Assembly: GCF_021117425.1 (NCBI RefSeq)
Contig: NZ_CP088298.1
Coordinates: forward strand, 1,984,001 to 2,048,000
Source of the DNA: Brevibacterium zhoupengii
GTDB lineage: Bacteria; Actinomycetota; Actinomycetes; Actinomycetales; Brevibacteriaceae
Direction: 5' to 3'
Length of the DNA stretch: 64,000 bases
Shown here: piece after piece, positions 1 to 64,000 of the stretch
Layout: the number at the start of each line of letters is the position of its first letter
Numbering within the stretch: the stretch's first letter is position 1
The notes under the pieces: generated by a model
The model's input: only the letters and a program-made list of their open reading frames with translations
Database searches by the model: none
What the model was told of the DNA's origin: nothing
Translations under genes and position numbers: made by a program

Positions 1-121
1 GCGGGATCGAGATCGGTGTGTCCTTGTCGGGTTCATCCTCGTTCAGCGCCACCCCCAATTGCAGTGTCGGAGCATCGAAGGTGTATCCGGACTTGAGTTT
101 CTGCAACGTCTCGTTTGTCAT
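1..121 (-). CDS. N-terminus of HerA-like (DUF853) ATPase, partial
   Basis: Only the first 40 codons are in the window; the gene runs off the left edge. It starts with ATG at 121, ten bases after the pdxT stop, so it is probably co-transcribed with pdxS-pdxT. The visible protein begins MTNETLQKLKSGYTFDAPTL and ends in a short Ile-Pro segment. This resembles the N-terminus of the DUF853/YjgR helicase-like ATPases, where a GYxFxxPxLxLG stretch precedes an IPL segment and then the Walker A loop. Neither the Walker A nor any other catalytic motif can be seen here, so the family assignment rests on the N-terminal pattern alone. Members are thought to be HerA/FtsK-type ATPases of unclear role. Confidence 0.5.
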   Translation of the reverse strand, partial: MTNETLQKLKSGYTFDAPTLQLGVALNEDEPDKDTPISIP

Positions 122-131
122 GGTTCAATCT

Positions 132-713
132 TTACACGGTCACGCCGAGGCTGTGCAGGAATTCTTTGTGGATCCTGGTATCGGCACCGAGCTCCGGGTG
201 GAAGCTGCCGCCCCAGATATTGCCCTGCCGCACCAGCACTGGTGAACCGTCGTGCTCCGCGAGCACCTCGACACTGTCCCCGTGTTCAATGATCTGCGGA
301 GCTCGGATGAAGGTGGCTTCGAAGTCGTCGGCGAATCCGTTCACATGCACGGGGGCGCTGAAGGACTCACGTTGCCTGCCGTAGGCGTTGCGGGCCACGG
401 TGACATCAAGCCCGCCGAGGCGGTCGAAGCCGTCCAGCGAATCATCCGTGAGCCGGTCGGCGAGGAGAATGAGTCCCGCACACGTGCCGAAGACCGGCAG
501 GCCGGCCTGGATCTTGTCACTGAGTATGGGGAAGATTCCGGTTCCGGCGGCAATCCGGACCATGGCCGATGACTCGCCGCCGGGCACGATGAGCAAATCG
601 ATGGATTCGAGGTGCTCGGGCCTCGTGACCTTGCAGGAGCTGACCCCCAGGGAGTCGAGCACACCGAGGTGCTCGCGAAAGGCTCCCTGGAGGCTGAGGA
701 CGCCGACTCTCAC
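132..713 (-). CDS. pdxT: Pyridoxal 5'-phosphate synthase glutaminase subunit PdxT
   Basis: PdxT releases ammonia from glutamine and channels it to PdxS for vitamin B6 (PLP) synthesis in the cytoplasm. The 193-residue length is normal. The class I glutamine amidotransferase features are visible: the N-terminal [13 protein letters not shown], the PGGESSAM loop, the nucleophile Cys in [12 protein letters not shown] (around residue 78), and the His-Glu pair in GSFHPELG near the C-terminus. The start is a GTG that overlaps the pdxS stop by four bases (GTGA), indicating translational coupling with pdxS. Confidence 0.96.
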
Positions 714-1591
714 CAGCCGCGTTCTGCCAGGCGGTGGGGTGCGGCGACGTCGGTGACATTGATGCCGACCATCGCATCGCCGAGCCCACGTGAGGCCTTC
801 GCAACGGCGATGGGATCGTCGAAGTGAGTGGTCGCCTCGACGATGGCCTTGGCGCGAGCCTCAGGGTTGCCGGACTTGAAGATGCCGGATCCGACGAAGA
901 CGCCGTCAGCGCCGAGCTGCATCATCATGGCCGCGTCGGCGGGAGTAGCGATGCCGCCGGCAACGAAGGTCACGACGGGCAGACGTCCGAGGCCAGCGAC
1001 CTGCTTGACCAGCTGGTACGGGGCTGCAATCTCCTTCGCAGCAACATAGAGCTCGTCTTCGTTCTTGGCTCCCAGCGCCCTGATCTCGGAGTTGATGGTC
1101 CGCAGATGACGCATCGCCTCGGAGACGTCGCCGGTGCCGGCCTCACCCTTCGAACGGATCATCGACGCGCCTTCTGTGATACGACGCAGCGCCTCGCCGA
1201 GGTTGGTCGCACCACAGACGAAGGGAACCTTGAAGACGGACTTGTCGATGTGGTTGACGTAGTCGGCAGGGGAGAGGACCTCCGATTCGTCGATGTAGTC
1301 CACGCCGAGGGTTTCGAGGATCTGAGCCTCGACGAAATGTCCGATCCGGGCCTTGGCCATGACGGGAATCGACACGGCGGCGGTGATGCCGTCGATGAGG
1401 TCGGGATCGCTCATCCGGGCCACCCCGCCTTGAGCGCGGATGTCGGCGGGGACGCGTTCGAGCGCCATGACCGCCGAAGCGCCGGCGGCCTCCGCGATGC
1501 GGGCCTGCTCCTCGTTGACGACGTCCATGATGACGCCGCCCTTGAGCATCTGTGCCAAGCCGGTGTTGAGCAGGGTCTGTGTCTGAGTCAT
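710..1591 (-). CDS. pdxS: Pyridoxal 5'-phosphate synthase subunit PdxS
   Basis: PdxS condenses ribose 5-phosphate, glyceraldehyde 3-phosphate and ammonia to PLP. The 293-residue protein is a full-length (beta/alpha)8 barrel. It shows the first active-site lysine in VMAKARIGH (about residue 80), the second in [10 protein letters not shown] (about residue 147), and phosphate-binding glycine motifs near the C-terminus ([21 protein letters not shown]). It is first in an operon with pdxT and, probably, the HerA-like gene. It is transcribed away from the MocR-type regulator at 1733, as in other actinobacteria where PdxR activates pdxST. A GGAAAG Shine-Dalgarno-like stretch precedes the ATG at 1591. 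Confidence 0.98.
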
Positions 1592-1677
1592 TGCGGTGCT
1601 TTCCGTTCGGGGTGGGCCTGCTGGAGGCGAATTGATCGGTGAGAACGGCCGTTCCCCACAAGACTAGAACGAGGGGT

Positions 1678-1726
1678 GGCCTAATAGGAGTGCCAGAAAG
1701 TATGAAAAGTTTTAGGCCAGTATGAT
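1678..1726. promoter_or_regulatory. pdxR/pdxS intergenic inverted repeat and pdxR -10
   Basis: The 141-bp divergent spacer holds a perfect 7-bp inverted repeat, GGCCTAA at 1678-1684 and TTAGGCC at 1712-1718, with a 27-bp centre. Two AGTATGA-like direct repeats also lie around 1698-1725. A TATGAT -10 box at 1721-1726 ends six bases before the regulator's ATG, suggesting a leaderless transcript. MocR regulators usually bind repeats in the spacer shared with their target, so this is the natural operator candidate. Binding is inferred. Confidence 0.5.
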
Positions 1727-1732
1727 CGGGTC

Positions 1733-3163
1733 ATGTCTCAAACTCAGTCGACGCACCGCGGAGCCGCCCCAGCGGACATGGTCCTGCCTCGGGCTGACGG
1801 GATCGCACTGCCGATCGCGATCGATCGTGAGTCGTCGACTCCGCTGCCGGATCAGCTGGTGGCCGAGATCAGACGACTCATCGCTGCAGGGGCGGTACGT
1901 CCGGGGGAGCCGGTGCCCGCGAGCAGACGCCTGGCCGCCTATCTGCATGTCTCCCGGGGGACGGTGGAGACCGCCTACGCCCAACTCGTCGTCGAAGGAT
2001 TCCTCATCACGGCAGAGCGCTCGGCCACACGCGTGAATCCGGAGCTGCCGAGCACTCCGCGCACACCCGGCCCGCAGACCCGACCGCCCCAGGCGCCTCG
2101 ACGCCGGGTACGCAGCTTCGTCGACCTGCGTCCCGGTTTCGGCGGTGACAACCCGTTGCAGGAGCCGGCCTTCAGGAGAGCGTGGCGAGATTCCCTCGAC
2201 CTCGACCCCGGCCCGATCGACCCGCTGGGACAACCGCAGACCAGGTGGGCCATCGCTGATCACCTGCGGCTGACCCGGGGGATGAGTGTCGACCCCGATG
2301 ACATCATCCTCACCAGCGGATCCAGAGACGGGCTGCGTCTGCTGCTCACGACGGGCATCGACGGCGCCATCGGTGTCGAGAACCCGGGGTTTCCGGGCCT
2401 GCGACAGGCAATGACCGATCGAGAACTCATCCCCATCGACACTGCACACCTGTCCGGGGCCACCTCCGACCACCTCGGCGCGGTCGTCGTGACTCCCAAC
2501 CATCAGTTCCCGCACGGGACCACCATGCCCATCGACCAGCGGGTCAGACTCCTGGAATGGGCGCAGGCCGCCAGCGTCATCGTCATCGAAGACGACTACG
2601 ACAGTGAGGCCCGCTACGCCCGCACCGTGGTCCCGACTCTCTACGACCTCGCGGTATCGACCGATGCCCCGGCCCAGGTGGTCCACATCGGCACGTTTTC
2701 GACCCTGTTGACCTCGGCCGTGTCCACCGGGTACATCATCGCCCACGGGGAGCTGGGCACACGTCTGGCCGCGATGCGCACCGCCTTGGGTCCGGCGTTC
2801 TCCCCGGTCATGCAGTCCGCAATCGCGTCCTATCTCACCTCGGGAGGACTGCGTCGCAGAATCTCCCGGGGTCGGCGCAGAATCAGAGCCGCCGAGGCGG
2901 TCCTGGCCCACGTCGGGGAGATTCCCGGGCTCGTCCACGAAGGTCGCACCCTCGTCATCGAGACGAGTGCGCACACGGCAGCACGGCTGCGCACCGACCT
3001 GGCCGAACGCGGGATTCTCGTGGCCTCGTTGGCGGCCGGGTGGAGTGCCGACAGCGATGTCCGGCACGGAATCGTCATCGCCCACTCCAACGTCGAAGCG
3101 ACCATGCTGCGACAGGCGTTGGAGACGGTTCAGTCACTGCTCGGCGAGGCCGACCACCGGTGA
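1733..3163 (+). CDS. MocR/PdxR-type GntR regulator lacking the PLP lysine
   Basis: This 476-residue protein has an N-terminal GntR winged helix (residues about 35-105, with VPASRRLAAYLHVSRGTVE as the helix-turn-helix) and a C-terminal class I aminotransferase-like domain. Family landmarks are present: VVVTPNHQFPHGTTMP and EDDYDSEARY (about residues 286-295). The segment that should read GTFSK, carrying the Schiff-base lysine, reads GTFSTLLTSAVSTGY, so residue 324 is Thr. Divergence from pdxS-pdxT strongly suggests that it regulates them, as PdxR does elsewhere. Loss of the lysine would change how it senses PLP. The reading frame is intact through this region, so it is not an obvious pseudogene. 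Confidence 0.88.
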   Translation: MSQTQSTHRGAAPADMVLPRADGIALPIAIDRESSTPLPDQLVAEIRRLIAAGAVRPGEPVPASRRLAAYLHVSRGTVETAYAQLVVEGFLITAERSATRVNPELPSTPRTPGPQTRPPQAPRRRVRSFVDLRPGFGGDNPLQEPAFRRAWRDSLDLDPGPIDPLGQPQTRWAIADHLRLTRGMSVDPDDIILTSGSRDGLRLLLTTGIDGAIGVENPGFPGLRQAMTDRELIPIDTAHLSGATSDHLGAVVVTPNHQFPHGTTMPIDQRVRLLEWAQAASVIVIEDDYDSEARYARTVVPTLYDLAVSTDAPAQVVHIGTFSTLLTSAVSTGYIIAHGELGTRLAAMRTALGPAFSPVMQSAIASYLTSGGLRRRISRGRRRIRAAEAVLAHVGEIPGLVHEGRTLVIETSAHTAARLRTDLAERGILVASLAAGWSADSDVRHGIVIAHSNVEATMLRQALETVQSLLGEADHR

Positions 3164-3185
3164 CGATTGCGCAGGGTCGGTTGAG

Positions 3186-3191
3186 TAGGAT
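3186..3191 (+). promoter_or_regulatory. -10 box of a probable leaderless transcript
   Basis: TAGGAT ends six bases before the ATG at 3198, the spacing expected if transcription begins at the start codon. Confidence 0.4.
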
Positions 3192-3197
3192 CGAGGC

Positions 3198-3605
3198 ATG
3201 ATGAAATTCGGGTTCGTCGCCGATGGCGTCTTCAAACTGCTCGTCGCGGTCGCACTCTGCGCGTTTCTTCCTGCTGTCGAGTCATTCTTTCTCGCTCCCA
3301 GATGGTTGGCGATCACGGCGATCGTGCTGCTCTTCCTCAGCGCTGCCACGGAGATCTCCTATGGTGCCCGCAAGGGTGAGACGAGCTATGTGAAGTATCT
3401 GGCGATATTCGATTCGCTGTGGGTGGTGGCGACGATCATCGCCGTGATCCTCGCCCTCGTCGGCAACCCGGCGGCGGGCTTCGTCTGGCTCGGCTACACG
3501 GGACTCGGCTCATTGGCCATTGCCATCGTGTTCACCACAGGAGCAAACGGCCCCGAATTCGCTGAGGACGAGTCCTCCGACGGGGCCGCAACTCCGAGCG
3601 ACTGA
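3198..3605 (+). CDS. Small four-helix membrane protein, unknown function
   Basis: I do not recognise a named family. The 135-residue product has four clear hydrophobic segments (about residues 8-26, 36-54, 71-89 and 93-113) and a short acidic C-terminal tail ending in PSD, so it is an inner-membrane protein. A conserved-looking polar loop (ISYGARKGETSYVKY) lies between helices 2 and 3. The gene follows the pdxR-like gene after 34 bp but has its own putative leaderless -10 box. It is convergent with the phosphopantetheinyl transferase gene, with only three bases between stops. ATG at 3198 is directly followed by a second ATG at 3201, either of which could be used. Confidence 0.8.
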   Translation: MMKFGFVADGVFKLLVAVALCAFLPAVESFFLAPRWLAITAIVLLFLSAATEISYGARKGETSYVKYLAIFDSLWVVATIIAVILALVGNPAAGFVWLGYTGLGSLAIAIVFTTGANGPEFAEDESSDGAATPSD

Positions 3606-3608
3606 CTT

Positions 3609-4253
3609 TCAGCGGTTGAACGCGATGGCGGCGTGGTAGCCGTCGGGCAGACCCGATTCCAGGTCGAAGATCTCGACATCGGGGTGCGGAGAGTTCGGAG
3701 TGGCTGCAGCACCGATGTAATCCATGCCAGGGTCGCGGGCCAACCCTGTGCTCAAGGCCTTGAGGAAAGCCTCTTTGCGGGCCCACACGCGGACGAAGTC
3801 GGTGGCCAGATCGGCGTGTGCCACCTGTTCGAGTTCGGCTTGCTCCTTCGGGTGCAGCAACGCCATCGCCTCGGCCGCCACTGCGTGTTCGGGCACAGCC
3901 TCAAGGTCGACCCCGATGGGATCGTCGGCAACGGCAACCAGGACCAGCCGCCTGGCTCTGGTGACAGAGAATTCGCATTCCTCGACCCGCGGCTTGCCGG
4001 CAGAGTCGAGACGGATCTCGATGTCGGCGGGATCGCGGTCCAGGTGCGTGCCGAGGACATGGCGGAGGATGACCCGACCGGCTGCCCAGGTGGCCGCGGC
4101 ATCGGGTTCGAACTCCGTCGCATAGTTCATCTCCTGCTTCGTCAGCGAGGAGAGGTCGATGCGTGCCCATTCGGCCTCGGCGTCAGTGTCGGCGAGGACG
4201 ATGGTCGAATCGAGTTGGGTGGGCAGAAGCGTGAAACCGGGGTGGGACTCCAT
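3609..4253 (-). CDS. Sfp-type 4'-phosphopantetheinyl transferase
   Basis: The enzyme transfers the phosphopantetheine arm of coenzyme A to a serine on carrier proteins. The 214-residue length fits the Sfp group. Both signature motifs are visible: PIGVDLEAV (Mg-binding Asp, about residue 115) and WARKEAFLKALSTGL (about residues 157-171), matching the W-x-x-K-E-A-x-x-K pattern. SAGKP upstream corresponds to the G-K-P motif. No polyketide or non-ribosomal peptide genes lie nearby, so the substrate cannot be named from context; fatty acid or siderophore carrier proteins are possible. The gene starts three bases after the LapA-domain gene and probably shares its transcript. Confidence 0.9.
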   Translation of the reverse strand: MESHPGFTLLPTQLDSTIVLADTDAEAEWARIDLSSLTKQEMNYATEFEPDAAATWAAGRVILRHVLGTHLDRDPADIEIRLDSAGKPRVEECEFSVTRARRLVLVAVADDPIGVDLEAVPEHAVAAEAMALLHPKEQAELEQVAHADLATDFVRVWARKEAFLKALSTGLARDPGMDYIGAAATPNSPHPDVEIFDLESGLPDGYHAAIAFNR

Positions 4254-4256
4254 GTA

Positions 4257-4745
4257 TCAGCGGCCCAGAGCCTTCGAAATCTTCTTCAGCTTGCGGTTGA
4301 GGACGAAGATGCGCACGGATCCGATGATGCCGGCGATGAAGATTCCGCCGATCGCGGCGAAGAGCATGGCAACGCCCAGCGGCAGCTGGAACTGCCAACC
4401 GAAGTACTGGAAGTCGGCGGGGACGTTGTTCTGCAGGATGAAGATGAGGAGGAGTACGACGATGGCGGCGCCGAGGATGAGGGATGCCCACATTCCGGCC
4501 GACATGCCGGAGCCTCCCTTGAGCTGTGACAGGTCCGCATCTTTGCCTGCAGGAGTCGGCTCCTGGCGCTGCTCAGCCTCGGTCTGTTGCGCGGGTTCGA
4601 TGCGCTGTGTCGGATCCACCTGCTGAGTCGGTGCGACCTCGCGACTGTTGCCGGTCGCCGGATCTTCGTCACCGAGCACGGACTGCGTCTCGGCCAGCAG
4701 CTCGTCGGGCGTCTGTGATTCGCCACGTGGGTCTTGAGTACTCAT
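4257..4745 (-). CDS. LapA-domain (DUF1049) membrane protein
   Basis: The 162-residue protein has a hydrophilic, Gln/Thr/Pro-rich N-terminal half (about residues 1-75). This is followed by two membrane helices (about 83-104 and 118-143) separated by the LapA-domain stretch FILQNNVPADFQYFGWQFQL, with a basic tail NRKLKKISKALG. LapA-domain proteins in Gram-negatives assist lipopolysaccharide assembly. In actinobacteria, which lack LPS, the role is unknown. The ATG at 4745 lies inside a perfect palindrome and is preceded by TATGAT (4757-4752) at six bases, so the gene may have its own leaderless promoter as well as readthrough from icd. Confidence 0.85.
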   Translation of the reverse strand: MSTQDPRGESQTPDELLAETQSVLGDEDPATGNSREVAPTQQVDPTQRIEPAQQTEAEQRQEPTPAGKDADLSQLKGGSGMSAGMWASLILGAAIVVLLLIFILQNNVPADFQYFGWQFQLPLGVAMLFAAIGGIFIAGIIGSVRIFVLNRKLKKISKALGR

Positions 4746-4777
4746 GCGCCCATCATAGTCGCTGATGGGCGCATGAG
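4741..4777. repeat. Perfect 15-bp palindrome over the LapA-gene start
   Basis: CTCATGCGCCCATCA (4741-4755) is exactly complementary to 4763-4777, with a 7-base centre (TAGTCGC). One arm contains the start codon of the LapA-domain gene and half of its putative -10 box. As DNA it could be an operator. In RNA read through from icd it would form a 15-bp stem masking the start codon. There is no U-run after it, so it is not a classic terminator. Confidence 0.85.
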
Positions 4778-4846
4778 TGTGGTGTTGCGGCCTCTGACCT
4801 GAAGAAGTGAGATCAGAGACGAGCGTTGGTCAGATCAGTTCTGAGA

Positions 4847-7075
4847 TCAGACCTTTGCGCTCAGGGTGGAGATGATCTCGTTGAGCGTGGCCGAAGGGCG
4901 CATGGCCGAGTCGAGCTTGGCCTCCTCCGGGTAGTAGTAGCCGCCCAGGTCGACCGGGCTGCCCTGGACCTCGAGGAGTTCAGCTGAGATCTTCTCAGCG
5001 TTGGTCTCCAGAGCTTCGGCAACCGGCTTGATGGCCTCGGACAGCGGTTCGTCTGTCGTCTGCTCGGCGAGGTTCTGCGCCCAGTAGAGGGTCAGGAAGA
5101 AGTGGCTGCCGCGGTTGTCGATCTCGCCGACCTTGCGCGAAGGCGACTTGTTCTCTTCGAGGAACTTGCCGGTCGCTGCATCGAGCGTATCGGCGAGCAC
5201 ACCGGCACGGGCGTTGCCGTGGACGTTGAACTCATGACGGAACGATTCAGCCAAGGCGAGGAACTCACCGAGTGAGTCCCAGCGCAGGTGGTTCTCTTCC
5301 ACCAGCTGCTGAACGTGCTTCGGTGCCGAACCACCGGCACCGGTTTCGAACAGACCGCCACCGGCGATGAGCGGAACCACGGAGAGCATCTTCGCTGAGG
5401 TGCCCAGTTCCAGGATCGGGAACAGGTCGGTGTTGTAGTCGCGCAGCACGTTGCCGGTCACCGAGATGGTGTCCTTGCCCTGACGAATGCGATCGATTGA
5501 GAACTGAGTCGCCTCAACCGGGTTCATGATGCGGATATCGAGACCCTCGGTGTCGTGATCGCCGAGGTATGCCTCGACCTTGGCCCGCAGGTTGCGGTCG
5601 TGGGCGCGGGTCTCATCGAGCCAGAACACGGCCGGGGTCTCTGAGAGACGGGCGCGGGTGACGGCCAGCTTGACCCAGTCACGGACCGGGATGTCCTTGG
5701 TCTGGCAGGCGCGCCAGATGTCACCGGCGGCGACCTTGTGGGACAGGATGACCTCACCGGCGGAGTTGACGACCTCGACGACGCCGTCCTGGGCGATCTC
5801 GAAGGTCTTGTCGTGGCTGCCGTATTCCTCGGCCTTCTGTGCCATGAGTCCGACGTTGGGGACGGTGCCCATCGTGGTCGGGTCGAAGGCACCGTTGGCG
5901 CGGCAGTCCTCGATCACGGTCTGGTAGACACCGGCGTAGGAGGAGTCGGGGATGACTGCCAGGGCGTCCTGGGTTGCGTCGTCCTTGTTCCACATCTTGC
6001 CGCCGACGCGGATCATCGCGGGCATCGAGGCATCGACGATCACGTCGGAGGGCACGTGCAGGTTCGTGATTCCCTTGTCGGAGTTGACCATGGCCAAGGA
6101 GGGGCCCTCGGCGATGCCCTTCTCGATTCCGTCCTTGACGCCCTTGGCCACATCGGCCGGGAGGGTGTCGAGTCCGCCGAGGATGGCGGCCAGTCCGTTG
6201 TCGGAGGTCAGGCCCGCCTCGGCGAGGGCAGCACCGTATTCGGCGTAGACCTCGGGGAAGAATGCTTCGATGACGTGGCCGAAGAGAATCGGGTCGGAGA
6301 CCTTCATCATGGTCGCCTTGAGGTGGACGGAGAAGAGGATTCCCTCCTCCTTGGCGCGTACGATCTGCGCCTTGAGGAACTTGTGGAGTTCGGCGACATC
6401 CATCTTGGTGGCGTCGATGACCTCATCGGCGAGGACGGGCAGCGATTCCTTGAGGACAACGGTCTCGCCCGAGGCGGGACGCAGACGGATCTGCAGGGTG
6501 TCATCGGCTGGGATGACGACTGACTTCTCGTTGTCGCGGAAGTCACCGGCAGCCATGGTGGCCACATTGGTCTTCGAATCAGCGGACCAGTCACCCATCG
6601 AGTGCGGGTGGGCCTTCGCGAAGTTCTTCACGGCCTGCGGGGCACGACGATCGGAGTTGCCCTCACGCAGGACGGGGTTGACGGCTGAGCCCTTGACCTT
6701 GTCATAGCGAGCCTTGGCGTCGCGTTCCTCATCGGTCGATGGCTCGTCCGGGTAGTCGGGCAGTTCGTAGCCCTGTGACTGCAGCTCGGCGATGGTGGCC
6801 TTGAGCTGGGGGACGGATGCCGAGATGTTGGGCAGCTTGATGATATTGGCTTCTGGCTTCTTGGCCAGCTCGCCCAGTTCCGCCAGAGAGTCAGCGACCT
6901 GCTGGTCTGCAGGAAGGCGGTCGGTGAACTGCGTCAGCACACGCGCGGCCAGAGAGATGTCGCGGGTCTCGACCTCGACGCCCGCCGAGGTGGCGAAGGC
7001 TTCGATGATCGGCTTGAGCGAGTACGTCGCCAGAAGAGGCGCTTCATCGGTGCGCGTATAAATGATTTTGGCCAT
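4847..7075 (-). CDS. icd: NADP-dependent isocitrate dehydrogenase, monomeric type
   Basis: This TCA-cycle enzyme oxidises isocitrate to 2-oxoglutarate and makes NADPH. At 742 residues it matches the monomeric IDH-II family found in corynebacteria and relatives. The N-terminus ([19 protein letters not shown]), [31 protein letters not shown] and the C-terminal [19 protein letters not shown] are all characteristic. It is divergent from the thymidine kinase gene across a 161-bp spacer. GGAGTAG nine bases before the ATG is the ribosome-binding site. An imperfect hairpin overlaps the stop codon (about 4825-4855), followed by the perfect palindrome before the next gene. Confidence 0.97.
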
Positions 7076-7236
7076 GGTGATGGACTACTCCACATCGTCT
7101 CGGGGTTTGACCTCACCATCCTACCGTTGACCCGGATGCGCTCAGCTTCCCGGTAGGGTTCTGTTTCGTCACACACAACAGGACACCCATCACGAACAAC
7201 AGCGAAATCATCACGAACGACTCAGAGAGGACGAAG

Positions 7237-7878
7237 GTGGCAAAGCTCTACTTCCGTTACGGGGCGATGAATTCCGGAAAGTCGACCGCCCTGCTGCAGG
7301 CCGCCTTCAACTACGAGGAACGCGGCCAGCGAGTGCTGCTGGCCAAACCCCATATCGACACCAAAGGCGCCGGAGAGATCGTCTCCCGCCTCGGCGTCAC
7401 CCGCGAAGTCGACTTCCTCATCCCTGCCGGCTCCGACGTTGAGACCATCTACCGTGAGCACGCGGACTACGTCGATCATGATGCTCTGCTTGAATCCATC
7501 GACACCCCAAAAGCGAGCGTGGCCTGCCTGCTCATCGACGAAGCCCAGTTCCTTGAACCGCTCCAGGTCGATTCGCTCATGCGCATCGCCACCAACGCCT
7601 CGGTGCCGGTGATGTGCTACGGCATCCGCACCGACTTCCGCACCAAAGCATTCCCCGGTTCTGCCCGATTGCTTGAGATTGCTCACACTCTGGAAGAGCT
7701 TAAGACCATCTGCAGGTGCGGCCGCAAAGCGATGTTCAACGGCAGGCTTGTCGACGGCCAGTTCATCTTCGACGGTGATCAGGTGGCCATCGACGGCAAT
7801 GCCGTGACCTATGAATCACTGTGCCCACGCTGTTATCTCCAGTACTCGGGCGGTAGGCTGAGTGCGGTGGTCTCCTGA
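7237..7878 (+). CDS. tdk: Thymidine kinase
   Basis: The enzyme phosphorylates thymidine for DNA precursor salvage. The 213-residue type II thymidine kinase shows the P-loop GAMNSGKSTALL (residues about 9-20), the Walker B-like CLLIDEAQFL (catalytic Glu) and two zinc-ribbon pairs, CRCG and CPRC, in the C-terminal lasso domain. The start is GTG at 7237 with AGGACGAAGG just before it. A TAGGGT -10-like box lies at 7154-7159. It is followed 63 bp later by the hydrolase gene on the same strand. Confidence 0.95.
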   Translation: MAKLYFRYGAMNSGKSTALLQAAFNYEERGQRVLLAKPHIDTKGAGEIVSRLGVTREVDFLIPAGSDVETIYREHADYVDHDALLESIDTPKASVACLLIDEAQFLEPLQVDSLMRIATNASVPVMCYGIRTDFRTKAFPGSARLLEIAHTLEELKTICRCGRKAMFNGRLVDGQFIFDGDQVAIDGNAVTYESLCPRCYLQYSGGRLSAVVS

Positions 7879-7941
7879 CCTTCCGACGGCACTCCTGACC
7901 TCGAACATCTCGTCTGATCTCGAACCTCGCTAGGAGCACTC

Positions 7942-8709
7942 TTGCGCATTGCAGTCCACCCTCTCAACGACAATCCGGGTTCACCGGCCATCGTCTTCGG
8001 AAACGCCCTCGGTACGCGAGTCTCCCTGTGGGCGGCGGTCGCGGCTCGACTGGCCGACGACTATCAGATCTACCTCTCCGACCTGCCCGGCCACACGCAT
8101 CCTCGGACCGATGACGGTGCGGACTTCACGGTCTCCGATCTCGCAGCCGGACTCGTCACCAGCCTGGCTGAACTGGGTGTGGAGAAATTCACCTACTGCG
8201 GAGTATCGATTTCCGGCGGGATCGGCCTGACCCTGGCGCTTGACCACCCCGACTCACTGAACGGCCTCGTCGCCTGCTCGACCGCAGCGAAGTTCGGCAC
8301 CGCCGAAACCTGGGCCGAACGCATCAAGGACGTCGAGGAGGACGGCACACGCGGTCAGCTCGACGACACCGCCGACCGGTGGTTCGCTGCGGGCTTCCTC
8401 ACCGAGGACATCTCATCGGGACCTGCGATCCTCACCGACCTCGCCATGGTCGACGATGCCGCCTACCTCGCCTGCGCGCGGGCGCTGACCCAGTACGACC
8501 TGACCGGCCGGCTCGAGGCGATCACCACACCGACCCTGTTCATCGCCGGAGCACAGGATCCCGGCTCCACCCCGGAAGCGATGACCGACCTCTCTGCGCA
8601 GGTGCCCGACTCCACGATCGTCGTCATCCCCGACGCCGCCCACCTGCCCATGGCCGAACACCCGGACATCGTCTTCGACCACATCGAGGCGTTCTTGAGT
8701 AGGGTGTAG
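7942..8709 (+). CDS. Alpha/beta hydrolase, 3-oxoadipate enol-lactonase-like
   Basis: The 255-residue protein resembles PcaD-type enol-lactonases. It has the oxyanion segment FGNALGTRVSLW near residues 19-30, the nucleophile elbow CGVSISGG (Ser around 94, with the last Gly of GxSxG replaced by Ser), the acid in IAGAQD and the catalytic His in DAAHLPMAEHP. The start is TTG at 7942 with a good AGGAG at 7932-7936. No other beta-ketoadipate pathway genes are nearby, so the substrate may differ. It heads a same-strand run with an SLC13 transporter, an OYE and an MBL hydrolase, hinting at uptake and breakdown of a small organic acid or ester. Confidence 0.85.
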   Translation: MRIAVHPLNDNPGSPAIVFGNALGTRVSLWAAVAARLADDYQIYLSDLPGHTHPRTDDGADFTVSDLAAGLVTSLAELGVEKFTYCGVSISGGIGLTLALDHPDSLNGLVACSTAAKFGTAETWAERIKDVEEDGTRGQLDDTADRWFAAGFLTEDISSGPAILTDLAMVDDAAYLACARALTQYDLTGRLEAITTPTLFIAGAQDPGSTPEAMTDLSAQVPDSTIVVIPDAAHLPMAEHPDIVFDHIEAFLSRV

Positions 8710-8751
8710 ATGTAGTCCACAGCATCCGACCTTGCTCAATGAGGAGCGCAG

Positions 8752-10371
8752 ATGACTCAGGAACAGCACTCACGAAGCGACACCTCGACCGACCTCCGCG
8801 AACTGTCACCGGGTGAGAGAGCCCCTGGGCTGTCCAGACAGACGGTGCGCATCCGCTGGACCGGCTTCCTCCTCGGGCTCATCCTGTCCACCCTCGTCTA
8901 CGCGATCATGCCGGACGGGGTCGAACACGGCGCCAAGCTGACGGCCGCCGTTGCCGTACTTATGGCGGTGTGGTGGATGACCGAGGCGCTGCCGATCGCT
9001 GCCACCTCCCTGCTGCCGCTTGTAGCTTTCCCCGTATTCGGCACCGAAGTCGAGATGGATACTGTCGGTGCGTCCTACGGCAACCCGATCATCTTCCTGT
9101 TCCTCGGCGGTTTCCTCATCGCTTTGGCCATGCAGCGCTGGAACCTGCACCGGCGAATCGCCCTCATCACCCTGTCCATCATGGGCAACAAGCCGGGACC
9201 GATGATTGCAGGCTTTATGATCGCCACCGGATTCGTCTCCATGTGGGTCTCGAACACCGCCACAGCGGTGATGATGCTGCCCATCGGCATCTCGGTGCTC
9301 ATGATCGTGAGCAAGGTCGTCGGCGGCGCCATCACCGATGCGGCAGATACCGCGGACTCAGATACCGCGGGCCCGGCCGCGAAGGTGCCAGAGACCGGGG
9401 AGGAAGATTCCGGCCTCGGGGCGGTGGTGAAGTCCAACTTCGGCACCGCACTCATGCTCGGCATCGCCTATTCCGCCTCCATCGGGTCTCTGGGCACCAT
9501 CATCGGCACACCGCCGAATCTCTTCCTCGTCGGCTACCTCAAAGAGAATCACGACATCTCCATCGGCTTCGGCCAGTGGATGCTCGTCGGTGTGCCGCTG
9601 GCGATCGTGATGATGGTCATCGCCTGGTTCCTCCTCGTCAAAGTGCTGTACAAGCCTGAAATCGATGAGATCCCAGGGGGTCGCGAGCTCATCCGCGACG
9701 AATTGGAGAAGCTCGGCCCGATGTCGACCGGCGAGAAGCTGGTTCTCAGCATGTTCATCCTCGCCGCCGCCAGCTGGATCTCACTGCCCTTGATCTTCGA
9801 AGAACCGCCGATCAGCGATGAGGGCATCGCCATGGTCATCGGCCTCCTTCTCTTCCTCATTCCCGGCGGAGCCAACCGCGGAGTTCGCCTCCTCGACTGG
9901 GACACCGCGGAGAAGCTGCCCTGGGGTGTGTTACTTCTCTTCGGCGGAGGCCTGGCCTTGTCCGCACAGTTCTCCTCCTCAGGACTGACCGAATGGATCG
10001 GCAAATCCACGAGCGGCCTGGGAATACTGCCGACGGTCTTCATCGTCGCGGTCTTCGCCACGATCATCCTGTTCCTCACGGAGCTGACCTCGAACACCGC
10101 GACCGCAGCCACCTTCGTCCCCGTTGTCGGTGGCGTGGCGATGGGGCTCGACCTCGACCCGCTTCTTCTGACCATCCCGGTGGCTCTGGCTGCGACCTGC
10201 GCCTTCATGCTTCCGGTGGCAACACCACCCAACGCCGTTGCCTACGGTTCGGGATACGTGACGGTGGCGCAGATGGTCAAGGGCGGACTGTGGCTCAACG
10301 TCATCGGAATCGTCCTTATCACGGCCACCGTGTATCTGCTGGCCGTACCAGTATTCAACATCATGCTCTGA
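8752..10371 (+). CDS. SLC13/DASS-family sodium:dicarboxylate symporter
   Basis: This is a 539-residue inner-membrane transporter of the divalent anion:sodium symporter family, with about 11-12 hydrophobic segments. The two signature SNT motifs that bind sodium and substrate carboxylates are present in the repeated halves: SMWVSNTATAVMMLP (about residues 162-176) and LTELTSNTATAATFVP (about 441-456). A hydrophilic Ala/Asp/Glu loop interrupts the first half (about residues 195-220). Likely substrates are succinate, fumarate, malate or related acids (family knowledge). AGGAGCGCAG precedes the ATG. Its neighbours suggest import of an organic acid handled by the adjacent enzymes. Confidence 0.92.
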   Translation: MTQEQHSRSDTSTDLRELSPGERAPGLSRQTVRIRWTGFLLGLILSTLVYAIMPDGVEHGAKLTAAVAVLMAVWWMTEALPIAATSLLPLVAFPVFGTEVEMDTVGASYGNPIIFLFLGGFLIALAMQRWNLHRRIALITLSIMGNKPGPMIAGFMIATGFVSMWVSNTATAVMMLPIGISVLMIVSKVVGGAITDAADTADSDTAGPAAKVPETGEEDSGLGAVVKSNFGTALMLGIAYSASIGSLGTIIGTPPNLFLVGYLKENHDISIGFGQWMLVGVPLAIVMMVIAWFLLVKVLYKPEIDEIPGGRELIRDELEKLGPMSTGEKLVLSMFILAAASWISLPLIFEEPPISDEGIAMVIGLLLFLIPGGANRGVRLLDWDTAEKLPWGVLLLFGGGLALSAQFSSSGLTEWIGKSTSGLGILPTVFIVAVFATIILFLTELTSNTATAATFVPVVGGVAMGLDLDPLLLTIPVALAATCAFMLPVATPPNAVAYGSGYVTVAQMVKGGLWLNVIGIVLITATVYLLAVPVFNIML

Positions 10372-10400
10372 TCGACGATGAACCTTGGCAGACTGGTGAT

Positions 10401-11471
10401 ATGACTCATCTCTTCTCACCCATGACATTGCGCGGCACCGAGATCGCCAATCGCATCTGGCTCGCCCCGATGTGCCAGTACTCCTGCGAGTCCGAAGACG
10501 GGATGCCCAGCACCTGGCATCTCGTTCATCTGGGGGCGCGTGCCCAGGGCGGGTTCGGACTCATCCTCACCGAAGCCTCCGCTGTCCTGCCCGAGGGTCG
10601 GATCTCGCCCCAGGACGCTGGCATCTGGAATGACGATCAGGCAGAGGCCTGGTCCTCCATTACCGACTTCGTCCATTCACAGGGCAGCCGGATCGGTGTG
10701 CAGCTGGCACACGCAGGCCGCAAGGCGAGCACCTACCGTCCCTTCGAGGGCAACCCTCGGGGCAGCGTCCCCGAATCCGAGGGCGGTTGGCCCACCCTCG
10801 GCGCCAGTGCGATCGCCTACCCCGGATATGAGGCCCCGGAAGAGATGACGAAGGACGATATCGCCGAGGTGGTCGAGGCCTTCGCTGCGGCCGCCGTCCG
10901 AGCCATCGATGTCGGGTTCGACCTCGTCGAACTCCATGCCGCCCACGGTTACCTGCTCCACTCGTTCCTGTCTCCGCTGTCGAATGAACGCACCGATGAG
11001 TACGGCGGAGACCTTGCCGGACGTTCGCGAATTCTGATCGAGACCTACCAGGCCGTGCGCGCCGCAGTGGGGGAGGACGTGCCCGTATTCGTCCGCCTCT
11101 CTGCCAGTGAGTGGCGCGAAGGCGGTTTCGACATCGCCGAGGCGGTTGAGGTCTCACATAACCTCAAGGGCCACGGTGTCGACCTCATCGACGTCTCCTC
11201 CGGAGGCAACTTCCCCGTCAAGATTCCCGTCGGCCCCGGCTACCAGGTGCCGCTGTCTGCAGCGATCCGGGCAGAAGGCGTGAGCACCGGAACTGTCGGC
11301 CTCATCACCGACCCAGAACAGGCGGAGACGATCCTGGCCTCTGCACAGGCGGACGCGATCTTCCTGGCCAGGGCGGCGCTGCGTGAACCAGCGTGGCCGC
11401 AGAGAGCAGCCCACGATCTCGGAGTCGAACCGGGACCGTACCCACCGCAGTACACACGAGGAGCATGGTGA
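10401..11471 (+). CDS. NADH:flavin oxidoreductase, Old Yellow Enzyme (YqjM-like)
   Basis: This FMN enzyme typically reduces activated C=C bonds of enones and nitro-compounds with NAD(P)H. The 356-residue protein starts at ATG 10401, because MTHLFSPMTLRGTEIANRI is the family N-terminus; the longer open frame upstream is inside the transporter gene. It shows the YqjM-type cysteine near the flavin in APMCQYS, the QLAHAGRKAS active-site segment, FDLVELHAAHGYLLHSFLSP, SNERTDEYGG and the phosphate-binding VGLITDPEQAE. The start lies 29 bp after the transporter gene and the stop lies 7 bp before the MBL gene's ATG, so these are probably one operon. Confidence 0.93.
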   Translation: MTHLFSPMTLRGTEIANRIWLAPMCQYSCESEDGMPSTWHLVHLGARAQGGFGLILTEASAVLPEGRISPQDAGIWNDDQAEAWSSITDFVHSQGSRIGVQLAHAGRKASTYRPFEGNPRGSVPESEGGWPTLGASAIAYPGYEAPEEMTKDDIAEVVEAFAAAAVRAIDVGFDLVELHAAHGYLLHSFLSPLSNERTDEYGGDLAGRSRILIETYQAVRAAVGEDVPVFVRLSASEWREGGFDIAEAVEVSHNLKGHGVDLIDVSSGGNFPVKIPVGPGYQVPLSAAIRAEGVSTGTVGLITDPEQAETILASAQADAIFLARAALREPAWPQRAAHDLGVEPGPYPPQYTRGAW

Positions 11472-11478
11472 ACTGACA

Positions 11479-12135
11479 ATGACGAAGACCATTGAGACCG
11501 AACACGTCGTCATCCGCAGCATCGCGGTGTCCGACATGGCCAACAACGTCTACCTCATCACGGCCAAGGAGTCGGGGGCACAGGTGCTCATCGATGCCGC
11601 CGACGATGCTGACGCGATCACAGCACTGATCGCCTCCGGTGGCGAAGACACCTCCGCGGAACCGATCCTGGAGGCGATCATCACGACACACCAGCATTGG
11701 GATCATATTCGGGCACTGCCGGCCACCTCGGCGGCGTTCCCTGATGCGATGACGATCGCCGGCAGCGCCGATGCTGAGGCGATCACCTCGGCCGAAGGGG
11801 TCGAGATCGCTCGCTCCGTCGACCACCTCGACGTCGGCGACTTCGGAGGGTTCGTCCTGCAGGCGATCGGCCTGCGCGGGCACACGCCCGGCTCGATCGC
11901 TCTGCTGCTGCGCGATGGGGGAGAGACCATCCTGTTCTCCGGTGATTCTCTGTTCCCCGGGGGACCGGGAAAGACTTGGAGCCCGCAGGACTTCACCTCA
12001 CTCATGGGCGACCTGGAAGAGCGCGTCTTCGACCAGCTGCCCGACGAGACCCGAGTGCTGCCCGGACACGGTGATGCCACCACATTGGGCGAGGAGCGCC
12101 CGAAGCTGAGCGAATGGCGTGAACGCGGCTGGTGA
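11479..12135 (+). CDS. Metallo-beta-lactamase-fold hydrolase
   Basis: This 218-residue metallohydrolase is close in layout to glyoxalase II-like proteins. Metal ligands are visible: TTHQHWDH (the HxHxDH motif, about residues 72-79), HTPGS (third ligand), SGDSLF (bridging Asp) and LPGHGDATT near the C-terminus. Start ATG 11479 is chosen because the N-terminal beta-strand begins shortly after it; the upstream open frame lies within the OYE gene. The distance from the previous stop suggests coupling, with no strong ribosome-binding site. It may hydrolyse a thioester or lactone produced by the neighbouring enzymes (inference). Confidence 0.88.
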   Translation: MTKTIETEHVVIRSIAVSDMANNVYLITAKESGAQVLIDAADDADAITALIASGGEDTSAEPILEAIITTHQHWDHIRALPATSAAFPDAMTIAGSADAEAITSAEGVEIARSVDHLDVGDFGGFVLQAIGLRGHTPGSIALLLRDGGETILFSGDSLFPGGPGKTWSPQDFTSLMGDLEERVFDQLPDETRVLPGHGDATTLGEERPKLSEWRERGW

Positions 12136-12188
12136 AGTTGTTCGTGCGACGGCCGATCGGCTGGCCGTCTGGTCAGCCGAGCGTCTGA

Positions 12189-12779
12189 TCAGCTGGGCAG
12201 GGCCGCGAAGCCGAAGCCTGCCCAGATGATGGCGACCACGAGCGCGGCGATGATGCCGAGGTTCCACGAGGTGGAGATCGTGCGTTCCCCGTGAGGGTTC
12301 GACAGTTCCTCATCGCTGAGCTTGGAATGACGGTCGAGCACGGTGTCGACGGCAGGATTCGGATTGTCCATCAGCCTGCGGATGCCGTGTTCGTCCTTCT
12401 CCATCTTCTTCCCTCTGCCGGCGAGGGGCCAGGAGGAGAAGACCTTCTCATGGGTGCGCACTCCGAGTCCGAAGTGGATGTCGAATCCGTCGACGAGGTT
12501 CCAGGGGATGTGCACAGACTGCATGGGATTGATCAGTGCGATCTCCTTGTGCCGCAGCTCGACGCGCGGAAACCGGTAGAGGGCGTAGACGACGGCGATG
12601 ATGGCGACCGGTATGCCAGCCACGGCCAGGCCCCGTGCCGTGAAGTCTCCGACGATGATCGAGCCCAGGCCGACCACGCAGAGCCCAGCGATGACGAAGA
12701 AGAGCACCGTGGAGCTTGTCGTCCTCACGATCGTCGGCTGTTCGTTCCCTGAATTGCGATCTATCTCACTGTTAACCAC
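12189..12779 (-). CDS. PH-domain (bPH_6-like) membrane protein
   Basis: The 196-residue protein has two membrane helices near the N-terminus (about residues 25-65). These are followed by a small bacterial PH-like domain, YRFPRVELRHKEIALINP ... HIPWNLVDGFDI, and a third helix near the C-terminus (about 173-193). The layout fits the actinobacterial bPH_6 family of small membrane antigens, whose function is unknown. The start is GTG at 12779 with AGGA upstream. It is convergent with the MBL hydrolase gene and divergent from the oligopeptide transporter operon. Confidence 0.82.
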   Translation of the reverse strand: MVNSEIDRNSGNEQPTIVRTTSSTVLFFVIAGLCVVGLGSIIVGDFTARGLAVAGIPVAIIAVVYALYRFPRVELRHKEIALINPMQSVHIPWNLVDGFDIHFGLGVRTHEKVFSSWPLAGRGKKMEKDEHGIRRLMDNPNPAVDTVLDRHSKLSDEELSNPHGERTISTSWNLGIIAALVVAIIWAGFGFAALPS

Positions 12780-12869
12780 CTGAACATCCTATCCACTGAG
12801 ACTCCTTGTTGTGTGCATGTTTCCTTGGTCTCGAAACGGTAACGATTATGAAATTTGCTCAGTATGTGG

Positions 12870-12882
12870 ACTGTGTCACAGT
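12870..12882. promoter_or_regulatory. Palindrome upstream of the oligopeptide operon
   Basis: ACTGTGTCACAGT is a 13-bp palindrome (6-bp arms, one central base) in the comparatively AT-rich 248-bp spacer before the substrate-binding protein gene. It resembles a dimeric regulator operator of the CRP/GntR type. The regulator is unknown. Confidence 0.4.
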
Positions 12883-13027
12883 GTCGCGTGAATTAACTTT
12901 GAGGCATTCCATGTGAAAAACATGAACGCGCTCACACTCCCGACCAGGGAATGCTCGGGCGCAACACGCCCTGATCTGTGGGCGTGGCTACAAGGGCGAA
13001 ACAGCCTCATGACAACAAGGAGAGAAC

Positions 13028-14833
13028 GTGAACAAGCGCTTCCTCGCGGCCGGAGCCTCAGTTGCCGCAGCAGCAATGGTGCTCACTGCGTGCACACCCC
13101 CCGGTGGCGGAGACGATGAGAAGTCGTCAGAGAAATCAAGCGTCAATATCGGATGGAACGAATCCTTCCGTTCGATGAACACATTGACGGCTAACGGCAA
13201 CGCCACATCGAACGCCATTCTCACCTACATGATGAATGACAACTTCGGGTACTACGACGGCGAGCTCGAGGTCCAGGACGGATCTCTGGGCAAGGTCGAG
13301 CAGGTCTCCGAAGACCCTCTGAAGGTCAAGTACACCTTCAATGACGACGCCAAATGGTCCGATGGAACCCCGGTCGACGCAGCCGACTTGGCTCTGACCT
13401 GGGCCGGCACCTCGGCGAACTTCAACACCGTCGAGCAGAACAACGCTGATGACGGATCGGTCAAGGAGAACGACGCGAAGACCGTCTACTTCGACTCATC
13501 CACCGCAGGTTCCGCACTCGTCAAGGACTTCCCGGAGATCTCCGAAGACGGCAAGGAGATCACCCTCACCTACTCCAAGCCCTATGCTGACTGGCAGACC
13601 GAGTTCGGCGTCGGTGCCGATGGTGTCGGTGTTCCCGCGCATATCGTGGCGAAGAAGGCGCTCGGCGTCGACGACGCGGCGAAGGGCAAGCAGGCCATCC
13701 TCGACGCGATCAAGGACAAGGACACCAAGAAGCTGTCCAAGATCTCAAACATGTGGAACACAGGCTTCGACTTCACCTCGATGCCCAAGGACAAAGACCT
13801 CCTCGTCCACAACGGTCCGTACAAGATGACCAAATTCGAAGAGGGTCAGTACGTCACTCTCGAGCTCGACGACAAGTACACAGGTCCGGTCAAGCCGAAG
13901 GTCGACACCGTCACGGTTCGCTACAACGGCGATCCGATGGCCATGATCCAGGCAATCGAAAACGGCGAGGTCGACATGACCCAGCCACAGGCCACGGCCG
14001 ACGTCCTCTCTGCAGCTGAAGACCTCGACGGCGTCACCGTCGACGCGGCAGACGGCGCAACCTACGAGCACGTGGACTTCACCTTCGACAACAAGGGTCC
14101 CTTCGACCCCGAGGCCAACGGCGGCGACAAGGAGAAGGCGAAGAAGGTTCGACAGGCCTTCCTCAAGACCGTTCCTCGTAAGGACATCGTCGAGAAGATC
14201 ATCAAGCCGCTCAACGACAAGGCCGTCACCCGCGACTCCTACTCGCAGGTTCCCGGTTCGCCGATGTACGACGCGATCACCAAGGAAAACGGCGTTGCCG
14301 ACGCCACCGATGTCGATATCGACGCAGCGAAGAAGCTCCTCAAGGAAGCTGGCGCAGACGCGCCCAAGGTTCGCGTGATGTACGACAACACGAACTCGCG
14401 CCGTCAGCAGGAGTTCCAGCTGATCAAGGAATCGGCTGAGAAGGCCGGCTTCAAGATCGAAGACGTCGGAGACGTCAACTGGGGCACCCGCCTCGGCGAT
14501 GGCACCTACGATGTCTCGCTGTTCGGTTGGCAGTCCGAGGGCACCGGTGTGACTGAGAACGATGCGAACTTCCGCACCGGCGCTCAGAACAACTACGGCG
14601 GCTACTCGAGCAAGAAGATGGACAAGATCCTCGACAAGCTCCTCGTGTCCAAGGAAGAGGATCAGGAGAAGCTGCTCGTCGACATGGAGAAGCAGCTGAG
14701 CGAGGACGCATTCGGTGCACCGATCTTCCAGTTCCCTGAGCTGACGATCTACCGCGACAAGGTCAAGAACGTGAAGTCCACGGCCGTGTCACCAACCATG
14801 TTCTGGAACTACTGGGAGTGGGAGACCAACTGA
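13028..14833 (+). CDS. Oligopeptide ABC transporter substrate-binding lipoprotein
   Basis: This is a family 5 extracellular solute-binding protein of 601 residues, within the usual range for DppA/OppA-type proteins. The N-terminal signal peptide ends in a lipobox, AAMVLTACTPPGGG, so the mature protein should be lipid-anchored at Cys22 or so outside the membrane. An acidic, lysine-rich body follows, with the family segment VKYTFNDDAKWSDGTPVDAADLALTW (shown for position, about residues 97-122). GTG 13028 has AAGGAGA five bases upstream. It is the first gene of the operon and is separated from the permeases by a strong hairpin, consistent with higher expression of the binding protein. Confidence 0.94.
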   Translation: MNKRFLAAGASVAAAAMVLTACTPPGGGDDEKSSEKSSVNIGWNESFRSMNTLTANGNATSNAILTYMMNDNFGYYDGELEVQDGSLGKVEQVSEDPLKVKYTFNDDAKWSDGTPVDAADLALTWAGTSANFNTVEQNNADDGSVKENDAKTVYFDSSTAGSALVKDFPEISEDGKEITLTYSKPYADWQTEFGVGADGVGVPAHIVAKKALGVDDAAKGKQAILDAIKDKDTKKLSKISNMWNTGFDFTSMPKDKDLLVHNGPYKMTKFEEGQYVTLELDDKYTGPVKPKVDTVTVRYNGDPMAMIQAIENGEVDMTQPQATADVLSAAEDLDGVTVDAADGATYEHVDFTFDNKGPFDPEANGGDKEKAKKVRQAFLKTVPRKDIVEKIIKPLNDKAVTRDSYSQVPGSPMYDAITKENGVADATDVDIDAAKKLLKEAGADAPKVRVMYDNTNSRRQQEFQLIKESAEKAGFKIEDVGDVNWGTRLGDGTYDVSLFGWQSEGTGVTENDANFRTGAQNNYGGYSSKKMDKILDKLLVSKEEDQEKLLVDMEKQLSEDAFGAPIFQFPELTIYRDKVKNVKSTAVSPTMFWNYWEWETN

Positions 14834-14872
14834 TCCGCGACTGACGCGGTCGGTTCTCCTTCACCCCCAGCT

Positions 14873-14911
14873 GCTGTGGGGATCACTCTGTGATCCCCAC
14901 AGCGGCGTTTT
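14873..14911 (+). terminator. Intra-operon hairpin between binding protein and permease
   Basis: GCTGTGGGGATCAC (14873-14886) pairs perfectly with 14890-14903 around a TCT loop. GGCG and a short TTTT run (14908-14911) follow. It lies between the stop at 14833 and the permease start at 14938. It probably acts as a partial terminator or 3' stabiliser, giving more binding-protein mRNA than permease mRNA. Confidence 0.8.
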
Positions 14912-14937
14912 CGGAAGATTGAAACGGACACCACCCA

Positions 14938-16482
14938 ATGACAAGATTCATCCTCAGACGACTACTCTCGACGGCACTCGTGCTCCTGGTCGTGACGTTT
15001 ATCCTCTACCTCTTGCTCAATGTCGCCCTCGACTTCTTCTGGGATCTGCGTTCGAGCACCTCACCCAACATCGAGGCACTCTACGAGTCCCGTCGCAGAC
15101 TCCTCGACCTCGACACCCCTGCAATCGTGCGCTACTTCAAGTGGCTGGCCGGTGTGGGCGGCTGCGTGGTCGGACAATGCGACTTCGGCATCGCCTGGAA
15201 GTCGGGCCAAGAGGTCACCTCGCAGCTCCAGGGAGCGATCGTCAACACGGTCAAGCTCATCACCGCTTCGACGATCGTGGCCATCGTGCTCGGCATCGCA
15301 GTGGGAATGGTCTCAGCGATTCGCCAGTACTCGGGCTTCGACTACTTCATCACCTTCGTCTCGTTCCTCCTCTACTCGCTGCCTGTGTTCTGGGTCGCGG
15401 TTCTGCTCAAACAGTACGGCGCGATCGAGATCAACAACTTCATCAACGACCCGACGCTGAGCAGCTGGGTGCCGATCATCCTCGTCTGCATTGCGATGGG
15501 ACTGTTCTGGATGGGTGCTCTGGGCGGCAGCCGTAAACGCAGACTCATCACCTTCCTCGCTGCCACGGTGATCACCTTCGCCACGATCTACTACATTCTG
15601 GCCAGCGGTTGGCTGCAGCACCCGAGCATCGGCATCGTGGGAATCGTCGTCATCGGCCTCGGCGCTGCCGTTGTCATGACCTTCCTGTCGACGGGCCTGA
15701 AGAACAAGCGAGTCCTGTACGCCTCGGTCGCGATGGCCGTCATCGGAGCGCTGCTCTATATGCCGCTGCAGTATCTCTTCTACTACCAGGAGATGAACTG
15801 GCTGTGGATGTTCGGACTTCTCATCGTGACTATCGGTGTGGCCGTCGGTGTCGGTTTGGCCTTCCGAGGTCCCGATCCCTGGGACACGGTGCGCACCACC
15901 TTCTTCACGGGCATCATCATCGCCGTGCTCATCTTTGCCGACCGTGTGTTGCAGGGATGGGGAGACTACTCCGACCAGCCTGCGATCAACAACCGTCCGA
16001 TCGCGACGATCGGCGCATCGACGCCGAACCTCGAAGGCGACTTCTGGATAGCCAACCTTGACACGTTCACTCACCTCCTCCTGCCGTCGATCGCCCTGAT
16101 CCTCATCTCGTTCGCTTCATACACCCGCTACACCCGCGGGTCGATGCTCGAGGTCATGGGGCAGGACTACATCCGCACGGCACGGGCGAAGGGCCTCAAC
16201 GAGCGTACTGTCGTCATGCGCCACGCACTGCGCAACGCTCTGCTGCCGTTGGCATCGATCATTCCCGTCGACATCATCACCATGATCGGCGGTGCCGTCA
16301 TCACGGAGACGATCTTCGGCTGGAACGGTATGGGCAAGCTCTTCATCGATTCGATGAGACAGTCCGAACTCGATCCGATCATGGCCTACATCCTCATCAC
16401 CGGCCTGCTCGCCATCATCGCCAACCTCGTCGCGGACTTCCTCTACGCAGTTCTCGACCCCAGAATCCGAGTGAACGCATGA
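14938..16482 (+). CDS. Oligopeptide ABC transporter permease, DppB type, enlarged
   Basis: This inner-membrane permease is the first of two channel subunits. The N-terminal MTRFILRRLLSTALVLLVVTF is the standard DppB start, and the C-terminal EAA loop (YIRTARAKGLNERTVVMRHAL, given for position, about residues 412-432) contacts the ATPase. At 514 residues it is roughly 200 longer than E. coli DppB. Between about residues 165 and 350 an extra block carries several more hydrophobic segments, a layout I associate with actinobacterial members. Its stop overlaps the next start (ATGA at 16479-16482). Confidence 0.93.
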   Translation: MTRFILRRLLSTALVLLVVTFILYLLLNVALDFFWDLRSSTSPNIEALYESRRRLLDLDTPAIVRYFKWLAGVGGCVVGQCDFGIAWKSGQEVTSQLQGAIVNTVKLITASTIVAIVLGIAVGMVSAIRQYSGFDYFITFVSFLLYSLPVFWVAVLLKQYGAIEINNFINDPTLSSWVPIILVCIAMGLFWMGALGGSRKRRLITFLAATVITFATIYYILASGWLQHPSIGIVGIVVIGLGAAVVMTFLSTGLKNKRVLYASVAMAVIGALLYMPLQYLFYYQEMNWLWMFGLLIVTIGVAVGVGLAFRGPDPWDTVRTTFFTGIIIAVLIFADRVLQGWGDYSDQPAINNRPIATIGASTPNLEGDFWIANLDTFTHLLLPSIALILISFASYTRYTRGSMLEVMGQDYIRTARAKGLNERTVVMRHALRNALLPLASIIPVDIITMIGGAVITETIFGWNGMGKLFIDSMRQSELDPIMAYILITGLLAIIANLVADFLYAVLDPRIRVNA

Positions 16483-17537
16483 GTACCAACAACGATAATC
16501 AGAATGCTCTCGCCCCCGACGAGGTCGGGGACAATGCGATCGAAGCCAAGGAAACTGAAGGTCTGTCCCAGGGCAAGATCGTCTTCCGAAAGTTCCTCCG
16601 CCACAAGGGTGCGATGATCAGCATCGGCGTCTTTGCCTTCGTCGCCCTCTTCGCCTTCTCATCGGTGGGCTTCGGCCCGATCCCGGGGTGGTGGATCTTC
16701 AACCACACCGCCTCGGGCCCAATCGTCAACGCCGGAGGCGCGCCGACTTGGTCGTTCTCGAACTTCTTCTCGCTGGGGGAGCACCCCTTCGGGCAGGATG
16801 AGATCGGCCGTGACAACTTCGCCCGTGTGATGAAGGGGACGCAGATCTCCATTATCGTCATGATCATCATCGGCCTGGTCTGCCTTGTCATCGGCACAAT
16901 TGTGGGTGCAGTCGCCGGATACTACCGCGGCTGGATCGATTCCCTGCTGATGCGCATCACGGACGGCTTCATCATCCTGCCCGTCATCGTCATCGGTTCC
17001 ATCCTCGGCAAAATGGTCGGAGGCGCGAACGGGCCGCTGCTCGGCCTGGCCTTGGGAGCGATTCTGTGGACCGGCCTGGCACGACTCGTCCGCGGTGACT
17101 TCATGTCCCTGCGTGAACGCGAATTCGTCGACTCAGCTCGCGTGGCCGGAGCCAGCGACTTCCGCATCATGTTCAAGCACATGCTGCCCAACGCCATGGG
17201 CGTCATCATCGTCAATACGACTCTGGTGATGAGCCAGGCGATCGTGCTCGAAGCCGCACTCAGCTACCTCGGCTTCGGCATCCAGTCGCCCGGCATCTCC
17301 CTGGGCCAGCTCATCAGCGAATACCAGACCTCATTCGCGACCCGTCCGTGGCTGTTTTGGTGGCCAGGCCTGTTCATCATCGTCATTGCTCTGTGTGTGA
17401 ACTTCATCGGCGACGGTCTGCGCGATGCGTTTGATCCCCGGATGAAGACCATTCCGAGCTGGAGGAAGATGAAGAAGGCCGAGCGCATGACCCAGAAGAA
17501 TGCGGCGAACACGACGCAGAAAGAGGAGGCGAAGTGA
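16479..17537 (+). CDS. Oligopeptide ABC transporter permease, DppC type
   Basis: This is the second channel subunit, 352 residues long. It has a cytoplasmic N-terminal tail (about 45 residues), one helix, the HPFGQDEIGRDNFARV motif typical of DppC (about residues 107-122), and the EAA loop EFVDSARVAGASDFRIMFKH. A basic and Gln-rich C-terminal tail follows. It overlaps the preceding gene by four bases and shares a base with the start of the ATPase gene, so the three are translationally coupled. Confidence 0.94.
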   Translation: MSTNNDNQNALAPDEVGDNAIEAKETEGLSQGKIVFRKFLRHKGAMISIGVFAFVALFAFSSVGFGPIPGWWIFNHTASGPIVNAGGAPTWSFSNFFSLGEHPFGQDEIGRDNFARVMKGTQISIIVMIIIGLVCLVIGTIVGAVAGYYRGWIDSLLMRITDGFIILPVIVIGSILGKMVGGANGPLLGLALGAILWTGLARLVRGDFMSLREREFVDSARVAGASDFRIMFKHMLPNAMGVIIVNTTLVMSQAIVLEAALSYLGFGIQSPGISLGQLISEYQTSFATRPWLFWWPGLFIIVIALCVNFIGDGLRDAFDPRMKTIPSWRKMKKAERMTQKNAANTTQKEEAK

Positions 17538-19477
17538 TGACTGAACAGACAAGCACAGCCAAATCACCGGTCCTCGACGTCAAAGACCTGGGGGTGAACT
17601 TTTGGGTCAACGACGAATGGTGGATGGCCGCCGAAGATCTCAACTACACAGTCAACGCCGGTGAAGTGCTGGCGATCGTAGGAGAATCAGGCTCCGGCAA
17701 ATCACAGTCGAGCATGTCACTGCTCGGTCTGCTGCCCAGCAACGGCCGGGCCACTGGCTCGGCGAAGATGGGCGGAACCGAACTCATCGGCATGCCGCCG
17801 GAGAAGATGCAGCAGATCCGTGGAAACGAGATCTCGGTCATCTTCCAGGAGCCGATGACCGCACTCAACCCGGTCTATACTGCTGGCTTCCAGATCGTGG
17901 AGACGCTGCGCGTCCACCTCGACGTCGGTCCCACCGAAGCCAAAGAACGCGCTCTCGAGCTCATGCGTCTTGTCGAGATCCCGGACCCGGAGGAACGGTT
18001 CCATTCGTTCCCCCACCAGCTTTCGGGTGGGCAGCGTCAGCGCATCATGATCGCTCAGGCCCTGGCCTGCCAACCCAAGCTGCTCATCGCCGATGAGCCG
18101 ACGACGGCACTGGACGTCACCGTCCAGGCCGAGATCCTCAAGCTCATGCGTGAGCTGAAGTCGAAGCTCGATGCCGGCATCATCCTCATCACCCACGACA
18201 TGGGTGTGGTCGCCGATATGGCTGATCGCATGATTGTGATGAAGGCCGGGCGCGTCGTCGAATCGGGCAATGCGGAAGAGATCTTCTACAACCCGCAGCA
18301 CCCGTACACGAAGCAGCTCCTCGAAGCCGTGCCGCACCTGGGCACAGGCATTGAGGGAGAGGCCTTCGGTGCCGACCTCGCCGGTGTCGAGGACTCGGCT
18401 GTCGTCCACGAATCGGAAGCCTCCCACGGCACCGCCGATGACGTCACGACGGGCGGCAACGACGGTGGAGCACACCCGCCGAAGTCGGCTCTCAGTCCGA
18501 TGGTGAACGAAGGGGGAGCAGACCGGGTCTCGGGCCTGGCCGAAGCCGCGGAGGCAGCTGGGGAGTCCAAGCATGCCAACGACATCGAGATGGACTCCAC
18601 GGAGACCTACTACCATCCCGGTTCTCAGGCTGACTTCTCGAAGCCTTCTGCTCTGCAGCTGCGTGATGCTGCTATCGAATATCCGGCGATCGGGCGGAAG
18701 AAGGCGTTCCGCGCCGCACACCACATCAATCTGATGATCGCTCCCGGAGAGGTCGTGGGGTTGGTCGGTGAGTCCGGTTCGGGAAAGACGACGATCGGTC
18801 GCGCCGCTTTGGGACTCCTGCCCACTGTCGAGGGCGATATGGTCGTCAACGGCAAGAGCATCAAGGGTTTGAGCAACAAGGCGATGCGACCGCTGCGCAA
18901 GGAAGTCGGGATCGTGTTCCAGGACCCCGGTTCCTCGCTCAACCCGCGGCTGCCGGTCGGTGAGTCCATCGGCGAGCCTCTCTATCTCCATGAGGGGATG
19001 AAGGGGCCAGCGCTGAGCAAGCGTGTCGAGGAGCTGCTCACCGCGGTCGAGTTGCCCACGTCGATGCGCAACCGCTATCCGCACGAGCTCTCGGGCGGTC
19101 AGCGGCAGCGTATCGGCATCGCCCGGGCGCTGACTCTGCGGCCGAAGCTGCTCATCGCCGATGAGCCGACATCGGCCCTCGACGTTTCGGTGCAGGCCAA
19201 GGTCCTCGACCTCTTCGAGGGTCTGCAGCAGGAATACGGATTCGCGTGTCTGTTCATCAGCCACGACCTGGCAGTCATTGAACGCATCGCCTCCCGCATC
19301 GCCGTGATGCGTCACGGGTACCTGGTCGAGATCGGTAAGAGTTCGCAGGTCGTGGCCAACCCGGTCCATCCCTACACCCAGCGGCTGCTGTCCGCCGTTC
19401 CGGTTCCTGACCCGCGCGAACAGCGTAAGCGACGCGAGGCCAGGGACGCTGTCCTGGAGGCCACAGCCAACGCCTGA
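17537..19477 (+). CDS. Fused oligopeptide ABC transporter ATPase (DppD-DppF)
   Basis: A single 646-residue chain carries two ATPase domains that energise the transporter. The first has Walker [12 protein letters not shown] (about residue 50) and signature [10 protein letters not shown]. The second has [11 protein letters not shown] (about residue 415) and [12 protein letters not shown]. Both have the ADEPT(T/S)ALD Walker B. They are joined by an acidic, Gly/Ala-rich linker of roughly 100 residues (about 270-370). ATG 17537 with GAGGAG eight bases upstream is preferred over the adjacent GTG at 17534. The operon thus encodes a complete importer: one binding protein, two permeases and one double ATPase. 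Confidence 0.95.
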
Positions 19478-19507
19478 TCGTCAGGCGGCCCAGCGGCCGA
19501 CGCGGCA

Positions 19508-19579
19508 ATTCGGTGGTCGCAGCAAACGAGTCAGATACGCTTTCGGGCGGATTCTCTCTCGCCGCTGCGACCACCGAAT
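19508..19579. repeat. Perfect 16-bp inverted repeat with 40-nt spacer
   Basis: ATTCGGTGGTCGCAGC at 19508-19523 is exactly repeated in inverse at 19564-19579. It follows the transporter operon by 30 bp and precedes the typA promoter. The large loop and lack of a U-run argue against a simple terminator. It may be a processed 3' end, an operator pair or a remnant of an intergenic repeat. Confidence 0.85.
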
Positions 19580-19648
19580 GCATTCACGCTCGCATTAACA
19601 GTGAGTGTCTTTGAACACCACCTGTCATTTCCGGTAAGCGTGTGGCCG

Positions 19649-19654
19649 TATAAT
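19649..19654 (+). promoter_or_regulatory. typA promoter -10 box
   Basis: A consensus TATAAT in a GC-rich spacer, about 50 bases before the typA start. No clear -35 hexamer is seen at the usual spacing. Confidence 0.6.
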
Positions 19655-19704
19655 GGTCTGTTGGGTCCGCACCGGACCAATCTCTCTAGCTCATAAGGTT
19701 CTTG

Positions 19705-21615
19705 ATGACTGAAGCCATCACGCGTCGGGAAAACCGCCGCAACGTCGCAATCGTCGCCCACGTCGACCACGGCAAGACCACTCTGGTCGACGCCATGCTC
19801 CGCCAGACCGGTGTGTTCAGCGAACACGGTGATTTTGCTGAACGCGTCATGGACTCCGGCGACCTCGAACGCGAGAAGGGCATCACCATTCTCGCGAAGA
19901 ACACCTCGGTTCTCTACAACGGACCCTCAGCTGGCGACGACCCCATCGTCATCAACGTCATCGACACGCCGGGTCACGCTGACTTCGGCGGAGAGGTCGA
20001 GCGCGGCCTGTCCATGGTCGACGGTGTCGTTCTTCTCGTCGACGCCTCCGAGGGCCCTCTGCCCCAGACCCGCTTCGTGCTGCGCAAGGCGCTGGCTGCG
20101 AAGCTGCCGGTCATCCTCCTGATCAACAAGACCGACCGTGCCGATGCTCGCATCGACGGAGTCGTCGAAGAGGCTCAGGATCTGCTCCTCGGTCTGGCCT
20201 CCGACCTCGCGGACGAAGTCCCCGATCTTGATGTCGACTCGGTCCTCGATGTTCCCACTGTCTTTGCTGCGGCCAAGGTCGGGGCAGCCTCGCTCGAACA
20301 GCCTGCTGATGGAGAGGCTCCGTCGAATCCGGACCTCGAGCCGCTGTTCAAGACGATCCTCGAGACCATTCCGGCTCCTGAGATCAACGATGACGACATC
20401 CTCCAGGCCCACGTGACCAACCTGGACGCCTCGCCGTTCCTCGGCCGTCTTGCTCTGCTGCGCATCTTCGGCGGCACCCTGCGCAAGGGCCAGCAGGTCG
20501 CCTGGGCTCGTGGCGATGACATCAGCTCGGTCAAGATCACCGAGCTCCTGGAGACCCAGGGCCTCGATCGCGTCCCAGCCACAGAGGCATCTGCCGGCGA
20601 TATCGTGGCTGTGGCAGGTATCCCCGACATCATGATCGGTGACACGCTCACCGACCTGAACAATCCGAAGCCCCTGCCTGCGATCACAATCGATGATCCT
20701 GCGATCTCGATGACCGTCGGCATCAACACCTCGCCTCTGGCAGGTCGCGAGAAGGGCACCAAGGTCACCGCCCGCATGGTCAAGGATCGCCTTGACCAGG
20801 AGCTGGTCGGCAACGTCTCGCTCAAGGTTCTGCCCACCGAACGTCCCGACGCCTGGGAAGTTCAGGGACGCGGCGAGCTCGCGTTGGCTATCCTCGTCGA
20901 GCAGATGCGTCGTGAAGGCTTCGAACTCACGGTCGGCAAGCCCCAGGTTGTCACCAAGAAGATCGACGGCAAGGTGCACGAGCCGTTCGAAGAGCTCCAG
21001 ATCGACGTGCCTGAGGACTACCTCGGTGCCGTCACTCAGCTCCTGGCCAGCCGCAAGGGCGTCATGTCGACCATGACCAACCACGGCACCGGCTGGGTCC
21101 GGATGGAATTCACCGTTCCCGCACGTGGACTCATCGGCTTCCGTACTCGGTTCCTCACCGAGACACGCGGAACCGGCATTGCCAACTCCTTCTCCGCAGG
21201 CTACGGACCTTGGGCCGGCAACATCGAGTTCCGCACCAACGGATCTCTCGTCGCCGACCGTCCCGGCGCTGTGACTCCTTACGCGATGATCAACCTGCAG
21301 GAACGCGGCTCCTTCTTCGTTCAGCCCACCTCGGAGGTCTACACCGGCCAGATCGTCGGCGAGAACTCCCGCGCCGACGATATGGACGTCAACATCACCA
21401 AGGAGAAGAAGCTGACGAACATGCGTTCGGCCTCGGCGGACTCCTTCGAGAACCTCGTTCCGCCGCGCAAGCTGACGCTTGAGGAAAGCCTCGAATTCGC
21501 CCGTGAGGACGAATGCGTCGAGGTCACCCCGGGCACAGTGCGCATCCGCAAGTTGGAACTCGACCCGAAGGAACGCGCGAAGACCTACGCCAAGCTGCGT
21601 AAACAGAACGCGTGA
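19705..21615 (+). CDS. typA: Ribosome-associated GTPase TypA/BipA
   Basis: TypA is an EF-G-like translational GTPase that helps ribosome assembly and stress or low-temperature growth. The 636-residue protein has the P-loop AHVDHGKTTLVD (about residues 17-28), the switch segment EREKGITI, the G3 DTPGHADFGGEVER, and the G4 INKTDR. EF-G-type domains III and V follow, with the TypA-specific C-terminal domain (TNHGTGWVRMEFTVPARGLI and the C-terminal NMRSASADS). ATG 19705 is chosen over TTG 19702; AAGG lies upstream. Confidence 0.96.
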   Translation: MTEAITRRENRRNVAIVAHVDHGKTTLVDAMLRQTGVFSEHGDFAERVMDSGDLEREKGITILAKNTSVLYNGPSAGDDPIVINVIDTPGHADFGGEVERGLSMVDGVVLLVDASEGPLPQTRFVLRKALAAKLPVILLINKTDRADARIDGVVEEAQDLLLGLASDLADEVPDLDVDSVLDVPTVFAAAKVGAASLEQPADGEAPSNPDLEPLFKTILETIPAPEINDDDILQAHVTNLDASPFLGRLALLRIFGGTLRKGQQVAWARGDDISSVKITELLETQGLDRVPATEASAGDIVAVAGIPDIMIGDTLTDLNNPKPLPAITIDDPAISMTVGINTSPLAGREKGTKVTARMVKDRLDQELVGNVSLKVLPTERPDAWEVQGRGELALAILVEQMRREGFELTVGKPQVVTKKIDGKVHEPFEELQIDVPEDYLGAVTQLLASRKGVMSTMTNHGTGWVRMEFTVPARGLIGFRTRFLTETRGTGIANSFSAGYGPWAGNIEFRTNGSLVADRPGAVTPYAMINLQERGSFFVQPTSEVYTGQIVGENSRADDMDVNITKEKKLTNMRSASADSFENLVPPRKLTLEESLEFAREDECVEVTPGTVRIRKLELDPKERAKTYAKLRKQNA

Positions 21616-21631
21616 GTTCCACCAACCCAGC

Positions 21632-22984
21632 ATGACCACAAGCACTCAGGACCCCATGACCGTCGTTCCCCGCATCCTCTTCGTGCACGCTCATCCCGAT
21701 GATGAGACGATCACGACCGGAGGCACAATCGCCGCACTGGTCGGCGAGGGAGCGCAGGTCACGGTCCTGAGTGCCACTCGTGGTGAGGACGGCGAGGTCA
21801 TCCCCGCCGATCTCAAGGATCTGGAAGGCAATCGGGCCGGCCTCGCCCGCGTCCGGGAAGCCGAGATCGCCGAGGCGATGGCTGCCCTGGGTGTACGCGA
21901 GCACCTGTTCCTGGGCGGCAGCGCCCATACCTTCGAAGACTCCGGGATGGAGTGGGGTCCCGATGGTCACGCCGTCGCCGCCTCGACCATGCCGGCCAAC
22001 GCTCTGTGCGCTGCCGAACTTTCGACCGTGTCCCGTTACATTGCCGCCGTCATCGATGAGGTCCGTCCCCATGCGGTCATCACCTATGCCGCCAACGGCG
22101 GTTACGGTCACCCCGACCATGTCCGCGTTCACGAGGCCACTGTGGCCGCGATCGACGTCGCAACCTGGCGAACTGGACGACTGCTTTTCGTCGATGTCCC
22201 CGCCGAGGTGGCTCACCAGACCTTCGATGCGAACCAGCCGGGATTCGCCGAAACCGGCTTCTCACCAGCTCAGACGATCCCCACAAAGCCGCCAGTGAGC
22301 GAGATCGTCATCGCCCAGGACATCTCCGCTGTCCTCGGCGCCAAACGCGCCGCCTTGGCCGCGCACCGCACCCAGGTGAAGGTTTCCGGTGGGTTCTTCG
22401 CACTGTCGAACGGCATCGGCATGAAGATCGTCGACCACGAGTACTACTCCATCGGTGCTGGAACTCCCATCTCGGCCCAACAGCGCACATCAGGCCCCGC
22501 ACCCCATGTGCTGACGGATCTTGACATCGCTGCCTGCGAAGCACAGGACCCGGCTGCTGTTGGTGCAGCTCCCTTGCGCCGCCGACGTCGGGAGCCCAAG
22601 AAACCCGGCTTCTTCGCCTATGCTCACGCCGTCGTCTTAGCAGTCCTCATCGGCTTCCTCGGCGCCATGCAGCACCTCAATGTGAGCGTGTTCGACTTGG
22701 CTGGCGCCACGGTCATACTGCCGTGGGGGGTCGCCCTGTCCCTGCTGCTGGCAGCCTGCGGACTCTGGCACCTCAAGACCATGTACTTAAGCTCGTCGCC
22801 GATGCTTGTGGCCGCGCTCATCATCGTCGTCCTCTCCTATGTCCTCGGCCAGCCGACGTGGCTGCCTGGCGCGGACATCATCGTGACCGGAACGCTGCGC
22901 TCAGCGGCCTGGCTGATCGGTCCGATGTTCATCGCCGCAATCCTCGCGTTCGTCAAGGTGCGGCCGCCCGCAGCAGCCCGTTAG
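21632..22984 (+). CDS. mshB: MshB deacetylase fused to a membrane domain
   Basis: MshB removes the acetyl group from GlcNAc-inositol in mycothiol synthesis. The deacetylase part (about residues 1-300) has the zinc motif HAHPDDE (about residue 19) and YGHPDHVRVH (third ligand). Family MshB proteins are about 300 residues; this one is 450. A C-terminal block from about residue 330 carries four hydrophobic helices, of the kind seen in the small actinobacterial membrane family DUF6113 that often sits next to mshB. This looks like a gene fusion. ATG 21632 begins the likely chain, with ATG 21656 as an alternative; the longer open frame lies within typA. Confidence 0.88.
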   Translation: MTTSTQDPMTVVPRILFVHAHPDDETITTGGTIAALVGEGAQVTVLSATRGEDGEVIPADLKDLEGNRAGLARVREAEIAEAMAALGVREHLFLGGSAHTFEDSGMEWGPDGHAVAASTMPANALCAAELSTVSRYIAAVIDEVRPHAVITYAANGGYGHPDHVRVHEATVAAIDVATWRTGRLLFVDVPAEVAHQTFDANQPGFAETGFSPAQTIPTKPPVSEIVIAQDISAVLGAKRAALAAHRTQVKVSGGFFALSNGIGMKIVDHEYYSIGAGTPISAQQRTSGPAPHVLTDLDIAACEAQDPAAVGAAPLRRRRREPKKPGFFAYAHAVVLAVLIGFLGAMQHLNVSVFDLAGATVILPWGVALSLLLAACGLWHLKTMYLSSSPMLVAALIIVVLSYVLGQPTWLPGADIIVTGTLRSAAWLIGPMFIAAILAFVKVRPPAAAR

Positions 22985-22997
22985 AATCGGGAGAACT

Positions 22998-24755
22998 ATG
23001 CCGACGCAGACCCTGTCCCACTCCTCACCGAACCCCGGCGGCCGCCCGCAGGGCTCCGCGGAGACTCCGAAGCGGAGACCGTGGATCATCGTCGGGTTCA
23101 TCCTCCTCGTCCTGGCCGTCCTCTACCTGGTCATCGGATTCCTCACCGGACGAGTGCTCTCACCGGGGACGACTGTCGCCGGCGTGGACATCGGCGGTAA
23201 GTCCACCACCTCCGCAGAAGCGTCTCTGCGTGAAGAGCTGGGTGAGACAGCGGGGGAGGAGATCGAGCTCAAGGCAGGCAAGCCCACTGCTGCCCTCGAC
23301 CCCGATAAAGCCGGGGTCAGCTTCGACATCACGGAGACTATCAGCCGAGCCACCGGCTTCACACTCAACCCCGTCATCATCTGGGACCGTCTCTTCGGCG
23401 ATGACGAAATCGAACCGGTCATCAGCATCGACGATGAGAAGTTCGAGGAAGCCACCGGCAAGGTCACGGAATCCCTGAAGGTCGACCCCGTCGACGCCGA
23501 AGTCAGCTACGTCAAAGCCAAGCCCGAGGTCAAGGACGGCGCCGACGGTCAGAGCGTCGACGCCGAACAGGTGCGCAGCGCCATCGAGGACTCGTGGCTG
23601 CGTACCGAAGGGCCGCTGCCGGTCACAGCTGCCGACGTCGAACCCGACATCACCACTGCCGAGGCGAAGGACGTCGCTGACGGCTTCGCCAAGGACGCAG
23701 TGAGCGGGGATCTGAGTGTACGAGCCGAACCCGCGAAAGATGCTTCTTCGGATGTCGATGCGGGAGATCTGACGATCAGCCCGGCCACGATCGCGAAGAC
23801 GCTGACCTTCGAGCCCAAGGACTCGAAGCTCACTCCTGTCTTCGACGAGGAGGATCTGCAGAAACGGGTCCTGGCGGCCAACAAAGACGTCGGGAAGCCT
23901 GCGAAGGATGCAAGCTTCACAATCAAAGACGGCAAGCCTCAGGTCGTGAAGTCCGAAACCGGAATCGGGATCAAGAAGGACGAGCTGACCACAGCCGTCA
24001 CCGATGCCATCTCGGGCAAAACCGACAAACCCAGCGTCACCCTCGCCTCGGTGAAGCCGGACTTCACCACGAAGGATGCGGAGAAGGCTGATGTGTCTGA
24101 GGTGATGTCCGAATACTCAACCGGCTACTCATCCGAACCCAACCGCGACACCAACCTCAAAGTCGCGGCAAAAAAGGTCTCCGGGACCGTCGTTCAGCCC
24201 GGCGAGCAGTTCTCCCTCAACGAAGCCATCGGACAGCGCACAGCAGCCAACGGGTACAAGGCCGCCGGCGTCATCTCCGATGGCCAGATGAAGGAGGACT
24301 TCGGTGGGGGAGTCTCGCAGGTGTCGACGACACTGTTCAACGCCGCCTTCTTCGCCGGCTTCGAACTGGACGAACACCAGGCTCATTCGCGCTACATCTC
24401 CCGCTACCCAGAAGGCCGGGAAGCCACACTGGACTGGTCGACGATCGACATGAAGTTCACGAACACCTCGAAGCAGCCGGTGGTCCTGGACATGTACCTC
24501 TCCGATGGCAAAGTCCACGCGAAGGTCTTCGGCGACAAGAAGCTCAAGGTCAAGTCTGATTCCTCTGACCGCTACAACTACAGTTCACCCGGCTCCGTGA
24601 CCGAGTCGGGACCAGAATGCACGCCGCAGTCTCCCAAGCAGGGGTGGTCGATCAAGATCACGCGGACAATGGAGGACATCGCCTCGGGCAAGACGACCAA
24701 AGACTCATTCGTCACCGTCTACCGGCCAGTGAACAAAGTCGAGTGCAAGGACTGA
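22998..24755 (+). CDS. VanW-family cell-envelope protein
   Basis: The 585-residue protein has a short cytoplasmic N-terminus and one membrane helix (IIVGFILLVLAVLYLVIGFL, about residues 31-50), then a long extracellular part. Two peptidoglycan-binding YoaR-type repeats follow (about residues 55-340). The C-terminal VanW domain has NLKVAAKKVSGTVVQPGEQF, GGGVSQVSTTLFNAAFFAG and SRYISRYPEGREATL. VanW domains are linked to the envelope and to vancomycin-resistance clusters, but their reaction is unknown. GGGAGAA precedes the ATG, 13 bp after mshB, so the two are likely co-transcribed. Confidence 0.9.
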   Translation: MPTQTLSHSSPNPGGRPQGSAETPKRRPWIIVGFILLVLAVLYLVIGFLTGRVLSPGTTVAGVDIGGKSTTSAEASLREELGETAGEEIELKAGKPTAALDPDKAGVSFDITETISRATGFTLNPVIIWDRLFGDDEIEPVISIDDEKFEEATGKVTESLKVDPVDAEVSYVKAKPEVKDGADGQSVDAEQVRSAIEDSWLRTEGPLPVTAADVEPDITTAEAKDVADGFAKDAVSGDLSVRAEPAKDASSDVDAGDLTISPATIAKTLTFEPKDSKLTPVFDEEDLQKRVLAANKDVGKPAKDASFTIKDGKPQVVKSETGIGIKKDELTTAVTDAISGKTDKPSVTLASVKPDFTTKDAEKADVSEVMSEYSTGYSSEPNRDTNLKVAAKKVSGTVVQPGEQFSLNEAIGQRTAANGYKAAGVISDGQMKEDFGGGVSQVSTTLFNAAFFAGFELDEHQAHSRYISRYPEGREATLDWSTIDMKFTNTSKQPVVLDMYLSDGKVHAKVFGDKKLKVKSDSSDRYNYSSPGSVTESGPECTPQSPKQGWSIKITRTMEDIASGKTTKDSFVTVYRPVNKVECKD

Positions 24756-24768
24756 ATCGCTTCAGCCG

Positions 24769-24786
24769 GAGTCGTTGACGCGACTC
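24769..24786. terminator. Short convergent hairpin
   Basis: GAGTCG (24769-24774) and CGACTC (24781-24786) pair around a 6-base loop, between the convergent VanW and GNAT genes. It overlaps the GNAT stop. It is weak, with no U-run. Confidence 0.3.
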
Positions 24787-25858
24787 AGCCGCGACCGGCG
24801 TACCAGGACCGGTGGCGAACCGTGGCGCCCAGGGATGTGAAGAGGTTCAGGGACGCTTCGTTGCTCGCCTCCACATCAACGAGGTACGAACGCACCCCCC
24901 GCTGGGACAGCAGTGCCGCCGCGGCGCGGGCCACCGACCGACCTGCCCCTCGCCGACGCAGGTCGGGGTGGGTGACGAGATTCGTCAGCACACCCCATTT
25001 GCTGCGTTCGACGATCCGGGCGCTGGCCACCATGGTCCTGCTGCCATCGGGGTGATCGGCATAGGCCGTGACGAACTGACACGGATCGGAAGCCTCGATG
25101 AGGCCGCGGAAAGCGTCCGCCGAGCCCGGGTCGCGCTCACTCGTCCACGCCGCGTAGTGCATGGGGCTCGGCTCCTCGCTGACGTCGATCGACAGGCCTG
25201 GAGCGGCTGCGTCACCGGGATGAGCGGCACCAGCGGCCGCCTCGGCGGTGGAACCGGCCAGCAGGAAGACAGGCTCAGAGGGGGAGTAGCCGCGGGCGGA
25301 GAGCAGCGGCGCCAGCCCCTCGCAGGCCGGCGCCAGCGTACTGGAATCGTCGGCAGAGTAGATCTGGACGCAGCTGGGCTTCTCCCGGGCCGAGTACCAG
25401 GCTTCGACGGCGTCGAGGCTCTGCTCCCAATCCATTCCGGTATCGGTGACGGGAAGGCAGCTGTTGGCACGTCTGGTCACCGAGTCGGAACTGCGCAGCA
25501 GCCAGCCCTTCTGCAGCAGGCCGATGTCGGACTCGGATTCGGAACTCTCGTTGCGCAGGTTCTCCATGTGCAGCCAGGAGATGTCAGCGGGCAGCCACGC
25601 CGCTGCCGAGATCCGGCGCAGATCGACGGCGGACACGATCTCGTGGGTACGACCCGATTTGGTCGGTGCCGGGGGCACCTCATGGACGAGCAAGATCTGC
25701 TCACGAGCAATGCGGATCGGCCCGCGTTTGGTCCCGATCTCCACAAACGACTCGTCGGCACTGTTGACGACGCCGAGGGCATCTGAGGTCGAATGCGAAT
25801 CACCAGGTTCGAGCGAATACCGCACGACCACTCTTTTGCCGGGCTGCAGATCGTCCAC
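24785..25858 (-). CDS. GNAT acetyltransferase, Rv0428c-like
   Basis: The 357-residue protein has three parts. An N-terminal SH3-like segment of about 65 residues begins DDLQPGKRVVVRYSLEPG. A middle region without clear motifs follows. The C-terminal GNAT fold has the acetyl-CoA loop HPDLRRRGAGRSVARAA and the closing ASLNLFTSLGATVRHRSWY. This order matches the mycobacterial Rv0428c family. The acceptor substrate is unknown. The start is GTG 25858 with GGAAGG upstream. It is divergent from the ferredoxin gene. Confidence 0.85.
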   Translation of the reverse strand: MDDLQPGKRVVVRYSLEPGDSHSTSDALGVVNSADESFVEIGTKRGPIRIAREQILLVHEVPPAPTKSGRTHEIVSAVDLRRISAAAWLPADISWLHMENLRNESSESESDIGLLQKGWLLRSSDSVTRRANSCLPVTDTGMDWEQSLDAVEAWYSAREKPSCVQIYSADDSSTLAPACEGLAPLLSARGYSPSEPVFLLAGSTAEAAAGAAHPGDAAAPGLSIDVSEEPSPMHYAAWTSERDPGSADAFRGLIEASDPCQFVTAYADHPDGSRTMVASARIVERSKWGVLTNLVTHPDLRRRGAGRSVARAAAALLSQRGVRSYLVDVEASNEASLNLFTSLGATVRHRSWYAGRG

Positions 25859-26059
25859 TTATCGCCTTCCGCCGAAACGTCCTTGAAGTTCTTGCCTCCC
25901 CAGCCTAATCCAGGGCCCATCCCCACCGCCGCCGACGTGACCGAGGACACGAATGTGAAAGAAGGATCACGTCGACCCGATGGGACCTGACCGGGCCGGA
26001 AGGCGTAGTCTTAGGCTGTATACGTGCAATCTCGTTGAGTCTTTATAGGAGTCGTACTC

Positions 26060-26383
26060 GTGACGTACATCATTGCCCAGCCTTGTGTCGATCTGAAGGA
26101 CAAGGCCTGCGTCGACGAATGTCCGGTCGACTGCATCTATGAAGGTGAGCGCAGCCTCTACATCCACCCGGACGAATGCGTCGACTGCGGTGCCTGTGAG
26201 CCGGTCTGCCCGGTCGAAGCGATCTTCTACGAAGACGACACCCCGGAGGAATGGTCGGAGTACTACAAGGCCAACGTCGAATTCTTCGACGAGCTCGGTT
26301 CGCCTGGCGGTGCCGCGAAGCTGGGCAACACCGGCCTGGATCACCCGATCATCGCCGCCCTGCCGCGGCAGCAGCACGACTGA
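26060..26383 (+). CDS. fdxA: Seven-iron ferredoxin FdxA
   Basis: This is a small electron carrier, 107 residues long, with two iron-sulfur clusters. Cysteines at CVDLKDKACVDECPVDC and CVDCGACEPVCPVEAI follow the 3Fe-4S plus 4Fe-4S pattern of actinobacterial FdxA. The C-terminal extension of about 45 residues is typical. The start is GTG 26060 preceded by AGGAG. It is followed three bases later by dapC, an association common in actinobacteria, where the two share a transcript although no functional tie is established. A TAGGCT -10-like box lies at 26012-26017. Confidence 0.95.
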   Translation: MTYIIAQPCVDLKDKACVDECPVDCIYEGERSLYIHPDECVDCGACEPVCPVEAIFYEDDTPEEWSEYYKANVEFFDELGSPGGAAKLGNTGLDHPIIAALPRQQHD

Positions 26384-26386
26384 GCC

Positions 26387-27508
26387 ATGTCGTCACGCTT
26401 CGGCCTCAATCTGCCCGACTACCCGTGGGATCGACTCACCGAGTTTCGCGATCGGGCCGCGCAGCACCCTGAGGGGGTCTGCGACCTCTCGATCGGCACA
26501 CCGGTCGATCCCACCCCGCAGGTGATCCAGTCAGCTCTGGCCGCGGCCGGCGACGCCCATGGCTACCCGACGACGGCGGGCACGACCGAACTGCGCGAAG
26601 CCATCGCCTGGTGGTATCAGAACTGGCATGGGGTCACACTCGATCCCGCCGCCGAGGTGCTGCCCACGGTCGGGTCGAAGGAACTTGTCGCGTGGCTGCC
26701 CACACTGCTGGGGCTGCGCCAGGCTGGTCTGGAAGTGGCCTGCCCATCGGCGGCCTACCCGACCTATGAGATGGGGGCCACGATCGCCGGTGTCGGCTGT
26801 CGTCGTCTCGACGCGGCAGACGTTGCCGCCGGTGCCTCCCTGGACGGAATCGGACTGCTGTGGATCAACACCCCTGGCAATCCCACGGGTGAGGTGCTGG
26901 ACACCGACACCCTCACCGAGGTTGTTCGCCGTACCCGTGAAGCTGGAGTCGTCCTTGCCTCTGATGAGTGCTACGGACTGCTCAACTGGGAATCCGAATC
27001 ACCGGCTCCGAGCATCCTCAACGTCACGGGCGGAGATCACCACGGTGTTCTCAGCGTGTACTCGATGTCGAAGCAGTCCAACCTCGCTGGGTACCGTGCG
27101 GCCTTCGTGACCGGTGACAGTCAGCTCATCGGCGATCTCACCAAGTCACGCAAGCACGCCGGAATGATCGTGCCGTTCCCAGTCCAGGCGGCTATGATCG
27201 CCGGACTGCGAGACACTGCTCACGTCAATGAGCAGAAGGAGCGTTACCGCGCTCGTCGGGATCTGTTGCGCAGTGGACTCGAAGATTACGGATTCCGCAT
27301 CGATCACTCGAGCGCGGGCCTCTATCTGTGGTCGAGTGCCGACATCAACTGCTGGGACTCGCTGTCCGGGCTGGCCGACATCGGCATCATCGCCGGTCCC
27401 GGCGAATTCTATGGTGAGGCGGCTACGGACCATGTGCGCATTGCCCTGACGGCAAGTGATGAGCGCATCGAAGCAGCCGCACGACGGCTGCATGCGGCGG
27501 CAGAATGA
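26387..27508 (+). CDS. dapC: Succinyldiaminopimelate transaminase DapC
   Basis: DapC is the aminotransferase of the succinylase branch of lysine/diaminopimelate synthesis, acting between DapD and DapE, whose genes lie 2-4 kb away. The 373-residue class I PLP enzyme starts SSRFGLNLPDYPWDRL, as in the family. It has NTPGNPTGEVL, the LASDECYG strand and the PLP lysine in YSMSKQSNLAGYRAAF (about residue 227). Presence of dapC, dapD and dapE together shows that the succinylase route operates. Confidence 0.93.
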   Translation: MSSRFGLNLPDYPWDRLTEFRDRAAQHPEGVCDLSIGTPVDPTPQVIQSALAAAGDAHGYPTTAGTTELREAIAWWYQNWHGVTLDPAAEVLPTVGSKELVAWLPTLLGLRQAGLEVACPSAAYPTYEMGATIAGVGCRRLDAADVAAGASLDGIGLLWINTPGNPTGEVLDTDTLTEVVRRTREAGVVLASDECYGLLNWESESPAPSILNVTGGDHHGVLSVYSMSKQSNLAGYRAAFVTGDSQLIGDLTKSRKHAGMIVPFPVQAAMIAGLRDTAHVNEQKERYRARRDLLRSGLEDYGFRIDHSSAGLYLWSSADINCWDSLSGLADIGIIAGPGEFYGEAATDHVRIALTASDERIEAAARRLHAAAE

Positions 27509-27670
27509 GCGGTTCTGAGGTCCAGAAGGTTGGACGCTGAGCCTACCGAAATTTGGTTCGAAGAAGCCCAGTAGAGCCAGATCAGACGGGTTACCGAGCA
27601 GTTTGAGCGGAGTGCTGGGATTTTCTGATTCTGGCAGTTATCGGTAGTCTTTGAGGGAATTGTGCAAGAC

Positions 27671-27691
27671 ACCTCAGGAAGTTCTTGAGGT
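27671..27691. promoter_or_regulatory. Inverted repeat before gltA
   Basis: ACCTCA (27671-27676) and TGAGGT (27686-27691) form 6-bp arms around nine bases, 23 bp before the gltA start. This could be an operator or a leader hairpin next to the ribosome-binding site. Confidence 0.35.
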
Positions 27692-27713
27692 GGGTCAAAG
27701 CTGAGGAGAACAT

Positions 27714-28997
<1,284 letters not shown>

Positions 28998-29012
28998 TCA
29001 CATCCGCGGTCG

Positions 29013-29107
29013 CACCGCTGGCCTCGACCGGCACCGCGACTCGTATTTGACACCGCGACTCTTAACTGGCACCGCGCCTCGCAAAAGGCACCGCTGGGCA
29101 CATACGT
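29013..29107 (+). repeat. Five-copy 19-bp tandem repeat after gltA
   Basis: CACCGC recurs at exactly 19-bp steps: 29013, 29032, 29051, 29070 and 29089. Copies 2 and 3 share CACCGCGACTC, and copy 4 has CACCGCGCCTC. The outer two copies are degenerate and keep CACCGCT. The array begins 15 bp after the gltA stop. Together with the next element it fills the 299-bp spacer between gltA and dapD, in which I see no gene. Confidence 0.8.
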
Positions 29108-29165
29108 CCTACACTCAGCACCATTTCGCCCCTTTGGGAGAAGGTGGTTTGCAGCCGAGTGTAGG
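29108..29165. repeat. 58-nt folded element (double stem)
   Basis: CCTACACTC (29108-29116) pairs exactly with 29157-29165. Inside, CACC pairs with GGTG and TTC/CCC with GGG/GAA, closing on a CTTT loop, so the whole 58 nt can fold into a long hairpin. It directly follows the 19-bp repeats. It may be an RNA element, a terminator of gltA or a mobile intergenic repeat. Confidence 0.7.
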
Positions 29166-29232
29166 GCGTATTGTCATGTCTACTCGAGGCGGATGCTCAC
29201 GACGGGGCCGAGGCACGAAACAATGCGGTGCT

Positions 29233-29284
29233 GTGACAGCACGAGGGCGCGCCCACTTTCGTGGACGCGCCCTCGTAGTGTCAC
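29233..29284. terminator. Bidirectional terminator between gltA and dapD
   Basis: ACGAGGGCGCG (29241-29251) pairs with 29266-29276. The stem continues inward (CCAC/GTGG) to a TTTC loop and outward (GTGACA/TGTCAC) to 29233-29284. It lies just after the dapD stop and downstream of the convergent gltA. Confidence 0.85.
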
Positions 29285-29296
29285 TTCAGAGTCTGC

Positions 29297-30241
29297 TCAG
29301 TGCAGGTCGGGGTTGAGTTCGATTCCCTTGGAGTCGCGGGAGATCGCTTCGACGGCGCCAGTGACGGAGTTGCGGCGGAACAGGATGTTGTTCTGGCCGC
29401 TGAGCTCGGAGGCCTTGACGACCGACTCGTCTTCACCAGGGACGGTGACGCGAGTTCCGGCGGTGATGTAGAGCCCGGCTTCGACGATGCAGTCATCGCC
29501 GATGGAGATGCCCACACCGGAGTTCGCGCCCAACAGGCTGCCGTTGCCGATTGAGATGCGGTGAGTTCCACCGCCGGAGAGCGTGCCCATGATCGAGGCA
29601 CCGCCGCCGATATCGGAACCGTCGCCGACGACGACGCCCTGTGAGATACGTCCTTCCACCATGGCCGAACCCAATGTGCCGGCGTTGAAGTTGACGAAGC
29701 CCTCATGCATGACGGTCGTTCCCGCTGCCAGGTGCGCGCCCAGGCGGACACGGTCCGCATCAGCGATGCGCACACCGGAGGGGATGACGAAGTCGGTCAT
29801 GCGCGGGAACTTGTCGAGGCCGTAGACGGCGACGGGACCGTTGGCGAGCAGCTTCGCGCGGGTGGCTTCGAAATCCTCCGGTGAGCAGGCGCCGGCAGAG
29901 GTCCACACGATGTTCGCGAGGTGACCGAAGATACCGTCGAGGTTGACGTCGTTGGGAACGACCACACGGTGGGAGAGTGCGTGCAGGCGCAGGTAGGCAT
30001 CGGCTGCAGAAGCGGGACCGGCGTCGAGGTCGATGGTCGTGGTGACGACCTCGGTCCGGGTGCCGCGAGCCTCATCGGTGGACACGAGGGCATCGAGCCC
30101 GTCAGTGTCCGCGCGGGAGGCGGCGGCCGCCTCGGCGGCTTCAAAGGAATCGGCCGTGCTCAGGGTGGGGTACCAGGCGGTGAGGACGGAGTCGTTGTGC
30201 AGGGTGGCCAGGCCACGTGCGGAAACTATGCGTTCTGTCAT
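29297..30241 (-). CDS. dapD: Tetrahydrodipicolinate N-succinyltransferase DapD
   Basis: DapD succinylates tetrahydrodipicolinate, committing it to the succinylase lysine/DAP branch. The 314-residue protein has the left-handed hexapeptide-repeat helix ([18 protein letters not shown] onward, about residues 185-265) and a C-terminal cap. The length is like the mycobacterial type. ATG 30241 ([14 protein letters not shown]) is preferred; the longer frame upstream covers the dapE promoter. TAGTCT ends seven bases before this ATG, which supports a leaderless start here. It is divergent from dapE. Confidence 0.95.
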
Positions 30242-30248
30242 GCCCCCA

Positions 30249-30277
30249 AGACTAGTCGGTGGCGGCGGTACTAGGCT
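30249..30277. promoter_or_regulatory. Interlocked divergent dapD/dapE promoters
   Basis: The minus-strand -10 TAGTCT (30254-30249) is seven bases before the dapD ATG. The plus-strand -10 TAGGCT (30272-30277) is seven bases before the dapE ATG. They are 17 bp apart, so each sits where the other's -35 would be. Polymerase probably cannot occupy both at once (inference). Confidence 0.55.
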
Positions 30278-30284
30278 AAGCGGT

Positions 30285-31451
30285 ATGACTGTCGATCCAT
30301 CTACTGAGACCGAATCCGGTTTCGCCCCCACCGGTGACCTGTCCGAATACCTGTTTACGGCCCTGGGCGACCCGGCCGAACTCACCGGTCGCCTCTGCGC
30401 CGTCGAATCCGTGTCCGGCAATGAGACAACCATCACCGATGCCGTTGCTCAGGTTCTTAAACGCATCGGGGCTGGCCCCGGCCCGGATCTGGAGATCCTG
30501 CGTGACGGAGACACCCTCGTAGCCCGCACGCACCTGGGACTGTCCGAGCGCATCGTCGTAGCCGGCCACTTGGACACCGTCCCGGTGGAGGACAACCTGC
30601 CGCCTCGGCGCACCCACATGGATGGTGCCGACTACACCGATGATGAGGTCATCTGGGGCAGAGGCGCCTGCGATATGAAGGCCGGAGTCGCGATGGCACT
30701 GGTCACCGCCGCGGCCCTGCGCGAACCCACGCGGGATGTCAGCTGGGTCTTCTACGACCACGAAGAGGTCGACGCTTCCCTGAACGGGCTTGGCCGCGTC
30801 TCCCGTAACCACCCCGATTGGCTGGGCGGGGACTTCGCGATCCTCGGTGAACCCTCGAACGCATCAGTCGAAGGCGGCTGCAACGGCACCATCCGGGTCA
30901 ACGTCTCAACGACCGGAGTTCGCGCCCACTCGGCACGCGCGTTCATGGGAGTCAACGCCATCCACGCCGCAGCAGAGGTGCTGCGGCGCCTGGCCGAGCA
31001 CGAGACCGGAACCGTGAACGTCGACGGACTCGACTACCGTGAGTCGCTGTCCGCTGTGTCGATCACCGGGGGAGTCGCCGGCAACGTCGTGCCCGACGCC
31101 TGCACCGTCGCGGTGAATTACCGGTTCGCACCGAGCAAGTCCGCCGCCGAGGCCGAAGGCTTCCTCCGTGAGTTCTTCACCGGCTTCGACGTCGTCGTCA
31201 CCGATGCGGCCGAAGGGGCAAGGCCCGGTCTTGATCGCGCCATCGCACAGGATTTCATCGACACTCTGGGGCTCTCACCGGCGCCCAAACTGGGCTGGAC
31301 CGATGTCTCCAGATTCAGCGCACTCGGTGTTCCGGCCGTGAACTTCGGACCCGGCAACCCTCTCTACGCCCACAAGTCGGATGAGCACGTGTCCGTCACC
31401 GAGGTCGAAGAGGCCACCCGGACACTGCACGCCTATCTCGAAGGCCGCTGA
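30285..31451 (+). CDS. dapE: Succinyl-diaminopimelate desuccinylase DapE
   Basis: DapE removes the succinyl group to give LL-diaminopimelate for lysine and peptidoglycan. The 388-residue M20 metallopeptidase-family protein has the metal motifs [11 protein letters not shown] (His, about residue 91), [13 protein letters not shown] (Asp), YDHEEVD (catalytic and metal Glu), ILGEPSN and HKSDEHV near the C-terminus. ATG 30285 is chosen from its N-terminal match and its leaderless-type promoter. The LOG-family gene starts five bases after its stop. Confidence 0.94.
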
Positions 31452-31456
31452 GACCC

Positions 31457-32248
31457 ATGACAGACCATGACTCAACCGACACCGACTCAACCGCCGAGGT
31501 CCCAACCTCGGCTGCGGGGGACGTCTACAACCAGGGTTCGCTGCGCCTGCGCGGGTCACAGGTGCCGGAGACGACCGCTGACCAGAGCCTGCTCGATTCT
31601 CGTGGCTCCTCGGGTTGGGCGCACGAGGACCCGTGGCGGGTGCTGCGAATTCAGGGCGAGTTCGTCGAGGGCTTCGACTCTTTGGCGAAGATCGGCCCGG
31701 CTGTGTCGATCTTCGGCTCCGCCCGACTGAAGCAGGATACTCAGGAATATCAGGATGCGCGGGAGATCTCGCGGCGCATCGCTGCCAGCGGCAACGCCAT
31801 CATCACCGGCGGTGGGCCGGGCATCATGGAGGCCGGGAACCTGGGCGCCAGGGAAGCCGGGGGAGTGTCGATCGGCCTCGGCATCGAGCTGCCCTTCGAA
31901 TCCGGGCTCAACGACCACGTCGAGCTCGGTGTGAACTTCCGCTACTTCTTCGTGCGTAAGACGATGTTCCTCAAATACTCCCGCGGCTTCGTTGTCATGC
32001 CCGGTGGCTTCGGCACCCTCGACGAACTCTTCGAGGCCTTCACCATGGTCCAGACCGGCAAGGTCACCTCTTTCCCGATCGTGCTCTTCGGCACCGCCTA
32101 CTGGCAGGGCCTCGTCGACTGGATGACAACGACTCTCCTTGCCGAAGGCGCCATCAGCGACAGCGACTTGAAGCTGTTCACCCTCACCGATGACATCGGT
32201 GAAGTCGTCGACATCATCGGGACTGCGATCGAAGGGGAGCGCCAGTGA
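31457..32248 (+). CDS. LOG-family (TIGR00730) Rossmann-fold protein
   Basis: The 263-residue protein has the LOG/lysine-decarboxylase-like signature: GSARLKQDT, ITGGGPGIMEAGN and PGGFGTLDELFEA. Family members with PGGxGTxxE act as cytokinin-type nucleoside monophosphate phosphoribohydrolases, releasing a base from N6-modified AMP. The bacterial role outside plant associations is unclear. It sits between dapE and the folP2-like gene, as Rv1205 does in mycobacteria. Its stop overlaps the next start (GTGA). Confidence 0.9.
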   Translation: MTDHDSTDTDSTAEVPTSAAGDVYNQGSLRLRGSQVPETTADQSLLDSRGSSGWAHEDPWRVLRIQGEFVEGFDSLAKIGPAVSIFGSARLKQDTQEYQDAREISRRIAASGNAIITGGGPGIMEAGNLGAREAGGVSIGLGIELPFESGLNDHVELGVNFRYFFVRKTMFLKYSRGFVVMPGGFGTLDELFEAFTMVQTGKVTSFPIVLFGTAYWQGLVDWMTTTLLAEGAISDSDLKLFTLTDDIGEVVDIIGTAIEGERQ

Positions 32249-33144
32249 AGGACGCAGCCGCACCCAGCCCCCACCTCGGCGGCTTCCAATTGGCACAGGC
32301 CCGGCCCGGCAGCCCCGCTATCATGGCCGTGATCAACCGGACCACTGATTCCTTCTACGAATCGGCCGCCACCGCCGAGGAGGCCATCGCAGCCGTCGAA
32401 AGCGCCGTGCAGGACGGGGCGCACATCGTCGACATCGGAGGGGTGCGGGCCGGCCGTGGGCGCGAGATCTCCAGCGCCGAGGAGATCGATCGTGTCTGCC
32501 CCGTGATCGAAGCGGTCGCGCACAGTCACCCCGATGTGCTCATCAGCGTCGACACCTGGCGACACGAGGTCGCTCAGGCGGCCTGCACCGCGGGCGCGGG
32601 TCTGCTCAACGACACCTGGGCCGGAGTCGATCCAGAACTGGCCTCCGTGGCGGCGCAGAACGACGTGGGCATCGTCTGCTCGCACACGGGCGGACTGGCT
32701 CCGCGCACCGATGCTCACCGCAACCGGTACGGGCTGTCCGCCGGCGAGGTCGTCGAACAGACACTGGACGGCGTGATCGGACTGGCCGAGGCCGCTCTGG
32801 ACGCTGGCGTCGCTGCTGAGAAGATCATCATCGATCCGACACCGGACTTCGGCAAGAACACGTACCAGTCGCTGCGCCTGCTGCGGGAGTTGAAGACCTT
32901 CACCGACACCGGGTTCCGGGTGCTGCTGGCGATCTCTCGGAAGGACTTCATCGGTGAGGCCATCGGCGGCGTGGCACCGGGGGAACGACTCAACGGAACG
33001 ATCGCGGCCACCGCTCTGGCGGTGGAGAAGGGGGCTGCGATGATCCGCACCCACGACGTCCGCGCCACCGCTGACGCCATCGCCGTGACGCTGGCGATCA
33101 CCGGTGACGCAAGTCCCAAACACACCGTGCGCGGCCTGCGCTGA
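32245..33144 (+). CDS. Dihydropteroate synthase-like protein, FolP2 type
   Basis: The 299-residue TIM-barrel protein of the pterin-binding family starts at GTG 32245, overlapping the LOG gene. It has IMAVINRTTDSFYES, where classic DHPS has a GxLNVTPDSFSDGG motif, then DIGGVRAGRG (in place of DxGGxSTRPG), LISVDTWR and LLAISRKDFIGE. These departures match the second actinobacterial paralogue, FolP2 (Rv1207). That protein has been reported, from memory, to lack DHPS activity. It may bind a pterin-like or other ligand instead. Neighbours dapE and LOG keep the mycobacterial order. Confidence 0.85.
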   Translation: MKDAAAPSPHLGGFQLAQARPGSPAIMAVINRTTDSFYESAATAEEAIAAVESAVQDGAHIVDIGGVRAGRGREISSAEEIDRVCPVIEAVAHSHPDVLISVDTWRHEVAQAACTAGAGLLNDTWAGVDPELASVAAQNDVGIVCSHTGGLAPRTDAHRNRYGLSAGEVVEQTLDGVIGLAEAALDAGVAAEKIIIDPTPDFGKNTYQSLRLLRELKTFTDTGFRVLLAISRKDFIGEAIGGVAPGERLNGTIAATALAVEKGAAMIRTHDVRATADAIAVTLAITGDASPKHTVRGLR

Positions 33145-33175
33145 GCTGATGCTCTCACTATGAGAAAATGACGTT

Positions 33176-33445
33176 ATGCCATTGTGGATTGTGATCGGAG
33201 TGGCCGCAGCGATCTTCGTGCTCGTGATCGTGCTGGCGGCGACGTTCAACGTCTTCTCCGCCGAATCCGCTGAGGAGGCCGAGGCCGACTGGCAGCCCCT
33301 GCCCGAGGACTTCACATCAGAGGACCTCGAGGGACTCTCGTTCCGGCCCGCCCTGCGCGGCTACCGCATGGAAGACGTCGACAGTGCGGTCGCAGCCCTG
33401 CGTACCCGAATCACCGAGCTGGAAGCCGCACGCGAGCAGCAATGA
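33176..33445 (+). CDS. Small membrane protein with DivIVA-like motif
   Basis: An 89-residue protein with an N-terminal membrane helix (about residues 3-25), an acidic spacer, and a C-terminal DivIVA-type motif, LSFRPALRGYRMEDVDSAV, followed by a short coiled coil. The FRPxxRGYxxxxVD motif is found in polar growth and septum proteins of actinobacteria, suggesting a cell-division or envelope role. It lies at the place of Rv1209. Its stop overlaps the next start by four bases. Confidence 0.85.
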   Translation: MPLWIVIGVAAAIFVLVIVLAATFNVFSAESAEEAEADWQPLPEDFTSEDLEGLSFRPALRGYRMEDVDSAVAALRTRITELEAAREQQ

Positions 33446-34677
33446 GCAAAGCCCAAGACCTGCCCGGAATCACGCTCGCTCCCGAAGTCTTCAGCTCCTC
33501 TCGGCTGTCGCGACTCAGCACCCTGTTCCTCGCCCTGCCGGTGTGGGTGCAGGCCATTGCCGTCTATTTCGTATCCCGAGTCGTGAGCATCTCGATCTTC
33601 GCGGCCGTCCTCAAACGTCAGGATCCGGCGAACTGGTCCTCCAGCCCGGTCACCACCACCCTCAACGACTTCCTCAACTTCTGGGACGGCGGTTGGTACG
33701 GCCGGGTGGCGAAGGAAGGCTATCCCAGAATCCTCCCGTCTGATGAGACTGGAGCGGTGGCCGAGAACCAATGGGCTTTCTACCCGCTTCATCCGGCAGT
33801 CGTCGGCAACCTCTCGAGCGTGACCGGTCTGAGCTACGAAGTGATCTCACCGATCGTGTCGACGCTCGCTGCAGGACTCGCCGCCATCGTCATCCTGGTG
33901 CTGTTTCGCAGATACACCGACCCTGGCCAGGCGCTGACCGGTCTGGCCTTCGTGATGTTCTTCCCTCCGGCGGCCATCTTCTCCACCGGGTACGCAGAGT
34001 CGCTGACGCTGCTGCTGCAGGCCACGGCACTCCTCCTCGTCGTCGAACGCCGCTATCTCAGCGCGATCCCCGTCGTGTTCCTCATGGACCTGTCGCGTCC
34101 CATCGGCGTGGCCTTCTCCTTCTTCATGCTGCTCCACCTCATCGACCGCTTCATGCGCCGCAGGCAGGACCCCTTTCCCGCCGCCGAGGTGGTCCGGTCC
34201 TGGACCTTGGGTGTTCTCTCGTGCGTCGCAGCATTGGTTCACCCCATCCACGCGTGGTTGGCGACGGGATCGGTGACCGCGTACACGGACACCGAGGCGG
34301 CTTGGCACACTGGAGAGTCAACATACGTGGTGCAGTGGTTGGCTCAAGCCAACAGCCTCATTGGTCCATTGGGCCCAGTGCTGCTGTTCGTCGTCATCGC
34401 AGGAATGCTGGCCCTCATCTTCTCCCCGGCGGGAGCCAAGATGGGAAGAACTCTGCAGTACTTCAGTCTGGCCTACGGCGTGTACCTGCTCATCTTCTTC
34501 ACTCCGCAGACGTCGACTCTGCGGCTGCTGCTGCCGCTGTTCCCGATGGCGCTGACGTTGGCTCTCGTGCGCTCTCGTGGGTACAGGGCGGCTGTCCTGT
34601 GCGCGTTCATCCTGCTCCAGATCGTCTGGGTCGCCTACCTGTGGCACTTCACCCCACCTGCTGATCTGCCGCCCTGA
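33442..34677 (+). CDS. PIG-V-like membrane mannosyltransferase
   Basis: The 411-residue polytopic membrane protein has about ten hydrophobic helices. The GT-C type motif WDGGWYGRVAKEGYP (about residues 74-88) and FFPPAAIFSTGYAESLTLLL (about 173-192) resemble the PIG-V mannosyltransferase family, which uses polyprenyl-phosphate mannose outside the membrane. Probable targets are lipoglycans, phosphatidylinositol mannosides or glycoproteins; none can be chosen from sequence alone. It is translationally coupled to the DivIVA-like gene. Confidence 0.82.
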   Translation: MSKAQDLPGITLAPEVFSSSRLSRLSTLFLALPVWVQAIAVYFVSRVVSISIFAAVLKRQDPANWSSSPVTTTLNDFLNFWDGGWYGRVAKEGYPRILPSDETGAVAENQWAFYPLHPAVVGNLSSVTGLSYEVISPIVSTLAAGLAAIVILVLFRRYTDPGQALTGLAFVMFFPPAAIFSTGYAESLTLLLQATALLLVVERRYLSAIPVVFLMDLSRPIGVAFSFFMLLHLIDRFMRRRQDPFPAAEVVRSWTLGVLSCVAALVHPIHAWLATGSVTAYTDTEAAWHTGESTYVVQWLAQANSLIGPLGPVLLFVVIAGMLALIFSPAGAKMGRTLQYFSLAYGVYLLIFFTPQTSTLRLLLPLFPMALTLALVRSRGYRAAVLCAFILLQIVWVAYLWHFTPPADLPP

Positions 34678-34808
34678 TGATCAGGTCCAGATGTCAGAAT
34701 TCGGTCGGGTTACCCGTGGGTGACCGGATCGTGGAATAATCGGTCGTATTACATTCGGTCCATCGAGCGTGAACCGTCTTTGCATAATCAACGGAAGGAA
34801 GAGCCCAC

Positions 34809-34979
34809 ATGGCAGCCCAGAAACCCCGCACCGGCGACGGACCTCTGGAAGTGACCAAGGAAGGTCGAGGCATGGTGATGCGGCTTCCAGTCGAGGGCGG
34901 AGGCCGTCTGGTGATCGAGCTCAGCAGAGACGAAGCCACAGATCTGCATGACACTCTGGCTGAGACCTTGGGTCAGTGA
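34809..34979 (+). CDS. DUF3117 small conserved protein
   Basis: This 56-residue protein begins MAAQKPRTGDGPLEVTKEGR and continues with GMVMRLPVEGGGRLVIEL, an almost textbook DUF3117 sequence (Rv1211 in mycobacteria). Function is unknown. AAGGAAG lies nine bases before the ATG, and a strong rho-independent terminator follows the stop, so it is a separate short transcript. It sits in the same order as in mycobacteria, after the DivIVA-like gene. Confidence 0.95.
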   Translation: MAAQKPRTGDGPLEVTKEGRGMVMRLPVEGGGRLVIELSRDEATDLHDTLAETLGQ

Positions 34980-35025
34980 TCGACACGGCACACTCCTTCA
35001 GCTGAGCAGTCAGCGCAGCTGAACG

Positions 35026-35060
35026 AACAGCAGAGACTTCGCAGAGTCTCTGCTGTTTTT
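35026..35060 (+). terminator. Rho-independent terminator after DUF3117
   Basis: AACAGCAGAGACT (35026-35038) pairs perfectly with 35045-35057 around TCGCAG, and the transcript continues into a T-run at 35056-35060. This is the most canonical terminator in the window. Confidence 0.93.
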
Positions 35061-35119
35061 GCATTCAACGCCGTTGTCGACGCAGTGGCGAGAGCGAAAT
35101 TGTCGTGTCTGTGGGCTGC

Positions 35120-35758
35120 TCAGCGGCGGGTCTTTTGGATCATGAGCAGACCTTGTCCGATGGGCAGCAGGACGCGTTCGAGGCGATCCTGTTCGGCCAG
35201 ACGGTTGAGCAGTCCCCGCGCCGCCTGGGTTCGCGGCGAACGGTCGACAGGATCGGCCACACCGCCCTTGAGCAGGGTCTGGTGGATGACGAGAAGCCCA
35301 TTGGCATCGAGGAGCCGGAGTGCGGGCTCGATCAGGCGTTCGAGGTTTGTGGGTTCGGAATCGAGGAAGACCATGTCATAGGCCCCCGGCGCCAGGCGCA
35401 GCAGGACATCTTCGGCACGCCCGCTCATCAGGCGCAGGCGGCTGTGCCTGATGCCCGCCATGTCGATGAGGTCACGGGCCGCGGCCTGCGCCGTGGAGTT
35501 CGTGTCGATCGAGGTCAGGATCCCGGCGTTGGGCATTCCCCGCAGCAGCGCCAACGTCGAGGTGCCCGCACCGGTGCCGACTTCGACCGCGGCAACCGGA
35601 GTCAGCAGCCGGGCGAGAAGGGTCAGCGTCGACGCCGTCGTCTGCGACACCGGGGCCAGACCGTTCTCGTGGGAGAGGGCTCGCGCAGCATCCAACAAGG
35701 GGTCAGGCCCGTTGTACTGTTCGGCGAAGGTGAGATCACCTGCATTCTCGCGTGACAA
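35120..35758 (-). CDS. SAM-dependent O-methyltransferase
   Basis: The 212-residue class I methyltransferase is of the catechol/caffeoyl-CoA O-methyltransferase-like family. It has the SAM loop VEVGTGAGTSTLALL (about residues 58-72), SIDTN (ribose-binding acid) and YDMVFLDSEP (metal-binding Asp region). It corresponds in position to Rv1220c. The start is TTG 35758 with GGGAGGG five bases upstream. The acceptor is unknown. It is convergent with the DUF3117 gene. Confidence 0.9.
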   Translation of the reverse strand: MSRENAGDLTFAEQYNGPDPLLDAARALSHENGLAPVSQTTASTLTLLARLLTPVAAVEVGTGAGTSTLALLRGMPNAGILTSIDTNSTAQAAARDLIDMAGIRHSRLRLMSGRAEDVLLRLAPGAYDMVFLDSEPTNLERLIEPALRLLDANGLLVIHQTLLKGGVADPVDRSPRTQAARGLLNRLAEQDRLERVLLPIGQGLLMIQKTRR

Positions 35759-35794
35759 TCGACCCTCCCTTTCGGCTGATATGGGAACTTCAGT

Positions 35795-36127
35795 CTAACT
35801 GCATGCGGGGTCGATTCCGTGGGTGCGCCACAGCTCCGCGAGATCATCGACGTCGACGAAGGCTGACTTTGAGACCTTCTCGTGCGTGTGCGCGGTGCCC
35901 TCGTCGTCCCAGCGCTCACGTGCGGTGGGCAGCAGTGCCTCCGGCAGCACCCCGGAGGCGTTGACGACCCTCCACCAGGTGACGTTCGAACCGAACTCCT
36001 TCATCACACGTCCGACGTAGCGTGCCGAGCAGGAAGCGACCAGTCCGACGGTGCCGTAGGTGACCACGTGGCCTTCGGGCACGAGTTCGACGATGCGCAG
36101 CACTCGCTCCACGACCACTTCATCCAT
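35795..36127 (-). CDS. Alkyltransferase-like DNA repair protein (ATL)
   Basis: ATL proteins bind O6-alkylguanine in DNA without removing the lesion and hand it to nucleotide excision repair. The 110-residue protein is the DNA-binding domain of the MGMT fold: VVTYGTVGLVASCSARYVGR (helix-turn-helix with Arg finger region) and VTWWRVVNASG. In MGMT the last motif is PCHRVV; here Trp51 replaces the catalytic Cys, which defines an ATL. ATG 36127 is chosen because GGAG lies just upstream and TATGCT (36168-36163) could be its -10; a longer start at 36178 would overlap the tatB promoter. Confidence 0.9.
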   Translation of the reverse strand: MDEVVVERVLRIVELVPEGHVVTYGTVGLVASCSARYVGRVMKEFGSNVTWWRVVNASGVLPEALLPTARERWDDEGTAHTHEKVSKSAFVDVDDLAELWRTHGIDPACS

Positions 36128-36180
36128 CTGCTCCACTCCATCCTGTGCTGACCGTGAGTCGAGCATACTTCTGTGCACGG

Positions 36181-36186
36181 TAGACT
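36181..36186 (+). promoter_or_regulatory. tatB -10 box, leaderless
   Basis: TAGACT ends seven bases before ATG 36194. There is no Shine-Dalgarno sequence. Confidence 0.5.
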
Positions 36187-36193
36187 TGTTTCC

Positions 36194-36667
36194 ATGTTGG
36201 GTATCAACGGCACCGAGATGTTGATCCTGGTGGTAGTGGCTCTAGTCGTCATCGGGCCCAAACGCCTGCCCGAATACGCACAGAAGCTGCGTGACCTCGT
36301 GCGACAGATGCGTCGGATGGCTGAGGGAGCGAAGGACAGCGTGCGCCGCGACTTCGGCGATGAATTCAATGACGTCGATTGGCAGAAGCTGGATCCACGT
36401 CAGTACGACCCACGACGGATCGTCCGTGAAGCTCTCGTGGAGGAGGATTCAGCGATCCGCGAGTCGAAGCTTCGGGAATCATCGGCCGCCTCGAGTGACG
36501 CGTCCGCTCAGGCCATCGACTCCGGGTCAGCAGACAGTGCTGGTGACGCGGATTCCGCGCGAAGTGAGTCCCGTCCCAAGGTCCTGTCGCCGATCGAGCG
36601 GTTCCAAGCTCAGTCTGCCCTGCGCGACCGTTCAGCCACCGTGCCCTTCGACACCGAAGCAACCTGA
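36194..36667 (+). CDS. tatB: Sec-independent translocase protein TatB
   Basis: TatB is the twin-arginine substrate-recognition subunit, anchored in the inner membrane. The 157-residue protein has the short helix and hinge typical of TatB: MLGINGTEMLILVVVALVVI then GPKRLPEYAQKLRDL, an amphipathic helix to about residue 45, and a charged, Ser/Ala-rich tail. ATG 36194 rather than GTG 36173 gives the standard N-terminus. tatA and tatC are elsewhere. In mycobacteria tatB follows sigE-rseA-htrA, which are not present here. Confidence 0.93.
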   Translation: MLGINGTEMLILVVVALVVIGPKRLPEYAQKLRDLVRQMRRMAEGAKDSVRRDFGDEFNDVDWQKLDPRQYDPRRIVREALVEEDSAIRESKLRESSAASSDASAQAIDSGSADSAGDADSARSESRPKVLSPIERFQAQSALRDRSATVPFDTEAT

Positions 36668-36715
36668 TCAACGAGCAACCTGCTCTACGAACAGGCTGAT
36701 CAACTAACTGGGCGA

Positions 36716-37840
36716 TCAGACCGGGCTGAGACCCAAGGATCGTCCCGACAGGCCGCGTGAGCGATGGGACAGCGCTGATGCCAAAGAAGCGAACTCGCGT
36801 GCTGCGGGGGAGTCGGGGGAGGCCAACACCACCGGCAGCCCGGCATCCGAGCCTTCGCGGACCTGCGTGTCGAGTGGCACCTGGCCCAGCAGCTTGACCT
36901 GGGAACCGATCGTCTCCGACAGGTTCGCGGCCACCTGGGCACCGCCCCCGGAGCCGAAGACCTCCATCCGGGTGCCGTCAGGCATCTCCATCCATGACAT
37001 GTTCTCGATCACCCCGGCCAGACGCTGGTCGGTCTGGGTGGCGATCGATCCCGCGCGTTCGGCGACCTGTGCGGCAGCCTGCTGGGGTGTTGTGATGACG
37101 AGGAGCTCGGACCCCGGGAGCAGCTGCGCTACGGAGATCGCAATGTCACCGGTGCCCGGAGGCAGGTCGAGGAGGAGAACGTCGAGGTCGCCCCAGAAGA
37201 CATCGGTGAGGAACTGCTGGAGGGCGCGGTGGAGCATCGGTCCTCGCCATACGACGGCCTGGTTCGGTGGCACGAACATGCCGATGCTCATGACCTTCAC
37301 GTTGTGAGCGACCTGCGGGATGATCATGTCGTCGACTCGGGTCGGTTTGCCGGAGAGGCCGAGCATCGCGGGAATCGAAAAGCCGTAGATGTCCGCGTCG
37401 ACGACGCCCACGCGCAGTCCGCTCTGGGCCAGGGAGACGGCGAGGTTGGCGGTGATCGATGACTTACCGACTCCGCCCTTGCCTGAGGCGATGGCGTAGA
37501 CCTTCGTCAGAGAGTCGGGCTTGTTGAACGGAATCTCGCGGCTCGTGCCCGGTCCTTGGAGCTTTTCACGCATCGCGGTGCGCTGTTCGGGCGTCATCGT
37601 CCCGAGGATCACCGACACATCGGTGACTCCGTCAACCTGCGAGACCGCAGCCGTGGTGTCTTTGGTGATCGTGTCTTTGAGAGGACAGCCGGCGATGGTG
37701 AGTAGGACGGTGACGGTGACTTTTCCACCCTCGATGCTGACGGACTCGACCATGTCGAGTTCGACGATGCTGCGGCGGATCTCCGGATCGATGACGCCTG
37801 TCAGAGCTTCCCTGACTGCGTCTTCGGATGGCCCACTCAT
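36716..37840 (-). CDS. mrp: Mrp/NBP35-family iron-sulfur cluster carrier ATPase
   Basis: The 374-residue protein has an N-terminal MIP18/DUF59 domain (about residues 5-80, with TIAGCPLKD) and a ParA-like ATPase domain with the deviant Walker A ASGKGGVGKSS (about residue 118). It also has DADIYGFSIPAMLG and LLLDLPPGTGD. The family carries Fe-S clusters to apoproteins. The CxxC pair usual after the ENMS motif is replaced by WMEMPDGTRM, as I recall for actinobacterial Mrp, so cluster binding may use other residues. It lies downstream of the DUF1003 and CBS genes on the same strand. Confidence 0.93.
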   Translation of the reverse strand: MSGPSEDAVREALTGVIDPEIRRSIVELDMVESVSIEGGKVTVTVLLTIAGCPLKDTITKDTTAAVSQVDGVTDVSVILGTMTPEQRTAMREKLQGPGTSREIPFNKPDSLTKVYAIASGKGGVGKSSITANLAVSLAQSGLRVGVVDADIYGFSIPAMLGLSGKPTRVDDMIIPQVAHNVKVMSIGMFVPPNQAVVWRGPMLHRALQQFLTDVFWGDLDVLLLDLPPGTGDIAISVAQLLPGSELLVITTPQQAAAQVAERAGSIATQTDQRLAGVIENMSWMEMPDGTRMEVFGSGGGAQVAANLSETIGSQVKLLGQVPLDTQVREGSDAGLPVVLASPDSPAAREFASLASALSHRSRGLSGRSLGLSPV

Positions 37841-37883
37841 GTGTTCACGTCCTTTCGCTTCCCACTCGGTCTTCGCGGGACCT

Positions 37884-38417
37884 TCAGCCTACCTGTTCGT
37901 CGTCGGGCCGGTCACTTCGGACCGGGTCGCTGACAGGTTCCTTCGCGTCCTCCTCAAGCTCCTTGAGCAGGTCTCGGAGCTCGGAGCGGATGAAGTCTCG
38001 AGTCGCCACCTCACGCATCGCGATGCGCAGTGCGGCGACCTCGCGCGCCAAGTATTCGGTGTCGGCGAGGTTGCGCTCGGCCCGCTGCCTGTCGTGTTCG
38101 AACTCGACACGGTCGCGGTCGGTGCTGCGGTTCTCGGCCAACAGGATCAGCGGCGCGGCATAGGAAGCCTGCAGCGACAGGATCAGCGTCAGCAGAGTGA
38201 AGTTCAACGACCGCGGATCGAACTGCCAAGCCTCGGGGAGAAGAGTGTTCCACAGCAGCCAGACGGCGCAGAACACGGTCATCCCCACAAGGAACGCGGG
38301 AGTGCCCATGAACCGGGCGAAGCCTTCGGCCCCGCGGCCGAAGGTCTCCGGGGACATCGCAATGTTCGGCAGCCGGCGTCTGCTTGAACGGGGAACGTCG
38401 AAATCGTCAGCAGCCAC
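37884..38417 (-). CDS. DUF1003 membrane protein
   Basis: The 177-residue protein has two membrane helices (about residues 42-60 and 72-92) and the DUF1003 core FDPRSLNFTLLTLILSLQAS followed by AAPLILLAENRSTDRDR. A charged C-terminal coiled coil rich in Glu and Arg follows. Function is unknown. GTG 38417 has AGGAGGGG before it, two bases after the upstream gene's stop. Linkage with the MgtE_N/CBS gene and mrp is as in Rv1229c-Rv1232c. Confidence 0.92.
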   Translation of the reverse strand: MAADDFDVPRSSRRRLPNIAMSPETFGRGAEGFARFMGTPAFLVGMTVFCAVWLLWNTLLPEAWQFDPRSLNFTLLTLILSLQASYAAPLILLAENRSTDRDRVEFEHDRQRAERNLADTEYLAREVAALRIAMREVATRDFIRSELRDLLKELEEDAKEPVSDPVRSDRPDDEQVG

Positions 38418-38419
38418 AG

Positions 38420-39694
38420 CTATCCCCTCCTATGGTCATCGCGGCCGGTGACTCGCCAGTCATCGGGCAGCAGCTCATCGAGGACGTCATCGACGGTGAC
38501 CACGCCGATGAGGCGGTCGTTCTCGTCGGTGATCGGCACCGACACCAGATTGTACGCGGCAAGCAGTTTCGTGACCTCGCCCAGCGGTGAGTCCGGTGGC
38601 AGCGCCTCGACCTCCGTGTCGAGCATGATGCCGACGGCCTCGTGCGGGGGATGGCGCAGCATCTCCTGAATGTGGACGATCCCCAGATACTTACCCGTCG
38701 GCGTCTCGACCGGCTGCCGGCAGACGAAGACGGCGGCCGCCAACGCTGCGGGAAGATCTTCTCTGCGCACGTGAGCGAGCGCCTCGGCGACGGTGGTCTC
38801 CGGGGTCAGAATGACCGGTTCTGTGGTCATCAGCCCGCCGGCGGTGTCGTCGTCGTAGGACAGCAGGGTGCGCACATCCTCGGCGTCGTCGGGTTCCATG
38901 AGTGCGAGGAACCGTTCTGCCTGCTCATCACTGAGCTCACCGAGGAGGTCGGCCGCGTCATCGGGCTCCATCTCTTCCAGCACCGTCACCGCACGTTCGG
39001 TGTCGAGGGCGGAGAGGAGCTCGACTTGGGTCTCATCGGGCAGCTCTTCGATGACGTCGGCCAGCCGCTCGTCGTCGAGGGCGCGGGCGACCTGGAGACG
39101 ACGTTCGGGCTTCATCTCGAACAGGACGTCGGCGAGGTCTGCGGGCTTCGTATCCTGGTAGGCGGCAATGAGCTGCGTGGCCTCCTGATCGACATTGGAG
39201 TCGGTCGGATGCTCGGTGTCGGTCCATGAGATCTGCATCGTCTCACCGCGCCGGCGGAAAGCGGAGAAGGCGCTGCGTTCCTGGACTCTGCGCACGAACA
39301 GCCGTGTGACCTCCCAATCCTTGTTCACCTGCTGTTCGATGCCGACGTCTTCGATCTGGATAGGGGAGTCGTCTTCGCGCAGCCGCAGACGGCGGTCAAG
39401 AAGGTCGTTGACGACCAGTGTCTCCGAGTGGCGCTGTTCGAAGCGGCGCATGTTCACCAACCCTGTAGTGATGACCTGACCGGAGTCGATGGAGGTCACA
39501 CGTCCCATCGGCACGAAGACTCGCCGTCTGCCCGGAACCTCGACGACGAGTCCGATGACGCGGGGGAACTGCCGCATGGTTGCGCGGTAGACGATGACGG
39601 CGTCTCGTACACGTCCGACTTGATCCCCGAGAGGGTCGAAGACAGGGACGGCGATGAGGCGCGCGACGAAGACTCTTTTCGGTGGACCACTCAT
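38420..39694 (-). CDS. PRC-barrel, MgtE_N and CBS-domain protein without channel
   Basis: The 424-residue soluble protein has an N-terminal PRC-barrel-like part (VFDPLGDQVGRVRDAVI, about residues 17-33). A MgtE N-terminal superhelix follows (repeats such as DDERLADVIEELPDETQ and MEPDDAADLLGELSDE, about 195-285). Two CBS domains complete it (about 286-405, ending VPITDENDRLIGVVTVDDVL). Real MgtE channels then continue into five membrane helices; none is present. It may sense Mg2+ or nucleotides and regulate a partner, with the adjacent DUF1003 membrane protein as an obvious candidate (inference). It corresponds to Rv1232c. Confidence 0.9.
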   Translation of the reverse strand: MSGPPKRVFVARLIAVPVFDPLGDQVGRVRDAVIVYRATMRQFPRVIGLVVEVPGRRRVFVPMGRVTSIDSGQVITTGLVNMRRFEQRHSETLVVNDLLDRRLRLREDDSPIQIEDVGIEQQVNKDWEVTRLFVRRVQERSAFSAFRRRGETMQISWTDTEHPTDSNVDQEATQLIAAYQDTKPADLADVLFEMKPERRLQVARALDDERLADVIEELPDETQVELLSALDTERAVTVLEEMEPDDAADLLGELSDEQAERFLALMEPDDAEDVRTLLSYDDDTAGGLMTTEPVILTPETTVAEALAHVRREDLPAALAAAVFVCRQPVETPTGKYLGIVHIQEMLRHPPHEAVGIMLDTEVEALPPDSPLGEVTKLLAAYNLVSVPITDENDRLIGVVTVDDVLDELLPDDWRVTGRDDHRRG

Positions 39695-39885
39695 GCTCTC
39701 AAGCCTACGGGGTCACCACCATCGGACGCGCGAAGCGCGGCTGTGCGACCGGCTGTCGGCGGTCGCCATTCGGCCATCACTCTCCGTTCACCAAGCCGTC
39801 TTGCCGCATCCATTCAGGATTCTCTCAGGCTCCCTAGGGTCTTTTCTCGGCAGAACTTCCCACTACCGAACACAAGGAGACTTCA

Positions 39886-41814
39886 ATGTCGGAACGACGA
39901 TTTCGTCCGAACGTGGTGACAGGACTCAGCGCATGTGCCGCCCTCGCCCTGATGGCACCACTGGTGGGCGCAAGCTCTGCAGCTGCAGCAGACGCTCCCG
40001 CCGAACTCTATGAGGGCCACGTGCAGGTGGACCGTGGACAGGCCGATGACCCGGAGACGCTGAAGGGGCAGGTCTTCGATGACGTCAACGAGAACTCGAA
40101 GCTCGACGGAGACGAGACGGGCATCGCCGACGTCGCCGTGACCAACGGCGTCGACGTCGTGCAGACCGATGGCAAGGGTTCCTACGAGCTGCCCGTTCGT
40201 GACAACATGACGGTCTCCATCACCCAGCCCTCTGGCTGGCAGGTCCCGGTCGACTCGGACAACTTCGCGCAGTTCAGCTACAACCACCTGCCGAAGGGGT
40301 CACCACAGCTCAAGTTCGGTGGAATCAAGCCGACAGGGGACACCCCGAAGGCCGTGAACTTCCCGATGATCGAGTCGTCGTCAACCGCGTCGGCGAAGCA
40401 GGACTGCGCGATCGCCTCCGACACCCAGGCTTATGACAAGACCGAAATGGGCTACGCCCGTGACGGGGTTGTCGGTGACCTCGCCGACCGCACTGACTAC
40501 AAGGGCTGCGGTGTGCTCCTGCTCGGAGACAATGTGGGCGATGACCTCAGCCTCAACGACGAGCTCCGCGATATCTACTCTGAGACGAACGGTCCGGTTC
40601 GTGCCGCTCCCGGCAACCACGACCAGGACTACGACTCCCCGGACGACGCCCACGCACTTGACACCTTCCGTGACCAGTTCGGGCCCGGACACTTCTCCTA
40701 CGACGTCGGCAAGACGCACTTCGTCGTACTCGACAGCATCGAATACTCGGGCAACGAGTCGACGAAGAAGTACAAGGAGAAGATCGGAGAAGAGCAGCTC
40801 GAATGGCTCGAAAACGATCTCAAGAACGTGGCGAAGAACGCTCACGTCGTCATCGCAACCCACGTACCGATCGTCACTCACAAACAGGTCGTGGCCGAGG
40901 ACGCCAAAGAATTCTATGACGTGATCTCCGACTACCCGAATGCGGTGACTGTCGGTGGTCACACGCACACGCAGGAGAACCTCGTGGCCGGTGAACAGCG
41001 CAAGGAATGGGCCGACGAGGGCATCGACACCCTCCCCAATACCCAGATCGTCGCCGGTGCCGTCTCCGGTGACTGGTACTCAGGCGGTCTCAACGCCGAC
41101 GGGCTGCCCTACTCCTTCACCGGTGATGCATCCGAACCAGGCGTCCTCACTCTCGAATTCGACGGATCCGACCGCAGCGAACGCTACACGGTCCGCAACG
41201 AAGACGACGACCATCAGCTGCTGCTGGGCGTGAACTCGCCAGAATGGCGCGATTGGGCACAGGAGGCACAGGACTGGCAGGATGCTGACAAGGAAGGCGA
41301 AGAGCCGGAGGCGATCTCTGAGCGCGTCGTGACTCGCAACGACCTCAAGCAGGGTGACACCTGGCTGACCTCGAGTTTCCTCGCCGGCACATCAGATGCT
41401 CGGGTCGAGGTCAGCTTCGACGGGAAGTCGAGCCAGCTCGCCGAACACACTCAGCCAGGCAAGGGAGAGTCGCTGGCGAAGGGCTGGGAATTCACCGATC
41501 CGTACACGGCCTCGCAGAACCTGCGGACCTCGGGCAGCGTCGGACAGTCAAGCTCCCATCTGTGGCGAGCCGAGATGCCGACCGATCTCGACCTCGGTAC
41601 GCACAGCGCCGAAGTCACCGGCACGGACCGCTACGGCCGTGAGTTCACGGAGACCATCCGCTTCACCGTTGTCGAGGACGAAGCCGCTGCGGCTCAGACC
41701 TCGAAGAAGCAGCTGGAGAAGGACGGCTTCAGCACTCAGCAGGAGAAGAAGGTCGACGCTGACGACCGTCAGGGACTCGACTCGGACGAAGCTCGCCAGG
41801 CGAACGCGAACTGA
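39886..41814 (+). CDS. Secreted calcineurin-like phosphoesterase
   Basis: This 642-residue exported protein has a signal peptide (basic start SERRFRPNV, hydrophobic core and ASSAAAADA cleavage region, about residues 1-36). A SdrD/Cna-B-like beta domain follows (GQVFDDVNENSKLDGDETGI, about 62-81). The metallophosphatase domain has APGNHDQDY (about 243-251), IATHVPIVTH and GGHTHTQEN as metal-ligand motifs. The first motif appears as SDTQAYDK rather than the usual DxH, which may alter metal binding. A C-terminal beta domain and a Gln/Asp-rich tail complete it. The layout resembles the MetallophosN/MetallophosC family. AAGGAGA lies before the ATG. Confidence 0.9.
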   Translation: MSERRFRPNVVTGLSACAALALMAPLVGASSAAAADAPAELYEGHVQVDRGQADDPETLKGQVFDDVNENSKLDGDETGIADVAVTNGVDVVQTDGKGSYELPVRDNMTVSITQPSGWQVPVDSDNFAQFSYNHLPKGSPQLKFGGIKPTGDTPKAVNFPMIESSSTASAKQDCAIASDTQAYDKTEMGYARDGVVGDLADRTDYKGCGVLLLGDNVGDDLSLNDELRDIYSETNGPVRAAPGNHDQDYDSPDDAHALDTFRDQFGPGHFSYDVGKTHFVVLDSIEYSGNESTKKYKEKIGEEQLEWLENDLKNVAKNAHVVIATHVPIVTHKQVVAEDAKEFYDVISDYPNAVTVGGHTHTQENLVAGEQRKEWADEGIDTLPNTQIVAGAVSGDWYSGGLNADGLPYSFTGDASEPGVLTLEFDGSDRSERYTVRNEDDDHQLLLGVNSPEWRDWAQEAQDWQDADKEGEEPEAISERVVTRNDLKQGDTWLTSSFLAGTSDARVEVSFDGKSSQLAEHTQPGKGESLAKGWEFTDPYTASQNLRTSGSVGQSSSHLWRAEMPTDLDLGTHSAEVTGTDRYGREFTETIRFTVVEDEAAAAQTSKKQLEKDGFSTQQEKKVDADDRQGLDSDEARQANAN

Positions 41815-41877
41815 TCGTTTCCCCTGATCGAGGCCACTGATTCTGAGCGAGGCTGTTGAGACAGGTTCGCACAGAAA

Positions 41878-41916
41878 GGGGCGGGTGCCGGCATCGATGA
41901 TGTCGGCACCCGCCCC
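41878..41916. terminator. Strong bidirectional terminator
   Basis: GGGGCGGGTGCCG (41878-41890) pairs perfectly with 41904-41916. Five more pairs close on a 3-base loop, giving an 18-bp stem between the convergent phosphoesterase and peptidase genes. Confidence 0.88.
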
Positions 41917-41973
41917 AGTCTCTGTCTGCACTCGGCCGAGCTGCTGTCTGTGCTCGGCTGAGTTCGGTGCGGC

Positions 41974-43050
41974 TCAGTCCAGTGCGGCGAAGGCCTCCGC
42001 GAAATCGGGCGCGACATCGCTGAGCGTCGGTGGTTGACCCCATGACTCGGCCACTGGTGCGGCAGCGACATGAGCATCGATGACAGCCAGGCTCAGGGCA
42101 TCAGCAGCAGCTGCGGTGATCGTGACCTGGTCGAGTGTCGAGGCCGCGAAATCATCCGGCAGGCTCACCTCACCGGTGGCGATGCCGAAGATCGTGTCAC
42201 CGTCGAAGAGCGTATGCGAGGGGTGAATCGCCCGCGCGATTCCGGCATGGGCACCAGAAGCCAGACGAGTGACCTGCGCCGGATCCAGGGCCGCGTTCGT
42301 GGCAACGATGGCGATGGTCGTGTTCTTCGCCGAGGTGGACTCGGCCGTGGACTCGGGAGTGACCGGCAGGTGACCGATCCGCGGCAGATCGAATCCATAC
42401 GAGTCCAGGAGCGGGCCTGCCCACAGTCTGCCGTCGGGTGTTCCGATCGTGCCCATCGGGTTGGCCACTACAAGAGCGGCAACGGTGTAGCCACCGGGCA
42501 GCCGAATCGCGACCGAACCCATGGAGCTGCGCATGGTCTGCTGTCCCGAACGAGCACCCAGACCCGCGCCGAGGCTGCCCCTGACTTCGGGTTCCTCCGC
42601 TCCTTCGTGTGCCGAGCGAAGGGCTGCCCGTGCCGCAGCCTCACCGTCGACATCCGTCGGCGGACGTGCCGTCCCATCGCCTCGCCCGAGGTCGAATATC
42701 GCGGCTGCGGGGACGAGCGGAATGACAGTGTCGGCAAGCCCGGGAGCAGGGAAACCACGTCCCGCCTCGGCGAGGGTGCGCACCACCCCACTGACCGACT
42801 GCAGGCCCAATGCGGACCCACCGGTGACGACGATCGCATCGGCACCATAGGAATGGGTGCCGGGGGCGATGACATCGGTCTCATGAGTGGCCGGACCGCC
42901 ACCACGGACGTCGACGCCGACCCGCGCACCCGGTGGCGGCAGGACCGCTGTGACACCGGTCAAGCGGTCCGGGTGGAACTGACCGGCGTGGCCCAGCGTG
43001 ATGCCCGAGATCTCGAGAATGCCCCGGCCCCGGAATGGGCCCGAGCTCAT
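41974..43050 (-). CDS. P1/S58-family peptidase (DmpA-like)
   Basis: The 358-residue protein resembles L-aminopeptidase/D-esterase DmpA and relatives, which cut themselves to expose an N-terminal nucleophile. It has GITLGHAGQFHPDRLTGVTA near the start, VRGGGPATHETD, VVTGGSALGL and KNTTIAIVATNAALD (about residues 240-254), the usual processing region. It may hydrolyse small peptides or amides. Its ATG overlaps the stop of the aminopeptidase P gene by four bases, suggesting a joint role in peptide turnover. Confidence 0.88.
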   Translation of the reverse strand: MSSGPFRGRGILEISGITLGHAGQFHPDRLTGVTAVLPPPGARVGVDVRGGGPATHETDVIAPGTHSYGADAIVVTGGSALGLQSVSGVVRTLAEAGRGFPAPGLADTVIPLVPAAAIFDLGRGDGTARPPTDVDGEAAARAALRSAHEGAEEPEVRGSLGAGLGARSGQQTMRSSMGSVAIRLPGGYTVAALVVANPMGTIGTPDGRLWAGPLLDSYGFDLPRIGHLPVTPESTAESTSAKNTTIAIVATNAALDPAQVTRLASGAHAGIARAIHPSHTLFDGDTIFGIATGEVSLPDDFAASTLDQVTITAAAADALSLAVIDAHVAAAPVAESWGQPPTLSDVAPDFAEAFAALD

Positions 43051-44561
43051 CGCCCCTGGACCCAGGCCTCGACCTCAGCCCGGGTCCGCGGGAAGCCTGC
43101 TGAGAGATTCTCGACTCCGTCGGCGGTGACGAGGACGTCGTCTTCGATGCGCACACCGTTGCCTCGGAATTCCTCGGGCAGGAGCAGGTCGTCGGTCTTG
43201 AAATACAGGCCAGGTTCGATCGTGAAGACCATGCCGGGTTCGATCGCCGCATCCAAGTACATTTCGGCCCGTGCCTGAGCACAGTCGTGGACGTCCAGGC
43301 CCAAGTGGTGACTGGTTCCGTGCACCATCCAGCGCCGGTGATGCTGACCCTCCGGTGACAGCGACTGGGCAGCAGAGACCGGCAGGATGCCGAATTCCTC
43401 GAGACGGGCGGCGATGACCTCCATCGCGGCCTCGTGGACCTCGCGGAACTTCACCTCACGGTTGGCATGGTCTGCGGCGACGGCGAAGGCCGCGTCCGAT
43501 GCGTCGAGGACGGCATCGTAGATCTTCGCCTGGACTTCGGTGAAGGTGCCTGAGACCGGCAGCGTGCGGGTGATGTCGGCGGTATAGAGCGAATCGGCCT
43601 CTGCTCCGGCATCGACGAGGACGAGGTCGCCTTCGCGGACTGCGCCGTCATTGCGGATCCAGTGCAGGGTGCAGGCATGGTTGCCCGCGGCGGCAATCGT
43701 GTCGTAGCCGATGCCGTTACCCTCGGAGCGGGCTGCGGTTTCGAAGGCGGTCTCGATGATGCGTTCGCCACGGCGATGAGTAACGGCGGTGGGCAGGGCG
43801 GCGACGACGTTGTCGAAGCCGGTGCGGGTGATGGCGACGGCTTCGCGCAGGGCGGCAACCTCGTGCTCGTCCTTGATCAGTCGCAGCTCGGACAGCAGCT
43901 GGGCAAGTTCGGCATCCCCAGCTTCCGAGATCTCAAGGTCGGCCTGCACCTGTGTGCGGGCGACATCGATGAGGGAGTCGATGCGGACATCGGCCTGGCG
44001 GACCAGCCGAACCGAGATCGCGCCGAGGTCCTTGGTGATCGCGTCGTCGACCGTTGCGGAGCTTTCGGTGGTGATGCCGGTCATCGTCGACATCGCTTCG
44101 AGATCGGCGCGGGGACCGACCCAGTATTCGCCGTACCTGGAATCGGAGAAGAACTCGACGGTGTCCGAGCCCGCGCGGGGCCGGAAGTACAGGGTCACAG
44201 TGTGGGCATCGTCTTCTGGTTCGAAGACGAGAACTGCGTCCGGCTCGGAATCGGCTTCGAGGCCGGTCAGGTGGATGAACGCCGAATGGGCACGGAAACG
44301 GTAGTCGGTATCGTTGGAGCGGACCTTGTGGCCCCCGGCCGGGATGACGAGTCGTTCTCCGGGAAAGGCTGCGGAGACCTGCGCCCGCCGAGCGGGGGTG
44401 AACCCGGCTGCGGCCAGAGCTTGGGCATCGAGTGGAGTACGGTCCCATCCCTCGGCGACGAAATCACGGAATGCCTGCGAATTGGGGCGATGGGATCGGT
44501 TGTTGACTCGATCGTCTAGGGCCTGGGTCTGCTCGGTGCTGTCTTCATTCTGGGCTGTCAT
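43047..44561 (-). CDS. pepP: Xaa-Pro aminopeptidase (aminopeptidase P, M24)
   Basis: This 504-residue metallopeptidase removes N-terminal residues before proline. The N-terminal aminopeptidase P domain is in residues about 55-190. The pita-bread domain has LVLVDAGAEADSLYTADITR (two Asp ligands), GTSHHLGLDVHD (His ligand) and VFTIEPGLYF plus VRIEDDVLVT (Glu ligands). TAGAAT at 44573-44568 ends six bases before ATG 44561, suggesting a leaderless transcript that also carries the P1 peptidase gene. Confidence 0.94.
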   Translation of the reverse strand: MTAQNEDSTEQTQALDDRVNNRSHRPNSQAFRDFVAEGWDRTPLDAQALAAAGFTPARRAQVSAAFPGERLVIPAGGHKVRSNDTDYRFRAHSAFIHLTGLEADSEPDAVLVFEPEDDAHTVTLYFRPRAGSDTVEFFSDSRYGEYWVGPRADLEAMSTMTGITTESSATVDDAITKDLGAISVRLVRQADVRIDSLIDVARTQVQADLEISEAGDAELAQLLSELRLIKDEHEVAALREAVAITRTGFDNVVAALPTAVTHRRGERIIETAFETAARSEGNGIGYDTIAAAGNHACTLHWIRNDGAVREGDLVLVDAGAEADSLYTADITRTLPVSGTFTEVQAKIYDAVLDASDAAFAVAADHANREVKFREVHEAAMEVIAARLEEFGILPVSAAQSLSPEGQHHRRWMVHGTSHHLGLDVHDCAQARAEMYLDAAIEPGMVFTIEPGLYFKTDDLLLPEEFRGNGVRIEDDVLVTADGVENLSAGFPRTRAEVEAWVQGR

Positions 44562-44567
44562 GTTTCC

Positions 44568-44634
44568 ATTCTAGGCACTGCTCACGGTGATTGTCGGGAC
44601 GAGAACGAGCATCCTGTGTGACTGCGGATAGACT
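44568..44634. promoter_or_regulatory. Divergent leaderless promoters, pepP and PHP gene
   Basis: TAGAAT on the minus strand (44573-44568) lies six bases before pepP. TAGACT on the plus strand (44629-44634) lies six bases before the PHP gene. The two boxes are 55 bp apart. Confidence 0.5.
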
Positions 44635-44640
44635 GGGTGC

Positions 44641-45498
44641 ATGGTCATTGATCTCCATGTGCACACTGCGTTCTCGGACGGGACTCAAACCCCGTCCGAA
44701 CTCTTATCCGAAGCGTCGATGGAAGGCATCGATGTGCTCGGCGTCACCGACCATGACACCACTGCGGGTTGGGCTCCAGCGGAAGCAGCCGCACGAGTCT
44801 ACGGCCTGGGTCTGGTCCGGGGGATGGAGATCTCGTGTCGGCACGAGGGAATCAGCGTGCACCTGCTGTCCTACCTGCATGACCCTTATGACACCGGTTT
44901 GGCTGCGGTCGTCGAAGAGACACGCCGCGCCCGACTCGATCGCACCCACCTCATCATCGACCGCCTCGCGGAGGACTATCCCGTGGATATGGATGCGGTC
45001 CTCGCCGTCTCCGGCGAAGACGCGACTATCGGTCGACCCCATATCGCTGACGCTCTGGTTGCGGCTGGCATCGTCGAGTCGCGCACCGAAGCCTTCGCCT
45101 CGATCCTCTCCAGCCACGGCAAATACCATGTGAGCCTGCCGACGATCGATCCGATCACAGCCATCGCGCTGATCCGCGAAGCCGGCGGAGTCTCAGTCTT
45201 CGCCCACCCGCGCGCCGCGATGCGTGGACTCGTCGTGCCGGACACGGCCATGGCCGATTTCATCGCGGCCGGACTCGACGGACTCGAAGTCGATCATCGT
45301 GACAACCCGCAGAGCGAACGTGAGATCATGCGCAGGCTTGCACACGACCATGACCTGATCATCACCGGTTCGAGTGACTACCACGGCACTGGAAAGCCCA
45401 ACCGGCTCGGCGAGCACGTGACGACCGACCACATGTTCGCGAAGCTCCTTGACCGCGCGAACTCCCGTCCCGGGGGAGTCGACTTCATTCAGGGGTGA
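44641..45498 (+). CDS. PHP-domain phosphoesterase
   Basis: The 285-residue metallophosphoesterase has the PHP motifs DLHVHTAFSDGT (about residues 4-15), VTDHDTTAG, GMEISCRHEG, VFAHPRA and SSDYHGTGKPN. It resembles the YciV/RNase AM group, which includes 3',5'-nucleoside bisphosphate phosphatases and 5'-3' exonucleases acting on short RNA. The exact substrate is not determined by sequence alone. The transcript appears leaderless. It converges with the acyltransferase gene (9-bp gap). Confidence 0.9.
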   Translation: MVIDLHVHTAFSDGTQTPSELLSEASMEGIDVLGVTDHDTTAGWAPAEAAARVYGLGLVRGMEISCRHEGISVHLLSYLHDPYDTGLAAVVEETRRARLDRTHLIIDRLAEDYPVDMDAVLAVSGEDATIGRPHIADALVAAGIVESRTEAFASILSSHGKYHVSLPTIDPITAIALIREAGGVSVFAHPRAAMRGLVVPDTAMADFIAAGLDGLEVDHRDNPQSEREIMRRLAHDHDLIITGSSDYHGTGKPNRLGEHVTTDHMFAKLLDRANSRPGGVDFIQG

Positions 45499-45507
45499 AG
45501 CGCGGGC

Positions 45508-46614
45508 TCAGCCGAGGATTCGGCGCAGGCGCAGCTTTCCCCACGCCAGACTGAGTGCGTAGGACAGGACTGCGGTCAGTCCGAGGAAGCCCACGTACTG
45601 CACGACCAGCAGCAGAGGTGAGGCGTCGATGACGAAGAGGCGTTCGAAGAAGAGCTCGAGGAAGAACACGTGCACGAGGAAGGCGCCGAATGAGGCCCCA
45701 GCGAGCTTCGTGAAGAAGCGTTTCGTGCGTTCGCCCAGTTCGATGCGGGAGATGATGAGGATGACGCTGACTGCCAATCCGACGATGAGCGGGTTCGCAT
45801 TGGCGATCGGGTACGAGTAGTCCGACTCCCAGACGAAGACTCCGGCGGCGCAGACTGCGAAAGCGAGGACGAGTGTCCACATCGGCGGGCGCAGATCCTT
45901 CGCGTAGTGGATGAAGAAGGCACCCATGCAGAAGTACACCACCTGGTAGGTCGCGAAACCCCACTTCCAAGCGGTCTGGCTGGAACCGAGCTGTTCGAGC
46001 ACGAATGGGGCCCAGACGCTCGAACACGCCAGGACCACGGCAAGAGCGGCGAGCCTCCACGGCCGCTGTCCGCGCCAGAACAGCACAAGCGTCCCGAAGA
46101 CGAGAATCAGTGGGATATAGGCGTAGAGGTACCAGAGGTGGAACGCAGGCCGGCCAGCTTCGAGGAAGGTTCGGACCAGGTCGTGGCGAACATCGACCCC
46201 GTCAGTATCGAAGAGGTTGAAGCCGAGGATGAAGATAATCGACCAGGCGAAGAGCGGCACGAAGTGACGGACTATCCGGTCCCATACCTTGGCCTCTGAG
46301 CGGGGAGGCGCGCCAACGAGGGTTGCCCAGCCGGCGATCATGAAGAACATCGGCACCGCCCATGGGTTGACCGCCTCGGCGAGGTGGCCCAGGAGCCAGG
46401 CGCTATCGGCATCCGCTCGTTCACCGCGTCCGATGAGGACTCCGCCGGAATGTCCGACCATGACGGTGAGCCCGGCCAGCACGCGCATGACGTCGACGTC
46501 ATGACGGTGGCCGCGGGAGGCGAGAGGGAACTCCTGTGACCGTATCTGGGGTCGCAGGTTATCCGGTGGTGCCGCTTCGACGGATTCCGCATCCGATCGG
46601 TGTGAACCGAACAA
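45508..46614 (-). CDS. Acyltransferase 3-family membrane protein
   Basis: The 368-residue protein has about ten membrane helices. The family start HDVDVMRVLAGLTVMVGHSG (about residues 38-57) and MFFMIAGWATL follow the acyltransferase 3 pattern (OafA/WecH type), which O-acetylates or O-acylates envelope sugars. Start TTG 46614 with a GAGAGTGAG stretch upstream is possible, but a later start nearer residue 35 cannot be excluded. The specific substrate is unknown. Confidence 0.85.
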   Translation of the reverse strand: MFGSHRSDAESVEAAPPDNLRPQIRSQEFPLASRGHRHDVDVMRVLAGLTVMVGHSGGVLIGRGERADADSAWLLGHLAEAVNPWAVPMFFMIAGWATLVGAPPRSEAKVWDRIVRHFVPLFAWSIIFILGFNLFDTDGVDVRHDLVRTFLEAGRPAFHLWYLYAYIPLILVFGTLVLFWRGQRPWRLAALAVVLACSSVWAPFVLEQLGSSQTAWKWGFATYQVVYFCMGAFFIHYAKDLRPPMWTLVLAFAVCAAGVFVWESDYSYPIANANPLIVGLAVSVILIISRIELGERTKRFFTKLAGASFGAFLVHVFFLELFFERLFVIDASPLLLVVQYVGFLGLTAVLSYALSLAWGKLRLRRILG

Positions 46615-46686
46615 TTCTCACTCTCGTTCATGCTTGAGGACAGGGGCCAGGCCATTGTCTGGGCGCGACTTGAACGCAAGATGAAC

Positions 46687-46720
46687 GAACGGCCCCGACC
46701 ATAGGTGGTCGAGGCCGTTC
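46687..46720 (-). terminator. Hairpin after the DEAD-box helicase gene
   Basis: GAACGGCC-CGACCA and its complement (46706-46720) form 14 pairs with one mismatch around TAGG, 27 bp beyond the helicase stop. There is no clear U-run. Confidence 0.7.
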
Positions 46721-46747
46721 GGCTGAGTCTGGCTGTGAGCTGCTGCT

Positions 46748-48235
46748 TTACTCTGCGGAATTCTGGTTGTCGTTGGAGGCAGTGGAAGTGCGGCCCACCG
46801 GTTTGCCGCCGCGGGTGCGACGACGTTCCCGGCTGCGTCGCGGCTTCCGCGGCGAATCATCACCTGACGACGATGCGCTGCGGCCCGAGGACCCACCTCG
46901 ACCCGACGATCCGCCCTTGCGCTGTTCGGACTTCTTCGGACCTGCATGGTCGTCCGATTCCTCGGTGTGCTGCCTGCTCAGACGTCCCTTCGTCCCCTTC
47001 GGAATGGAGAGGTCTGCAAAGAAATGAGGTGAGGTGGAGTAGGTCTCCGCCGGCTCATCATGGTCGAGACCCAGTGCCTTGTTGATGAGGCGCCACCGCG
47101 GCATGTCATCCCAGTCCACGAGTGTCACGGCGATGCCCGTGTTCCCGGCACGGCCGGTGCGGCCGATGCGGTGGACGTAGGTCTTCTCATCGTCTGGGCA
47201 CTGGTAGTTCACGACGTGGGTGACATCGTCGATGTCGATGCCGCGTGCCGCAACGTCGGTGGCGACGAGGACGTCGACCTGGCCTTCGCGGAAGGACTTC
47301 AGAGCCTTCTCCCGCTGTGCCTGACCGAGGTCTCCGTGCAGCGGTTTGACCTGGAAGCCGCGGTCGCCGAGTTCGGCGGCGAGCTTGTCCGCAGTACGTT
47401 TGGTGCGGGTGAAGATGATGGTGCGCCCTCGTCCCTCAGCCTGCAGCATGCGGGCGACGAGTTCGCTCTTGTCCATCGAATGGGCACGGTAGACGAACTG
47501 TTCTGTGTTCTTGCCCAACAGAGACAGGTCTTCGTTGTCGTGGGCGCGAATATGGGTGGGGCGGCTCATGTAACGGCGAGCCAGGGTGATGACCGCGCCG
47601 GGCATGGTGGCGGAGAAGAGCATCGTCTGACGGTGTGCGGGCACCGCGTTGATGATCTTCTCGACGTCGGGGAGGAACCCGAGGTCGAGCATCTCATCGG
47701 CCTCATCGAGGACGACCGTGCGCACCTTGTGCAGTCGCAGGACCTTGCGCCCGTACAGGTCGAGGAGACGACCCGGAGTGCCGACTACGACATCGACGCC
47801 CGACTTGAGCTTCTTGATCTGCGGGTCGAAATCCATGCCGCCGTAGATGGTCATGATGTCGATGTCACGCTGTGTGGATGCCGTGACGAGATCAGCGGCG
47901 ACCTGCTTGGCCAACTCACGTGTGGGCACAACGACCAGAGCCTGGGGAAGACGCGTCTCGGCGCCGTCGGAGACGATCTCCGGGGTGTTCTCAGGGTCAG
48001 CTGGCGCAGCACCTTCTTCGTTCTTGCCGACGACACGCTGCAGGAGGGGAATGCCGAAGCCCAGAGTCTTTCCCGTTCCGGTCTTCGCCTGGCCGATGAT
48101 GTCTGCTCCGGACAGTGCCACCGGCAATGTCATCGCCTGGATCGGGAAGGGGTGGGTGATGCCCTTGGCAGCCAGTGAGGCCACGATCGGTCCAGCGACT
48201 CCCAGGTCTGCGAAATCAGGTTCTGTCTCCGCCAT
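46748..48235 (-). CDS. DEAD-box RNA helicase
   Basis: This 495-residue ATP-dependent RNA helicase probably acts in ribosome assembly or RNA decay. It shows the Q motif (FADLGVAGPIVASLAAKGIT), AKTGTGKTLGF (about residue 55), PTRELAKQ, VLDEADEML, SATMPG, and HRIGRTGRAGN (about residue 361). A long basic tail rich in Ser, Gly and Arg binds RNA nonspecifically. It occupies the position of Rv3211 (rhlE) next to the ferritin-like gene. AGGAG lies before the ATG. Confidence 0.94.
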   Translation of the reverse strand: MAETEPDFADLGVAGPIVASLAAKGITHPFPIQAMTLPVALSGADIIGQAKTGTGKTLGFGIPLLQRVVGKNEEGAAPADPENTPEIVSDGAETRLPQALVVVPTRELAKQVAADLVTASTQRDIDIMTIYGGMDFDPQIKKLKSGVDVVVGTPGRLLDLYGRKVLRLHKVRTVVLDEADEMLDLGFLPDVEKIINAVPAHRQTMLFSATMPGAVITLARRYMSRPTHIRAHDNEDLSLLGKNTEQFVYRAHSMDKSELVARMLQAEGRGRTIIFTRTKRTADKLAAELGDRGFQVKPLHGDLGQAQREKALKSFREGQVDVLVATDVAARGIDIDDVTHVVNYQCPDDEKTYVHRIGRTGRAGNTGIAVTLVDWDDMPRWRLINKALGLDHDEPAETYSTSPHFFADLSIPKGTKGRLSRQHTEESDDHAGPKKSEQRKGGSSGRGGSSGRSASSSGDDSPRKPRRSRERRRTRGGKPVGRTSTASNDNQNSAE

Positions 48236-48284
48236 GTTTCAAACTCCTTTTAGCGCCTTCGCGCTCGTCATGGTCGTGAACCGG

Positions 48285-48290
48285 TACTCT
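48285..48290 (+). promoter_or_regulatory. -10 box of ferritin-like gene, leaderless
   Basis: TACTCT ends six bases before ATG 48297. No ribosome-binding site is seen. Confidence 0.45.
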
Positions 48291-48296
48291 TGAGTT

Positions 48297-48929
48297 ATGC
48301 CCGATTCTGCCCCATTGGCCGGTAATAATGCTGCTACGCTCGCGCTTCTGGCGTTCGGCGAGCTGACCGCTTTCGAACGAATGGCCACCAACGCGACCAC
48401 TGCTGTGCACATGGACGATAAAGTCACTTTGGCGCGGTTGGCCTCTCTGTCCTTTGCAAACTTCGAAGAGCTCTCGCAGCACATCAGTCGATTGGGCCAG
48501 GATGCGGTCGAGCTCTGTCAGCATTTCGAGCCGACCTTCACCGTGCTGGCTGAACGGACTCGTCCTCGTGACTGGCACGAAAGCCTCATGAAGGGATTCG
48601 TCTTCGACGGAATCATGAATGACTTCTACCGCACTGCCGTGGATGAGCTCAGCGAGCCCGGGTACAGCCTGGCAATTACAATTCTTGATGATACACGTGC
48701 GACGGATTATGTGCGCAATCGTCTGACCGCCGACGTCGCCGCTGACACTCAGCTGGCCTCTCGTCTGGCGCTGTGGGGACGCAAGCTCGTTGCCGAAACT
48801 CTGGGTCGCGGACGTAACCTTCTCACCGACCCCTTCCTCGGCATCGATGAGGAAAGAGTGGTGGCTTCGATTCCGGCAGTCACGGCCAATCATTCGAAGC
48901 GGATGTCGGCCCTGGGGCTCGTCGCCTGA
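48297..48929 (+). CDS. Ferritin-like / MiaE-like diiron-fold protein
   Basis: The 210-residue, mainly helical protein has carboxylate and His residues in helices, LLAFGELTAFERMA (about residues 17-30) and SFANFEELSQHISR (about 52-65), that resemble the ferritin-like superfamily of tRNA hydroxylase MiaE. The predicted diiron ligands would be Glu and His residues in these helices. It matches the position of Rv3210c. Substrate and activity are unknown. Confidence 0.78.
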   Translation: MPDSAPLAGNNAATLALLAFGELTAFERMATNATTAVHMDDKVTLARLASLSFANFEELSQHISRLGQDAVELCQHFEPTFTVLAERTRPRDWHESLMKGFVFDGIMNDFYRTAVDELSEPGYSLAITILDDTRATDYVRNRLTADVAADTQLASRLALWGRKLVAETLGRGRNLLTDPFLGIDEERVVASIPAVTANHSKRMSALGLVA

Positions 48930-48947
48930 GGGTGCCTGACAACGTTG

Positions 48948-48998
48948 CGTGAATAGGTTCTGGGCCCGGTGATGTACCGGGCCCAGAACCTATTCACG
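48948..48998. terminator. Perfect 23-bp-stem bidirectional terminator
   Basis: Bases 48948-48970 are exactly complementary to 48976-48998, with a 5-base loop (GATGT). It lies between the convergent ferritin-like and DUF3107 genes. CACCG/CGGTG at 49007-49021 makes a second small hairpin. Confidence 0.93.
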
Positions 48999-49055
48999 GG
49001 GAATTCACCGAGGTCCGGTGTTCATCCGTAGGTGATGCTGCTTACTGTCGGTGCT

Positions 49056-49277
49056 TCAGGCACCGAAACCGACGCGGCGGGCAGCCTCGGTGCCGATTTC
49101 AACATAGGCGAGTGCGGCCGCAGGAACGAACACCTGGCGCCCCTTCGAGTCCGTGAAGGACAGCAGCGAATCGGCCTTGACGGATTCTTCGATGCGCGCG
49201 GCGAGATCCTTGGGCGTCTCGTCGGATTCCAGGACGATCTCTCGCGGTGACTGCTTGACGCCGATCTTGATTTCCAT
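49056..49277 (-). CDS. DUF3107 small conserved protein
   Basis: A 73-residue actinobacterial protein: MEIKIGVKQSPREIVLESDE with the C-terminal half FVPAAALAYVEIGTEAARRVG. It is the counterpart of TB9.4 (Rv3208A), of unknown function. It is transcribed in the same direction as, and just after, the TetR gene, as in mycobacteria. Confidence 0.94.
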   Translation of the reverse strand: MEIKIGVKQSPREIVLESDETPKDLAARIEESVKADSLLSFTDSKGRQVFVPAAALAYVEIGTEAARRVGFGA

Positions 49278-49367
49278 TGTGCTCCTTGTGCGGATCGTGT
49301 TTGACTCGTCCTCAGCATAACGTCAGCGAGGCCGTGTTTTCTTCCCTCGTCTGGTGAGAGTTCGCAG

Positions 49368-49961
49368 TCACTTCGTGGTGAAGGACTGCAGTCCGCCCCA
49401 GCTCATCTGGGTCAGCAGGCTGACGGCTGTGTCGACATCGACCTCTGGAGTCGTCTCGAGCTGTTTGACGACGACCTCGGCGGTGCCGATGAGGGTCCGG
49501 CACAGGAGACGAGCCTGAATGTCGTCGAGATCGGTGTAGCTCTTCAATGCAGTCAGGACGCGGGAGGCGGTGCGTTCGCGCAGGCCGCGGATGCGGTTCT
49601 GGGCCTCGGGTTCGTAGACATCGGAGTTGAAGAGGATGACGAACTCTTCGCGATGGGAGACGACGAACTCGAAGTACGAACGGTAGGTGGCACGGACCTT
49701 CTCATGCGGGTCGTTCGTTGACCCGATTGCGGCATCGAGTGTCGTATCGAGGTGAGCGGCGGAATCGTCGATGAGCGCGAGGTAGAGATCCTGCTTCGAC
49801 GCGAAGTGCTGGTAGAGGACTGGCTTTGACACTCCGGCCGCCTCGGCGATTGTGTCCATCGAGGTGGTCCGGTATCCACGGGTCGCGAAGACAGAGCGTG
49901 CCACCCCCACCAACTGGTCACGGCGCTGTTCACGGGGCAATCTTTGTTGCGGACTCGACAT
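49368..49961 (-). CDS. TetR-family transcriptional regulator
   Basis: The 197-residue repressor-type protein has an N-terminal helix-turn-helix (MDTIAEAAGVSKPVLYQHFA, about residues 35-54) and a ligand-binding C-terminal domain. It matches Rv3208 in position. ATG 49961 follows TAGCAT by six bases, so it is probably leaderless. The spacer to adnA is 97 bp. Its targets are not evident; its own promoter is the usual guess. Confidence 0.9.
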   Translation of the reverse strand: MSSPQQRLPREQRRDQLVGVARSVFATRGYRTTSMDTIAEAAGVSKPVLYQHFASKQDLYLALIDDSAAHLDTTLDAAIGSTNDPHEKVRATYRSYFEFVVSHREEFVILFNSDVYEPEAQNRIRGLRERTASRVLTALKSYTDLDDIQARLLCRTLIGTAEVVVKQLETTPEVDVDTAVSLLTQMSWGGLQSFTTK

Positions 49962-49967
49962 TCCATC

Positions 49968-49973
49968 ATGCTA
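49968..49973 (-). promoter_or_regulatory. tetR-gene -10 box, leaderless
   Basis: TAGCAT on the minus strand ends six bases before the TetR start codon. Confidence 0.45.
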
Positions 49974-50058
49974 CGCGAAAACCACGTGGAGGACCCGCCA
50001 ACGCGCGCGACCTTGACCACTTCGCCCCTATGTCCGTGGCTCGTGATGGAATACGAGT

Positions 50059-53000
50059 ATGGATGAAGTGACTGAGGGGATCGGCGCAAAGCTGCTCGCG
50101 GGGGAGTCGGTGACCGTCGTGGGCCGACCCGGCACCGGCAAGACGACGATGCTCGAATCCGTCTATGCCCAGCTGATGTCTTCAGTCAGCCCGACATCGG
50201 TGCTGGTCCTCACCCCCAACCGCGATCACGCCGACGTGCTGCGCAACCGTCTCGCCGTACCCAAGGACGCGGTGCTGGCCTCGGCACCTGCGCGCAGCAT
50301 CTCATCGTTCGCCTATGGAATTGCGCGAGCAGCGCACACGACGAATACCGGTGATGACCTTGAGTTCATCTCGGGTGCCGATCAGGACGTATTCCTCGCC
50401 GATCTCCTTGCCGGTCACGAGCTCGGTCACGGGCGTGGGCCCGTCTGGCCGGCCGAGATCACCTCGGAGGTGCGATCGACCTCCGCGTTTCGGACGGAGG
50501 TTCGTGACTTCCTCAACAGGGTGATGGAGTTCGACTTCGGAGTGCGGATTCCGGCTCCGGCTGCCGGCTCTGGACCGGAACAGACACCCGAGCTCGTGTT
50601 CGACTTCGGTCGCAGCGCTCTTAATCGGGTGCTTGAACATCATCGTGATCCCCGGTGGGAGGCCGTGGCACAGGTCCTCGACGAATACCTCGACATTATG
50701 AGCATGCCCGGCTACGGCGGCACCGACTCAGCGACGGTTCTTGCGAGGGCCGCGTTCGAAATTCTGCGTGAACCCGCCGAGGTGACCGCGGGCCGGGCGT
50801 GGACCTTCGCACCCGATGTGGTGCCCACCGTAGTGCTGGCCGACGGGGTCCAGGATTTCCCCGCCGCAAGCTGGGGGCTGCTGGAGCAGCTGCGTGAACG
50901 CGGGAGCGCACTGGCATTGTTCGGCAGCCCGGAGACCGTCACCGGGCGCTTCCACGGAGCCGATGCCTCGATCATCGATCGCAGCGCCTCCGACGACCGG
51001 TTCACGACCGTGGTTCTGCCGGAGGTGAAGAATACTGCCGACGAACTCATTGCCGTCAGCGATGACTTCGGCCGCCGGATCACCACGAGGTGGGGGCTGC
51101 GGCACATGCCGCGCCCCGATGGTGCCGTACGCACCGGCGAGCCGGCCGATGGGATCGAGCAGGTGGACGCCGGGCCACAGCAGGTAAAAGGCGAGCCGGA
51201 TCCGGTTGCGAGCAGCCCGGACAGTGTAGAGACGCACGTGTTCGAAGGCGCGGCATCAAGCTACCGGTACCTGGCCCGTCGGGTGACGAACTACGTCGAA
51301 GACGGCCACACATGGTCGGACGTGGCAGTGCTGTGCCGGAACACGTCCACTGCCCGCGTCGTCGCCAATGAGCTGAGCGCCTCTGGTGTGGCAACGGCCA
51401 ATATCATGCAGCCGTTGAGCATCGACCCCGCCACGGCTCCGCTTCTCGAGCTGCTCGCCCGCACCCCGGATTTCGACGATGACGAATCCATCGCCGCCCA
51501 GGCACTGTCCCTGGCCGGCAGCATCTACGTGCGCCTCGATCCTGTGCAGATCAGACGGTTCAAACGGGTGGTGCGGAAGCAGTTCCCCGCTCCGAAGAGC
51601 TCGAATTCGCTGGCTCAGGCGCTGCGCAGCGACATCGACGAGTCTTCTCCTCCGGGACTCGCCACGATCTCGCGTATGCTCCATGTCGCGGCGGAGGTGG
51701 GCTCGGTTGATCCGCACGAGGCTCTGTGGGGTATCTGGGAGGCCGCGGGTGTCGCAGACAAGTGGCAGACCGAGGCATTGAAAGATCCCGAGTCGGTGGC
51801 GAATGCGCACCTGGACTCCGTGCTGCGACTGTTCACTCTGGCAGAGAAGATCTCCGATCGAGGTGGGTTCACCGCACGGTCCTTCGCAGGCATTGTGGCC
51901 GAGCAGGACATCGCGCAGGATTCCTTGGCCGCCCGGGCAGGCGCGGACGACCATGTGCAGGTCGGAACGGCGTCGTCCCTGGCCCACCTGAGGGTCCCGC
52001 TCGTCATCATCGCCGAGGTGAATGAAGGCGTTTGGCCGAATCCGAAGATCCGCGGCGGCATCCTGGGCCTCGACGACCTCGGCGCCGTTCTGCTGACCGG
52101 GGAGACCGTGACGGCCGACCCTGGCTACCACTCCCACGCCAAACGCACGAACCTGCGGGAAGAGGGAGAGCTCTTCTACACCGCTCTGACCCGTGCCGAA
52201 GAACACGTCATCGTCACCGCGATCTCCGATGCGGAGAGCAATCCTTCTCCGTTCTTCGATGTCCTCGCCGCCGGAACTGCGAAGGGCACGCAGGAGGCCG
52301 ACGGATACGCCATTACGCACGAAGACGAGCTCCTGCCTCTGTCGCTGGCTGAGATGGCCGCACACACGCGGGCACGCCTGCTGAGAGCCGCCGCAGATTC
52401 CGAGCAGGAGGCATCTGCCGAGGACGTGGAGGAAGTGGAGGAATGGGCGCAGCTGATGGCCGCGCTGTCCGCCACCAGCTCCACTGTCGATCCGCCCGAA
52501 CGTTGGCGTGAGACCGAAGACATCACCTCCTCTCAGCCCCTCTACGGTGCTGAGGACCTGGTGAAGGTCTCGCCGTCGCAGGTCGAATCCTTCACCGATT
52601 GCTCATTGCGGTGGTTCCTCACCCGCAACGGCGGTGACCGGCCCGGTTCCCTGGCCCAGAGCCTGGGAACGATCGTCCACGCTGCTGCAGAGAACTACCC
52701 ACACGGGCCCGCCTCAGCGATCCGAGAATTCGTCGACGGAGAGTTCAAGACGTTGGACTTCGACGCCGAATGGGAACGAGACCGCGAGCACGCTCTGGCC
52801 ATGAAGATGGCCGACCGCCTCGGCGAGTACATCAAGGACTCACCGGGCGAACCCATCGGTGTCGAGGCCCAGGTGTACGCCACCGGCGTCGACGAGAACG
52901 GGCAGGAATGGAAGGTCACGGGGCGCCTCGATCGCGTCGAGAGGACGCCCGAGGGCATCCGGATCGTTGACTTCAAGACCGGAAAGAACACGCCTACAGG

Positions 53001-53328
53001 CCAGGAGATGCCACGCCACGCCCAGCTCGGGGTCTATCAGGAGGCGATCAACTCCGGCACGATCACAATCGGACACGATCAGGTGTTCGATGCCAAGGCC
53101 TACGGTGCTGAACTCGTCTTCCTCAGATATACCAAGCAGAAGAAGAGGGAACAGTCCGCTCTCGAGATCGATGAGGATCCAGGCTGGGCCAGAGACCTCA
53201 TCAACGATGTCTCCGGTCGGATGCGCGCCGCGGAGTTCCCGGCACGAGTCGAACCCCAGAAATGTATGAGCTGCCCTGTCCGAACCTCCTGCCCGGCGAT
53301 CGGGCCCAAGATGTTGGAAGATTCCTGA
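50059..53328 (+). CDS. adnA: AdnA subunit of AdnAB helicase-nuclease
   Basis: AdnAB resects DNA double-strand breaks in actinobacteria. This 1089-residue subunit has a UvrD-like N-terminal motor with an intact P-loop GRPGTGKTT (about residue 22). Motif II, however, reads DGVQD (262-266) in place of DExQD, so the catalytic Glu is Gly263. The C-terminal RecB-like nuclease is intact in appearance (GRLDRVERTPEGIRIVDFKT, about 954-973). Cys848 with the C-x2-C-x5-C set at 1069, 1072 and 1078 matches the AddB-type iron-sulfur staple. Its stop overlaps adnB by one base. It corresponds to Rv3202c. Confidence 0.92.
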   Translation: MDEVTEGIGAKLLAGESVTVVGRPGTGKTTMLESVYAQLMSSVSPTSVLVLTPNRDHADVLRNRLAVPKDAVLASAPARSISSFAYGIARAAHTTNTGDDLEFISGADQDVFLADLLAGHELGHGRGPVWPAEITSEVRSTSAFRTEVRDFLNRVMEFDFGVRIPAPAAGSGPEQTPELVFDFGRSALNRVLEHHRDPRWEAVAQVLDEYLDIMSMPGYGGTDSATVLARAAFEILREPAEVTAGRAWTFAPDVVPTVVLADGVQDFPAASWGLLEQLRERGSALALFGSPETVTGRFHGADASIIDRSASDDRFTTVVLPEVKNTADELIAVSDDFGRRITTRWGLRHMPRPDGAVRTGEPADGIEQVDAGPQQVKGEPDPVASSPDSVETHVFEGAASSYRYLARRVTNYVEDGHTWSDVAVLCRNTSTARVVANELSASGVATANIMQPLSIDPATAPLLELLARTPDFDDDESIAAQALSLAGSIYVRLDPVQIRRFKRVVRKQFPAPKSSNSLAQALRSDIDESSPPGLATISRMLHVAAEVGSVDPHEALWGIWEAAGVADKWQTEALKDPESVANAHLDSVLRLFTLAEKISDRGGFTARSFAGIVAEQDIAQDSLAARAGADDHVQVGTASSLAHLRVPLVIIAEVNEGVWPNPKIRGGILGLDDLGAVLLTGETVTADPGYHSHAKRTNLREEGELFYTALTRAEEHVIVTAISDAESNPSPFFDVLAAGTAKGTQEADGYAITHEDELLPLSLAEMAAHTRARLLRAAADSEQEASAEDVEEVEEWAQLMAALSATSSTVDPPERWRETEDITSSQPLYGAEDLVKVSPSQVESFTDCSLRWFLTRNGGDRPGSLAQSLGTIVHAAAENYPHGPASAIREFVDGEFKTLDFDAEWERDREHALAMKMADRLGEYIKDSPGEPIGVEAQVYATGVDENGQEWKVTGRLDRVERTPEGIRIVDFKTGKNTPTGQEMPRHAQLGVYQEAINSGTITIGHDQVFDAKAYGAELVFLRYTKQKKREQSALEIDEDPGWARDLINDVSGRMRAAEFPARVEPQKCMSCPVRTSCPAIGPKMLEDS

Positions 53329-56300
53329 TGCGCTTCTCCGCTGAGCAACTCGCCCGTCTCACTGCTGCCGATCCTGCCCAGGCCTTTCCGCCGAGTGAGG
53401 AACAGAGGATCATCATCGAGGCTGACCCGCAGCAGTCGATGAAGGTCACAGCCGGAGCCGGTTCCGGTAAGACGACCGTCATCTCCCAGCGGGTCGTATG
53501 GCTGGTGGCCAACGGCTTCGTCGATCCCGAAGAGATCCTTGGCCTCACCTTCACCCGCAAGGCCGTGGGAGAACTGGGCGGGAGAATCAGGGTGCTGCTG
53601 GCCAGGCTCCGACACAATCTGGGGCTCGGGAGTGAGATGACGTTGCCTGGGCTCGACAATCCGACAGTGTCGACCTATAACTCCTACGCGGCATCGATCG
53701 TCAGCGAACACGGTGTGAGCATCGGCATCGAACCCGAAACCGTGCTGCTCGATGAGGCCGCGGCCCACACGATCGCCGGTGGAATCATCGACGCAGCGAG
53801 CACAGAGGACATTCCCGGTGACAAAGCACGGGAGACGATGATCGCCGATATCATCGCGCTGGCGGCCGCGATGAACGATCACGGACGCAATGTCGACGAG
53901 GTCACCGACTACCTCGACCAGTGCCTGCAGGCGCTGGTGTCGAGCAAAGGCAAACCCGTCGACCCCAGCGGCCGACGGGCGAAACTCGAGGCGAAGATCA
54001 AGACGGCGAAGCTCGCCGACGAGTACATGGCCGCCAAGCGACGCAACCTGGCTATGGATTTTTCAGACCAAGTCAGGTTCGCCCAACGCATCCTCGACGA
54101 GGTGCCTGCCGCGCGCCGAGCTGAACAGCACCGGTGGAAGATCGTTCTCCTCGACGAGTTCCAGGACACCTCCGTTGCACAGCTGAAGCTCCTGCGCGAC
54201 CTGTTCCACTCAACAGCGGTGACTGCCGTGGGCGACCCGCGACAAGCCATCTACGGCTGGCGCGGGGCCAGCGCGGACAACATGATCCGCTTCTCCTCAG
54301 ACTTCCACGACGTTGAGTCACTGACTCTGAGCACAAGCTGGCGCAACGACCACAGAATCCTCACCGTCGCCAACCGCACCGCGAACGGGTTGGCGGGCAG
54401 TCGGGAGACACCGCTGTCCGCTCGCCCCGGAGCCGGCGAGGGAGACGTGACCATCGACATCAGCTCTGGTGCACATGATCCCGATTTCCTCACTGTGGGA
54501 CTGCGATCATTGACCGAATGGGTAGCCAGCCTTCCCGAAGGATCGTCGACAGCGGTGCTGTGCCGCAAACGGGCACATTTCGCGCCGGTGGCCGCAGCTC
54601 TGGAGACTGCCGGCTACGCCGTGCACGTGCATGGTTCCTCCGGCCTCCTCAGCGATCCCTTCGTCGCCGACCTGCGGGCCGTGCTCACTGCAGCGGTCGA
54701 TCCGATGGCCGGGGACAGTCTCATGCGCTTGATCAGCGGTCGACTATTGGGCCTTGGCGCCACGGACATCGCAGCGCTGCAATCGTTCACCAGACGACAG
54801 AACGATTCGCGAGTCACCGAATTCCTGGGCGAGGACCCCGAGAGTTCCGGAGTCGTTCCGGAGAACATCGACCAGCCGACGATCGTCGAGGGCCTCGATG
54901 AGCTCGTCGATCTCTTCGAAGCACTTTCGGGTTCAGCGAAGTTCCCCGGTGCACGGGCGATGGTGAGCAACTTCCGCAGCTCGGGGCTGAGCGAGCTTGC
55001 TCTGAAGCGTCTCGTCAGGTTGGCTCAGGCTCTGCGTCACGTGCGGTCAGGTTCGGGTACCATCGCCTCGATCATTCGCACCGCGATGACCGAGACAGGA
55101 GTCGACACCGATATCTGGGGCCTGAGCGATTCGCTGCGCAACCTCCATCGTTCGGCCATCGATTCGTTCCTCTCTGCTGCGAGCCAGTATGCGGCGGCTG
55201 ATGACCAGCCATCGGTGCCTGGCTTCCTCGAGTGGCTGAGTCTGATGGAAGAGAAGGACGCACTCAGCGTGGCCGAGCCGAACTCTGCGGCCGAGGCCAT
55301 CGACATCATGACTGTCCACGCGTCGAAGGGCCTCGAATTCGATGCGGTGGCGGTTCCATCGTTGGTTGTCAAGGACTTCCCGACCTCACCGCGCGACCCT
55401 GAAGGGTGGATGGAGAGGACGGCTCTGCCCTATCCGTTGCGTGGTGACCGCGCCCATCTCGTGGACTACGATCTGCGCACCGCCGACTTCGACACGAAGA
55501 AGGCTCTTGACGAATGGGTCAACGAGTTCATCAAGCCCGCTATCGCCGATGCACATGAAGAAGAGGAGCGACGCCTCGCCTACGTGGCGTTCACCCGCGC
55601 CAAACACCATCTGTGGCTGGGGGCAGAGCTGATGGGCGCGCGAGCCAACCCCGACGAGCCATCCCCGTTCCTGATGGAAGCGATCGAGGAACTGAATTTG
55701 CCTGTCGACATGCCGGAACCGGCTGACGAATCAGCTGAGGACCGTGTGGAGACGAGTGTCTGGCCCGTTCCCCGCACTGCCCTCGTCACGACCGCCCGGC
55801 GTGCCGCCGAATGGGTCAGCCGTGCCGCACCGACAGGACTCAGCGAACTCGCCCAGAAGCCCACCCTTGTGGGGCAGTATGCGCGTCAGGCCCTGCGAAT
55901 CAGCAGCCGTCCGGAACGTGAGGGCACCGGAGCAGTCCCGGATCGGCTCTCAGCCACCGCGCTCGTGTCATGGCGTCGCGATCCGAACGACTTCATGAAG
56001 CAGACGCTGCGACCCGTGCCCGGTCCGCCGAGCAGAGCCGCAGAGATCGGCACCACCTTTCACTCGTGGGTCGAGCAGCACTTCGGCCAGGCGAGCATCG
56101 ACATCGATGACGAGCAGCAGGTCCGGCCCATCGACACAGCGACCATTGAACGCCTGCAGCAGACATTCATCGGCTCTGAGTTCTCGAGCAGGCACGCCGA
56201 CCACATCGAAATGTCGTTCGAACTCGTCCTTGGGAGGTTCAGAGTCCCGGGCAAGATCGACGCGGTCTTCATTACCGGCGATCATGCGGAAGTCGTTGAT

Positions 56301-56513
56301 TGGAAGACTTCGAAACTGCCCGAGGAGAAGACTCTGGAGGTGATGAAATGGCAGCTGGCTCTCTACCGTTTTGCCATTCAGCGGGTGCATCCCGAAATCA
56401 CCGAGGTGACAGGGACCTTCTACTTCGTCGGCAGCGACGACATCGTGAGGTTCACCCACCTGCCGGAGGAAACCGAGATCATTGCCTGGTTGGAGGCCAA
56501 CGATCGCGCTTGA
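53328..56513 (+). CDS. adnB: AdnB subunit of AdnAB helicase-nuclease
   Basis: This 1061-residue motor-nuclease drives DNA unwinding in the AdnAB complex. The motor is complete: GAGSGKTTVIS (about residue 42), LTFTRKAVGEL, LLDEFQDTS (about 274), GDPRQAIYGWRG and VAFTRAKHHLWLG. The C-terminal nuclease has VPGKIDAVF and VVDWKTSKLP (about residues 972-996). ATG 53328 (MRFSAEQLARLTAADP) overlaps the adnA stop as TGATG, so the subunits are made together. It corresponds to Rv3201c. Confidence 0.94.
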   Translation: MRFSAEQLARLTAADPAQAFPPSEEQRIIIEADPQQSMKVTAGAGSGKTTVISQRVVWLVANGFVDPEEILGLTFTRKAVGELGGRIRVLLARLRHNLGLGSEMTLPGLDNPTVSTYNSYAASIVSEHGVSIGIEPETVLLDEAAAHTIAGGIIDAASTEDIPGDKARETMIADIIALAAAMNDHGRNVDEVTDYLDQCLQALVSSKGKPVDPSGRRAKLEAKIKTAKLADEYMAAKRRNLAMDFSDQVRFAQRILDEVPAARRAEQHRWKIVLLDEFQDTSVAQLKLLRDLFHSTAVTAVGDPRQAIYGWRGASADNMIRFSSDFHDVESLTLSTSWRNDHRILTVANRTANGLAGSRETPLSARPGAGEGDVTIDISSGAHDPDFLTVGLRSLTEWVASLPEGSSTAVLCRKRAHFAPVAAALETAGYAVHVHGSSGLLSDPFVADLRAVLTAAVDPMAGDSLMRLISGRLLGLGATDIAALQSFTRRQNDSRVTEFLGEDPESSGVVPENIDQPTIVEGLDELVDLFEALSGSAKFPGARAMVSNFRSSGLSELALKRLVRLAQALRHVRSGSGTIASIIRTAMTETGVDTDIWGLSDSLRNLHRSAIDSFLSAASQYAAADDQPSVPGFLEWLSLMEEKDALSVAEPNSAAEAIDIMTVHASKGLEFDAVAVPSLVVKDFPTSPRDPEGWMERTALPYPLRGDRAHLVDYDLRTADFDTKKALDEWVNEFIKPAIADAHEEEERRLAYVAFTRAKHHLWLGAELMGARANPDEPSPFLMEAIEELNLPVDMPEPADESAEDRVETSVWPVPRTALVTTARRAAEWVSRAAPTGLSELAQKPTLVGQYARQALRISSRPEREGTGAVPDRLSATALVSWRRDPNDFMKQTLRPVPGPPSRAAEIGTTFHSWVEQHFGQASIDIDDEQQVRPIDTATIERLQQTFIGSEFSSRHADHIEMSFELVLGRFRVPGKIDAVFITGDHAEVVDWKTSKLPEEKTLEVMKWQLALYRFAIQRVHPEITEVTGTFYFVGSDDIVRFTHLPEETEIIAWLEANDRA

Positions 56514-56585
56514 AATGCTGGGAAGGGATGACCGGGTGGCGACCAGCTTCTCAGCCGGAGGGTCTGACCAGGTCATCTGACAAGG

Positions 56586-57644
56586 TCAGGGGCGATGAGT
56601 GCCATCTGCCGAACTGGATTCGTCCGGTGCTGTTCCCTCGTTGATGACGTCCTCTGCTTCCGAAGTCAGCTCTGTGCCCGGGTCCGACTGGGAGTTCTCT
56701 TCCGGCTCTTCCGGCTCCGCAACGTCGTGGGAGAAAAGAACGTCGTTGAACGAGGACAGAAGCTCGCCTGCGTCTTGGATCGCCTCCTCGTCACCGGAGT
56801 CCACCGCTTCGAGCAGCCAGTCGAGAACAGCGAATTCGGCCAACAGCTCGGCGCGAGTGATCACGTGTTCGTCTGCACGGGGCCGTGAGTTGGTGTACTC
56901 GCTGAAGAAGGTCGGCACAGCGGCCGGGTCAATGAGCGCCGAGGCTGCGGCCAGATCAATGGCCGGATCGGAGACTCGCAGACGTTCGATTCCTGACAGC
57001 GCGAGCACCCGCTCCTGATCGGTGTATACGCTCGTCTCATCGATTGCACCATGAATGGGCGTGGCGAGGAAACGCCAAAGCGAGACCTTCTCGAATTCCT
57101 CTTCCCAGTGTTGGAGCAGTCCAGCAGGCACCCGGCCGGTGGCTGCTGCCTGATCGAGCCGTTCCAGGATCTGAAACTGGAAACGGGATGGGTCTTCGAC
57201 AGGGAAGCCCGCCTCGGAGATCGATTCGGGCGCTGCCGAATGCAGCGTGGCGAGAGCCTGCGCCAAGGAACTCGCGCGCGCAGTGTCGGCGATTGCCTGA
57301 TCACCGACGGGGGCACCAGGCAGTGGATCGATGAGGGTGACCGTGGTCGGCGCTGACGTGTCGAAGTAGTCGGCATCAACCTCGGTGATGGCACGCAGGT
57401 GGGGCCAGGTGAACCCGGCATGCGGGTACATCGAATCGTAGATTCGACCAGCTTCAGCAGCAGATCCGGTGTCCGCGGAACGGTCGAGACCCGTCTGTGC
57501 CGTCGCCACCAACTGCTGCTGACCGTCGTCGACGAGAACTCTGATTCCCAGTCCCAACGACGGCAGAGGAATCCATTCCGTCGGAGAAAAGTCTTCGAGC
57601 ATCGTTGCCGCGACAGCTGCCAACTTGAGCGCCTTGGTATTCAC
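56586..57644 (-). CDS. Phosphotransferase-fold protein with degenerate catalytic loop
   Basis: The 352-residue protein looks like the aminoglycoside/macrolide phosphotransferase fold that often lies near nudC in actinobacteria. The catalytic loop, normally HGD, reads IHGAIDETS with Ala200, and the later segment keeps SDPAIDLAAAS. The metal-binding IDW motif appears as LSGIERL. It may be a pseudokinase or bind a ligand. The C-terminus (about 315-352) is an acidic Glu/Ser tail. GTG 57644 is chosen because TAGATT ends seven bases upstream. It converges with adnB. Confidence 0.75.
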   Translation of the reverse strand: MNTKALKLAAVAATMLEDFSPTEWIPLPSLGLGIRVLVDDGQQQLVATAQTGLDRSADTGSAAEAGRIYDSMYPHAGFTWPHLRAITEVDADYFDTSAPTTVTLIDPLPGAPVGDQAIADTARASSLAQALATLHSAAPESISEAGFPVEDPSRFQFQILERLDQAAATGRVPAGLLQHWEEEFEKVSLWRFLATPIHGAIDETSVYTDQERVLALSGIERLRVSDPAIDLAAASALIDPAAVPTFFSEYTNSRPRADEHVITRAELLAEFAVLDWLLEAVDSGDEEAIQDAGELLSSFNDVLFSHDVAEPEEPEENSQSDPGTELTSEAEDVINEGTAPDESSSADGTHRP

Positions 57645-57651
57645 CCTCCCC

Positions 57652-57742
57652 AATCTACCGTCTGGCACGGCTGGAGACCGAGGATTCGGGTGTTGAGCGT
57701 GTCAGCACCCGCACTTTGTACGTCAGTGCCCTGCGTTATCGT
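57652..57742. promoter_or_regulatory. Divergent leaderless promoters, kinase-like and nudC
   Basis: TAGATT (minus, 57657-57652) lies seven bases before GTG 57644. TATCGT (plus, 57737-57742) lies seven bases before ATG 57750. Ribosome-binding sites at proper spacing are lacking. Confidence 0.45.
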
Positions 57743-57749
57743 GGAGGGC

Positions 57750-58727
57750 ATGAAGCCGCTGCCACCCGTGAAGCCGATGAGTCTGGCTCGCCATGGAATC
57801 GATCGTGACCATCTCTCGCGGGGACAGGACGGTGACCTGCGTGAACTCTGGGCCAGTGGAGCCAGACCTGTCTTTGAGCATCGGGGGTCGCTCCTCGTAG
57901 CGGCGGGCGGACTGTTCTTCAGTGATTCAGGGATTGTTCCGGGGAATCAGACCGAGATCTATCTGGGTCGCGATGCCGACGGGAACCGGTACATCGGGGT
58001 CTCTCTCAGTGACGCGGGCCGCAGCGATCTGGACACCACTCTGTCCCTCTCACGCGCCCGCGATGCCACCGATCTGCTGACCGCTCCTGGGGAAGGCATT
58101 GACAGCTCTGAACCCGTATGGCTGCCGCTGCGTCAGCTGGCTGAGTCCCTCGATGACATTCAAGTCTCGCTGGCGTGCGAGATCGTGGGTCTGGGCAATT
58201 GGCATCGAACTCACCAATTCTCGCCCCGCACCGGCCGACCGACACAACCCACGCTCGGCGGGTGGGTCAGAACTGATCCAGATAATGGTAGCGAACACTT
58301 CCCGCGTACAGATCCTGCCGTTATCGTCCTCATCATCAATACTGACGATCAGGGCGTCGAAAGAGTGCTGCTGGGCAACAACGCCGCATGGGAGGCAGAC
58401 CGATACTCTCTGCTGGCGGGGTTCGTCGAACCTGGTGAGACGCTGGAACGCGCAGTTATTCGGGAGGTCTACGAAGAGGCGCGCGTCGAAGTTGAGAACC
58501 CGAGGTATCTCGGATCCCAGCCGTGGCCCTTCCCGTGCTCGCTCATGCTCGGCTTCTCTGCGGAGGCCCCAAGCCTCGACTTCGCTGCCGACGAGGCGGA
58601 GATCGCCACTCTGACCTGGTTCACTCGCGACGAGCTGCGTGCGGCCATCGACCATGGCAAGGTCCGTGCCCCCGGACTCGTATCGATCGCCGGACAGCTC
58701 CTCTACAGCTGGCTGGACAACATTTGA
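57750..58727 (+). CDS. nudC: NudC-type NADH pyrophosphatase lacking zinc cysteines
   Basis: NudC cleaves NADH and removes NAD caps from RNA. The 325-residue protein has the Nudix box GFVEPGETLERAVIREVYEE (about residues 227-246) and the NudC signature SQPWPFPCS (about 256). The four-cysteine zinc ribbon usually preceding this is gone: the region reads WHRTHQFSPRTGRPTQP (about 150), with Ser and Thr where Cys are expected. ATG 57750 (MKPLPPVKPMSLARHG) follows TATCGT by seven bases. Its stop overlaps the uvrD2 start (TTGA). Confidence 0.9.
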   Translation: MKPLPPVKPMSLARHGIDRDHLSRGQDGDLRELWASGARPVFEHRGSLLVAAGGLFFSDSGIVPGNQTEIYLGRDADGNRYIGVSLSDAGRSDLDTTLSLSRARDATDLLTAPGEGIDSSEPVWLPLRQLAESLDDIQVSLACEIVGLGNWHRTHQFSPRTGRPTQPTLGGWVRTDPDNGSEHFPRTDPAVIVLIINTDDQGVERVLLGNNAAWEADRYSLLAGFVEPGETLERAVIREVYEEARVEVENPRYLGSQPWPFPCSLMLGFSAEAPSLDFAADEAEIATLTWFTRDELRAAIDHGKVRAPGLVSIAGQLLYSWLDNI

Positions 58728-60763
58728 ACGCTCAGGCTGCAGCACTGCTGAATGCTCTCGACGAGGAGCAGAGAGAAGTCGCTACACATTTCTCCACCCC
58801 CGTGATCGTCCTCGCAGGGGCTGGGACGGGTAAGACCCGTGCGATGACCCACCGCATCGCCTACGGAATCGCCACCGAGGTGTTTCCTCCCAACCACGTC
58901 CTTGCCCTGACTTTTACGGCCAAGGCGGCAGGGGAGATGAGGTCGCGCCTGCGCGATCTCGGTGTTCCCGCTGTCCAGGCCCGGACCTTTCACTCCGCAG
59001 CACTGCGTCAGCTGCGCTTCTTCTGGGATCGATTCGCAACAGGTGATTTCCCCAGGATCATCGACAACAAGGCCGGAATCCTCGGCTCCGTTCTGCAGAG
59101 CATGGGAATCGAGACCAGTCGGGAACTGAATCGAGATGTAGCCTCCGAGCTCGAATTCGCTGCTGCCTCTCTACTCGGCGTCGATGACTATGCGACTCAA
59201 GCAGCCGGCCGCGACCTGCCCGGCAAACTGGGTGTTGAAGACATGGTGCGTATCTTCGAGGCCTACAGCGAAGCGAAGACGCGTGGCCGACTCATGGATT
59301 TCGAAGACGTGCTGCTCGTTCTCAACGGGGTGCTGGCGGAATATCCCGCCATCGCAGCAGACATCCGCGATCAGTACCGACACTTCGTCGTCGACGAATT
59401 CCAGGACGTCTCTCCACTCCAATACGATGTGCTCTCACGCTGGCTGGGGCCACGCGACAATCTTTGTGTCGTCGGGGATCCGGCCCAGACGATCTATTCG
59501 TTTGCCGGTGCTGACTCCTCGCTGTTGGGCACGCTCGATTCCTCACTTCCGACGTCGACGACGATCCAGCTGGTCCGCAACTATCGTTCGTCGAAGGCGA
59601 TTGTGTCCACGGCGAACAACCTGCTTCGGCACACCTCCCGGACTGCGCTGACGCTGCGTACCGACAATCCAGACGGCCGGCAGCCAGCAATGACTGAGTA
59701 CCCGACCGACGATGCCGAAGCCGCGGGTGTCGTCAGGGCTATCTCCGCCGAGATCAATGCCGGACGGCGGCCTCGAAGCATCGCTGTGCTGTTTCGCACG
59801 AATGGTCAAAGTCCCGCCTACGAGCAGGCTCTGGCCACGGCCGGGATTCCCTATGTTCTGCGAGGGGGAGAGAGGTACTTCGCCCGCAAGGAGGTCAAAG
59901 AAGCGATTCTCATGCTCAAGGCTGCCCGGGCCACGTCGAGCGGGCGGCCCCTGCCGGAAGTCGTCGCCGAAGTTCTGATCTCCCTGGGATATTCGACCAA
60001 GCCGCCGGCCGCCGGGGCCAGCCGACAGAAATGGGAGTCCCTGAAAGCCTTGGTTGACTTGGCGGAGACGCACCAGGAGGGATCTGAACTGCCTGTGCCG
60101 CTGGAGACGTTCCTTGCTGATCTCAGCGATCGAGCCGAACACCAGTTCGCTCCCGATATCGAAGGCGTCACCCTGGCCTCGTTCCACTCGGCTAAGGGCC
60201 TTGAATGGCACAGTGTGCACCTAGTCGGACTCAGTGAGGGTCTGCTGCCCATCAGCTACGCGCAGACGCCGCGCGCTATCGCTGAGGAGCGGCGTCTGTT
60301 CTATGTAGCGCTGACTCGTGCAGGTTCAGACCTGAGCATGAGCTGGTCACTGTCACGCCATGACTCCAAACAGCGTCCACGCAAGCCGTCTCGATTCCTC
60401 AGCGAACTCGGCCGCGTCGACCAGACCATGGGGCAAGGCCGGCGGACGGCGACCTCTGTGGCGGTGAACCGCTGCAGATCGTGCGGCAAGGTGCTCGTGT
60501 CCCAGGTCGATCGCGCGCTGTCACGGTGTGCGAACTGCCCGGCCGACCTCGACCTCGAGGTCCTTGACCGTCTGCGACGGTGGCGGGCACGTGTCGGTTT
60601 GGAACAGGGACTACCTCCATATCTTGTTCTCACCGACACTTCCATTTCGGCGATCGCAGAGATCAAGCCTCAGGACATGGCTTCGTTGGCACGCATTCCA
60701 GGAGTGGGCGCGACCAAGCTCGAGCTCTATGGGGCAGGGCTACTGAGCCTGCTCGTCGATTAG
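58724..60763 (+). CDS. uvrD2: UvrD2 DNA helicase with HRDC domain
   Basis: This 679-residue superfamily 1 helicase is an essential repair helicase in mycobacteria (Rv3198c). It has AGAGTGKTRAMTHRIA (about residues 31-46), LTFTAKAAGEM, VDEFQDVS (about 222), GDPAQTIYSFAG and VALTRAGSDLSM. A tetracysteine motif, CRSCGK plus CANC (about 584-606), and a C-terminal HRDC domain (from about 618) are diagnostic. The start is TTG 58724, overlapping nudC by four bases; the longer frame upstream lies inside nudC. Confidence 0.93.
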   Translation: MNAQAAALLNALDEEQREVATHFSTPVIVLAGAGTGKTRAMTHRIAYGIATEVFPPNHVLALTFTAKAAGEMRSRLRDLGVPAVQARTFHSAALRQLRFFWDRFATGDFPRIIDNKAGILGSVLQSMGIETSRELNRDVASELEFAAASLLGVDDYATQAAGRDLPGKLGVEDMVRIFEAYSEAKTRGRLMDFEDVLLVLNGVLAEYPAIAADIRDQYRHFVVDEFQDVSPLQYDVLSRWLGPRDNLCVVGDPAQTIYSFAGADSSLLGTLDSSLPTSTTIQLVRNYRSSKAIVSTANNLLRHTSRTALTLRTDNPDGRQPAMTEYPTDDAEAAGVVRAISAEINAGRRPRSIAVLFRTNGQSPAYEQALATAGIPYVLRGGERYFARKEVKEAILMLKAARATSSGRPLPEVVAEVLISLGYSTKPPAAGASRQKWESLKALVDLAETHQEGSELPVPLETFLADLSDRAEHQFAPDIEGVTLASFHSAKGLEWHSVHLVGLSEGLLPISYAQTPRAIAEERRLFYVALTRAGSDLSMSWSLSRHDSKQRPRKPSRFLSELGRVDQTMGQGRRTATSVAVNRCRSCGKVLVSQVDRALSRCANCPADLDLEVLDRLRRWRARVGLEQGLPPYLVLTDTSISAIAEIKPQDMASLARIPGVGATKLELYGAGLLSLLVD

Positions 60764-61642
60764 ATCAAAGTGCGGAACTGGAACGCGGCACTGGCATCGC
60801 GGGTGGAAGGCCAGTGTCTCTTCGGTCCCGATGCCTGTGGCCAGTGAAACCCTTCTGCGTACCGGGTCGGCGCCAGGGCGCAGCAGAGAACGCCGGAGAA
60901 CCTGCACAGCGTTAAGTCCGCCGAGGGCTCGTGACAGAGGGTCGCTGAGGTTCTCTCGATCGGGCAGAGCACGGATGCGGGGGTACTGGTCCAGCCAGGA
61001 GTCATCGGCGTCCTTCTGTCGCAGGCAATCACACATGGCGCACGGTGTTGCTCCGGGCCGGATGAGACCGGTGACCTCAAGAGAATATTCCCCGATCACA
61101 ACCTGGCAGTGGGGGACCTCGCGATCCGTGAGCCAGGTGGCCGTGTGCAGATCCGGGACGAGGTAGGAGGTCGTGATCACCAGTGGTGAGGTGAGCAGAT
61201 CAAGGTCTTCGATGTGATGTTGTGGCGCGATAGCGAAGCCGGAGGCTGACAGATACTGTTCGGTGATGGTTCTCAGCGGGCCCATAACCACGACGGGCGA
61301 CTCACTGAGGAGCTTCGACACACGATCGGGTGAGAGAGTGAATATCTGCGCGGTCGCCAGCAGAGATGAGCTCTTCGTCACCATAGCGGCATCGGAATCG
61401 TCGGGAACCATGACGCCCGCTTCGTCGAGCAATGTGATCAGGGAACTCGCGCGCCCTAGGTCGGCACCGAGATCCTGTGCGCGAGAGTAGTACTGTGCCG
61501 AACCGACGCCCATGCGCAATTCCTCAATGAGAGCGACATCTGCCGGCAGAAGACCATCGATGAGAACGGGATCATCGACACCGAACTGCACACACGATGA
61601 CGACCGCCACGTGATCGGCACACTGGGAAAAATCCGGAACAT
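60740..61642 (-). CDS. Rv3196-like / TOMM-cyclodehydratase-like protein
   Basis: The 300-residue protein has no clear nucleotide-binding loop but carries two cysteine pairs: GATPCAMCDCLRQ (about residue 199) and HPRCQCRVP (about 279). These may form a zinc-tetrathiolate as in TOMM ocin-ThiF/cyclodehydratase-like proteins. It matches Rv3196 in length and place next to uvrD2. No precursor peptide or YcaO partner is visible. ATG 61642 (MFRIFPSVPITW) follows AGGTGGAG. Its 3' end overlaps the uvrD2 stop region by 24 bp on the opposite strand. Confidence 0.7.
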   Translation of the reverse strand: MFRIFPSVPITWRSSSCVQFGVDDPVLIDGLLPADVALIEELRMGVGSAQYYSRAQDLGADLGRASSLITLLDEAGVMVPDDSDAAMVTKSSSLLATAQIFTLSPDRVSKLLSESPVVVMGPLRTITEQYLSASGFAIAPQHHIEDLDLLTSPLVITTSYLVPDLHTATWLTDREVPHCQVVIGEYSLEVTGLIRPGATPCAMCDCLRQKDADDSWLDQYPRIRALPDRENLSDPLSRALGGLNAVQVLRRSLLRPGADPVRRRVSLATGIGTEETLAFHPRCQCRVPVPHFDLIDEQAQ

Positions 61643-62158
61643 GTCTCCACCTCGCATCGGATGTCTCGGACTTCCACAGTAGTGAAGATGGAGAGTGTGC
61701 GCCAGAGCCGAGGCCAGTCTGTGGAAAAGGCTGTGGAAAACAGTTGAGGGCAGGCCGGAAAATGCATTCCGACGTGCCCTCAACCGCTTTGAGCCCCAGG
61801 CGCTCGCGGAGACTCGTGCAGCTTCCCCTTCCGCACGCATCTCCGGGTTTTCCGGGGTCAATCATAGAACCTATTCTTCATTTGCCTCCCCGTCAATGTC
61901 GGTTCATACACAGGCAAGTCAACAGCGTGTGGATAACCTGTGGATATGTCGGCGTGAGTTGTGGAGAAAAGGTACCTTGAATGATTGCGAGATGACCTCA
62001 GAGGGGAGTGAAAGAGTAGGTCACTTCCGCTACTCGAGCTCATAACCGGCAATTCGTCCTGTGGACAGCCCGTCGGGTGGGTGCGAAAGTCGATACTCAG
62101 CAAACTCACAAGGAGAGACAGTCGATTCCGCGTTCGTCGAATTTCCTATGATGGGTGG
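61643..62158. other. 516-bp spacer with a run of DnaA-box-like sites
   Basis: No gene is supported in this spacer. It contains same-orientation DnaA-box-like 9-mers: TGTGGAAAA (61720, 61732), a perfect TGTGGATAA (61928), TGTGGATAT (61939), TGTGGAGAA (61960) and TGTGGACAG (62060). Part of it is unusually AT-rich for the window. In mycobacteria whiB7 lies near this place; no WhiB cysteine pattern is visible here. Confidence 0.6.
62147..62152 (+). promoter_or_regulatory. -10 box of metallopeptidase gene, leaderless
   Basis: TATGAT ends six bases before the GTG at 62159. Confidence 0.5.
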
Positions 62159-62716
62159 GTGGCGACTCAACAGCGATGGACCGAAGAGGACGTACTGCGG
62201 GCGATCGCCCGCGGCGAGATCGAAGTGCGCCGTTCGGCACGGCGGAAGAAGACCATCTCGGTCTCAAAGGAATTGGGGACGTATGTGCTCAGCACGCCGG
62301 TGAGATACAGCGTGGAACACAACATCCGGTCGTTGACCGATCTGTTCAATCGACTGGCGGCCAGGGACCATTCATCGGCGGAGGATCTCGTCGGCTTGGC
62401 AGATGAGATGAGCCGACGGTACTTCGGTGGCCGACTGCGTCCTCAGTCGATCAGGTGGGTGACTAACCAGAACATCAGCCGCTGGGCATCCACAACGACC
62501 TCATCAGGTGACATCAGGGTCTCTCACCGACTGCAGGCGGTGCCGCGTTGGGTCTTGGAGACGGTCATCGTCCATGAGCTCGCTCATCTGCAGATCGGAC
62601 CTCACTCCAAAGCCTTCCACGAACTGGCCGACAGGCACCCGAGACAGGCGGATGCGAAGCACTACCTTGAAGGTTTCAGTGCGGGGGAGCGGTTCAGCCG
62701 CGATGGAGGTCGCTGA
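62159..62716 (+). CDS. YgjP-like zinc metallopeptidase
   Basis: The 185-residue protein is of the YgjP/M48-like (DUF45) family. The zinc motif VHELAHLQIGPHSKAFHEL has HELAH at about residues 139-143 and a third ligand His shortly after. YFGGRLRPQSIRWV is the family strand before it. Substrates are unknown. GTG 62159 is chosen from its TATGAT box; a longer frame from 62081 lacks support. It overlaps the convergent Nudix gene by 23 bp. Confidence 0.88.
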   Translation: MATQQRWTEEDVLRAIARGEIEVRRSARRKKTISVSKELGTYVLSTPVRYSVEHNIRSLTDLFNRLAARDHSSAEDLVGLADEMSRRYFGGRLRPQSIRWVTNQNISRWASTTTSSGDIRVSHRLQAVPRWVLETVIVHELAHLQIGPHSKAFHELADRHPRQADAKHYLEGFSAGERFSRDGGR

Positions 62717-63269
62717 CTCGCTGCGACTCCACAGCCGCCCGATAGAGCTTCGGCAGGCGTACGACGAGATCAGGCATGAGTGAGGGCGGCAGGGCAGTCA
62801 GCGGGAACCACTTCACAGCCAGAGACTCCTCCGAGACTGTTGGGGCCTGGTCCACGGAGGCGAATGCGGCGAACACCACATCGAAGTGTCGTTCACACGC
62901 ACCGAACGAGGCCGAGAGGTCATGGACGTGAAGGTCGATCGGGGCAGGGGAGAACCAGGACAGTTGGCTCAGTCCGCTCTCTTCCATGGCTTCCCTGTGT
63001 GCGGCCGAACACAGGCTGTCATCCTCGGCCTCGAGATGCCCGCCGAATTGGCCCCAAAGGTCTGCCTTGCGGTGGTGGTTGAGGAGCACGGACTCGGTGT
63101 CGGGATCGACGACGACACAACTGGCGGTGATATGTTCGCCGCCTGCCTCTCGTCGCAGCGCGGCATCGCCGACGGTAGAGAACAAATACTCGAAGTCGGG
63201 CCTGAAGCCGGTCGACGCCGACGCCGACGTCGCCCCGACCTCGGCGCGGGCGGTATCGAGACGAATCAT
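62694..63269 (-). CDS. Nudix hydrolase
   Basis: The 191-residue protein has the Nudix core WGQFGGHLEAEDDSL and AAHREAMEESGLS (about residues 72-99), which binds metal and cleaves nucleoside diphosphate-linked substrates. Spacing has Asp for one Glu, a known variant. The specific substrate cannot be told. It begins directly after the DUF2342 stop (adjacent bases) and is probably co-transcribed with it. Confidence 0.9.
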   Translation of the reverse strand: MIRLDTARAEVGATSASASTGFRPDFEYLFSTVGDAALRREAGGEHITASCVVVDPDTESVLLNHHRKADLWGQFGGHLEAEDDSLCSAAHREAMEESGLSQLSWFSPAPIDLHVHDLSASFGACERHFDVVFAAFASVDQAPTVSEESLAVKWFPLTALPPSLMPDLVVRLPKLYRAAVESQRVSDLHRG

Positions 63270-64000
63270 TCAGTTCTCGCTGCGGCCGCCGGTGCCGTCG
63301 CTGTCATCTGTGTCTTCATCGTTGTCGGATTCCGAGTCGGAATCGGAGCTCGAGTCGGATGTGGAATCGGTGTTGGAATCGGTGGTCTCAGTTCCTTCGA
63401 TTCCCTCGGCGAGAATGCGGCTCAGTGCCTCGTCGAGTGTCGATTCGCTGGTCCATTCGGCGTGACGACGCTCCGAGTATCCCAGGGGGTCATCGAGGTC
63501 CTGCGTCGTCGGCAGAAGGTCGGGGTGTGAGAACACCTTGTCTCTGGCCTCGGTGCCGCCCTGAGTCTCGAGGTATCCGAACAGCGCCGCAGCATCGCGC
63601 AGGCGCCGTGGGTTGAACTCCAGGCCCACCAGGGTCGAGAAAGTCTTCTCGGCCGGACCTGCAGTAGCCCGGCGGCGGCGAAGCGCCTCTCGGATCTGAT
63701 CGCGTCCGGGCAGATGCGCACATGCCGAATAGACGACCACATCGACCCATCCTGCGATGACGGCAAGGAGGTTCTCCAGGTTCGTCAGAGCCTTCTTCTG
63801 ATCCTCAGTGGTCGGAGGGTTGAACAGGCCCTGGCGAATGTTGTCGCTGAGATCGGAGATGTTAGACGGATCGATCTGGGTCGCCATGTCTTCGATCTGC
63901 GAAGTGTCGACCTTGAGGCCCTGCGCATAGCGGGTCAATGCGGTCTCGACCTGGGCGCTCAGCCAAGGGGCACGCTCGAACAGCGCAAGATGCGCAAGCT
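63270..64000 (-). CDS. DUF2342 putative zinc metalloprotease, C-terminal part
   Basis: The gene runs off the right edge; the visible 242 codons are its C-terminal half. Reading back from the edge, the frame gives FERAPWLSAQVETALTRYAQ and then ENLLAVIAGWVDVVVYSA, RRRRATAGPAEKTF, VGLEFNPRRLRDAAALFGY and HPDLLPTTQDLDD, all typical of the family. Any HExxH motif lies outside the window. The last about 35 residues are almost only Ser, Asp, Thr and Glu, with SD repeats, an acidic low-complexity tail. Confidence 0.9.
   Translation of the reverse strand, partial: LAHLALFERAPWLSAQVETALTRYAQGLKVDTSQIEDMATQIDPSNISDLSDNIRQGLFNPPTTEDQKKALTNLENLLAVIAGWVDVVVYSACAHLPGRDQIREALRRRRATAGPAEKTFSTLVGLEFNPRRLRDAAALFGYLETQGGTEARDKVFSHPDLLPTTQDLDDPLGYSERRHAEWTSESTLDEALSRILAEGIEGTETTDSNTDSTSDSSSDSDSESDNDEDTDDSDGTGGRSEN

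Follow-up and report, generated by a model that had tools for sequence, protein, structure and literature searches.

In the window, i.e., the whole 64-kb stretch of Brevibacterium zhoupengii DNA that was analysed (chromosome positions 1984001-2048000), the minus strand carries, in this order, the monomeric isocitrate dehydrogenase gene icd, lapA and a gene for a phosphopantetheinyl transferase (Table 1). The N-terminus of LapA, MSTQDPRG, is conserved among relatives from the ATG at position 4745, and the nearest named relative in the comparison set, B. aurantiacum ATCC 9175, has a LapA that is 98% identical. No Shine-Dalgarno sequence is found at the lapA start and the distance between the TATGAT box and the ATG is that of leaderless genes, hence the prediction that the lapA mRNA is leaderless; such mRNAs make up about 33% of the mRNAs of Corynebacterium glutamicum (PMC3890552). 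The site is missing from the output of a sigma-70/terminator scan, as it has neither a consensus -35 element nor a U tract, and an Rfam search for known RNA families, such as riboswitches and attenuators, gave only matches below their gathering scores. The icd-lapA locus shows no sign of a transposase or mobile element.

Between the two genes, about 70 nt past the icd ORF, the minus strand reads ACTCATGCGCCCATCA-GCGACTA-TGATGGGCGCATGAGT, which counts as a GC-rich stem-loop after a gene. The initial annotation described a perfect palindrome with 15-bp arms at 4741-4777; the perfection is borne out, and the arms are actually 16 bp long. It also placed the ATG and part of the TATGAT box in one arm, and the right arm indeed comprises TGAT of the box, the six-base spacer, the ATG and codon 2; with respect to the predicted lapA promoter, the dyad spans about -33 to +6. 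The 45-nt region with the hairpin folds at -31.0 kcal/mol, and the z-score for a 171-nt stretch containing it is -3.9. In the folded minus-strand RNA the full 16-bp stem is formed with the AUG paired, so the suggestion that the start codon would be buried in read-through transcripts of icd agrees with the modelling (predicted stem of -31 kcal/mol). The companion suggestion, that a leaderless transcript escapes the stem, likewise agrees with the geometry: the left arm is present only in RNA coming from upstream and is untranscribed in the predicted leaderless lapA mRNA, which, starting at the ATG, cannot form the stem. The eight-base tail 3' of the stem, ACTCAAGA, has a single T.

Table 1. Features of the icd-lapA junction (window coordinates) and copies of a repeated palindrome in other Brevibacterium sequences (coordinates of the sequence named)
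Feature	Coordinates	Strand	Evidence or remark
lapA, LapA-domain membrane protein, 162 aa, predicted leaderless	4257..4745	(-)	LapA_dom PF06305, E 1e-10
icd, monomeric isocitrate dehydrogenase, upstream gene transcribed towards the hairpin	4847..7075	(-)	
-10 box TATGAT, 6 nt before the lapA ATG	4752..4757	(-)	
Weak imperfect hairpin after icd, -13.8 kcal/mol	4790..4820	(-)	folding
Perfect hairpin, 16-bp arms and 7-nt loop	4740..4778	(-)	-31.0 kcal/mol for the 45-nt region
Left (5') arm ACTCATGCGCCCATCA	4763..4778	(-)	covaries with the right arm in relatives
Loop GCGACTA	4756..4762	(-)	
Right (3') arm TGATGGGCGCATGAGT; carries most of the -10 box, the spacer and lapA codons 1-2	4740..4755	(-)	
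Repeated palindrome copies	L117:2066-2109; L118:1947-1990, 7042-7085; L119:1306-1349, 11516-11559		
Repeated palindrome copies, continued	L120:1258-1300; L121:1066-1108; L122:1609-1651		

Perfect hairpins with arms of at least 14 bp and a loop of 3-12 nt did not arise in any of 20 first-order simulations of the window, and the window itself contains three. As background, the window was combined with twenty 20-kb segments taken at regular intervals along the genome, 464 kb in all or roughly a tenth of it, and 18 hairpins of this class were present; 17 of them are intergenic, located mostly just after gene ends and many between converging genes, and most are without a U tract. Judging by this frequency and intergenic placement, long perfect hairpins are a normal gene-end feature in this genome. 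Among the 18, the lapA hairpin alone encloses a candidate leaderless start, defined as the ATG or GTG of an ORF of at least 80 aa with TANNNT just upstream, and none of the other 17 overlaps a following gene's -10 box and start codon. One hairpin considered as a second start-covering case (L110:4936-4976) was rejected, being without a -10 box and having a 118-aa ORF that is poorly supported as a gene. A covariance model constructed from the relatives gave one match in the B. zhoupengii genome, the lapA hairpin, so the search for further copies proposed in the initial annotation returned this site only. Elsewhere in the window, a 23-bp perfect hairpin with a loop of 5 nt (48948-48998) stands between the end of a plus-strand gene and a minus-strand ORF and is likely a bidirectional terminator. 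Perfect hairpins of 14-25 bp with a U-poor 3' side are common between genes in the genome sample (L097-L116), which suggests that U-poor hairpins are the usual terminators or 3'-end structures of the Brevibacterium genome.

Only one clade of 37 Brevibacterium genomes, supported at 100/99 in the icd tree, has the palindrome, which is located between icd and lapA wherever present; the icd-lapA order is found in all 37, and lapA adjoins icd in nearly all Brevibacterium genomes that have lapA. The loop is 7 nt long in 36 of the 37 genomes, mostly with the pattern GCNNNTA, the exception being a decayed copy in L079. Across the clade the arms are 16 or 17 bp, their lengths mostly changing jointly, and the central pairs are swapped together (GCGCCC/GGGCGC, GGGCCC/GGGCCC, GGGGCC/GGCCCC and GCTCCCC/GGGGAGC); the flank upstream of the palindrome varies freely between groups. 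The -10 box, as TATGAT or TAGGAT, and the ATG are retained in 37/37 genomes, and every intact copy has the start codon inside the stem. MAFFT misplaced the one-base difference in arm length, and for this reason the rows were padded by hand before pair counting, the 16-base arms receiving an N at pair 5, and a second, independent count was made in Python; the covariance-search alignments, which mixed both strands of the palindrome, were left out of the pair counting.

Thirteen of the 37 genomes have a separate strong hairpin between icd and the palindrome, namely, 12 of the epidermidis/linens group and L079, the genome matching Brevibacterium sp. W7.2 (L060). These hairpins (-28.7 to -51.2 kcal/mol, e.g., GAAAGAGTCCCGGCAG...CTGCCGGGACTCTTTC), whose strength served as a proxy for terminator activity, were gained twice independently, once in a single 12-genome clade and once at a tip (L079). 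The remaining 24 genomes have nothing beyond -15.2 kcal/mol upstream, and the 13/24 split is without overlap in upstream-hairpin strength; the weak hairpin that follows icd in the window is not comparable with the separate ones. In all 24 genomes without a separate hairpin, the palindrome folds at -26.6 kcal/mol or stronger, 97.2% of the pair cells are standard, five pairs have substitutions in both arms, and 0/500 shuffles came up to the observed covariation score. The palindromes of the 13 other genomes range from -11.7 to -32.8 kcal/mol, and their covariation is gone, the score being reached by 109/500 shuffles (10 distinct rows, L079 omitted). A parsimony count over the icd tree, restricted to the 13 core pairs (2-14), gives 0 losses over 1.68 substitutions per site without a separate hairpin vs 16 over 0.39 with one; the naive binomial p-value of 2e-12 for this difference overstates independence, since the loss events cluster in few lineages. 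Losses of several pairs in one lineage are partly dependent on each other, and the natural experiment is carried by only two hairpin gains. The same difference is seen in a pair of sister species: L077, without a separate hairpin, has a stem free of mismatches that even contains a G-C flip compensated in the other arm, and L079, with one, has lost the stem. A strong palindrome is retained despite the separate hairpin in L024, L026, L027, L030, L031 and L033. The -10 box and the ATG persist while the pairing decays and remain in all 37 genomes; thus, the pairing is dispensable for the lapA promoter.

This comparative pattern shows base pairing that is conserved and covaries and that, in the sampled clade, stays free of loss only as long as icd and lapA have no other strong hairpin between them, and it indicates that selection on the pairing relaxes where a separate terminator-like hairpin stands between the two genes. 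Selection on the pairing would thus track whether icd RNA can reach lapA, which places the function in the read-through RNA, and there is a good probability that the palindrome functions in RNA arriving from icd, as a hairpin at the icd/lapA boundary. It probably keeps the icd and lapA messages apart. Transcription of icd would sometimes continue beyond the icd stop codon, the read-through RNA would fold the 16-17 bp stem, and the icd transcript would then be stopped or trimmed and/or the lapA AUG hidden from translation; lapA itself would normally be made from its own leaderless mRNA, which, with its 5' end at the AUG and no left arm, would be open. Termination or 3'-end formation and start-codon locking may both operate and are not separable by comparative data. 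The start-codon lock put forward in the initial annotation is one plausible element, and a termination role, absent from that annotation, explains the same data; its further proposal of a built-in switch between read-through and own-promoter expression was not upheld, the comparative pattern fitting a guard or gene boundary instead.

Termination alone and locking alone are mutually exclusive sub-versions of a function in icd RNA, and the probability assigned to that function overlaps with those assigned to them. A hairpin acting only as a U-poor, 'I-shaped' terminator or 3'-end stabiliser of icd, its overlap with the lapA start being an accident of compact spacing with no role in translation, has a considerable probability, if somewhat below even. 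Core-pair loss is restricted to genomes with a separate terminator-like hairpin, the perfect U-poor hairpins frequent between genes of the sampled genome lie mostly after gene ends, and U-lacking, highly structured 3' ends have been mapped in Streptomyces clavuligerus (PMC8269248); these may be either I-shaped terminators or Rho-dependent ends after trimming (PMC8269248), I-shaped, U-poor terminators of GC-rich Actinobacteria being the subject of Mitra et al. 2009 (cited in PMC8269248). The lapA hairpin is like the I-shaped terminators in its long, GC-rich and perfect stem at a gene end with few U following, but unlike them it overlaps the lapA -10 box and start codon. Compared with a classical intrinsic (Rho-independent) terminator, it has the GC-rich stem but not the U-rich tract (ACTCAAGA, 1 T in 8), and this tail with its single T speaks against termination as the only role, as does the overlap with promoter and start, which is kept in 24/24 genomes although several have more than 100 nt of room at the junction (L074, 109 nt; L034, 122 nt; L076, 132 nt; L078, 149 nt). 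The opposite extreme, a lock of the phage T4 gene e type that does not end transcription and only keeps read-through RNA untranslated, seems rather unlikely on its own: read-through RNA without a Shine-Dalgarno sequence at lapA may be poorly translated regardless, and the other strong intergenic hairpins of the genome, mostly after genes, suggest a role in termination or at 3' ends. Nevertheless, the start codon lies in the stem of every intact copy, the stem cannot form in the leaderless transcript, one T in the eight bases 3' of the stem argues against classical termination, and the same layout has a precedent in T4 (PMC3014915). In the leader of T4 gene e (lysozyme), and also of soc, 49 and I-TevI, the start is locked in long early transcripts, and the late promoter, located in the 5' strand of the structure, gives RNA that lacks this strand and is translated (PMC3014915). 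Similarly, the hairpin would cover the lapA start in RNA from upstream promoters, and the predicted lapA promoter is located within the hairpin region and would give RNA without the 5' strand. Unlike gene e, lapA is a resident bacterial gene with an mRNA predicted to be leaderless, all 16-17 bp of the stem are paired without mismatch, and the hairpin may double as the terminator of the upstream gene; the regulation in T4 is temporal, and the lapA pattern fits a guard, without known regulation. On the best reading of the data, the boundary hairpin would apply the logic of T4 gene e in a leaderless bacterial gene. Transposase genes of insertion sequences (IS10 and others) are protected by a fold-back, in which RNA coming in from outside hides the start and the gene's own promoter avoids the structure. 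By analogy, incoming RNA would hide the lapA start and the lapA promoter would avoid the structure, but lapA, unlike genes of the IS10 type, is resident, syntenic with icd across the clade and without a transposase at the locus.

Promoter need, a protein operator and mutational correction explain the conserved pairing poorly. A dimeric repressor binding the dyad over the lapA promoter would find it in the usual repressor position, about -33 to +6; this DNA operator is nonetheless very improbable, as the matched changes between 16- and 17-bp arms move the half-sites by 2 bp, the central bases swap as complementary pairs, the palindrome is present in the genome in a single copy, and its decay tracks an upstream hairpin that is irrelevant to an operator. 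The fixed half-site sequence and spacing across species expected of operators are not found here (arms of 16-17 bp, covarying centre). Equally slight, or slighter still, is the probability that the pairing has no function and that template-switch (quasi-palindrome) correction, copying one arm to the other, keeps the palindrome perfect without selection. Such correction could yield both the compensatory and the matched length changes, but it should also act in the lineages with a separate hairpin, where the palindrome decays (16 vs 0 core losses), and the long perfect stems elsewhere in the sampled genome are mainly intergenic. A role against antisense RNA running from lapA to icd is also conceivable, since hairpins work in either direction, but the nearest converging gene end is more than 1 kb distant.

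If the palindrome does act as a boundary hairpin in icd RNA, about 40 bp might fuse an icd terminator, the lapA promoter and a start-codon lock, perhaps as a general, unrecognised solution in Actinobacteria; this extension is put forward tentatively and is rather doubtful at present. Such a fusion is possible in leaderless genes because the promoter touches the start codon, and, if true, one hairpin would end one message and mute read-through without being part of the mRNA that the gene itself produces. A literature search, in which subscription journals were thinly covered, found no report of a terminator fused to a leaderless start. The shielding of leaderless genes from the RNA of the preceding gene is little discussed, and the leaderless layout itself could supply the shield, in a compact arrangement. 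Evolution provides a control, as the pairing decays and the promoter and start stay where another stop-like hairpin appears, and the intact and decayed copies in sister species constitute a natural test bed. The locus is also a warning that a hairpin at a start codon need not mean a riboswitch or an operator.

A palindrome of 43-44 nt (ACACATGCGCCCCGTCAGGC-loop-GCCTGACGGGGCGCATGTGT) recurs in several Brevibacterium genomes, frequently as two copies 5-17 kb from each other (Table 1), and in L118 genes of IS3-type and IS110-type transposases are located near it. The likeness of its arms to those of the lapA palindrome is probably due to convergence. Palindromes of other species with similar arms (CATGCGCCCCGTCAGG...), found as covariance-model matches, were set aside as a different, partly repeated element, in some cases near transposase genes; a common origin with them is not claimed, since the lapA arms in the species that branch early (CATGGGCCC) resemble them less.

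In the outgroups, i.e., more distant Brevibacterium, lapA often looks leaderless, with TACGCT, TAGACT or TAGGGT six bases before the ATG, and most of the icd-lapA junctions contain a strong separate hairpin after icd. L094 and L095, which represent small-genome species, have icd-lapA gaps of 4 and 8 nt and a Shine-Dalgarno-like stretch, without a hairpin, and their icd and lapA look operon-like rather than lapA a leaderless unit; the comparison of L094 and L095 with the other genomes shows an apparent change in the mode of lapA expression within the genus. In L080 (G048:C37:22101-22547) the match to lapA is split into residues 1-40 and 62-162, and tblastn also gave one alignment covering residues 1-162; this gene likely has a shortened low-complexity middle rather than being broken.
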